Source: Candidatus Gastranaerophilales bacterium (GTDB lineage: Bacteria; Cyanobacteriota; Vampirovibrionia; Gastranaerophilales; Gastranaerophilaceae). Taken from it: a stretch of DNA of 32,572 bases. The DNA is taken from positions 1 through 32,572 of the forward strand of contig CALUTG010000017.1 of assembly GCA_944323615.1 (NCBI GenBank). The letters run 5' to 3'. The notes below the pieces were generated by a model. That model saw only the letters and a program-made list of their open reading frames with translations. It was not told the DNA's origin and made no database searches. The first letter of the stretch is position 1; every line of letters begins with the position of its first letter. Shown piece by piece: positions 1 to 32,572 of this stretch. The translations under genes and the position numbers were made by a program.

Positions 1-1
1 C

Positions 2-673
2 GGCGGGTATAGAACTCAAAAGGACAAAGATACAACGATTGAAAACAACCTCGCAATGGTCAAAAATCTCTTAAAATATAAGAGAGAAAATTGTCGGGTA
101 ATTCTGTTTGGTTCCGGGGCAATGTATGATAAAAACCGCTCTTTAGATAAGGTTAAAGAAAGCGAAATCGGACATTTTATTCCAAAAGATTTATATGGCA
201 AATCAAAGCTGGAAATTTCAAAAATCGTGTGTGGCAGGGATGATGTTCTATGTCTTAATATTTTTGGTTGTTATGGAAAATATGAAAAAGAAACTAGATT
301 CCCGACTTATGCAATAACACAAAATTTAAACAATCAAAAAATTACTATTAATCAAAATGTTATTTTTGATTATATCTATATTGATGATTTATGTCGAATA
401 ATTGAATATTTTATCGGGCATAAACCTGCTAATAAAATTATAAATGTTACACCTGATAAAAGTATTTCATTATTAGAAATTGCAAATTTAGTAAATGAAA
501 TAGGTAAAAATAAAACAGAGATTGAAGTTCTAAATCCTGTTATGGGCAACCAATATACAGGCTCTAATGCTTTATTAAAAACAGAGTTGAAGGATTTCAA
601 ATTTACAGATTACAAAACAGGTCTTATTGAATTATTTAATTTTATAAAGGATGGTATATATGAAAAAAATTAG
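2..673 (+). CDS. NAD-dependent sugar epimerase/dehydratase (extended SDR), 5'-truncated
   Basis: The reading frame is open from base 2, so the N-terminus with its Rossmann glycine motif lies outside the window. What remains has the SDR core: a beta strand ending in V-I-L-F-G-S-G-A-M-Y-D (the catalytic Ser region), then Y-G-K-S-K, which is the YxxxK catalytic Tyr-Lys pair, and a later F-D-Y-I-Y-I-D-D-L segment typical of the substrate-binding half of nucleotide-sugar epimerases. Such enzymes work in the cytoplasm on NDP-sugars for surface polysaccharides. The gene overlaps the start of the next glycosyltransferase by 14 bases, so the two are probably translated together. The exact sugar cannot be read from the fragment. 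Confidence 0.85.
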   Translation, partial: GGYRTQKDKDTTIENNLAMVKNLLKYKRENCRVILFGSGAMYDKNRSLDKVKESEIGHFIPKDLYGKSKLEISKIVCGRDDVLCLNIFGCYGKYEKETRFPTYAITQNLNNQKITINQNVIFDYIYIDDLCRIIEYFIGHKPANKIINVTPDKSISLLEIANLVNEIGKNKTEIEVLNPVMGNQYTGSNALLKTELKDFKFTDYKTGLIELFNFIKDGIYEKN

Positions 674-1598
674 TATAGTAACAGGATGTTATAATGAAGA
701 AGACAATGTGAAATTATTATATGAAAAAATCTCTGCACAGATGTCTCAATATAAGAATAAATATGAGTGGGAATTAATATATATTGATAATTGTTCTACG
801 GATAACACAGTAAACATACTTAAAGATATTGCTAGTGCCGACAAAAAAGTTAAAATTATAGTTAATTCAAGAAATTTTGGACATATTCGTTCTCCTCATT
901 ATGCAATATTAAATGCATATGGTGATGCCGTTATTTTTATGGTTTCAGATTTACAGGATCCGCCTGAATTATTACCGGAACTTATTAAAAAGTGGGAAAA
1001 TGGTTATAAAATTGTCCTTGCGCAAAAAAATGTTTCCGAAGAATCAAAATTTATGTTTACAATAAGGAGAATATTTTATGGGTTATTAAAAAATATTGTT
1101 GATGACAATACAGAACAAATAAAACAATTTACAGGGTTTGGATTATATGATAAACAGGTCGTAGATGTTTTCCGAACAATTGATGATCCGTACCCATACT
1201 TCAGAGGGTTGATTAGCGAAGTCGGTTTTGAAAAAGCTATAGTTAAATTTACACAACCTACAAGAAAAAGAGGAAGAACTAAAAATAATTTTTACACTTT
1301 ATATGATATGGCAATGCTTGGTATTGTAAAACATTCCAAAGTTCCTTTAAGAGCTGCCACGATTACAGGTTTTATACTTTCAGTAATTAGTGTAATGATT
1401 GCCTTTTTCTATTTGGTTTATAAACTAATTTTTTGGTCATCTTTTGAAGTTGGAATAGCGCCGCTAATTATTGGTTTATTTACTTTTGCATCTTTTCAAT
1501 TGTTTGTTTTAGGTTTAGTTGGAGAGTATGTTGGCGCTATTTATACAAGAGTAGACAAGAAACCGTTAGTTATTGAAAAAGAAAGAATTAATTTTTAA
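660..1598 (+). CDS. GtrB/DPM1-like polyprenyl-phosphate glycosyltransferase (GT2)
   Basis: A 312-aa GT2 enzyme expected to move a sugar from an NDP-sugar to undecaprenyl phosphate on the inner membrane face. It begins with the GT-A fold signature I-V-T-G-C-Y-N-E-E-D-N, followed by I-D-N-C-S-T-D-N-T and the DXD-like S-D-L-Q-D-P-P-E. The C-terminal 90 residues hold two membrane helices, as in GtrB and ArnC. ATG 660 is preferred because AAAGG lies 9 bases upstream. The in-frame ATG at 651 sits directly against that site. The stop overlaps the next start (TAATG), which makes a coupled GtrB-GtrA pair for glycan decoration. The sugar specificity is unknown. Confidence 0.9.
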   Translation: MKKISIVTGCYNEEDNVKLLYEKISAQMSQYKNKYEWELIYIDNCSTDNTVNILKDIASADKKVKIIVNSRNFGHIRSPHYAILNAYGDAVIFMVSDLQDPPELLPELIKKWENGYKIVLAQKNVSEESKFMFTIRRIFYGLLKNIVDDNTEQIKQFTGFGLYDKQVVDVFRTIDDPYPYFRGLISEVGFEKAIVKFTQPTRKRGRTKNNFYTLYDMAMLGIVKHSKVPLRAATITGFILSVISVMIAFFYLVYKLIFWSSFEVGIAPLIIGLFTFASFQLFVLGLVGEYVGAIYTRVDKKPLVIEKERINF

Positions 1599-2038
1599 TG
1601 AATAAGCTAAAAATTTTTTTAGAAAAATATAATATTAGTTGGCGTTTTACAAAGTTTTTATTTGTTGGAGCTTTAAATACACTGTTTGGTTACGGTGTAT
1701 TTGCCGTTTTTAATTATTTAAATTTTCATTATACATTATCAACTTTGTTGGCCACTATATTGGGAATTCTATTTAATTTTAAAACCACAGGTATTATTGT
1801 TTTTAAAAACAATAATAATAAATTATTAATCCGGTTCATAGGTATTTATACGTTTATGTATTTTGTTGCAATATTGGAATTAAAGGTGTTTACATTATTC
1901 AATTTTAGTAATATGTATTTGAACTATGCCATAATATTACTGCCAAATGCATTAATTTCATACATTTTAATGAAACATTTTGTATTTATGAATAAAGACA
2001 AAAACAAAGACTTTCCAAATGTTAAGAAACAAGTATGA
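1598..2038 (+). CDS. GtrA-like polyprenol-sugar flippase
   Basis: A 146-aa protein with four predicted membrane helices and the GtrA-family opening R-F-T-K-F-L-F-V-G-A-L-N-T. Family members move undecaprenyl-phosphate-linked sugars across the inner membrane so a periplasmic transferase can use them. It starts inside the stop of the GT2 gene (one shared base), so translation is coupled. The two together look like the donor-supply half of a gtr glucosylation system. The third component, a large polytopic transferase, is not in the window. The tail is basic and hydrophilic. Confidence 0.88.
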   Translation: MNKLKIFLEKYNISWRFTKFLFVGALNTLFGYGVFAVFNYLNFHYTLSTLLATILGILFNFKTTGIIVFKNNNNKLLIRFIGIYTFMYFVAILELKVFTLFNFSNMYLNYAIILLPNALISYILMKHFVFMNKDKNKDFPNVKKQV

Positions 2039-2273
2039 GAAGACGGGCATTATGAATTACTTAATTTACTCCAAAGAGCAACATTTGAAACGAAGCTTAA
2101 TTCGCTCATTAAATTAAAAATTTAAATTATTTTTACCCAAAATAATCAAACTTTTGACCTATATGCTCAAACCATGTGACTTTTTACACAAATGTCTGTT
2201 GGGCATACTTGCCCAACCTTTCCTAACTTAAAAGTATCCTAATACACTGTTCTAAATAGTCAAATAATATGTG
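2039..2273. other. Convergent intergenic region with a hairpin
   Basis: This 235-base AT-rich gap separates the glycan cluster from the minus-strand operon. It contains one clear perfect hairpin, GTTGGGCA-TACT-TGCCCAAC at 2198-2217, between the two converging 3' ends. The T-tract after it is weak (CTTTCCT), so it is at best a modest terminator. I see no convincing gene. Confidence 0.5.
2198..2217. terminator. Hairpin between convergent genes (possible terminator)
   Basis: Perfect 8-bp stem GTTGGGCA/TGCCCAAC with a TACT loop. It is GC-rich against its surroundings and lies between the 3' ends of gtrA and the 195-aa gene. It lacks a strong T run on either strand. Confidence 0.4.
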
Positions 2274-2861
2274 TTACATATTTATTTCATCCAGCTCTGA
2301 TACTAAGATATCGTCAAAAATAATTTTAAATATTTCAGCAGGATTTTTGGAAACTTCTTTTGTAAGAGTTTCATTAATAGAATTGTTTGATATAACCCAT
2401 TCATCATTCAAAGAGGAATATGCAACATTATTTGTAAAGGTTCCTCCTTTAAATGCTGAATATGGGATTTTCATCTCTTTCATAAAATTAATAACTCTAT
2501 CAAATAAGAGTTCGCTTTTAGAGCTTGAGGTTAAAGATTTAGATTTTGAACCGAGTATAAAACCTTGCAGATATTGGTTTGTTGTATCAATATTATTTTT
2601 AATAAAATCAATTATTTTATTAAAATTAAAATTATCTGAAATAGATGGGCAGAGGTGATTAAGCAGAACTTTTTGTCCGTCAGTTATTCCGCAGACAGTA
2701 CAGTCAAAAATACCTGTAGTGTATGCACTATCAGCTAATACACTTTGTTTGATTGTCCAGGGATAGTTTACTGTTTTTTCCCCTCCTATACGACCGGCAA
2801 TTTTACTGAACTCTTGGGGGGAAATCATGCGGATGTTTGATTTGAATGAGATGTTATCCAT
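2274..2861 (-). CDS. Hypothetical protein, possible CheD/CNF-like fold
   Basis: A 195-aa soluble protein that I do not recognise by name. Residues 4-10 read I-S-F-K-S-N-I, the F-x-[GAS] N-terminal motif seen in other hypothetical proteins here. Residues 50-72 contain Cys54, Cys57, His69 and Cys71. The Cys-to-His spacing of 15 and the later F-I-L-G-S-K-S-K segment recall the Cys-His deamidase core of the CheD/CNF1 fold. This is a weak resemblance and no catalytic role is proven. It lies 32 bases behind the GNAT gene on the same strand, so it may be the last gene of the marR operon. Confidence 0.75.
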   Translation of the reverse strand: MDNISFKSNIRMISPQEFSKIAGRIGGEKTVNYPWTIKQSVLADSAYTTGIFDCTVCGITDGQKVLLNHLCPSISDNFNFNKIIDFIKNNIDTTNQYLQGFILGSKSKSLTSSSKSELLFDRVINFMKEMKIPYSAFKGGTFTNNVAYSSLNDEWVISNNSINETLTKEVSKNPAEIFKIIFDDILVSELDEINM

Positions 2862-2893
2862 ACTGGTATAAAACGTATGAAAAAAAAATTTGC

Positions 2894-3373
2894 TTAGAGA
2901 ATCGTATGTTCCATAATATAATCGTCCATTACAAATCCCTGACCTATATCAGTGACAACACTATCTATTTTTTTGAATCCGTATTTTAAATATGCGTTAT
3001 AAGCTTTTATATTTTGTTTATTTACTGTAAGTCTGATTTTATTAAAACCCAGTGCCTTAATTTTATCAAAGGCAGCTTTTCCGAGCCCCATGCGTCTGTA
3101 TTCCTTTTTTAAGTATAATTTGGATAGAAATAAATAGTCATCTTTCTCTGCTATTCCTGTATAGCCGACTATTTTATCTTTTTCCACGAGGAAATAGTAA
3201 CTATAATTTTCATGCTCTATTTGGTTTTTAATTGCTTTTTCAGACTGAAACTTTTCTACCATATAATTGATCTGTGCTTCAGATAATATGCATACCCAAT
3301 ATTCATGCCATATTTCAGAAGCAAGATCAGCCAATTCTTTTATGTCTACATTCCTAACTTTTTTTAATTCCAT
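2894..3373 (-). CDS. GNAT-family N-acetyltransferase
   Basis: A 159-aa single-domain acetyltransferase using acetyl-CoA. Motif A, the pyrophosphate-binding loop, reads R-R-M-G-L-G-K-A-A-F around residue 93, preceded by the L-S-K-L-Y-L-K-K-E-Y strand and followed by N-K-Q-N-I-K-A-Y-N-A-Y-L-K-Y-G-F, the usual motif B. Its ATG is one base downstream of the exporter stop codon, so it is almost certainly co-translated with the efflux pump. That placement suggests, but does not show, a drug- or amine-modifying role. The substrate cannot be read from sequence. Confidence 0.9.
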   Translation of the reverse strand: MELKKVRNVDIKELADLASEIWHEYWVCILSEAQINYMVEKFQSEKAIKNQIEHENYSYYFLVEKDKIVGYTGIAEKDDYLFLSKLYLKKEYRRMGLGKAAFDKIKALGFNKIRLTVNKQNIKAYNAYLKYGFKKIDSVVTDIGQGFVMDDYIMEHTIL

Positions 3374-3374
3374 A

Positions 3375-4973
3375 CTAAGGATTCGTGCTCACTTCAACAG
3401 TTGTAACTTTTGATTTTTTCTTTTTGTCTTCGTAGAGGAAGTATACAAATGGGATAATAAATACAGCCGCAACAGCAAAGTATCTGAATGTTTCTACATA
3501 TCCCCATAAAGTTGCCTGCTGCCTCAAAGAATTATACAGCTGAGCCTGTCCCATATATGTTGCGGTAAATGAATCAACCTGACTCATAAACGCAGAAGAT
3601 AGTGCATTGAGTTTTTCTGTATAAACTTGATTAGTGTCTGTCAAAAATTTAATCATCATCATTTGGTGAGCTTGTGAAAATCTGGAGATCATTGTAGTTG
3701 CAATGGAAGTTCCTATTGCAGCACCGGTGTTTTTCAATAAGTTTTGAAGCCCTGCGGCATTAGTTTGAGCTTCATTTGGTAACGTTGAACAAGAAATGTT
3801 TGCCAGAGGAACCATCGCCATTACCATGCCAAGACCAAATGTAAAGTTAGGCAGAGCAATACTCGACAGTGATATTGAAGTGTTTATTTCTCCAAATAAT
3901 AGTCCGCCTATGGCAAGAATGACCAATCCCATAACCGTTACCGGTTTTATTCCTATTTTTGTTACTAGAATCCCGCAAAGTATTGATGCCAGAAGACATC
4001 CGGCTCCGCGCGGAACCATAGATAAACCGCTTAAGAATGCCGTATATCCAAGTAATGATTGCAGCATTGACGGCAGAATGGATGCTGATGCCATCATTAC
4101 TCCCATTAAGATAATCTGTCCCATAGTTCCGATTAAGAAGTTATGGTTTTTAAGTATTGATAAGTCAATTAATGCAGTCTTAGTTTTACCTTTCTTAAAC
4201 TGAGTATAGAAAAACGCTATGCAGCAAATAACTGAAACCGTAAATAATTTACAGATCCATGGTGCATTGAACCAGTCTGCATCATTACCTTTATCTAAAA
4301 CGACCTGCAGTGTTAAAAGCCATAATGCAAGAAATGTAAAACCGGAGACATCCATGGTAACATTTTTTTGCTTTCTTGAGTATGGCGGCTCTTCAACATA
4401 GACATGCGTAAGATGAAGTGCAATTATTCCGAATGGGATATTAATAAAATAAATAAACGGCCAGGACCAATTTTCTGTAATCCAGCCACCTAATGCAGGA
4501 CCCATAATCGGTGCCATTACGACCCCTAATCCAAAAATTGCCATTGCAGTTGGTAGTTTTTCTTTAGGGAATATTTCAAAAATCATAGCCTGCGCAATTG
4601 GCATTATTCCGCCGCCGCCAATCCCTTGTAATGCTCTGGCAAACAACATCATTGCCATAGAATTTGATATTCCGCAAAGTATAGAAGCAAGAGTAAATAT
4701 AACAATACTAAGCATAAAGTATTGTTTTCTGCCTATTAATTTGCTAAAAAAGTCTACCGCCGGAATGATAATACCACTGGCGACGAGATAACTTGTGATA
4801 ATCCAGGTAGATTCGTTGTGGCTGATGGAGAAAGTTCCCGCCATATATGGAAGAGCTACATTAGAAATAGTTTCGTCTAATGCAAACATAAATATGGAGA
4901 GCATGATAGGAATCATGGTTATCCATGGATTTATTTTAAACTCCCACTCTTCTGATGATATTGTTTCAGCCAC
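3375..4973 (-). CDS. DHA2-family MFS multidrug exporter (EmrB/QacA type)
   Basis: A 532-aa polytopic protein matching the 14-helix DHA2 drug:H+ antiporters. TM1 ends in L-D-E-T-I-S-N-V-A-L-P (motif D1), a cytoplasmic loop carries the G-R-K motif, TM4 has R-A-L-Q-G-I-G-G-G, and TM5 has the G-P-x-L-G-G antiporter motif C. Translation starts at GTG 4973 with AAAAAGGA seven bases upstream. A nearby ATG is out of frame. There is no EmrA membrane-fusion partner. It follows marR by 76 bases, and a 16-bp inverted repeat lies 20 bases upstream of the start, which fits MarR-controlled efflux. Confidence 0.92.
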   Translation of the reverse strand: MAETISSEEWEFKINPWITMIPIMLSIFMFALDETISNVALPYMAGTFSISHNESTWIITSYLVASGIIIPAVDFFSKLIGRKQYFMLSIVIFTLASILCGISNSMAMMLFARALQGIGGGGIMPIAQAMIFEIFPKEKLPTAMAIFGLGVVMAPIMGPALGGWITENWSWPFIYFINIPFGIIALHLTHVYVEEPPYSRKQKNVTMDVSGFTFLALWLLTLQVVLDKGNDADWFNAPWICKLFTVSVICCIAFFYTQFKKGKTKTALIDLSILKNHNFLIGTMGQIILMGVMMASASILPSMLQSLLGYTAFLSGLSMVPRGAGCLLASILCGILVTKIGIKPVTVMGLVILAIGGLLFGEINTSISLSSIALPNFTFGLGMVMAMVPLANISCSTLPNEAQTNAAGLQNLLKNTGAAIGTSIATTMISRFSQAHQMMMIKFLTDTNQVYTEKLNALSSAFMSQVDSFTATYMGQAQLYNSLRQQATLWGYVETFRYFAVAAVFIIPFVYFLYEDKKKKSKVTTVEVSTNP

Positions 4974-4993
4974 AACATGTTCCTTTTTCTACC

Positions 4994-5009
4994 TGTAGAA
5001 ATATCTACA
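4994..5009. promoter_or_regulatory. Candidate MarR operator
   Basis: TGTAGA-AATA-TCTACA is a perfect 6+6 inverted repeat in the short gap between marR and the exporter gene, 20 bases before the exporter start. Length and symmetry suit a winged-helix dimer. I see no second copy upstream of marR itself. Confidence 0.5.
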
Positions 5010-5049
5010 AAGATTAAACCACATATATAATTATTTATCAAGGGGGATA

Positions 5050-5505
5050 TTAGTCGAATTTCACATTATATCTTTGTATAGTTTTTTCTCTTATAGATTG
5101 AAGTATTTTGATAACATCTTTTACCTTTTCAATTTCTACATCACAACTGGATTCTTTTATATGTTTTTCAAGAGACTCACTAACTTTTTTATATACTTCA
5201 TGTCCTTTAGGAGTAATTGATATTTTCATAATTATTTTTGCTCCGGACTTTGCAGGGAATCGTTCTATAAGTTTTTTACTCTCAAGTGATTTCAAAAACT
5301 TACCTGTATGAGCTCTTCCTTTCAATATAAGCTTGGCAAGTTCTATTTGTATAATATCAGGGTACATATACAAACAGTCCAAAATTATAAATTCTTCTTG
5401 CGATATAGAATAATTATTCTGTTCAAAAAAACATCGTGCAGCCTCATGCAAAACCCTTGATGTTAATTCTAATTCATATGGTAATGATTTAATATAATGA
5501 TCCAA
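5050..5505 (-). CDS. MarR-family transcriptional regulator
   Basis: A 151-aa winged-helix protein. Helices of the dimerisation region flank a DNA-binding core with I-I-Q-I-E-L-A-K-L-I (first helix of the HTH), a recognition helix around R-A-H-T-G-K-F-L-K-S-L-E, the usual E-x-K-K-L-I-E-R sequence and an I-S-I-T-P-K-G-H wing exit. MarR proteins repress neighbouring efflux genes and release DNA on binding small aromatic compounds or after oxidation. It is the first gene of the run marR-exporter-GNAT. The wing sequence is slightly unusual (F-P-A-K-S-G-A-K instead of the common D-x-R-D). Confidence 0.9.
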   Translation of the reverse strand: MDHYIKSLPYELELTSRVLHEAARCFFEQNNYSISQEEFIILDCLYMYPDIIQIELAKLILKGRAHTGKFLKSLESKKLIERFPAKSGAKIIMKISITPKGHEVYKKVSESLEKHIKESSCDVEIEKVKDVIKILQSIREKTIQRYNVKFD

Positions 5506-5683
5506 CTTTCACCCCGCATATCTATTTTATTTTAATTTTTTCTTTTTTGCAAATAATTTCATTTTTCTTATCCGGCTTTAAAAATTACAACAAAATATTG
5601 ATTGCACAAATATTCAAAAGTTGTTAAAATTATATATCCAATCAATATATTGTATAAAAATAAAATCAGAGGAGAGGAGCAAT

Positions 5684-6226
5684 ATGGTAAGTTCACTCAG
5701 ACATGTTGTGCAGTCAATGTATAAAAATATTGACTATAAATATTACTATGACAAAATGCTCAGAGATTATAAACGGGGAAGCTGGGATTTTGATATAAGT
5801 ACTGTTGTAAAGCTGGACAAGATGCCGCTGCCCTGTCCTAAAAATATGAGCAGTAATGGGACTATAAACAGAACCTGCTTAATTGTGATAAATGAAGAGA
5901 CTTTTAGAGTGGAGTTTGCCAGATATATGGATAATTATGCTATTCCAATGAGTGAAATATGGAAGAATAAAATTTTAGCCAGGAAAATTTGGCTTAAAAA
6001 GAATGGGTTTATATCTAGGCAACAAAAAGAGTGCCGGAAAGCTAACTATAATTGTTCACATTGCATTAACAGACTGGCATGCCAAATAGCCGGTCAATAC
6101 AGCAAAGATGATAAAAGAATAATTAAAATGACTAAAATGCTTGAGGTTTTGTATGGCAATATTTTGTGCGGATACTGGGCAAATTTGGCTGATAGAACAG
6201 ATAATGGTGACGAAAAGCTTGATTAA
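5684..6226 (+). CDS. Hypothetical protein with a four-cysteine cluster
   Basis: A 180-aa protein of unknown function. ATG 5684 is chosen because GGAGAGGAG lies just upstream. An open frame extends back to 5621 without a ribosome site. The C-terminal third has Cys117-x6-Cys124-x2-Cys127-x5-Cys133, which could bind zinc or an Fe-S cluster. C-x2-C-x5-C is also the spacing of SPASM-type sites, but there is no radical-SAM domain here. Further Cys are at 51, 65 and 162. It is rich in Lys, Arg and Tyr, with no signal peptide or membrane helix. It is followed after 44 bases by a membrane protein gene on the same strand. Confidence 0.75.
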   Translation: MVSSLRHVVQSMYKNIDYKYYYDKMLRDYKRGSWDFDISTVVKLDKMPLPCPKNMSSNGTINRTCLIVINEETFRVEFARYMDNYAIPMSEIWKNKILARKIWLKKNGFISRQQKECRKANYNCSHCINRLACQIAGQYSKDDKRIIKMTKMLEVLYGNILCGYWANLADRTDNGDEKLD

Positions 6227-6270
6227 TGTTAAAAATTAATATAAAATAAACTTTATTAAGAAAAGCTGGT

Positions 6271-6894
6271 ATGATGTTAAAATTTAAAAATTTTATTAAG
6301 AAACATTTGAATTTGCAAATGTTTCCTGCAAGTTGGATTTGTCTGCTTATAATTATTATATCAGTTCCATGCATCCTATACTTGCCGGAAAAATATGCAT
6401 ATGAAAATTCTATTCTGGAGAATTTACAGCTGCTTGTGATAGGCTTCGGGATATATTTTGCTCTAAGAGCCAAATATAACAAAACTTTTTTTAAATTTGT
6501 AACCCTTATTCTCGGTATTTTGTTTTTACGGGAAATCAACTGCGGAAGAACTTTATTTTTTCCTGTTCCCGACAGGCCCAATTGTTTTTATTCCTGGAAA
6601 GAGATTAAATACGGTTGGCTGGCGCATCCCTTATATGGGATTTATATAGCATGGACAGGAATATATTTTTTCTGGAAAAAGTTATATATCAATTTGTTTA
6701 CTTATGTAAAACAGCTTAAATTTCCTGCTTGGAATTGTTTATTTCTGCTTATTGGCATGATAATAGGGTGGATTTCTGAACATAAATTTGAGAATATTGT
6801 TCTTGAAGAAATAGCAGAACTCCTTTTTTATACTGCACTTGTTGGTATTATTTATTTGTATTCGCAGAAGCAAGACTTTAACCTGAAGGAATAA
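6271..6894 (+). CDS. Hypothetical multi-pass membrane protein
   Basis: A 207-aa protein with about five or six hydrophobic segments. Two conserved-looking polar stretches stand out: R-E-I-N-C-G-R-T-L-F near residue 90 and E-H-K-F-E-N-I-V-L-E-E-I-A-E near residue 175. Repeated acidic residues beside helices could form a polar or metal site. I cannot name the family. No clear ribosome site precedes ATG 6271 or 6274. The ten bases CTGGTATGAT that span this start recur exactly as the -10 region before the next gene, so the true start could lie further in. Confidence 0.7.
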   Translation: MMLKFKNFIKKHLNLQMFPASWICLLIIIISVPCILYLPEKYAYENSILENLQLLVIGFGIYFALRAKYNKTFFKFVTLILGILFLREINCGRTLFFPVPDRPNCFYSWKEIKYGWLAHPLYGIYIAWTGIYFFWKKLYINLFTYVKQLKFPAWNCLFLLIGMIIGWISEHKFENIVLEEIAELLFYTALVGIIYLYSQKQDFNLKE

Positions 6895-6902
6895 AATTAA
6901 TC

Positions 6903-6931
6903 TTTTCACGTGCCTTAAAATCTGGTATGAT
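6903..6931 (+). promoter_or_regulatory. Promoter of the HNH gene
   Basis: TTTTCA at 6903-6908, a 17-base spacer and TATGAT at 6926-6931 preceded by TGG (extended -10). The start codon follows 20 bases later with AAGGGG between. Confidence 0.55.
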
Positions 6932-6951
6932 AATTGCAGATAAGGGGTATT

Positions 6952-8352
6952 ATGAAAATAGAAGCTATAGGTATAGCTTGCAGTTTAAATAATCCATACC
7001 GGTACAACAGACCGGAAAAAGATGTTCCGAAAATATCCACTCCGGCTCAAGATAAAATGTATTATTATACGGATCTGGTTAATTATAATCCTTCTTTTGG
7101 TGCTATTGCGAATTCTAAGCCGTTAAGGATTTTGTTCCAATATGGGCTTCCCTGTATGTATACCGGTAAAAAGATGATTGATCCTAAATCGATATCAGGC
7201 CTTTTTGATTCAAGAAAACTGCATGCACCTGCAATTGAATCTTTAAAGTATCTTGAACCATATAAAGAAAGTCTTTCCGGCATGGAAAAGCGGGCATTTA
7301 ATATTTTAAACGAACAATCTTTAATTTATCCCGATAAATCTATTGCTGAAATTTTTCAAGTAATAGCTCCTAAATATCAAAAAAAATTGAGAAAAAAACA
7401 GGCTCCAATATTTAAAGAGCTTTTACAGGCAGCTCAAAAGCTTCCTTCGGATTATCATTACAAGTTTATTCAATTTATGATGAAAACTAATCAAAAACTT
7501 CAAGACAGACCAATAGTTCTTCCGTTTAATTCTACTGAATTTAAATATAAGCTCGGTAAAATTAAAGAGTATATGGTTAACAGAGGCGGTAAGGGAAGTA
7601 AATCTATTCTAAGACTTGTAGCAGAGGCGGAAAAGCTTCCTAAAAAGCTTACTCCGGACAATATCGAGCAGTACAAAGAGATAATAAATAATCTGGAAAA
7701 GATAAAGAAATCCTCTCCCTTGAGAGATAGTGATACAATTGAAGAACTTTTGAAGACAGCAAAACAAAGATTAAATGGTGAAAATATTTCAATGCCTTTC
7801 AGCAGAAAATCATTTATATACGACCTCGCGAAACTTTTAAAAGGTTTAAATAAACCGGAACTTGAAGAACGGTTAATTAATATAGCGCAAAAACTTCCTA
7901 CATCTAAAGAAAATTTATCAGCATATATTCTAAAAGCTGCAGGTGAGAGTTCAAATAAAATCGCATACAGGCTTCTTTGGCCTTCTACGGCATCGGTTGA
8001 ACATATTCTTCCGCGTTCATGCGGAGGACCGGACTCAATGAAAAACTTTGGCGGAGCCTGTAACAGAGAAAACAGTGAAAGGGGAAATATTGATTTTGTT
8101 ACTCAGATAAAAAGACTTCCGCACACACCTGAAAATTGCCAGAAATACATTGATAAGTTGATTGAACTTGCAAATGACGGAATCTTTGATCGTAATAAAA
8201 TTGATAAAAAATATATTCTGGATTTTAAAAGAACTATTCAACTCCAGTCTAAGGGCAGAATAGTTCTTGATTTATCTAAGTTTAAAACTAATAAAATAAA
8301 AGTTAACTTCCCTCTGCCTAAATCTTTATCAGAAGGAACTTTGTGTCTTTAA
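6952..8352 (+). CDS. HNH-nuclease-like protein with a large helical-repeat insertion
   Basis: A 466-aa protein, started at ATG 6952 behind AAGGGG. Residues 346-380 carry an HNH signature: V-E-H351-I-L-P-R-S-C-G-G, Asn365, Cys370 and Asn374-x2-Arg. The element that normally sits just before this, C-x-Y-T-G-K, is found at residues 68-73, some 275 residues earlier. The stretch between is mostly helical and repetitive: A-Q-K-L-P-S (161-166), A-E-K-L-P-K (226-231) and A-Q-K-L-P-T (312-317), plus P-F-N-S-T-E-F-K-Y-K-L (191-201) against P-F-S-R-K-S-F-I-Y-D-L (282-292). N-P-S-F-G-A lies at 46-51. Nuclease activity is plausible because the His and both Asn are present. The target is unknown. Confidence 0.8.
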   Translation: MKIEAIGIACSLNNPYRYNRPEKDVPKISTPAQDKMYYYTDLVNYNPSFGAIANSKPLRILFQYGLPCMYTGKKMIDPKSISGLFDSRKLHAPAIESLKYLEPYKESLSGMEKRAFNILNEQSLIYPDKSIAEIFQVIAPKYQKKLRKKQAPIFKELLQAAQKLPSDYHYKFIQFMMKTNQKLQDRPIVLPFNSTEFKYKLGKIKEYMVNRGGKGSKSILRLVAEAEKLPKKLTPDNIEQYKEIINNLEKIKKSSPLRDSDTIEELLKTAKQRLNGENISMPFSRKSFIYDLAKLLKGLNKPELEERLINIAQKLPTSKENLSAYILKAAGESSNKIAYRLLWPSTASVEHILPRSCGGPDSMKNFGGACNRENSERGNIDFVTQIKRLPHTPENCQKYIDKLIELANDGIFDRNKIDKKYILDFKRTIQLQSKGRIVLDLSKFKTNKIKVNFPLPKSLSEGTLCL

Positions 8353-8623
8353 GAGCTAAAACTTTATGATCTTCCTCTTTCTTGAACATAAGTATTTCGC
8401 CTTTTTTTACTTTAAATTTTTCTGCCGCAAAATGGAATTCGGCTTCTCCGTCAAAAACGTAAACACAGGCATCGCAAACGGAAGAATGAGTATCAATCAT
8501 TTCATCTTTTTTAAGAGCAATTGCAGTAAGACAGGAATCTCCGTTTTGCAATAAAACTTTCTTTTCAAATTTTTCTGTTTCATTTTGAATAATATCTTTT
8601 AGTTCTAAAACATTGTAATACAT
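8318..8623 (-). CDS. Small cupin-domain protein
   Basis: A 101-aa single-domain cupin. Conserved motif 1 is degenerate (D-T-H-S-S-V-C-D-A-C-V-Y-V-F-D-G-E-A-E-F), with one His of the usual metal set, and motif 2 reads K-K-G-E-I-L-M-F...D-H-K-V. Such small cupins bind ligands or a metal, and many regulate rather than catalyse. Its last 35 bases overlap the 3' end of the HNH gene on the other strand. AGGAGG just upstream (minus strand) supports the start. It is divergent from folP, and no functional link is evident. Confidence 0.85.
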   Translation of the reverse strand: MYYNVLELKDIIQNETEKFEKKVLLQNGDSCLTAIALKKDEMIDTHSSVCDACVYVFDGEAEFHFAAEKFKVKKGEILMFKKEEDHKVLALKDTKFLLIKI

Positions 8624-8708
8624 ATTACGACCTCCTTTTAACCAATAAAAAATTAAAAATGCCTGTACTTCAATTCTCTTACCGTACAGCCGACAGGGTA
8701 AGTTGATT

Positions 8709-8738
8709 TTGCATATAAGCTGTTATCTATGATACAAT
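8709..8738 (+). promoter_or_regulatory. folP promoter (probably leaderless transcript)
   Basis: TTGCAT at 8709-8714, an 18-base spacer and TACAAT at 8733-8738. The folP ATG begins exactly seven bases after the -10 box, where transcription would start, and there is no Shine-Dalgarno sequence. Confidence 0.55.
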
Positions 8739-8744
8739 CCGGTT

Positions 8745-9893
8745 ATGAAAGATTTTTTAATAAGAGAACTCAAAACTGATAATATTGAATCCGAGCTTTC
8801 AAAGGTCGGATTTGATTCCTGTTATATTAATAGAGCTGCGGATAAATACAGATATAAAACAATTAAAATTTTTAATCTTACTCCCGCACAGGCAAATATT
8901 TTAAAACAAACAGCGCTTGCACTCGGGACTGATTGCGGTGTTCATAGAGAGGTTATAACGGGCAGAATTGAATTTTCAGATGTTATTCTCGGCGGGAGTA
9001 TTTCTGAATTAAGAAAAATCGCGGAAAGACTAAAGTTTCAGCCGTTTTCCTTAAAATATCTTGGTGAAAAAATCGAGCAGCATATTAAGTCGGATCATTC
9101 TCGGAAAACAAAACTTGCAGGTATTTTAAACCTGACACCGGATTCTTTCTCTGACGGGGGGAAATACTGGGATGGGGGTAAATATATAACTCCGGAGGAT
9201 TCATTTAAGCATCTGGTTGAAATGATAGAAGACGGAGCAGATTTAATCGATATCGGAGCGGAGTCAACCCGCCCGTACTCGCAGCCGGTTGAGCCTGATG
9301 AACAAATTAGAAGGCTTAAGCCTGTCCTTGAATTAATTAAAAAAGAAAATATTACAACTCCTGTAAGTATTGATACAAGAAGTTCCGCAGTCGCAAGATT
9401 TGTATTAGATTACGGTGTTAAGATTATAAATGATGTTTCAGGTTTTGATTATGATTCTAAAATGGCGGATACTGTTTCTGAATATAGCGCAGGTGTGATT
9501 ATTCAGCATTCCAAGGGTTCTCCCGAAAATATGCAGAAAAATCCCGAATATGACGATGTCATGGAAGAAGTTTATTTGAATCTTCTTAGTAAAATTAAAT
9601 TTGCACACTCAAAAGGAATTCAAAACATTATTATAGACCCGGGAATCGGGTTTGGAAAGACAAGAGAAGATAATTTTGAGATACTAAGCAGGATTGAAGA
9701 GTTTTATTCCCTTGATTGCCCTGTTATGGTTGGTGTTTCCAGGAAATCTTTGCTCGGAGTTAATAATAATGATAACGATTTAAAAGATTCTCTTTCGGCT
9801 GCAATATCTTATCCGCTGATTAAATCCGGAGTGGATTATTTAAGGGTTCATAATGTAAAACTGCACAAACAATTACTCACTCTGGCAGAATAA
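8745..9893 (+). CDS. folP: Dihydropteroate synthase
   Basis: Condenses 6-hydroxymethyl-dihydropterin diphosphate with p-aminobenzoate in folate synthesis. It has all TIM-barrel signatures: A-G-I-L-N-L-T-P-D-S-F-S-D-G-G (around 125), D-L-I-D-I-G-A-E-S-T-R-P, V-S-I-D-T-R, I-I-N-D-V-S-G, I-I-D-P-G-I-G-F-G-K and G-V-S-R-K-S. At 382 aa it is about 110 residues longer than the E. coli enzyme. The extra part is an N-terminal domain, as in several anaerobe homologues. The final R-V-H-N is also typical. The promoter -10 box sits seven bases before ATG, so the mRNA is probably leaderless. Confidence 0.95.
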   Translation: MKDFLIRELKTDNIESELSKVGFDSCYINRAADKYRYKTIKIFNLTPAQANILKQTALALGTDCGVHREVITGRIEFSDVILGGSISELRKIAERLKFQPFSLKYLGEKIEQHIKSDHSRKTKLAGILNLTPDSFSDGGKYWDGGKYITPEDSFKHLVEMIEDGADLIDIGAESTRPYSQPVEPDEQIRRLKPVLELIKKENITTPVSIDTRSSAVARFVLDYGVKIINDVSGFDYDSKMADTVSEYSAGVIIQHSKGSPENMQKNPEYDDVMEEVYLNLLSKIKFAHSKGIQNIIIDPGIGFGKTREDNFEILSRIEEFYSLDCPVMVGVSRKSLLGVNNNDNDLKDSLSAAISYPLIKSGVDYLRVHNVKLHKQLLTLAE

Positions 9894-9974
9894 TATCTAC
9901 CCGCCCGGCTAATTTTTATTTAAAAATTATCGGTTAGTATAATAATACAGTATAGTCAAAGTGAGAATAGTCAG

Positions 9975-10856
9975 ATGAGTATTGCTAAAGATTTTTTGCA
10001 GATACCGATATTTTTATCTTTAATTATAGTGCTGGCCGCCGCCGATAACGAAGTAGGAATATCAGTATGTGCCGCTGCGATTATTTTATATTTTGTTTTG
10101 AAATTTATAAAAAAATATTGTGTCTTAAAACGTAAACTGGTAAAGCAGAGAGAATATTTTATAAGAGTATTGAGCCACGATTTGCGTGTATCAACTCTTG
10201 CCCAGCTAAGGGGGCTGGAACTTCTTGAAAAACTTCTTCCAAAGGCAGAGCAGAAAGAATTATTATCCGATATTGATGAGTCTTGCAGATATACCCTTGA
10301 TATGATATCAATGCTGCTTAATACCTTTAGGTTTGAAAATGGAGAACAGATTTTAAATTATGAAAAAATTAATATAGAATCTCTTCTTTTATCCTGTATA
10401 ACCCAGATAGAGAAGTTTTCAAACGAAAAAAGTGTTGAAATTTTATGTATAAAAAAGTCTCCCGCGGATTATTTGGAAGCAGACAGGGCATATATAACAA
10501 AAGTTCTGGTCACACTTTTGATTACTGCCGTTTCGAACTCGGAAAGGGGAAAACAAATTCTTATTACGGTTTTTAAAGACGGAGAAAATATAGGTTTTTC
10601 TCTCGGCTATCAAGGAAAATCTTTAACTGAAGAAGAGTATAGAAGGATGTTTTCTGATAACTCAAATTTTTCTACTGTCGGGCATGGTATAAGAATGAAT
10701 TTCTGTAAAAAAATTATTGAATTTCATAAAGGGGAAATAAAAGTTTTAAATAATGGAGATAAAATAAATTCCTTTACATTTAAAATTCCTGTGAAAAGGA
10801 GTGAAAGCATTTCTCAGGAAGGATGTAGCGGAATAATTCAATCATCTGTTTATTAG
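9975..10856 (+). CDS. Membrane sensor histidine kinase with degenerate ATP site
   Basis: A 293-aa protein with two N-terminal membrane helices (about 8-22 and 28-42) and almost no periplasmic loop. A HisKA dimerisation helix follows with V-L-S-H68-D-L-R. The ATPase part is abnormal. Where the N box should read N-L-L-x-N-A it has T-L-L-I-T-A, so the Mg-ATP Asn is replaced. The G1 box D-x-G-x-G is replaced by G-Y-Q-G-K-S. The G2-like V-G-H-G-I-R-M is kept. It may be a pseudokinase, a phosphatase or a scaffold. No response regulator lies beside it. The next gene, 205 bases on, is a GGDEF/HD-GYP protein. Confidence 0.85.
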   Translation: MSIAKDFLQIPIFLSLIIVLAAADNEVGISVCAAAIILYFVLKFIKKYCVLKRKLVKQREYFIRVLSHDLRVSTLAQLRGLELLEKLLPKAEQKELLSDIDESCRYTLDMISMLLNTFRFENGEQILNYEKINIESLLLSCITQIEKFSNEKSVEILCIKKSPADYLEADRAYITKVLVTLLITAVSNSERGKQILITVFKDGENIGFSLGYQGKSLTEEEYRRMFSDNSNFSTVGHGIRMNFCKKIIEFHKGEIKVLNNGDKINSFTFKIPVKRSESISQEGCSGIIQSSVY

Positions 10857-11061
10857 AAAATTGTAAATAAATATTTTAAATTTTAATAAAAACACTAGAA
10901 ATATTTTGAAAAAATGTTAAGATGTGGTAAAGGATAGTAAATCGGATATATTTTTGAAGGGATTATTGATTATTGTAAATTTTTTTTAACCAACTAAAAA
11001 ATTTTGTCAAAAAATATCATTTACTTGATTTATATAGCTATATTAATATAAAGGTGCTGGT

Positions 11062-12900
11062 GTGAATAAAAATCAAATGGCTTATAATAACGATACAGCT
11101 AAGAATAGTATTAAAACGGTTACGTCCCCTGTAAAGCAAGGCAAGCTTGTATCAAAAGTCAATGCTCTTACTATAAATCCTGCGTCTGTGCATATTCAAA
11201 ATCCTCATGCTCTGGTTTTTAATAACGAAAAAGGAACCACTCTTAATTACAAGCAAGTAGTTGATGAAATGGTTAAACTTTTTAATATAGATAATCTTTC
11301 GGATTTTTACAGCAAAATTTACGGAATAATAAATCAATCAATTGATTCAAGTTTTTATGCAATCGGTTTATATAAAGATAAATCTAACTGTATTAACCTA
11401 AGATTGCATGACAAACTGGGAAATAACTATTCAACAAAAGTTTTTCTAAAAGATATAGATAACCCGATTGTCAAAGTATTTAACAGTCATGAGCCTGTTT
11501 TTGTAGAAAAAGAGGACTTTCTTAAACTTGCATACTACAAGAATTATTCTACGGCGATACTGCCGCTGATTTCTGTAAATAAATGCATAGGGGTATTTAT
11601 TATTGAAGATGATTCTGCCCGTCAAAATATAACACTTTATTCGCTTATTGCAAACTATATGGCTCTATATGTTCACAATTTTTACTTGATAGAAAAGAGT
11701 GATGAATATGCAAACACTGATCGTTTAACACTTTTGTACAGCCATCGCGGTTTTCAGGAGATGCTAACCCGTGAATTGGAGCGTGCAAAAATTAATAAAC
11801 AGAAAACTTCCATTATAATGATGGATATAAGTAATATTACAAAAATCAACCGTGAATTCGGCCACGCAAAAGGTGATGAAGTTATTAAAACTGTTGCCGA
11901 AAAAGTGCGCCAAAATATTAGAGAAGGTGATATAGCAGGCCGCTACGGCGGAGATGAAATTGCAATAATACTTCCTAATACTTCAGTTGAGCAGGCAAAG
12001 TATGTTGCTGAATATTTAACATATTCTCTTTCTTGCTGTTTTATCGATGATGTTGGACCCATTAAGGTCTCGGTTGGTGTTTCCACTTATCCGGACTGCT
12101 CCGAAGATAAGGAAAAACTTTTAATACTGGCTGAGCAGGCAATGTATATTTCACAGGCAAAAGGTTATAAGGACGGCATGTCTGCAATTATTAGCTCTGC
12201 AGATTTTAATTTCTGGGATGATGTTGCTCTAAAATCTTATGCAGAAGTCGTTTCAAAACGACATTCTCAACTTGGGATTAATTTTGAAGAAGATTTAATC
12301 GAAAAATTCAATGCAGACCATAAATTATCGGGTACAAAAATTTGGGATATAGCGACATCCCTGGCAGGCGCAATTGATGCTAAGGATCCGTATACTAAAG
12401 GTCATTCAACTTCTGTATCAAGATATGCGGAAGCTCTTGCAAGAGCAATTAATCTTCCTGAAAAAGAAGTTGACAGAATTACTCTGGGAGCTCTTCTTCA
12501 TGACGTCGGCAAAATCGGTATTCCTGAGACTGTATTGAAAAAAGAAGGCCCTCTTTCTGATGACGAGTGGAAAATTATGAAACAGCACCCTGTTATAGGT
12601 ACGGAAAAGGTTCTGCAGCCAAATCCGGCATTACGCGATTTAATTCCTATAGTAAAATATCACCATGAAAGGATTGACGGTAAAGGTTATCCGGAAGGTT
12701 TAACAAACGGAAATATTCCTCTTGCTGCCAAAATCGTTGCAGTTGCCGATACTTACCATGCTCTTATTAGTGACAGACCGTACAGAAGAGGGATGAATAT
12801 GGAGAAGGCAATTTCTATTCTGGAAGAAAATGCTGGAACACAATTAGATAGAGACCTTGTCAGAACGTTTATTCAAATAGCGCCCTCATTAGGTGTATAG
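11062..12900 (+). CDS. GAF-GGDEF-HD-GYP cyclic-di-GMP turnover protein
   Basis: A 612-aa cytoplasmic protein that both makes and breaks c-di-GMP on paper. Order: a disordered 60-residue lead, a GAF-like sensor (about 75-215), GGDEF (about 220-375) with R-Y-G-G-D-E-I and an upstream R-E-G-D that fits the inhibitory I-site exactly five residues before GGDEI, then HD-GYP (about 430-600) with H-D-V-G-K-I-G and H-H-E-R-I-D-G-K-G-Y-P. Both active sites look intact. Start GTG 11062 follows AAGGTG. A perfect terminator follows the stop. The preceding kinase-like gene is a plausible partner. Confidence 0.93.
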   Translation: MNKNQMAYNNDTAKNSIKTVTSPVKQGKLVSKVNALTINPASVHIQNPHALVFNNEKGTTLNYKQVVDEMVKLFNIDNLSDFYSKIYGIINQSIDSSFYAIGLYKDKSNCINLRLHDKLGNNYSTKVFLKDIDNPIVKVFNSHEPVFVEKEDFLKLAYYKNYSTAILPLISVNKCIGVFIIEDDSARQNITLYSLIANYMALYVHNFYLIEKSDEYANTDRLTLLYSHRGFQEMLTRELERAKINKQKTSIIMMDISNITKINREFGHAKGDEVIKTVAEKVRQNIREGDIAGRYGGDEIAIILPNTSVEQAKYVAEYLTYSLSCCFIDDVGPIKVSVGVSTYPDCSEDKEKLLILAEQAMYISQAKGYKDGMSAIISSADFNFWDDVALKSYAEVVSKRHSQLGINFEEDLIEKFNADHKLSGTKIWDIATSLAGAIDAKDPYTKGHSTSVSRYAEALARAINLPEKEVDRITLGALLHDVGKIGIPETVLKKEGPLSDDEWKIMKQHPVIGTEKVLQPNPALRDLIPIVKYHHERIDGKGYPEGLTNGNIPLAAKIVAVADTYHALISDRPYRRGMNMEKAISILEENAGTQLDRDLVRTFIQIAPSLGV

Positions 12901-12904
12901 ATAA

Positions 12905-12930
12905 AAAAAGAGGTTTTAAAACCTCTTTTT
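12905..12930. terminator. Bidirectional terminator
   Basis: A 26-base perfect palindrome, AAAAAGAGGTTTT/AAAACCTCTTTTT, between two convergent stop codons. The A and T runs at the ends give a U-tract on both strands. Confidence 0.85.
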
Positions 12931-13396
12931 ATTTTGCATATTTTAAGAAAATTTGTTCCTTTGTCTGCATTAACTCTTCTACTATTAACCATTTTCCGTT
13001 AGGTTGCTTTTGAAGAATCATATAAGTTTTTAATTTATACGTTTCACCGGCTGGCTGTCGTAAAGAGGAGACCTTATATCCGTTAGATACAGGAGTAACG
13101 GTTATATTTGAATATGAATTTTTATACTTTCTGGCTTTTGCAACGGCCTGGCTTAATTTCATCTGCTTAATATAGGTTGCAGTGTCAGTATAAACATCAA
13201 CGGTTGTTCCGTCAGGTTTAACAACTTGCCGTATAATTTTTGCTGATGGTGAATACAGGGTCGTAACAACCGGGCTGTATGTATTTGCAGCTTCAACATA
13301 ATCATTAAAGAATTTTAACGCATCAGCCTTGTCATCAGCAATTGCAGATAAAGATATAAAGCATAGTGATATAATTGTAAGAAATATTTTTTTCAT
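12929..13396 (-). CDS. Secreted small protein, NTF2/SnoaL-like
   Basis: A 155-aa protein with a clear Sec signal peptide (M-K-K, hydrophobic stretch, S-A-I-A-D-D cleavage near residue 20). The mature part starts with a helix (A-L-K-F-F-N-D-Y-V-E-A-A-N), continues with beta-rich sequence and ends in G-K-W-L-I-V-E-E-L, the usual closing strand of NTF2-like domains. Function unknown. It may bind a small ligand in the periplasm. It starts 17 bases after the lysC stop on the same strand, so it is probably co-transcribed with it. A terminator overlaps its stop codon. Confidence 0.8.
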   Translation of the reverse strand: MKKIFLTIISLCFISLSAIADDKADALKFFNDYVEAANTYSPVVTTLYSPSAKIIRQVVKPDGTTVDVYTDTATYIKQMKLSQAVAKARKYKNSYSNITVTPVSNGYKVSSLRQPAGETYKLKTYMILQKQPNGKWLIVEELMQTKEQIFLKYAK

Positions 13397-13413
13397 TCTG
13401 TCTCCGTTCTTAT

Positions 13414-14679
13414 TTAAACGTTAGGTAAATCGCCTTTTACAACAGCTTTTGTGTTACAGTCAAGTCCGAATACTCTATGCAAAGCTGTTACTGCATCATT
13501 AGCACTTGCCTGATCAACAAGGCAGCTGATTTTAATTTCACTGGTAGAAATCATTTTGATGTTTATATCCAGATCTGCTAGTGTTCTGAACATTTTTGCT
13601 GCAATACCAGGTTTATCAATCATGCCTGCGCCGACAATAGAAATTTTAGCAATTTTATCATCTACAAAAACATTGCTGTAATCAAGATTTTCTCTAACTT
13701 TTTCTAAAATTTTCATGGCTCTGTCCAAGTCATTTTTATCTATTGTAAAAGCAATATCATTAGTATTCATTGCCTTTCTTGCGTAGGACTGGATAATCAT
13801 ATCTACCGAAATATTTTCTTTCGCTAGTCCGTCAAAAAGGATTGCTGCAGTTCCTGGATTATCTTTAACATCACAAACGACTATTCTTAATTGAGATAAA
13901 TCGGATGCAACTCCTGTAACAGGTCTTTGAATCTCCATTTGGTTTACTCCTAATATTAAAGTTCCTAAATTTTCAAGTTTGAAGGTGCTTCTTACTCTTA
14001 CCGGCATGTGGTATTTTGCGGCTGTTTCCACAGCCCTTGGATGAAGAACATTTGCGCCGACTCTTGCAAGTTCAAGCATTTCTTCATAGGAAATTTGTTC
14101 CAGTCTGGATGCGTAAGGAACAATTCTCGGGTCTGTTGTGTAAACTCCTTCAACATCAGTATAAATATCGCATCTGTTTGCATTTAACGCACCGGCGAGA
14201 GCTACCGCCGAAGTATCGGATCCGCCTCTTCCGAGTGTTGTTATTTCAAGGTCGTCTGTTACCCCCTGAAATCCGGCAATAACTACAACTTCTCCAAGAT
14301 CCAGATGCTTGCGGATTTTTTCTGTTTTAATATCAATAATTCTTGCTTTAGAATGAAGATTTTCCGTAATGATTCCTGCCTGAATAGCATTCATACTAAC
14401 AGCTTTGCATCCTTGTGCCTGAAGTGCCATCGCCAGTAAGGCAATAGACACTCCTTCACCGGTTGACAGAAGCATGTCCATTTCTCTTTCAGACGGAGAA
14501 TCTGAAATTTCTTTTGCAAGTTTAACCAGCTTATCCGTAGTATGACCCATTGCGGAAACAACGACTACAACATCATTGCCGAGATTTTTTTCTCTGATAA
14601 CCGCTTTGGCAACATTTTTAATCTTTTCCGTATCCGCTACGGATGTTCCTCCAAACTTTTGAACTATTATATTTCTCAT
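13414..14679 (-). CDS. lysC: Aspartate kinase
   Basis: Phosphorylates aspartate in the first step to lysine, threonine and methionine. At 421 aa it is the usual length of a monofunctional enzyme. The N-terminal kinase domain opens with V-Q-K-F-G-G-T-S-V-A-D, followed by G-E-G-V-S-I-A-L-L-A and T-T-L-G-R-G-G-S-D-T-S-A, which bind ATP and aspartate. Two C-terminal ACT domains (about 270-340 and 345-415) suggest feedback control by lysine and/or threonine. An internal Met near 250 could give the separate regulatory subunit known in some bacteria, but I see no strong site for that. Confidence 0.95.
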   Translation of the reverse strand: MRNIIVQKFGGTSVADTEKIKNVAKAVIREKNLGNDVVVVVSAMGHTTDKLVKLAKEISDSPSEREMDMLLSTGEGVSIALLAMALQAQGCKAVSMNAIQAGIITENLHSKARIIDIKTEKIRKHLDLGEVVVIAGFQGVTDDLEITTLGRGGSDTSAVALAGALNANRCDIYTDVEGVYTTDPRIVPYASRLEQISYEEMLELARVGANVLHPRAVETAAKYHMPVRVRSTFKLENLGTLILGVNQMEIQRPVTGVASDLSQLRIVVCDVKDNPGTAAILFDGLAKENISVDMIIQSYARKAMNTNDIAFTIDKNDLDRAMKILEKVRENLDYSNVFVDDKIAKISIVGAGMIDKPGIAAKMFRTLADLDINIKMISTSEIKISCLVDQASANDAVTALHRVFGLDCNTKAVVKGDLPNV

Positions 14680-14858
14680 TATGTATTACCTGAATTAAAT
14701 CAATAAATATTATATATTCAAAGAACGAGTTTTACAACAATATGTTCATAAAAAAATATTATTAAGATTTGTAAAAATAATAGCAAAAAGTTTTTTTACT
14801 GTTTTTAGCATAGTACAACATGTATCTAACGATTAGTTAAAAAGGAGTATATTCAATT

Positions 14859-16751
14859 ATGAACATTATCGCAAATGAACTGAAACTTCCTAAGCAGAAT
14901 ATGAAGTTTGGTGAAGCATCCCCGCAACCAACTGCCCCTGTTGCAGAACCTCCTGTAAGTAAACCGGAAGACGGCATGAATGCTCTTTATGCACAAGGTT
15001 TGAACAATCAGCTTTCTTTCCAGGGCGGAGTTAATCTTGCGGCCTTGAAGAAAAAAGGTTTACAAGCAATGATGGCGCTTACATTACTGGGCGGAGCAGC
15101 AATGACACAATCATGTTCAAAATACTTAGAACCAAGCCATATTTATATTGAGCATGGCTCAGACACTGATATTACAATTATATATGATGATTCTAAGTGG
15201 CAGGCAATGTTTGAAAAGATGATGGAAATGTGGCAAATGATGCTTGAACAGCAACAGATAACAAATGATCAGCTTACTCAGTTGTCACAGTACATGCTTC
15301 AAATGATGCAGATGATGCAGGAAGGACAGTTAACCGCAGAACAGTTCTATGCTCAAATGTATGAATTCATGCTGAATAATGAAAATAACCAAAATATTAT
15401 TATTGATTTACTGGTACAAAACGGTAAAACACAGGAAGAGGCTAATAAATTAATTCAGTCTTTAATTGAACAAGTTCAAATGGGACAAATTTCTGCTGCG
15501 GAAGCTATGGAGCAGATTATGAAAGAGCTTGGCGATATCGGCAGCACATTAGATAGTATTCTCGAACAGCTTAAGAATATCAGTGAAGAACTTACTCAAT
15601 TCCATAATGATTATAATGAAGGAAAAGATCAAACATTGGATCTTTTAGGCGATATTTATGAACAGGGTACAATTAATACTCAAATTCTTCTTTCCTTAAA
15701 TGATCATGTTGCACAAATGTCTAAAAACTTACAAGAACTTCAAGCAAGCTTTGAAGAATTAAAAGTAATTGTTAATGATGATACCAAGTTTAATGAATTA
15801 ATGGAGCAGTTGAAGAAACTGGAGGCTGGTTCAATTGATTACCAGAAGTTTGAAGATATGTTCAAGCTGTTAGGATTTACTTTAACTGATGCAATCAACA
15901 TGTCAAAAGATGAACTTCTTAATGCAATTAAGGATTTTGAAAATACATATATTAAAAATGAAGAAAATCAAAATGAAATGCTTCAAAATATCAATAACAA
16001 ATTAGATATTGTTATAAACTTCCCTGGAATGGATCAAGAAGGAGTTATTGATGCAATTAAGGATTTAACAGATGCTGTTAATAACGGTAATGCAGATGTA
16101 ACAAATGAATTGAATAAGATTCAAGAACAACTTGACAAAATTCAAAAATCAATTGATACTTTGATGGATCAATTCGCAGAACATACATCAATGGTAAATT
16201 CTTACTTAAATGCGTTTAAAGATCAATTCAGCGAGGCTCTGGAATTGTTGACAAATATTTCAGGTGATATGACCGAACTGAAGAACCAGCAGACAATTGC
16301 TAATAGTTACTTGAACTCTTTAATGAAACAATTAGATGAATTAACTGTTATAATTAATGAAATTAAAGATTCAACAACTAACCCTGGCGGCGGTTCTTCA
16401 ATTACAATCGAAGATCTTGAAAATCTTCTGAAAAATATTAATGAAACTAATTACAACAGATATAAAGAATTGATTGAAAACTTGGGTATCCAAATTGGCG
16501 GCTCAACAGCTACCATTGAAGATTTACTCAAACAAATTAACGAAAAAATGGACAACCAAAAAGACTATACAGAACAATTAAATAAAATTATTGAAATGTT
16601 AGACGGTATTGATTTATCTTCACCGGATTACAGTGACAAGTTAGACAGAATCATTGAACTTCTTGAAAACTTCAAGTGTAACTGCGACTGCGGTGCAGAC
16701 AGCGGAGATAATGAAGGTATCATAGGTGATTTAGGCGACCTTTTAGGTTAA
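14859..16751 (+). CDS. Long coiled-coil protein with internal lipobox-like anchor
   Basis: A 630-aa Gln/Asn/Glu/Met-rich protein not recognised by name. AAAAAGGAG upstream supports ATG 14859. The first 65 residues are polar and Pro-rich and contain two F-x-[GA]-type motifs (M-K-F-G-E-A at 15-20, L-S-F-Q-G-G at 52-57). A basic patch and hydrophobic segment follow (64-84), ending in A-M-T-Q-S-C86-S, which looks like a weak lipobox placed unusually far from the N-terminus. Residues about 110-600 are long helical coiled coils with leucine heptads and recurrent N-E-L-N-K-I-Q-E-like units. The end has a cluster C-N-C-D-C and a G-D-L-G-D-L-L-G tail. A surface or envelope-spanning structural role is guessed. 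Confidence 0.8.
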   Translation: MNIIANELKLPKQNMKFGEASPQPTAPVAEPPVSKPEDGMNALYAQGLNNQLSFQGGVNLAALKKKGLQAMMALTLLGGAAMTQSCSKYLEPSHIYIEHGSDTDITIIYDDSKWQAMFEKMMEMWQMMLEQQQITNDQLTQLSQYMLQMMQMMQEGQLTAEQFYAQMYEFMLNNENNQNIIIDLLVQNGKTQEEANKLIQSLIEQVQMGQISAAEAMEQIMKELGDIGSTLDSILEQLKNISEELTQFHNDYNEGKDQTLDLLGDIYEQGTINTQILLSLNDHVAQMSKNLQELQASFEELKVIVNDDTKFNELMEQLKKLEAGSIDYQKFEDMFKLLGFTLTDAINMSKDELLNAIKDFENTYIKNEENQNEMLQNINNKLDIVINFPGMDQEGVIDAIKDLTDAVNNGNADVTNELNKIQEQLDKIQKSIDTLMDQFAEHTSMVNSYLNAFKDQFSEALELLTNISGDMTELKNQQTIANSYLNSLMKQLDELTVIINEIKDSTTNPGGGSSITIEDLENLLKNINETNYNRYKELIENLGIQIGGSTATIEDLLKQINEKMDNQKDYTEQLNKIIEMLDGIDLSSPDYSDKLDRIIELLENFKCNCDCGADSGDNEGIIGDLGDLLG

Positions 16752-16775
16752 TTTAAAGAAGGTAGTATGAAAAAG

Positions 16776-16806
16776 AAAGAGGCAGAATTTTCTGCCTCTT
16801 TTTCTT
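16776..16806. terminator. Bidirectional terminator
   Basis: Perfect stem AAAGAGGCAGAA/TTCTGCCTCTTT with a TT centre, followed by TTTTCTT on the plus strand and by an equivalent run on the minus strand. It lies between the convergent coiled-coil and EF-hand genes. Confidence 0.85.
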
Positions 16807-16834
16807 GTAAACAACCATTATCTTACATCTGTAT

Positions 16835-19309
16835 TTATGATTCATAAGTGATATTTTCGTTATCATATATTTTTCCTGTGGCTTCCTGAAGATTCTGAAT
16901 AGCTTCTTCTGCGGAAGATCCGTATGCGGGAGAACTTGTTTGATCAGGGTCATTATCAACAGCTTTCCATACATTAGTTCCAGGAATTTGTGTAATCCTG
17001 ATTTCATCACGGCCAATTTCCTTCATGCCGCCTTGACCGTTTCCGGTACCGAGCTGTTCGGCTGTTGCAGCAACAACATCTCCGATAACACGTTTAACGC
17101 CGTCAATCTCGTAAGGCATTTTGATTTTTTCCGGAAGATTTGTTCTGCTAATCAAGTCTTTGAATAATTCAGCATTGTATACCCCGTTTTCGTCTGTACA
17201 TAATTCTCTTTGCAGACGTTTGATTGCGCCGTCTTTTCCGTATAAACCGTATTTTTCAACGAGTTCAGGATAGTAAGCTGTTACAAGTCCTGCCCAGGTA
17301 TCACCATATTTTCGTTCGTGGACATAGGTAAGATCTACTGTTTCTGTCTTATCCGGTGTACTTTCATTGTATACAGTTGCCGATGCAGGAGTTTCTTCAA
17401 CAACCGGCTCTTCCGGCTGGACATACAATTTTTTCATTGCACCGATAAGTTCTTCTTTATTTAACTTACCGCCAGGAGATGCTGCTCTGTTTAAGAGATC
17501 TTTGAATTCTTTCTGATTCCATTCACCCGTTTCGCCGTCATAGTACATAAATGCAAGTGCAGAAAGAACGTCTGCATATTCAGGGTTTTCTTTTCTAACG
17601 GTTGCAACGTACTCTTCAATTGAGCAGTCTTCAGGAGTCGTAGGTGTTACAGCAGCTTCTCCCTCTGCTTCTAAGCCGCTAATGAATCCGATTATTGCAG
17701 GAAGTATAGCGCTCTTAAGGGCTGTATCTGCAACAAACTTGGAAGCTTCAAATAAAGCATGGAATACATCCGTATGGTTGATTATAACTCTGAAACTATT
17801 GCCGGTATTGATGATATCAACTCCTTCAACACCTTCAAGACCGGAAATATTGGTAACAGAACCTCCTTCTATCTTAAAATCAAGGTTGAGTTCAGAAATA
17901 TAATAATCATTAATTCCCTGTTTAGGATTTGTTGCTGCTGCAGCACCACCTGAAACAGCCCCGACTAAGCCTCCAGCTAAGGCACCCAGGAGAGCTCTGC
18001 CCCAGTTAACACCTTCTATTTCATAGCCGCAAAGTTTAACAAGATCCATAGCTTCTTTTTCTGATAAGTCTTCCAATTTTGCAGCGTAGGATAATTTTCC
18101 GGTTGTTCTTAGTTTTTCGGAAATGTATTTGTCAATTTTGGCATGTCTGTTTATTTTATTATCAGCACCGGTATAAATGCCAATAATATCAGAAAGAACT
18201 GTTAAGTCATATGTGCCGTCTTCTTTTTCTGTAATTAAGCCGCTTAAAACAAGTGCTTCAAATACTTCATTTTTCTTACCGAGAATTTTTAATATTTCTT
18301 CTTTGGTTTGAATTTTACTTTGTTCGACATTATTTTCACGAGCTTGAATTTTTGATGCGGTTTTGCTCAAGCGTTCTTCTCCTGATATAGGATCACCAAT
18401 TTTTTCTCTCCAGGCTTTGCGGACATATTTATCATCCCATTCGCCTGTTTCTTTCAAGAGAGCTTTAGCTTCTTTGCTGACTTGTCTCCATTTTGTTTCG
18501 TCAAGCTGATCATATACAGCAAGCAGAACTGTTTTTCTTGCTTCTCTTGCAACAGTACTTTCTTCAAACACTTTGAATGCATCTTTGTATTCATCTTTGA
18601 AATCAACAGTCTTTCCGTCAATTTCAACTTTGCCGTTTTTAATATCATCTTTGATTTCTTTCATCAAATCTTCGTCATTCTTTTGAACACCTTGCTCGGC
18701 ATATTTTTTAGCTTTTGAAACATAATATTCCTGCATCCATTCAACAGCTTGTTTTCTTAAACCGAATTCTGCTTGATCTTCAAGAAGTTTAAGAATATCT
18801 CTGTGGAATTGATCATTAATTCCTGCTTCTTTCATTTTTGCAAGAACTTCATTATGAGCTTTAACTGTCATATCTTTAAGTGATTCATATTCAGGCATTA
18901 GTTCTTGGACATCTTTAACTGCTTTTGTAAGCTCTGCATATTTTTCATCTTCACCAAGTTCTTCTTCAAGTTTAGGGATTAGATCTTCAGCGGTAACATG
19001 CTGTGATCCGTTAATTATTTCATTTAGCTTTCTGAGTACATATTTACGAGCTCTGATTTGATCATTCTTTTCTTCCTGTGTCAGCTTTTCTTTAGGTGCT
19101 TTTTTAGACTTAGCGTCTTCTGATACATAAAGACCCATTACTTCATTAAACTCTTCTGCAGTACATTCACCTGCTTCCAGTTTCTTAGCAGCTTCTTGTT
19201 TAAATATACCAAATTCTTCTTCGGTAAGCTTATTATCATTGTTGTTGTCATTGATAAAAGCCAGAGCTTTTAATGCTTCATTAGTAATTTTAGAAATGTC
19301 CAATCCCAT
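16835..19309 (-). CDS. Large EF-hand hypothetical protein with LysM-like segment
   Basis: An 824-aa acidic protein. Residues 21-32 form a canonical calcium loop (D21, N23, D25, K27, T29, E32). A second EF-like pair lies near 600-640 (D-G-E-T-G-E-W-N-Q-K-E-F and G-G-K-L-N-K-E-E-L). The N-terminal half is charged helices. Around 440-460 there is a Gly/Ala hydrophobic run (G-A-L-A-G-G-L-V-G-A-V-S-G-G), and near 560 a second short one. After a Pro/Glu-rich linker, residues about 690-735 (Y-G-D-T-W-A-G-L-V-T-A-Y-Y-P) resemble a LysM repeat. There is no signal peptide. It faces the coiled-coil gene and may belong with it. Function unknown. Confidence 0.85.
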   Translation of the reverse strand: MGLDISKITNEALKALAFINDNNNDNKLTEEEFGIFKQEAAKKLEAGECTAEEFNEVMGLYVSEDAKSKKAPKEKLTQEEKNDQIRARKYVLRKLNEIINGSQHVTAEDLIPKLEEELGEDEKYAELTKAVKDVQELMPEYESLKDMTVKAHNEVLAKMKEAGINDQFHRDILKLLEDQAEFGLRKQAVEWMQEYYVSKAKKYAEQGVQKNDEDLMKEIKDDIKNGKVEIDGKTVDFKDEYKDAFKVFEESTVAREARKTVLLAVYDQLDETKWRQVSKEAKALLKETGEWDDKYVRKAWREKIGDPISGEERLSKTASKIQARENNVEQSKIQTKEEILKILGKKNEVFEALVLSGLITEKEDGTYDLTVLSDIIGIYTGADNKINRHAKIDKYISEKLRTTGKLSYAAKLEDLSEKEAMDLVKLCGYEIEGVNWGRALLGALAGGLVGAVSGGAAAATNPKQGINDYYISELNLDFKIEGGSVTNISGLEGVEGVDIINTGNSFRVIINHTDVFHALFEASKFVADTALKSAILPAIIGFISGLEAEGEAAVTPTTPEDCSIEEYVATVRKENPEYADVLSALAFMYYDGETGEWNQKEFKDLLNRAASPGGKLNKEELIGAMKKLYVQPEEPVVEETPASATVYNESTPDKTETVDLTYVHERKYGDTWAGLVTAYYPELVEKYGLYGKDGAIKRLQRELCTDENGVYNAELFKDLISRTNLPEKIKMPYEIDGVKRVIGDVVAATAEQLGTGNGQGGMKEIGRDEIRITQIPGTNVWKAVDNDPDQTSSPAYGSSAEEAIQNLQEATGKIYDNENITYES

Positions 19310-19400
19310 AGTAATATACTCCTTTTTTAATCCTCTTTCCTATATAAAGTTTTTACACAGGAAAGAATTGCTTTTTTATGTAATACTTTGTTAATAAATC

Positions 19401-20720
19401 TTAACATAACACCGGAGCCTCCAATTTTTCTAATGCCTCAATTGAACGTCTGGCAAGGGTTTCATTTTTGAGCTTCTTATTTTTACGTTCTTTTTTAGGA
19501 AGCTCCACCGGAGGAACAAGAGCCCAATTTGAATTAATCGGCTGGAATGATGTGTGTTCGCTGTCCGAAATGTATCGTGTAAGCGCCCCGAGTATTGTAA
19601 CCTCAGGAAGCACAATAGGTTCTTCACCATTCAGCCTTCTTGCCATATTTATTCCGGCAAGCATTCCGGTTGCTATGGATTCAGTATAACCTTCGGTTCC
19701 GGTTAATTGACCTGCGAAGAATAATCCTTCTCTTTCTCTTGCTTCCAGAGTAGAGTTAAGAACTTTCGGACTGTTTATAAATGTGTTTCTGTGCATAACT
19801 CCGTAGCGTACTATATTAGCGTTCTCAAGCCCCGGAATTGAATGGAGGAGTTCTTTTTGAGCACCCCATTTAAGATTGGTTTGGAAACCAACCAGATTAA
19901 AGAGTGTTTTTGCTGAATTATCCTGTCTTAATTGAACGACGGCATAATTCTCTCTTCCGGTTCTTTTATCTATAAGTCCTACAGGTTTCATCGGTCCGAA
20001 TCTTAGTGTATCAACTCCTCTTGATGCCAGAACTTCCACCGGCAGACACGATTCAAAGAATTTTGAATCTTTATCTACTTCGTGCTGTTCTATTCTCGGA
20101 GAATTAATTAGTATATTATAGAAATTTTCGTATTCTTCCTTATTCATAGGGCAATTTATATAAGAAGCTTCGCCCTTATCATATCTTGAACCCCAGAATG
20201 CCTTATCAAAGTTTATGGAATCAACTTCCACAATAGGCGCTATCGCATCAAAGAAATGCAGATGCTCGCTTCTGGTAAAGCTTTTAATGCTTTCCGCAAG
20301 CTTATCACTTGTCAGGGGGCCGGAAGCTATAATTACGTACCCGTCCGGAATCTCTGTGATTTCTTCCCTTATCAGTTCTATATAAGGGTTTTCTTCGATT
20401 CTTTTTGTGACGGCTTTTGAAAAATCTTCTCTTGCAATAGCAAGTGCGTTTCCGGCTGGAACAGAGTTTTCGATTGCAATATTAATGAGTTCTCCTCCTA
20501 ATAGTTGCATCTCTTTTTTCAAAAGTCCGCTGGCGTTAGTAATATCAGATGATCCTAAACTGTTTGAGCAGACAAATTCGGCACAGTCTCCTCCTACGTG
20601 CGCTCCTGTTGTTTTTTGAGGACGCATTTCGTAGAGTTTGACTTTAAAACCTTTTTTAGCAAGCTGGAGTGCGGCTTCTGAGCCGGCAAGTCCCGCTCCT
20701 ATGATTTTTACTTCCTTCAT
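19401..20720 (-). CDS. trmFO: tRNA:m5U54 methyltransferase, folate-dependent
   Basis: Methylates U54 in the T-loop of tRNA using methylenetetrahydrofolate and FADH2. The 439-aa length is normal. It opens with the dinucleotide motif V-K-I-I-G-A-G-L-A-G-S-E-A-A and then Y-E-M-R-P-Q-K-T-T-G-A-H, a TrmFO signature that separates it from GidA. C-S-N-S-L-G-S and F-A-G-Q-L-T-G-T-E-G-Y-T-E-S also match. The stop lies about 90 bases from the EF-hand gene start, on the same strand. The enzyme draws on the folate pool to which FolP in this window contributes, although the genes are not linked. Confidence 0.95.
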   Translation of the reverse strand: MKEVKIIGAGLAGSEAALQLAKKGFKVKLYEMRPQKTTGAHVGGDCAEFVCSNSLGSSDITNASGLLKKEMQLLGGELINIAIENSVPAGNALAIAREDFSKAVTKRIEENPYIELIREEITEIPDGYVIIASGPLTSDKLAESIKSFTRSEHLHFFDAIAPIVEVDSINFDKAFWGSRYDKGEASYINCPMNKEEYENFYNILINSPRIEQHEVDKDSKFFESCLPVEVLASRGVDTLRFGPMKPVGLIDKRTGRENYAVVQLRQDNSAKTLFNLVGFQTNLKWGAQKELLHSIPGLENANIVRYGVMHRNTFINSPKVLNSTLEAREREGLFFAGQLTGTEGYTESIATGMLAGINMARRLNGEEPIVLPEVTILGALTRYISDSEHTSFQPINSNWALVPPVELPKKERKNKKLKNETLARRSIEALEKLEAPVLC

Positions 20721-20831
20721 TTGTCACTGCCTTCTGATAGTTTTGTCATGTATTACGGCAAGTTTTGTTAAAACTTTAATTAATGGGGGTATTTTGTTAC
20801 ATAAGTTAATAATTGCTTTATGGAAAAGTGT

Positions 20832-22655
20832 CTATCCTTTGTAGTATCCGACCTGGTTTCTACCGTGTTCTTTAGCGTAGTATAGACCTTTGTCCGCATA
20901 TTCTATCAATTCCTGTGCATTTTGAGCATTGTCCGGAAATGTGGCAACTCCGACACTAATAGTTACATGACCTGTTTCTGTTGCATTAAGCTGGAACGGC
21001 TTTTCTGCAACTGCGTGCAGGATTCTGTTAGCGTTATTAAGAACTTCTGCTGCTGTCGTATTAGGAAGAATTATACTCATTTCTTCACCGCCGTATCTGC
21101 ATACATAATCAGTTGTACGGGAATTCTTTTTAAGAGTTTGGGCTACCTGTCTTAGAACTGCATCACCGGCTTGGTGTCCGTATGTATCATTGAATTTTTT
21201 AAAGAAATCAATGTCTACTATTATCAAAGAGAACGGTTGTCCGTATCTTTTTGAAAGATCGATTTGTTTTCTTAAAGTATCCTGAAAATACCTGTGATTG
21301 TATAACTCGGTCAACCCGTCTACGGTTGCAAGTTTGTACTGGTATTCAAAATCACGTGACTTGATAAGGTATTTAGCAAGATAAGAAAGCGCAAAGGCAA
21401 GAATAATCGAGATTACCGGCAGTACAACGGGAATCCATAAGTTCAGTAGTTCCATCAGGTAATAGCCGATAAACAGATATGCAATTCCAAAGAGAATTGT
21501 AGACAAGACCGCAAAAATAGTGGATTCGGAGAGCATTACAATAAACCCTACAATCGCCACAACTCCTGCTATTATCAAGATATTAACAAAAGGGCTGGTC
21601 TGTTGAATAAAATTATTATCAATAATATTGTTTAAGAAGGTTGCATGAACCTCCACTCCCGGATAGACACCTTCCTGAACAGGAACACTTTTTGTATCAT
21701 GAAGGCTCATTGCGGTCGTGCCTATAATTATTATTTTATCCTTAAAGTTGAATGAAGAAATATCTTTCCCCTCCATTGAATTTACAACTTTGTACATCGG
21801 ATAATTTGTATGAGTTCCGCTCTGTCCGTACCAGTTAAGAATAGCATCTCCCTCGTTGGTAAGAGGAATACTTACATTAGAGCCTTTGAGGGTTGATGTT
21901 TTATCTAAAATATATGAATTTTGCGGAGTTTTGTTAACGATATTACCCCCTGCGAGGAAGGTTAAATAAGGATAATATTTACCCTTATATTCAAGAACAG
22001 GAGCAACTTTCCTTATAATTCCGTCGCTGCTTCTCATTACATTAGTCATTCCGACATATACTTTTCCATTGATTAGTTCGTTTAAAATAGGGCGGCAGTT
22101 AGAAAATCCGTATTTTTTTGAAATATCAATATCGGATTGATTATTAAGGTTAACTGAAAGTCTTTGCGGAAGTTCTGCCGGTTTTCTTAAATCAGCCGGC
22201 TGATTATCTAAATTCATCGATGTGTAAATATTATCATATTTATTCATTGTTTCCGTAAGAGCTTTATCAGCGCCCCCGGTTGCCTTAAGAGATTTTATAA
22301 ACATAAGGTCAAAAATAATGGCCTTAGGGTGGTCTTTTTCAAGATAGTTAATAATATCAGCATAAACGTTACGCGGAATAGGCCATTCTCCGTATTTATC
22401 CCAGAGCATTTCGAGACTTGCATCATCTATTGCAAGAACAACTATATCTTCATTCGGAAGGGGATGTTTATGCATAACTCTTAAAGTTTGTCTGTAGTCA
22501 AACGAACGGTTTTCTGCAACTTCAAAAAATGAGGTTATAACATTATTAAGGGTTTTATTATTCTGTAAAAGAACAAATCCTACAAGCAGCACCGCCATAA
22601 CAAGAAGCAAATAGGTCGCATATGTGAACCATTTGGTTTTTATAAACTTTTTCAA
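20832..22655 (-). CDS. CHASE2-GGDEF membrane diguanylate cyclase
   Basis: About 607 aa. An N-terminal membrane helix is followed by a periplasmic CHASE2 sensor (about residues 45-340, with D-I-V-V-L-A-I-D-D-A-S-L and F-K-D-K-I-I-I-I-G-T-T-A), three membrane helices, and a GGDEF domain with R-Y-G-G-E-E-M. R-T-T-D sits exactly five residues before it, so an I-site is present. It should make c-di-GMP on an extracellular cue. TTG 22655 is preferred, with GGGAGAG five bases upstream and an M-K-K-F-I-K beginning. The frame stays open to another TTG at 22745, which has no ribosome site. It is divergent from fliE. Confidence 0.9.
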   Translation of the reverse strand: MKKFIKTKWFTYATYLLLVMAVLLVGFVLLQNNKTLNNVITSFFEVAENRSFDYRQTLRVMHKHPLPNEDIVVLAIDDASLEMLWDKYGEWPIPRNVYADIINYLEKDHPKAIIFDLMFIKSLKATGGADKALTETMNKYDNIYTSMNLDNQPADLRKPAELPQRLSVNLNNQSDIDISKKYGFSNCRPILNELINGKVYVGMTNVMRSSDGIIRKVAPVLEYKGKYYPYLTFLAGGNIVNKTPQNSYILDKTSTLKGSNVSIPLTNEGDAILNWYGQSGTHTNYPMYKVVNSMEGKDISSFNFKDKIIIIGTTAMSLHDTKSVPVQEGVYPGVEVHATFLNNIIDNNFIQQTSPFVNILIIAGVVAIVGFIVMLSESTIFAVLSTILFGIAYLFIGYYLMELLNLWIPVVLPVISIILAFALSYLAKYLIKSRDFEYQYKLATVDGLTELYNHRYFQDTLRKQIDLSKRYGQPFSLIIVDIDFFKKFNDTYGHQAGDAVLRQVAQTLKKNSRTTDYVCRYGGEEMSIILPNTTAAEVLNNANRILHAVAEKPFQLNATETGHVTISVGVATFPDNAQNAQELIEYADKGLYYAKEHGRNQVGYYKG

Positions 22656-22948
22656 AACATCTCTCCCAACACTAAATTCTATTAGCAGTATAGTTAATTT
22701 TTCCGTTTTTTGCAAGGATTGTTGAACCAAACAGACCTTTTTCAATAAGAATATTATTGAGTTTCAGAAGCTCTGTCGACTTAAATAAATCTGTCGTATT
22801 TAACAAATATTTCAGCAAACACTCTTCATGTAAATTCACAGTTACAATTCCTTATAAAAATAACAATAATTATCACGGCAAAACTTTGACAAGACTTTAG
22901 AAATCATTAAAAAAGCTAGTACAAACAGATGATTTTTTAGAAAAATAC
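22656..22948. other. Divergent intergenic region between cyclase and fliE
   Basis: The gap is AT-rich. Part of it, 22656-22745, could be coding if the cyclase starts upstream. It holds a 7-base direct repeat TCTGTCG at 22772-22778 and 22790-22796, and an isolated TTGACA at 22886-22891 without a good -10 partner. Otherwise I see nothing clear before the sigma-28-like site. Confidence 0.4.
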
Positions 22949-22975
22949 TAAAAAATACTTCTATTTAACCGATAA
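22949..22975 (+). promoter_or_regulatory. Sigma-28 (FliA)-like promoter of fliE-fliF
   Basis: TAAAAAAT at 22949-22956, exactly 11 bases, then ACCGATAA at 22968-22975. The flagellar consensus is TAAAGTTT-N11-GCCGATAA, so the -10 matches 7 of 8 and the -35 keeps TAAA and the last T. The fliE start codon is 22 bases downstream with AAAGGCGG between. Confidence 0.5.
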
Positions 22976-22997
22976 AAAGAGTAAAGGCGGTGAAAAA

Positions 22998-23339
22998 ATG
23001 TTTAACGGATTTGTTCCAAGGTACGATTTAGAAGCGAGAATACAACACTCCAAGCTTGATTCCTGGGGTTATGATATTCCGTCTGCAAGAATGAGCCGTG
23101 TAGAAGAGCCGTCTACTGCAGATTTTTCAAGTGTGATGTCCGGTCTGGCAGAAAATTTAAATGCACAGATAGAAGCACCTGATAATTTGTTAAAAGATGC
23201 TATGATGGGCTCCGAAAATGTTGATGTTCACGATGTTATGACTGCAATGGCGAAAGCGGAGCTCAGTGTTACGGTCGCAACAACCGTGGTCGGAAAAGTC
23301 ATCCAAGCGTATGATAAAATTATGCAATTGCAGATTTAG
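22998..23339 (+). CDS. fliE: Flagellar hook-basal body protein FliE
   Basis: A 113-aa protein matching FliE, the adaptor between the MS-ring and the proximal rod. The C-terminal half is diagnostic: D-V-H-D-V-M-T-A-M-A-K-A-E-L-S followed by A-T-T-V-V-G-K-V-I-Q-A-Y-D-K-I-M-Q-L-Q-I. The N-terminus is a little longer than in enterics and starts M-F-N-G-F-V-P. AAAGGCGGTG gives a strong ribosome site. It is 53 bases before fliF and probably in one transcript with it, under the sigma-28-like promoter just upstream. FlgB and FlgC, the usual neighbours, are absent from the window. Confidence 0.85.
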   Translation: MFNGFVPRYDLEARIQHSKLDSWGYDIPSARMSRVEEPSTADFSSVMSGLAENLNAQIEAPDNLLKDAMMGSENVDVHDVMTAMAKAELSVTVATTVVGKVIQAYDKIMQLQI

Positions 23340-23392
23340 TATTCTCATAATCAATAAGTATGTGTATAATTTAATTATATAGGGAAGGATAT

Positions 23393-25060
23393 ATGGATTT
23401 TAAAAAGTTACTGGAAAATAAAGTTCTTTTAGCAGCCGTAGGCGGCGGTATTGTTCTTCTCTTGCTTATTTTTATTATATGCGGTGCGATAGCTGCCAAT
23501 TCAGGATCTAAAGGAAACGAAATTGATGTAAGCAATGAGCCTTTAAAAGAAGATGTTGACCTGCTTACAACTGATAATATGGGAAAAGCCCTTGAAATTC
23601 AGGCTTTGCTTGCAAGAAATAATATTGTTGCATCCCGTGCGGTTGACGGTACAAAATCAGTTTTGAGACTAAAAAAAGGCGACTGTACCCCGGGAATGAA
23701 AAAATGTACAACCGAGCAGAGGGACCGTGCCATTATGGTTATTGTAGAGAGCGGTTTGTATGACCAGAATGTAGGGCTGGAAGTTTTTGATAAAGGTGAT
23801 TTCACTTCTACAAAAGAAGATAAGAGAATAAGACTCGTAAGAGCAATGAACGGTGAATTATCACGCCTTATTAAGAGAATTGATGGCATAGAAAACGCGT
23901 CAGTATTTATTTCCATACCGGAACAGACAATGTTCTCTTCTATGCAAAAACCCGTTACCGCAACGGTTCAATTAACGGTTGCTGTTGGTCAGACTCTTAA
24001 TATGGGAACAATCAAAGCTGTTTCTAACTTGCTTTTAGGAAGTGTTTCCGGGCTAACATCAGAAAATATTTCAATTACTGATACAAACGGGCACGTATAT
24101 AGCAGTCTTATAGATGCACAATCAGAAATGCTTCAACGTATTCAGGAAAATGATAAATATATGCAGGAAAAAGTTCAGGCGCAGTTGAACAGACTTATTG
24201 GTGCCGGAAAATATGTTGCAACAGTAAGTACTTTTCTGAAGCAGGCTCCTGTAGAAAAATTTACTATAGAGTATGATCCGACAAGAAAAACTGCTGTCAA
24301 CGAGCAGACTTTCGCGGAAGGACTAGGAGATCAGACTCAGGACGTTAATAAAAACACTAATGCTGTTAGTGTTTATCTTCCAAACGGTTTACCTGCCGGA
24401 AGCTCTGATTCTACTCAGAACAGAAGTTATTCAAGAACTGCAAAAGAAACCCAGTACGGTGTAACTAAAGTTCAAACTAATGAATACATGTCACCGGGTG
24501 TTCTGGAAGAAATTTCTATCGCCGTAACTTTGGAAAAAGATGCGCTTCCGGTTGAGTTAACTCTTGAAGAATTAAAAGAACTTGTAGCACACGCAGCCAG
24601 CCCTAAGGCAGATCCTGATAATGTAACAATTGCATTTGCTGATTCTCTTGATCCGTTTATGGCTGCTGATAAAAATGTTAAAGCCCCTATTAAGGCTGAA
24701 CACGGTAATCCTTGGTGGCTTGCAATAGCTTTACTTGCCGGCGGTTTGTTCTTCGGACACAGAATCTTAACTCAGAAAATTAATGCTGCTAAGGCTGCTC
24801 AGGAAGAAGAAATGATAAGGCTGAGAGAACAAAATGAAGCTCAGGAAAAACAGTTAAAAGATTTGAGTCTGAATGCGGCAGATTTAATTGCCAAGCAATC
24901 ACAGCTTCAGCAAGGACTCCTTGAACAGCAGAACAGACCTGTTCTTAAATCGTCCGGAGCAGAAATAAGAGAAGCTTTAAGAGAACTTAAGCGCGAGTTT
25001 GAAGGCGTTGACGAGTCGGAAGCCGGCGAAAAAATCCGCAGCTGGATTGAGCAAGGGTAA
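23393..25060 (+). CDS. fliF: Flagellar MS-ring protein FliF
   Basis: A 555-aa inner-membrane ring protein, normal length. TM1 is at about 12-34. The YscJ/FliF ring-building domain follows (T-D-N-M-G-K-A-L-E-I-Q-A-L-L-A-R-N-N-I, then R-A-M-N-G-E-L-S-R-L-I-K-R-I-D-G-I-E-N-A-S-V-F-I). The beta-collar region is about 250-400, TM2 near 443-460 (W-W-L-A-I-A-L-L-A-G-G-L), and the cytoplasmic tail ends in I-R-S-W-I-E-Q-G, the FliG-binding end. An insert at about 100-108 with Cys-x6-Cys is unusual and could form a disulfide outside the membrane. No fliG follows. A hairpin block comes instead. Confidence 0.88.
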   Translation: MDFKKLLENKVLLAAVGGGIVLLLLIFIICGAIAANSGSKGNEIDVSNEPLKEDVDLLTTDNMGKALEIQALLARNNIVASRAVDGTKSVLRLKKGDCTPGMKKCTTEQRDRAIMVIVESGLYDQNVGLEVFDKGDFTSTKEDKRIRLVRAMNGELSRLIKRIDGIENASVFISIPEQTMFSSMQKPVTATVQLTVAVGQTLNMGTIKAVSNLLLGSVSGLTSENISITDTNGHVYSSLIDAQSEMLQRIQENDKYMQEKVQAQLNRLIGAGKYVATVSTFLKQAPVEKFTIEYDPTRKTAVNEQTFAEGLGDQTQDVNKNTNAVSVYLPNGLPAGSSDSTQNRSYSRTAKETQYGVTKVQTNEYMSPGVLEEISIAVTLEKDALPVELTLEELKELVAHAASPKADPDNVTIAFADSLDPFMAADKNVKAPIKAEHGNPWWLAIALLAGGLFFGHRILTQKINAAKAAQEEEMIRLREQNEAQEKQLKDLSLNAADLIAKQSQLQQGLLEQQNRPVLKSSGAEIREALRELKREFEGVDESEAGEKIRSWIEQG

Positions 25061-25105
25061 ATATTTATTTTCCGGGGCTGATGCCGCCTCGTTCCCCGCA
25101 CCATA

Positions 25106-25201
25106 TTTCTTTCTTTTATTGCGATGCAAAAGAAAGAAAACAACGCATTGCTGCATTTTTCTACCGAAAAATGCTCGTAGCACCCTCTCCTAAGAGGAGA
25201 G
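25106..25201. repeat. Hairpins 1-4 of the repeat block
   Basis: 25106-25139: TTTCTTTCTTTT against AAAAGAAAGAAA. 25153-25174: GCATTTTTC-TACC-GAAAAATGC. 25172-25182: TGCT-CGT-AGCA, overlapping the one before and so possibly an alternative fold. 25185-25201: CTCTCCT-AAG-AGGAGAG, which extends outward through CACCC/GGGTG. Confidence 0.65.
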
Positions 25202-25230
25202 TGATGGGGTGAGGTAACAGCCGCGAGCGT

Positions 25231-25301
25231 GTGTCCGGAGGACACAATAGCGAGCGTAAGAGATTGTGCGAAGCACAACCTTTACGATGCCCGTAGGGCA
25301 T
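25231..25301. repeat. Three consecutive C(GNA)G triloop hairpins
   Basis: 25231-25245: GTGTCC-GGA-GGACAC. 25264-25278: TTGTGC-GAA-GCACAA. 25287-25301: ATGCCC-GTA-GGGCAT. All have perfect 6-bp stems and 3-base GNA loops closed by C-G, the class known from d(GCGAAGC) to be exceptionally stable as single-stranded DNA. Confidence 0.8.
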
Positions 25302-25332
25302 AGAAGACAATGCGGGTTTCTTTTTTCTTTTC

Positions 25333-25381
25333 GTACTTTTCTTTTTTTCTTTTCTTCGCAAAAAAGAAAAAAGAAAAGTAC
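25333..25381. repeat. Pyrimidine/purine inverted repeat
   Basis: GTACTTTTCTT (from 25333) is matched by AAGAAAAGTAC (to 25381). The arms continue inward through T-rich/A-rich tracts with one indel. A second copy of the C/T tract precedes it at about 25319. It would make a long A-T-rich stem and could help end fliEF transcription. Confidence 0.65.
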
Positions 25382-25419
25382 AATCAAAATTAAACAAAAA
25401 GATATTTTTAATCGTAGAT

Positions 25420-25452
25420 AGACAGGTATATTTTTATAAAATATACCTGTCT
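25420..25452. promoter_or_regulatory. 15-bp perfect inverted repeat upstream of trhP
   Basis: AGACAGGTATATTTT-TAT-AAAATATACCTGTCT. It lies 28 bases before the trhP start and overlaps where a -35 region would be. It could be the fliEF terminator (a weak T-tract follows) or an operator for the next gene. Confidence 0.5.
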
Positions 25453-25465
25453 GCTTTCTCTTTTG

Positions 25466-25474
25466 TGTTAAAAT
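25466..25474 (+). promoter_or_regulatory. Extended -10 of the trhP promoter
   Basis: TGT-TAAAAT. The ATG at 25481 is seven bases after it, so transcription would begin at or next to the start codon. No Shine-Dalgarno sequence is present. Confidence 0.45.
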
Positions 25475-25480
25475 GTTTAT

Positions 25481-26749
25481 ATGAATAAACCCGAGTTGTT
25501 AATGCCGGCAGGCAATATAGAAAAATTAAAATATGCAATTAAATACGGAGCGGATGCTGTCTATTTAGGGGTTGTGGATTTCAGTCTGCGTGCAATGCGA
25601 AAAGGGGAACTGATTACCCTTGATAACTTGAAATCCGCAATTGATACTGCCCGTGCAATGGGTGCAAAGAGTTATCTTACGCTTAATATTTTCGCATTTA
25701 ATAACGATATTAAACTATTGGAATTCGCTATGGACAAAATAGTTGAGTCTAATCCGGATGCACTTATTATCAGCGACCCGGGAATAATGCGGCTTGCTAA
25801 AAAATATATGCCGAATACGGATATACATATATCAACTCAGGCAAATATTCTTAACTATGAGGCTGTTCGATTCTGGCAGGATATGGGCGCAACCCGTGCA
25901 ATTCTGGCAAGAGAACTTCCTATTTCTGACGTGGCTGAAATTAAGCGAAGAGTTCCGGATATGGAATTGGAGGTTTTTGTTCACGGTGCGCAGTGTGTAT
26001 CATTCTCCGGAAGATGTCTGTTAAGCGATTATATGACGGACGGAGAAAGAAAAGCTAACTCCGGAAACTGCTCTCAGCCTTGCCGATGGAGCTACAAACT
26101 TGTTGAAGAAACCCGCCCGGGGCAGTATTATGAGATTGAGGAAAATGAGAAAGGTACACATATTTTGAGTACAAAAGATCTCTGTCTTGTAAAACACCTT
26201 AAAGAAATGATTGAAGCGGGAATAGATTCATTTAAGGTTGAAGGCAGAACCAAGAGCCTTTATTATGTTTCAGCTACAGCGAAAGCATACAGGGAAGCGA
26301 TCGATGCGGTTATGCAAAATCCGGAAGCGGATATGCAGCCATACTACAATGAGCTTTTAAAAGTAGGTAACAGAGGTTATACAACCGGTTTCTACCTCGG
26401 AGAAGGCTATCCGAAAGACGGATACAGCTATGATATTTCAAAAGGTCTTGCCGGAGCGGATTTTCTTTGCGAGATTTGGGAAAAAGACGGAGATTGGTAC
26501 AAAATTAAGACCAAAAATAAATTTAATAAAAATGAAGATATTGAAATAATTTCACCTTCAGAAAAATTTATTACTCAGGTAACTGAGATTAAAAATATGA
26601 AAGATGAAGAACTGGAACTTGCTAATACAAACGATGAATTGTGGGTAAAATTCACAAAAGCCCCTGATGAATACAACTATGCGCTTGCAAGAACAGTCGG
26701 AATAAAAGGCGGAGTGGCTGAGTCTCAGGCTTGTGCCTGCCAAGGATAA
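25481..26749 (+). CDS. trhP: U32 peptidase-family tRNA/rRNA hydroxylation protein (TrhP/RlhA type)
   Basis: A 422-aa U32 protein beginning with P-E-L-L-M-P-A-G-N. It has the family signature E-V-F-V-H-G-A-Q-C-V-S-F-S-G-R-C, then further Cys (S-G-N-C-S-Q-P-C-R-W) that make the set thought to hold an iron-sulfur cluster. Well-studied members hydroxylate RNA bases (TrhP for tRNA U34 ho5U, RlhA for 23S rRNA) rather than cut proteins. The single-domain length and K-V-E-G-R-T-K motif fit the TrhP subgroup. The C-terminus ends in C-A-C. Assignment to tRNA rather than rRNA is probable, not certain. Confidence 0.85.
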   Translation: MNKPELLMPAGNIEKLKYAIKYGADAVYLGVVDFSLRAMRKGELITLDNLKSAIDTARAMGAKSYLTLNIFAFNNDIKLLEFAMDKIVESNPDALIISDPGIMRLAKKYMPNTDIHISTQANILNYEAVRFWQDMGATRAILARELPISDVAEIKRRVPDMELEVFVHGAQCVSFSGRCLLSDYMTDGERKANSGNCSQPCRWSYKLVEETRPGQYYEIEENEKGTHILSTKDLCLVKHLKEMIEAGIDSFKVEGRTKSLYYVSATAKAYREAIDAVMQNPEADMQPYYNELLKVGNRGYTTGFYLGEGYPKDGYSYDISKGLAGADFLCEIWEKDGDWYKIKTKNKFNKNEDIEIISPSEKFITQVTEIKNMKDEELELANTNDELWVKFTKAPDEYNYALARTVGIKGGVAESQACACQG

Positions 26750-26765
26750 TTTTGGGGAGAAAGAA

Positions 26766-27239
26766 ATGTTTTTGAAACCGGATTATAACTTAAAAAATAT
26801 ATACGAAATTAATTTTGAAGAGCTTAAAAATCAAGGTATAAAATGTATAATGTTTGATCTTGACAGTACCGTTATGGTCTCAAAATCAGCCGACTTTCTT
26901 CCGGATACGGTAGAATGGTTTAACAAATTTATTAAAGATTTTGAGGTTGCAATAATTTCTAATAATAAAAGCGAAGAATATATTCAAAATGCATCTAAAC
27001 TTGCCCCTTGTCGTGTTATAGGCAAAGCTAACAAACCCAACCCGAAAGTTATGGGTGAATACTTAAAATCAATCGGCATAGAACCTGCTCAAGCCGTAAT
27101 GGTTGGCGACAGGCCTCTTACGGATATTCTTGCAGGAAAGCTTTTAGGCTGCAAAACTATTCTTGTCGGTTCAATAAATCCTAAAGAAAATTTGCCGACA
27201 AAGTTTGTCCGAGCTCTTGAAAGAAGTACCATAAGATAA
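26766..27239 (+). CDS. YqeG-family HAD phosphatase
   Basis: A 157-aa HAD-superfamily protein. ATG 26766 follows GGGGAGAAAG. Motif I is M-F-D-L-D-S-T-V, with both catalytic Asp. Motif II is I-I-S-N-N-K-S, the motif III Lys is in K-P-N-P-K, and motif IV is V-G-D-R-P-L-T-D. There is no cap domain (class IIIA), as in YqeG and the mitochondrial phosphatidylglycerophosphatase Gep4. The bacterial substrate is unsettled, and phosphatidylglycerol phosphate is one option. The start is 16 bases after the trhP stop, so the two are co-transcribed. Confidence 0.9.
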   Translation: MFLKPDYNLKNIYEINFEELKNQGIKCIMFDLDSTVMVSKSADFLPDTVEWFNKFIKDFEVAIISNNKSEEYIQNASKLAPCRVIGKANKPNPKVMGEYLKSIGIEPAQAVMVGDRPLTDILAGKLLGCKTILVGSINPKENLPTKFVRALERSTIR

Positions 27240-27263
27240 GCGTATAATCTATAAATGCGGTAC

Positions 27264-27291
27264 TTGCATGAACTTTTTTTTGTGTTAGCAT
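27264..27291 (+). promoter_or_regulatory. rpsF promoter candidate
   Basis: TTGCAT at 27264-27269, 16-base spacer, TAGCAT at 27286-27291 preceded by TGT. A separate TATAAT lies at 27243-27248 without a clear -35. AAGGAG at 27301-27306 serves the start codon. Confidence 0.45.
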
Positions 27292-27314
27292 GTTTTTCAT
27301 AAGGAGAAATATTT

Positions 27315-27617
27315 ATGAAAAACTATGAATTACTGGCAATTTTCAAGCCAAGTCTTGATTCAGAAGAATTAGACAAAATTGTTGAAAAAATTTCAGATGA
27401 AATTAAGTCATATAAGGGTTCTGTAGTATCTGTAGATAAAATGGGACGCAAAAAATTGGCTTATGATGTACAAGGTTACAGAGACGGTTTCTTTACAACA
27501 ATTGTTCTCTCTATTCCTGGTGAAAAAGTTGTTGATTTTAAAAGAAATCTTAAACTTAGCGAAAATGTTCTTAGATTCATGTTTATGGAAGTTTCTAAGA
27601 AAGCTCAGGCAGTGTAA
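27315..27617 (+). CDS. rpsF: 30S ribosomal protein S6
   Basis: A 100-aa S6 protein. It begins M-K-N-Y-E-L-L-A-I-F-K-P-S, the ferredoxin-like first strand of S6, and has G-R-K-K-L-A-Y and the final F-M-F-M-E-V. S6 pairs with S18 on the platform of the small subunit, and the rpsR gene is in the same cluster with ssb between, the common bacterial order. AAGGAG eight bases upstream supports the start. Confidence 0.95.
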   Translation: MKNYELLAIFKPSLDSEELDKIVEKISDEIKSYKGSVVSVDKMGRKKLAYDVQGYRDGFFTTIVLSIPGEKVVDFKRNLKLSENVLRFMFMEVSKKAQAV

Positions 27618-27638
27618 TAAAAACACTGACACAAGGCA

Positions 27639-27684
27639 GTATTTTGCAAGATAGTTTGGGTCGGTAGTAGTAATTGCAAAATAC
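27639..27684 (+). promoter_or_regulatory. Long-loop hairpin between rpsF and ssb
   Basis: GTATTTTGCAA and TTGCAAAATAC form a perfect 11-bp stem around a 24-base loop. A smaller hairpin, CAGTGT/ACACTG, overlaps the rpsF stop. No T-tract follows, so it is more likely an mRNA stability or regulatory element than a terminator. Confidence 0.5.
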
Positions 27685-27722
27685 GGTGGAGTAGCAATAC
27701 AAATTAGAAAGTGAAGTTAAAA

Positions 27723-28118
27723 ATGTCATTAGCAAAAGCAGTTGTTACCGGTACAGTATTCAGAGCACCTGAAAAACGTTTTACTCAAAATAATGTTCCT
27801 GTATCTTCTTTCGTTCTAAATATAGGCGAAAGAGAAGAAATGTTTATAAGAATTGTTGTTAAACGCGCCGCTCTTGATGAAATTGTTTCAGGTATATCTC
27901 AAGGCGACAGGGTTCTTGTAGAGGGCAGACTTCAAATAACAACTGTTAAAAGCGATAACGGAACAGAAAGAAAAATCTATGAGATTGATGCAAACACTAT
28001 TGAAATGATGGGTGCATCGGCTCCGGTTTCTGTTTCATCATCAAGTAATGATATAGTTAAGTTCTCTCAGGAAGAATTTTCTGACGAGCTTATCGGAGAA
28101 GACGAAATTCCGTTTTAG
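27723..28118 (+). CDS. ssb: Single-stranded DNA-binding protein
   Basis: A 131-aa OB-fold protein for replication and repair. ATG 27723 (M-S-L-A-K-A-V-V-T-G-T-V) is preferred over GTG 27711, because a GAAG lies six bases before it and the family usually starts here. The core is short: F-R-A-P-E-K-R-F-T...V-S-S-F-V-L, V-V-K-R-A-A-L and G-D-R-V-L-V-E-G-R-L. The linker is only about 30 residues and the acidic tip ends D-E-I-P-F, the partner-recruiting tail. The usual aromatic W-x-x-V segment reads I-R-I-V-V, which is less typical. Confidence 0.92.
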   Translation: MSLAKAVVTGTVFRAPEKRFTQNNVPVSSFVLNIGEREEMFIRIVVKRAALDEIVSGISQGDRVLVEGRLQITTVKSDNGTERKIYEIDANTIEMMGASAPVSVSSSSNDIVKFSQEEFSDELIGEDEIPF

Positions 28119-28186
28119 GCCGGTGGCAACGGCTTGTTTTAGGGGCAGACGAACAAGTCTAATATAAACCAAAACGTCTGCCGACC
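28119..28186 (+). promoter_or_regulatory. Structured leader of rpsR with CCG bulge
   Basis: GGCAGACG (28144-28151) pairs with CGTCTGCC (28175-28182). Outside it GG can pair with the CC after CCGA, leaving a CCG-type bulge. CTTGTT (28133-28138) can also pair with AACAAG (28152-28157), which interleaves with the first stem. GCCG/CGGC flanks it at 28119-28133. This resembles an S6:S18-type autoregulatory site. Confidence 0.45.
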
Positions 28187-28220
28187 AAATGTTAAAAAGG
28201 CTAGAAAGGCGAATTATAAA

Positions 28221-28451
28221 ATGGCAAAACAAGATCAAGATCGTAAAAAACGCAAGACCTGCTCATTTTGCGCAGATCACGTTGAATCAATCGATTACAA
28301 AGACGCAGCTAAGTTAAAAAGATATTTAACAGAAGCAGGAAAAATTATTCCTAGACGTGTTACAGGCAATTGTGCTATGCACCAGAGAATGATTGCTAAG
28401 GCTATCAAAAGAGCCAGAGAAGCTGCAATTATTAACTATGTTTTTGACTAA
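28221..28451 (+). CDS. rpsR: 30S ribosomal protein S18
   Basis: A 76-aa S18 protein, the usual size. It has the C-S-F-C pair near the N-terminus (residues 15-18) and the core [26 protein letters not shown], the rRNA-binding part that sits with S6 on the platform. A further Cys at position 51 with the C-x2-C could complete a zinc site. AAAGG lies upstream. A leader with a possible S6:S18 binding site precedes it. Confidence 0.96.
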
Positions 28452-28472
28452 TCAAAAGTCAGTATAAGTATT

Positions 28473-28502
28473 ATGGGAATGGCGGGTATCTTCCATTCCC
28501 AT
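28473..28502 (+). terminator. Hairpin after rpsR
   Basis: Perfect 10-bp stem ATGGGAATGG/CCATTCCCAT with a 10-base loop between rpsR and the 62-aa gene. No T-tract follows, so it probably attenuates or protects mRNA rather than ending all transcripts. Confidence 0.5.
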
Positions 28503-28544
28503 GTTCTCTAATGTGAAAGCAATTAATAAGAAAAGGACGAACTT

Positions 28545-28733
28545 ATGGATCACAAAATCACAATCAGATCAGACAGAAAAGACGATTACACCTTTCAGTA
28601 CAAAGGTGAAGACGTTACCTTAAAAGCAGGCAGTATTATAAGTATTGCAGACGGTCTTGCAGAAGTCGTTTTTCCGACGAGCAAAATGAAGATTGTTAAA
28701 AATCTGATTGTTATCAAAGATGATGAAAAATAG
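28545..28733 (+). CDS. Small hypothetical protein downstream of rpsR
   Basis: A 62-aa protein of unknown function at the place where rplI (L9) often follows rpsR. It is not L9. It looks like a compact beta protein, with a charged start (D-H-K-I-T-I-R-S-D-R-K-D-D), F-Q-Y-K-G-E-D-V-T-L-K-A-G and repeated short hydrophobic strands ending K-I-V-K-N-L-I-V-I-K. AAAAGGACG gives a ribosome site, and a strong terminator follows 18 bases after the stop, so it is the last gene of this cluster. RNA or protein binding would suit its size but is not shown. Confidence 0.75.
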   Translation: MDHKITIRSDRKDDYTFQYKGEDVTLKAGSIISIADGLAEVVFPTSKMKIVKNLIVIKDDEK

Positions 28734-28751
28734 TTAATATTATTGATTTAT

Positions 28752-28792
28752 TGCGGGGCGGACAGTCTTTCTGACTGTTTGCCCCGCTTTTT
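28752..28792 (+). terminator. Strong rho-independent terminator
   Basis: A 15-bp stem, GCGGGGCGGACAGTC against GACTGTTTGCCCCGC (two G-U pairs in RNA), loop TTTCT, then six T. It ends the rpsF-ssb-rpsR cluster. Confidence 0.92.
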
Positions 28793-28894
28793 TATAAATA
28801 AACTAGCCACTTATGCTATAGATAAAAATGTGTTATTAAAGTTAAATATAAGTATTAAATCTTTTTCATACTTCCAGCTATTCTTAATTCCAAC

Positions 28895-28916
28895 GAGCCT
28901 AAGGGCTCTTTTTTTT
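28895..28916 (+). terminator. Orphan rho-independent terminator
   Basis: GAGCC-TAAG-GGCTC followed by eight T. It is well formed but has no protein gene upstream after the first terminator. Confidence 0.85.
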
Positions 28917-28938
28917 ATCAATTTTTGTAACAATTTGC

Positions 28939-28966
28939 TTGACTGCAAAGTATGATATAATATTAT
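28939..28966 (+). promoter_or_regulatory. Promoter of the tandem small-protein genes
   Basis: TTGACT at 28939-28944, 16-base spacer, TATTAT at 28961-28966. The downstream 14 bases ATAGAGTATATAAA (28972-28985) recur exactly after the tuf -10 box. A GGGGG ribosome site precedes the first ATG. Confidence 0.55.
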
Positions 28967-28997
28967 ATATTATAGAGTATATAAAGGGGGTATTAAT

Positions 28998-29222
28998 ATG
29001 ATTTCACCAATAAAGGGTATTAGTGAATTTCACACTGTTAAAAATAATTATGCTAAAAAGGCGGTAAAAAAGGTTGTAGATGTGAATACAAATAAACCGA
29101 AAGGTTTGTCTAATACTCCTCTCAGGGCATTGAGTGAGGATGAAAAAAATAGTCTCCAAAGAGCCGCTGGTGCTATATGCGGAATGTCGGTGTTAGGGGT
29201 AACTTTGGGATTATCTTCATAG
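28998..29222 (+). CDS. Small PKGL-motif membrane-type protein 1
   Basis: A 74-aa protein, first of three tandem paralogues. Order: a short lead (M-I-S-P-I-K-G-I-S-E-F-H), a basic segment (Y-A-K-K-A-V-K-K-V-V), the shared motif P-K-G-L-S-N-T-P-L-R-A-L (34-45), an acidic turn (S-E-D-E-K), then a Gly/Ala hydrophobic end (A-A-G-A-I-C-G-M-S-V-L-G-V-T-L-G-L). It is probably inserted in the membrane with a cytoplasmic N-terminus. The strong promoter and GGGGG site suggest high expression. No known family comes to mind. A peptide toxin, a bacteriocin-like precursor or a small membrane adaptor are all possible. Confidence 0.7.
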   Translation: MISPIKGISEFHTVKNNYAKKAVKKVVDVNTNKPKGLSNTPLRALSEDEKNSLQRAAGAICGMSVLGVTLGLSS

Positions 29223-29315
29223 TAATATTCATTCAAACTTTCTTAAAATTTTTATGATAGAAGATTTCTAGAAATATTATGAGAAGTTATTAAGTTAAAA
29301 TTGAAAGGGAAACTA

Positions 29316-29567
29316 ATGATTACAGCAGTTCAAAGTTATACTAATTTTAATGGGCTAAAAAATATAAATGCAGCCAGGTCTCTGAAGAGAACGGTTGTGA
29401 AAAATGCCGCTCCGAAAGGTCTTACGCAATCTCCGTTACGAGCTTTAACAGATAAAGAAAAATCTGATTACTTAAAAATGGCAGCCGGTGCTTTAGTTGG
29501 TACGTCTGCTTTAACCTGTTTAACAGATTTCTGCAACGGATGCTCTATTGGCAGCAATATGATATAA
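29316..29567 (+). CDS. Small PKGL-motif membrane-type protein 2
   Basis: An 83-aa paralogue. ATG 29316 follows AAAGGGA by five bases. Residues 8-13 read Y-T-N-F-N-G, the F-x-G motif. Then come a basic segment (R-S-L-K-R-T-V-V-K), A-P-K-G-L-T-Q-S-P-L-R-A-L (32-44), T-D-K-E-K and the hydrophobic end A-A-G-A-L-V-G-T-S-A-L-T-C-L. Unlike copy 1 it has a Cys-rich tail (C-L-T-D-F-C-N-G-C-S-I-G-S). It lies 93 bases after copy 1 and 12 bases before copy 3. Confidence 0.72.
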   Translation: MITAVQSYTNFNGLKNINAARSLKRTVVKNAAPKGLTQSPLRALTDKEKSDYLKMAAGALVGTSALTCLTDFCNGCSIGSNMI

Positions 29568-29579
29568 TCTGGAGGAAAA

Positions 29580-29852
29580 ATGAAAACAGGGGCAGTTAAT
29601 AGCTATCAAATGCCATTTTATGGTATGAAAGTAAATAATTTGAAGAAAGTTAACAGAAATATTGTAAAAGTTTCTTGTGATAATCATCAAAGACCTAAGG
29701 GATTGACAACAAGCCCTATTAGGCGTGATTTAGATGATTTAGGAGATGAACCTTTTATGCAGGGTGTGTCAAGAGTTTCAGGGGCTGCCTGGTATTCATT
29801 CCTTGCTACTTTAGCCTGTGGCTGTCTCACAGGAATTTTTGAGTCATCATAA
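29580..29852 (+). CDS. Small PKGL-motif membrane-type protein 3
   Basis: A 90-aa paralogue, the most diverged. GGAGG lies upstream, within the 12-base gap from copy 2. V-N-S-Y-Q-M-P-F-Y-G-M-K at the start parallels V-Q-S-Y-T-N-F-N-G-L-K of copy 2. It keeps R-P-K-G-L-T-T-S-P-I-R-R (38-49), an acidic stretch (D-L-D-D-L-G-D-E) and a hydrophobic end with W-Y-S-F-L-A-T-L-A-C-G-C-L. A terminator for this gene lies 60 bases on, inside the convergent protease gene. Confidence 0.7.
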   Translation: MKTGAVNSYQMPFYGMKVNNLKKVNRNIVKVSCDNHQRPKGLTTSPIRRDLDDLGDEPFMQGVSRVSGAAWYSFLATLACGCLTGIFESS

Positions 29853-29888
29853 TTATTATACCAAGGGCGCTATAATACTTGTAAAATG

Positions 29889-30653
29889 TTATATAATATA
29901 GCAATTTAAATTATCTGCAAGATTGAGAATATCTTGCGGATAATTTTTTCCTGCCATTTGACCGGCAAAAAGTTCTGCAGCAAACTCGCTGCCGTCAATA
30001 TAAGAAATTGCTCTTTGAGATACAGTTTCTGCTATTCTTGTATAATCTCCGTATTTTTCAATTTCAGCGGCATTTTTTTGGGGAGTAAACCCCCTGAGAA
30101 ACTGCAGCCAGTGTCCTATTTCATGGAATAATATATGGTAGGGGCTGTCAGAAGAAAATATTCCCTTACTGTATCCTATAACACTTTTTTGCGGTGCGAC
30201 TTTATCCAGATTAGCAGGGAAAATAATAGGGGCCTCCTTTTGAGGATGGTATTTATAAATAGTTGAAAGTCCGCATGTTCCGAAAAATAAAAATGAGGGA
30301 AATAACAAGATATTACTAGGAAGCGGAATATCTTTTTCTTCTATTTTTTTTAATCCGTCATAAAAATACTGAGCCAGGTTTATGTTATTCTTTAATCTTA
30401 TATTTACCCCTTTTTGTTCTAATTTTTTTTCTATATCAAGAACTGTTTGTTCTGTAGAGTAACTTGAATGTTTTATTTTTTTAGAAAGACCCATAAGACA
30501 TTTTTCAAATAAATATTGTTTATTTGTAACCGTTAAACTTGGATTGGGGCATTTCCCAAAACTTATACCTGAATAAAATTTGCTCCTCCTGTCAATTGGG
30601 AGATTGGATGCGGTGCTGCTGTTAAGTATATAAGGTTGAATCTTAATTTCCAT
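29889..30653 (-). CDS. HExxH zinc metalloprotease-like protein
   Basis: A 254-aa protein with a gluzincin-type site: H-I-L-F-H177-E178-I-G-H181, then Glu223 and Glu227 in G-S-E-F-A-A-E about 45 residues later as possible third zinc ligand. The lead to residue 30 ends in G-I-S-F-G-K (F32), the F-x-G motif. There is no Sec signal peptide. ATG 30653 is preferred, since it overlaps the acyltransferase stop by 11 bases (coupled translation). A longer frame to 30707 lies within that gene. The substrate is unknown. It faces the three small genes and is the last gene of a coupled operon. Confidence 0.75.
   Translation of the reverse strand: MEIKIQPYILNSSTASNLPIDRRSKFYSGISFGKCPNPSLTVTNKQYLFEKCLMGLSKKIKHSSYSTEQTVLDIEKKLEQKGVNIRLKNNINLAQYFYDGLKKIEEKDIPLPSNILLFPSFLFFGTCGLSTIYKYHPQKEAPIIFPANLDKVAPQKSVIGYSKGIFSSDSPYHILFHEIGHWLQFLRGFTPQKNAAEIEKYGDYTRIAETVSQRAISYIDGSEFAAELFAGQMAGKNYPQDILNLADNLNCYII
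29911..29949 (+). terminator. Terminator inside the convergent protease gene
   Basis: TTATCTGCAAGAT (29911-29923), loop TGAGAAT, ATCTTGCGGATAA (29931-29943), one G-U pair, then TTTTTT. It acts on the plus strand, ending the small-protein run, while on the minus strand it encodes the last residues of the protease. Confidence 0.7.
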
Positions 30654-31782
30654 CCCACTTTTCCTCAATTGAATAAACGGTATCAACATCTTTTTCTGTT
30701 CCGACATTTTCTATGGATTCGGCCGCAAGCTTTTTGCATGCTGTCAGATTTTCACACAGTATACCGGCTATGTATTCTCTGCTCTTTTTTATGTCAACCG
30801 GAGTATTATTATCTGTTATAATTCTGTATTCTTCATTTATGGCTGGGGTGGTATCTAAGAATTCTACTAATTTAGGATCAGTAAACCTTTTATCTATTGT
30901 ACCGGGAGTAAATAAAACATTATTCCCTTCTTTTTTAAAGTATAAAGGCTCTCCGATATGAATACTTCCAACCTTATTTTTATATGCAAATCCGAGCGGG
31001 ACGACCTTAACCCGATTTTTTTTCTTTACAACTGCCTTAATAATATCGGCAACTCCGGGCTGGAACTTATATTGAGGTTCTAATGTGCTAAAAGCGCACA
31101 TCCTGCCTTCTGGAAATATAAATAAATTGATTTTATCTTCCGCAAGTTCATTTACTAATTTTGATGTAACTTTTCCGTTGTAAATATGATTGGTACAGTG
31201 AATCGCCGCATCTACCCCGACGGCTCCCCATTTTTCTGCCATCAGCTGTTTCTTTTCTCCCGCAGTTTCTATTATGTCTTTATTTAAAATAATTTTAGAG
31301 ATCGGGTGATTTTCACCTTTGTCTTTGTAAAGATATTCTCTCAAAAGCAAAGCATTAAAGAAATTTAACATCTTTGCATCTTCTTTTTGCTTATCATGAT
31401 TCATGATAAAAATGCAGCTTTCGTTAGAATCAGTGATATTTTGCAGTTCATTATTTTCAATGTTTATTTCTACTTCTTTACCTTTAGTAAGCAGTCTTGA
31501 AATATTATATCCAAACAAGGTATGCGCTAGAGAGCCTTCCTTCAAATTTTGTATTAAATTAATATCAATTGGGTCCGGAAGATTTTTGTTTAATAACTTG
31601 TTTTTAAGGGTCGTATATTTCAATGAAATGTTGATAAGAAAATCAGACAGTTTGTTAGTCAAAATCCGCCCTTTTTGTTCAAGTTGTATTGTTTTTTTCT
31701 CGGTATATTTATAGAAATTTTCCGGCATAGAAGCCTTGAAGTTTAGATAGGAAGCACGATGCCCAATTTTATTGATTTTCAT
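30643..31782 (-). CDS. PlsC-like acyltransferase
   Basis: A 379-aa protein resembling glycerolipid 1-acyl-3-phosphate acyltransferases. Motif I reads F-I-M-N-H129-D-K-Q-K-E-D, where the second residue of the usual H-x4-D is replaced by Glu or shifted by one. Motif II is G-A-V-G-V-D, motif III F-I-F-P-E-G-R (213-217), and motif IV V-V-P-L-G-F. Residues 13-17 read L-N-F-K-A, the F-x-A motif. No membrane helix is strong. It may acylate a lipid or peptide. It overlaps the small gene before it by 14 bases and the protease after it by 11, so the three are co-translated. Confidence 0.8.
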   Translation of the reverse strand: MKINKIGHRASYLNFKASMPENFYKYTEKKTIQLEQKGRILTNKLSDFLINISLKYTTLKNKLLNKNLPDPIDINLIQNLKEGSLAHTLFGYNISRLLTKGKEVEINIENNELQNITDSNESCIFIMNHDKQKEDAKMLNFFNALLLREYLYKDKGENHPISKIILNKDIIETAGEKKQLMAEKWGAVGVDAAIHCTNHIYNGKVTSKLVNELAEDKINLFIFPEGRMCAFSTLEPQYKFQPGVADIIKAVVKKKNRVKVVPLGFAYKNKVGSIHIGEPLYFKKEGNNVLFTPGTIDKRFTDPKLVEFLDTTPAINEEYRIITDNNTPVDIKKSREYIAGILCENLTACKKLAAESIENVGTEKDVDTVYSIEEKWDGN

Positions 31783-31987
31783 TAGATATCTTTCTGCTTG
31801 GTAATTTAGTTTGTTTTTTTAGTCCATATAAAAATGCGGCAACTTTACTTAATTTTTTTGTTTTTTTATGCGCGACGGAAGTGTGACGGCTGACATTATT
31901 TACAACAAAATAAGGCTTCACGTCTTTTTTAGGAAGCTTAAATACAATTCTTGCTGTAAAATTTACCGTTGATGGTTTTATGTCCAT
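31769..31987 (-). CDS. Small basic protein upstream of the acyltransferase
   Basis: A 72-aa Lys/Arg-rich protein, unrecognised. Residues 8-12 are V-N-F-T-A, the F-x-A motif. A long basic region follows (K-L-P-K-K-D-V-K-P, H-K-K-T-K-K-L-S-K) with a short hydrophobic stretch (V-A-A-F-L-Y-G-L). The stop overlaps the acyltransferase start by 14 bases, so it is first in a coupled operon. Upstream, on the minus strand, the leader is AT-rich with a TAGGAG ribosome site. Confidence 0.65.
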   Translation of the reverse strand: MDIKPSTVNFTARIVFKLPKKDVKPYFVVNNVSRHTSVAHKKTKKLSKVAAFLYGLKKQTKLPSRKISNENQ

Positions 31988-32067
31988 AATATTGTATAAC
32001 TCCTAAAAAATATTTTTGCCTGTTTTTTTACAAATCTTAAGGTTTAAAGATATCCTTGTACTATGGA

Positions 32068-32095
32068 TTGACAATATTTTTTCAGATACTAAAAT
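32068..32095 (+). promoter_or_regulatory. tuf promoter
   Basis: TTGACA at 32068-32073 (perfect -35), 16-base spacer, TAAAAT at 32090-32095. It shares ATAGAGTATATAAA (32094-32107) with the small-protein promoter. AAGGAG lies nine bases before the start codon. Confidence 0.75.
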
Positions 32096-32159
32096 AGAGT
32101 ATATAAACTTAGAGAGTAAGTTGACGTAGTATATTTAATCAAAGAAGGAGATTAATCTC

Positions 32160-32572
32160 ATGGCACGTGAAAAGTATGAACGCACGAAACCGCACGTTAA
32201 CATTGGTACAATCGGCCACGTTGACCACGGTAAAACAACATTGACAGCAGCTATTACTGGTGTTATGGCTGCAGCCGGAAAAGCTCAAGCTAAGAAATTT
32301 GATGAAATTGATGCTGCTCCGGAAGAAAAAGCAAGAGGTATAACCATCTCTACAGCTCACGTAGAATACGAAACTGATGCTAGACACTACGCACACGTTG
32401 ACTGCCCGGGCCACGCTGACTATGTTAAAAACATGATTACAGGTGCTGCTCAAATGGACGGTGCTATCCTTGTAGTTGCTGCTACAGACGGTGCTATGCC
32501 TCAGACTCGTGAACACATCCTGTTAGCTAGACAGGTTGGTGTTCCTAACCTTGTTGTATTCTTAAACAAATG
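32160..32572 (+). CDS. tuf: Elongation factor Tu, 3'-truncated by the window
   Basis: The first 137 residues of EF-Tu, the GTPase that brings aminoacyl-tRNA to the ribosome. The G1 loop is G-H-V-D-H-G-K-T-T, the switch region R-G-I-T-I, and G3 D-C-P-G-H-A-D-Y. The sequence breaks off within V-F-L-N-K, the start of the G4 NKxD motif. Only the end of the window cuts it. It has its own strong promoter rather than sitting behind rpsG-fusA. Its codons use more C and G at third positions than the hypothetical genes, as expected for high expression. Confidence 0.97.

What the first reader, a model, noticed from the sequence alone, without database searches (positions are those of the whole stretch)
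28998..29852. Three tandem paralogous small proteins with a new-looking PKGL[ST]x[ST]P[LI]R motif
The three short genes share a layout: short lead (with F-x-G in two), basic segment, P-K-G-L-[S/T]-x-[S/T]-P-[L/I]-R, acidic turn, Gly/Ala hydrophobic C-terminus. The tails diverge: none, Cys-rich, and Trp/Cys. A conserved middle with variable ends, tandem copies and a strong promoter suit a secreted or membrane peptide system such as toxin, signal or modified peptide. This is inference.
Basis: partly seen in the sequence, partly recalled or inferred. Interest (0 to 1): 0.75.

Follow-up and report, generated by a model that had tools for sequence, protein, structure and literature searches.

The report
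Tandem small proteins with shared N-terminal tag
Three neighbouring small genes in an uncultured gut relative of cyanobacteria are real copies of one another, found so far in this one species only, and their first 15 or so residues match a start-of-protein tag seen on many unrelated proteins of this bacterial group, which may be an undescribed export or targeting signal.

Summary
The three ORFs (28998-29222, 29316-29567, 29580-29852, +) are genuine tandem paralogues (BLASTP 4e-15, 3e-8, 1e-6), and PKGL[ST]x[ST]P[LI]R is conserved at protein level with synonymous codon change. No homologue was found in 288 family genomes, 65 genus genomes, a phylum sample, GTDB, viral contigs, phages or plasmids, so this is a one-species orphan family. 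The genes lie in a ~3.1-kb species-specific island between a ribosomal-operon terminator and the tuf promoter; the two closest species have only short DNA repeats there. The more general part is the 'lead': M-x-[IV]-x-x-[IVT]...[NSP]-F-x-[GAS]. It occurs above chance at the start of many unrelated non-Sec proteins in this genome and in other Gastranaerophilales, is kept in orthologues whose adjoining linkers diverge, and in a GH13 enzyme stands where a paralogue has a Sec signal peptide. Most likely the three are small tagged membrane proteins delivered by a signal-directed route. The candidate machine is a flagellin-less, flagellar-type export apparatus found almost throughout the family, whose FliE and FliF genes are in this window. 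That link is inferred. 'Secreted or membrane' is partly supported; toxin, signal or modified peptide is not.

The parts
28998..29222 (+). small protein 1 (74 aa), MISPIKGISEFHT...PKGLSNTPLR...hydrophobic C-terminus
29316..29567 (+). small protein 2 (83 aa), MITAVQSYTNFNG...PKGLTQSPLR...Cys-containing tail
29580..29852 (+). small protein 3 (90 aa), MKTGAVNSYQMPFYG...PKGLTTSPIR...Trp/Cys tail
29097..29125 (+). PKGL[ST]x[ST]P[LI]R motif, copy 1
29412..29440 (+). PKGL motif, copy 2
29694..29722 (+). PKGL motif, copy 3
28939..28966 (+). promoter-like site TTGACT-16-TATTAT upstream of copy 1
   Evidence: consensus match only
28895..28916 (+). terminator-like hairpin GAGCCTAAGGGCTC-T8, conserved in the two closest species; left edge of the island
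28753..28793 (+). terminator of the upstream ribosomal operon
29889..30653 (-). metallopeptidase-like protein (HEIGH), likely start MEIKIQPY...SGISFGK after GAGGAAAAGTGGG; the longer reading starts at 30707
30643..31782 (-). acyltransferase-like protein, N-term MKINKIGHRASYLNFKAS
   Evidence: PF01553, 21.6 bits, cut-off 23
31769..31987 (-). 72-aa protein, N-term MDIKPSTVNFTAR
32068..32095 (+). tuf promoter TTGACA-16-TAAAAT, conserved in close relatives; right edge of the island
28221..28733 (+). rpsR and the conserved 62-aa gene; ancestrally followed by tuf after about 108 bp
22998..25060 (+). fliE-like and fliF-like genes of the second, flagellin-independent export apparatus (candidate machinery)

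Best explanation
The three proteins are duplicated, species-specific small membrane-associated cargo proteins. Shown: each has an N-terminal stretch resembling a lineage-wide signature (M-x-[IV]-x-x-[IVT]...F-x-[GAS]; copy 1 is degenerate), a basic middle, the family-private PKGL[ST]x[ST]P[LI]R element, and one Gly/Ala-rich hydrophobic segment. They sit in an island in which all six genes start with this tag or a degenerate form of it. Inferred: the tag is an export or targeting signal read by a non-Sec route, most plausibly the second flagellar-type export apparatus that flagellin-less members of the family retain. The basic/PKGL part would bind a chaperone or partner and the hydrophobic tail would insert into a membrane. 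The diverging tails would be the specialised ends.
For: Tag is above chance: own genome 25 observed against 5.9 in shuffles (maximum 15 of 500), flagellin-less G073 7 against 1.7, 80 named relatives 11 against 3.4, E. coli 0 against 1.1. F-motif proteins are independently enriched for I/V at position 3 with I/V/T at 6 (p 2.5e-5) and for no acidic residue in the first 12 (p 4.6e-5), compositional features reported for type III substrates in PMC3338616. In GH13 orthologues the tag (72% mean identity) is better kept than the adjoining linker (57%), and GH13 paralogues have a Sec signal peptide at that place. At the same rpsR-tuf site two species carry one C-terminal domain (83% identical) on different tagged N-termini. 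Other small tagged proteins share the tag, basic linker, Gly/Ala segment layout. Second FlhA is full length in 96 of 97 family genomes; the 10 flagellin-negative genomes tested keep a FliF.
Against: No secretion or localisation data exist. The tag was defined after looking at this genome, with a loose regular expression; copy 1 and the metallopeptidase match it only partly. In G188, same genus, the enrichment is weak (5 against 0.9 with one pattern, 3 against 1.3 with the other). A looser version of the pattern also gave 3 against 0.8 in E. coli. Tagged genes are not generally clustered with each other, and tag presence could not be tested in a genome lacking the apparatus because the apparatus is nearly universal in the family. 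Two tagged proteins have a later lipobox-like segment, which fits a Sec route or an N-in membrane topology. Some tagged enzymes (GH77) are usually cytosolic. The hydrophobic segments are weak (best 19-residue mean 1.3-1.55) and the structure model is uninformative (pLDDT 51).
Confidence: 0.4

Rival explanations
1. The tag is a docking or sorting motif inside the cell (for example onto a membrane complex, scaffold or compartment) and the small proteins are inner-membrane anchors with the tag facing the cytoplasm; nothing is secreted.
For: Many small tagged proteins have one hydrophobic segment after a basic linker, and two tagged proteins have a lipobox-like Cys further in. Tagged GH77, GH13, HAD and HNH enzymes have plausible cytosolic roles.
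Against: GH13 paralogues replace the tag region with a Sec signal peptide. Composition is depleted in acidic residues and Leu and rich in Asn, Ser, Pro and Gln, as in type III substrates. No scaffold candidate was found.
Confidence: 0.3
2. Young orphan genes with no selected function beyond the cell's general tag habit: a species-specific duplication array that may be neutral or short-lived.
For: No homologue in any other held genome. The two closest species carry only DNA repeats at the site.
Against: Protein-level conservation among the three copies with codon change, good ribosome sites, dN/dS below 1 between copies though dS is saturated.
Confidence: 0.2
3. A secreted antibacterial peptide, toxin-antitoxin or modified-peptide (RiPP) cluster.
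For: Small size, tandem copies with a constant middle and variable tails, neighbouring peptidase-like and acyltransferase-like genes.
Against: No GG leader, no peptide exporter, no RiPP enzyme, no match in Pfam, PADLOC or a convincing one in PHROGs. The neighbouring enzymes carry the same tag and so look like cargo rather than maturation enzymes.
Confidence: 0.1

Closest known systems
Type III-secreted effectors of Pseudomonas syringae (N-terminal composition patterns, PMC3338616)
   Same: Aliphatic residue or Pro at position 3 or 4, no acidic residues in the first 12, Ser/Asn-rich start, no Sec signal; a type III export apparatus is in the genome.
   Different: Here there is also a recurring sequence element ending in F-x-[GAS], which the P. 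syringae patterns do not include; the apparatus is flagellar-type, not an annotated injectisome; secretion is not shown.
Chlamydial Inc proteins (recalled, not tested)
   Same: Lineage-specific small proteins thought to pair an N-terminal type III signal with membrane insertion.
   Different: Incs have a bilobed pair of long transmembrane helices; these have one short, weak hydrophobic segment. No sequence relation was tested or seen.
Flagellar genes of Melainabacteria (Di Rienzi et al. 2013, PMC3787301)
   Same: That paper lists two flhA genes among the shared set and a genome (MEL.A1) that lacks filament, cap and L/P rings but keeps other flagellar genes.
   Different: It read this as ongoing reduction. 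Here all 10 flagellin-negative genomes tested keep FliF and a full-length second FlhA, which suggests a retained function.

Membership tests
Tandem paralogous family PKGL[ST]x[ST]P[LI]R | Significant pairwise similarity with an invariant motif | tested here: met
Tandem paralogous family PKGL[ST]x[ST]P[LI]R | Homologues in other species | tested here: not met
Gastranaerophilales N-terminal tag M-x-[IV]-x-x-[IVT]..F-x-[GAS] | Aliphatic residues near positions 3 and 6 followed by F-x-[GAS] within about 25 residues | tested here: inconclusive
   Copies 2 and 3 fit the loose pattern; copy 1 has ISPI but F-H-T instead of F-x-[GAS]
Type III secretion substrate | No Sec signal; no acidic residue in the first 12; aliphatic residue or Pro at position 3 or 4 | tested here: inconclusive
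   Copy 1: no Sec signal, Pro at 4, but Glu at 10. Copy 2: no acidic residue, but T3/A4. Copy 3: no acidic residue, but T3/G4 (sequences)
Type III secretion substrate | A type III export apparatus in the genome | tested here: met
Type III secretion substrate | Export dependent on the apparatus | not testable with these tools
   needs an experiment
Chlamydial Inc-like membrane effectors | Bilobed hydrophobic domain of two long helices | tested here: not met
   only one weak segment of about 19 residues
RiPP or class II bacteriocin precursors | Double-Gly leader, or modification enzyme and peptidase-transporter nearby | tested here: not met
   sequences have no GG; searches show no such enzyme in the island
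Anti-phage defence genes | Match to PADLOC models | tested here: not met

The most novel reading that the evidence does not exclude
Gastranaerophilales use an undescribed N-terminal signal (M-x-[IV]-x-x-[IVT]...F-x-[GAS]) to send dozens of unrelated proteins per genome, including this species-specific trio, out of the cell through a flagellin-less flagellar-type export machine that nearly every member of the family keeps: a type III secretion system of gut commensals that earlier work read as flagellar remnants.
Probability: 0.25. Interest if true: 0.85.

Novelty: new variant of a known kind. Interest (0 to 1): 0.5.

Why it matters
If the tag is an export signal, many of the unnamed proteins of a common, uncultured gut lineage could be assigned to one secretion route by their first 25 residues, and the retained 'flagellar' genes of non-motile members would have a function. 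The three small proteins would then be lineage-specific secreted membrane proteins. If the tag is only an internal docking motif, it is still a simple handle on a poorly known proteome.

Tried and rejected
Homologue searches by protein, profile and DNA motif in genus, family, phylum, GTDB, viral contigs, phages and plasmids found nothing; weak hits such as L004 (RNA polymerase beta') and L026 (with stops) were inspected and dismissed. PDB profile hits to designed armadillo proteins have no matched stretch that passes on its own and were dismissed. AlphaFold with three sequences gave pLDDT 51, so no fold search was run. Simple F-G or F-x-G counts alone are only slightly raised near the N-terminus; the signal appears when combined with the aliphatic positions. 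Clustering of tagged genes genome-wide: 1 pair against 0.6 expected, so the six-gene island is unusual rather than typical. Cyanobacterial out-group sequence could not be fetched; E. coli was used as a control instead. Paper searches found no description of the tag.

Full report
WHAT IS THERE. The window is contig 17 of a 1.93-Mb, 90-contig genome. The relatives found through the conserved 62-aa gene are labelled mostly Candidatus Gastranaerophilales or Melainabacteria, or are unnamed gut MAGs, so the host is a gut, non-photosynthetic relative of cyanobacteria. The three ORFs at 28998-29222, 29316-29567 and 29580-29852 are real. They are 74, 83 and 90 aa long and mutually similar (BLASTP 4e-15, 3e-8, 1e-6). 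Copies 1 and 2 are 42% identical over 67 residues and align into the hydrophobic segment; copy 3 is more distant.

MORE THAN CHANCE. The motif pattern hits only these three places in 288 genomes, with no hit for the reversed control. Conserved residues use different codons and third positions change most; NG86 dN/dS is 0.36-0.58 where computable, but dS is above 1 and so unreliable. Each gene has a purine-rich ribosome site. A modest promoter match precedes copy 1 and terminators bound the unit on the left. Together these support expressed, protein-constrained genes.

DISTRIBUTION. No homologue was found in 65 genus genomes with the three-row profile, 288 family genomes, 59 phylum genomes, GTDB contigs, viral contigs, plasmids or phages. 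The family is known from this genome alone. Collections may omit near-identical genomes, and the window's genome is a 96%-complete assembly.

LOCUS. In the genus rpsR is followed by a 62-aa gene and, in many genomes, tuf about 108 bp later. In the window tuf is 3.48 kb away. In the two closest species the left terminator and the tuf promoter are conserved almost letter for letter, and only a few hundred bp with a repeat (GCTACGCACGTAGACC...) lie between them. The window therefore carries a species-specific island, about 28920-32066. Other species carry different single genes at the same place, and two of those (L197, L199) encode proteins whose N-termini fit the tag described next.

THE TAG. 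Across 1.44 Mb of this genome the combination M-x-[IV]-x-x-[IVT]...[NSPQLH]-F-(x)-[GAS] occurs in 25 non-Sec N-termini against 5.9 in composition-preserving shuffles (maximum 15 of 500); in flagellin-less G073 7 against 1.7; in G188 (same genus, small sample) 3 against 1.3, which is not significant; in loci of 80 named relatives 11 against 3.4; in E. coli 0 against 1.1. Proteins chosen only by the F element are enriched for the aliphatic pair (p 2.5e-5), for lack of acidic residues in the first 12 (p 4.6e-5) and for N/S/T/Q (p 3.9e-5); L, I, V and Y controls show less or none of this. Examples: MNISPITSYKQNNNQPSFQA, MKVSPTSINPNFSA, MTIRPITSVSFNG, MISAVSGVSFKG. In seven GH13 orthologues the tag (72% mean identity) is better conserved than the next 50 residues (57%), while the enzyme domain is at 92%. 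Related GH13 proteins in this genome and in G073 have a Sec-type signal peptide where the tag stands. Tagged proteins include a DSP-type phosphatase, HNH, GNAT, HAD, mTERF-like, GH77 and GH13 proteins. All this suggests a transferable N-terminal signal.

HOW THE THREE PROTEINS FIT. MITAVQSYTNFNG and MKTGAVNSYQMPFYG resemble tagged N-termini; MISPIKGISEFHT has the ISPI half and a degenerate end. The other three island genes start MKINKIGHRASYLNFKA, MDIKPSTVNFTA and MEIKIQPY...GISFGK (the last with the F-G element at about residue 31). Other small tagged proteins share the layout tag, basic linker, Gly/Ala hydrophobic segment. The hydrophobic segments here are weak (best 19-residue mean 1.3-1.55).

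CANDIDATE MACHINE. All 65 genus genomes match the FlhA family and most have two full-length members. In the family the flagellar FlhA is patchy while a second full-length FlhA is in 96 of 97 genomes (G045 shows only partial matches). Ten flagellin-negative genomes keep a FliF-type ring protein, and in G073 its gene, with a FliE-like gene, lies beside the second FlhA. The equivalent FliE-like and FliF-like genes are in this window at 22998-25060. SctQ/FliN-, FliP-, FliQ-, FliR- and FliH/SctL-like genes occur elsewhere in the genome; the second FlhA scores below both the FlhA and the HrcV curated cut-offs. Di Rienzi et al. 2013 (PMC3787301) reported two flhA genes in the shared set and read a partial flagellar set in MEL.A1 as reduction. 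The link between tag and apparatus is inference: it rests on co-occurrence and on composition like that of type III substrates (PMC3338616).

VERDICT. 'Secreted or membrane system' is partly supported; toxin, signal and modified-peptide readings are not. The trio alone is a narrow orphan family; the tag it shares with many proteins is the part worth following.

Noticed in passing
window 22998-25060: FliE-like and FliF-like genes of a second export apparatus that is kept in family members without flagellin.
   Followed up: partly
L283 10368-11840 (G188 contig 11): A ~490-aa protein with homology to the FlhA cytoplasmic domain only is widespread in the genus and family beside the full-length FlhA proteins.
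   Followed up: no
L158 3814-5586 and L134 256-1782 (own genome): Two GH13 paralogues, 41% identical, one with the N-terminal tag and one with a Sec signal peptide.
   Followed up: yes
L048 12369, L157 12561, L044 7696 (own genome): Three dispersed paralogues of about 110 aa with a nearly identical tagged start MNISPITSYKQNNNQPxFQAVNM.
   Followed up: no
L189 7189-7950 and L190 3336-3987: Short repeats (GCTACGCACGTAGACC...) lie between the 62-aa gene and tuf in the two closest species, where the window has its island.
   Followed up: partly
window 14859-16751; L138 7685-8533: Tagged proteins with a later hydrophobic lipobox-like segment (GGAAMTQSC; LLLFLGC), hard to reconcile with simple type III export.
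   Followed up: no
window 11062-12900 and 20832-22745: Two GGDEF proteins (one with an HDIG-type domain) in the same contig as the export-apparatus genes.
   Followed up: no
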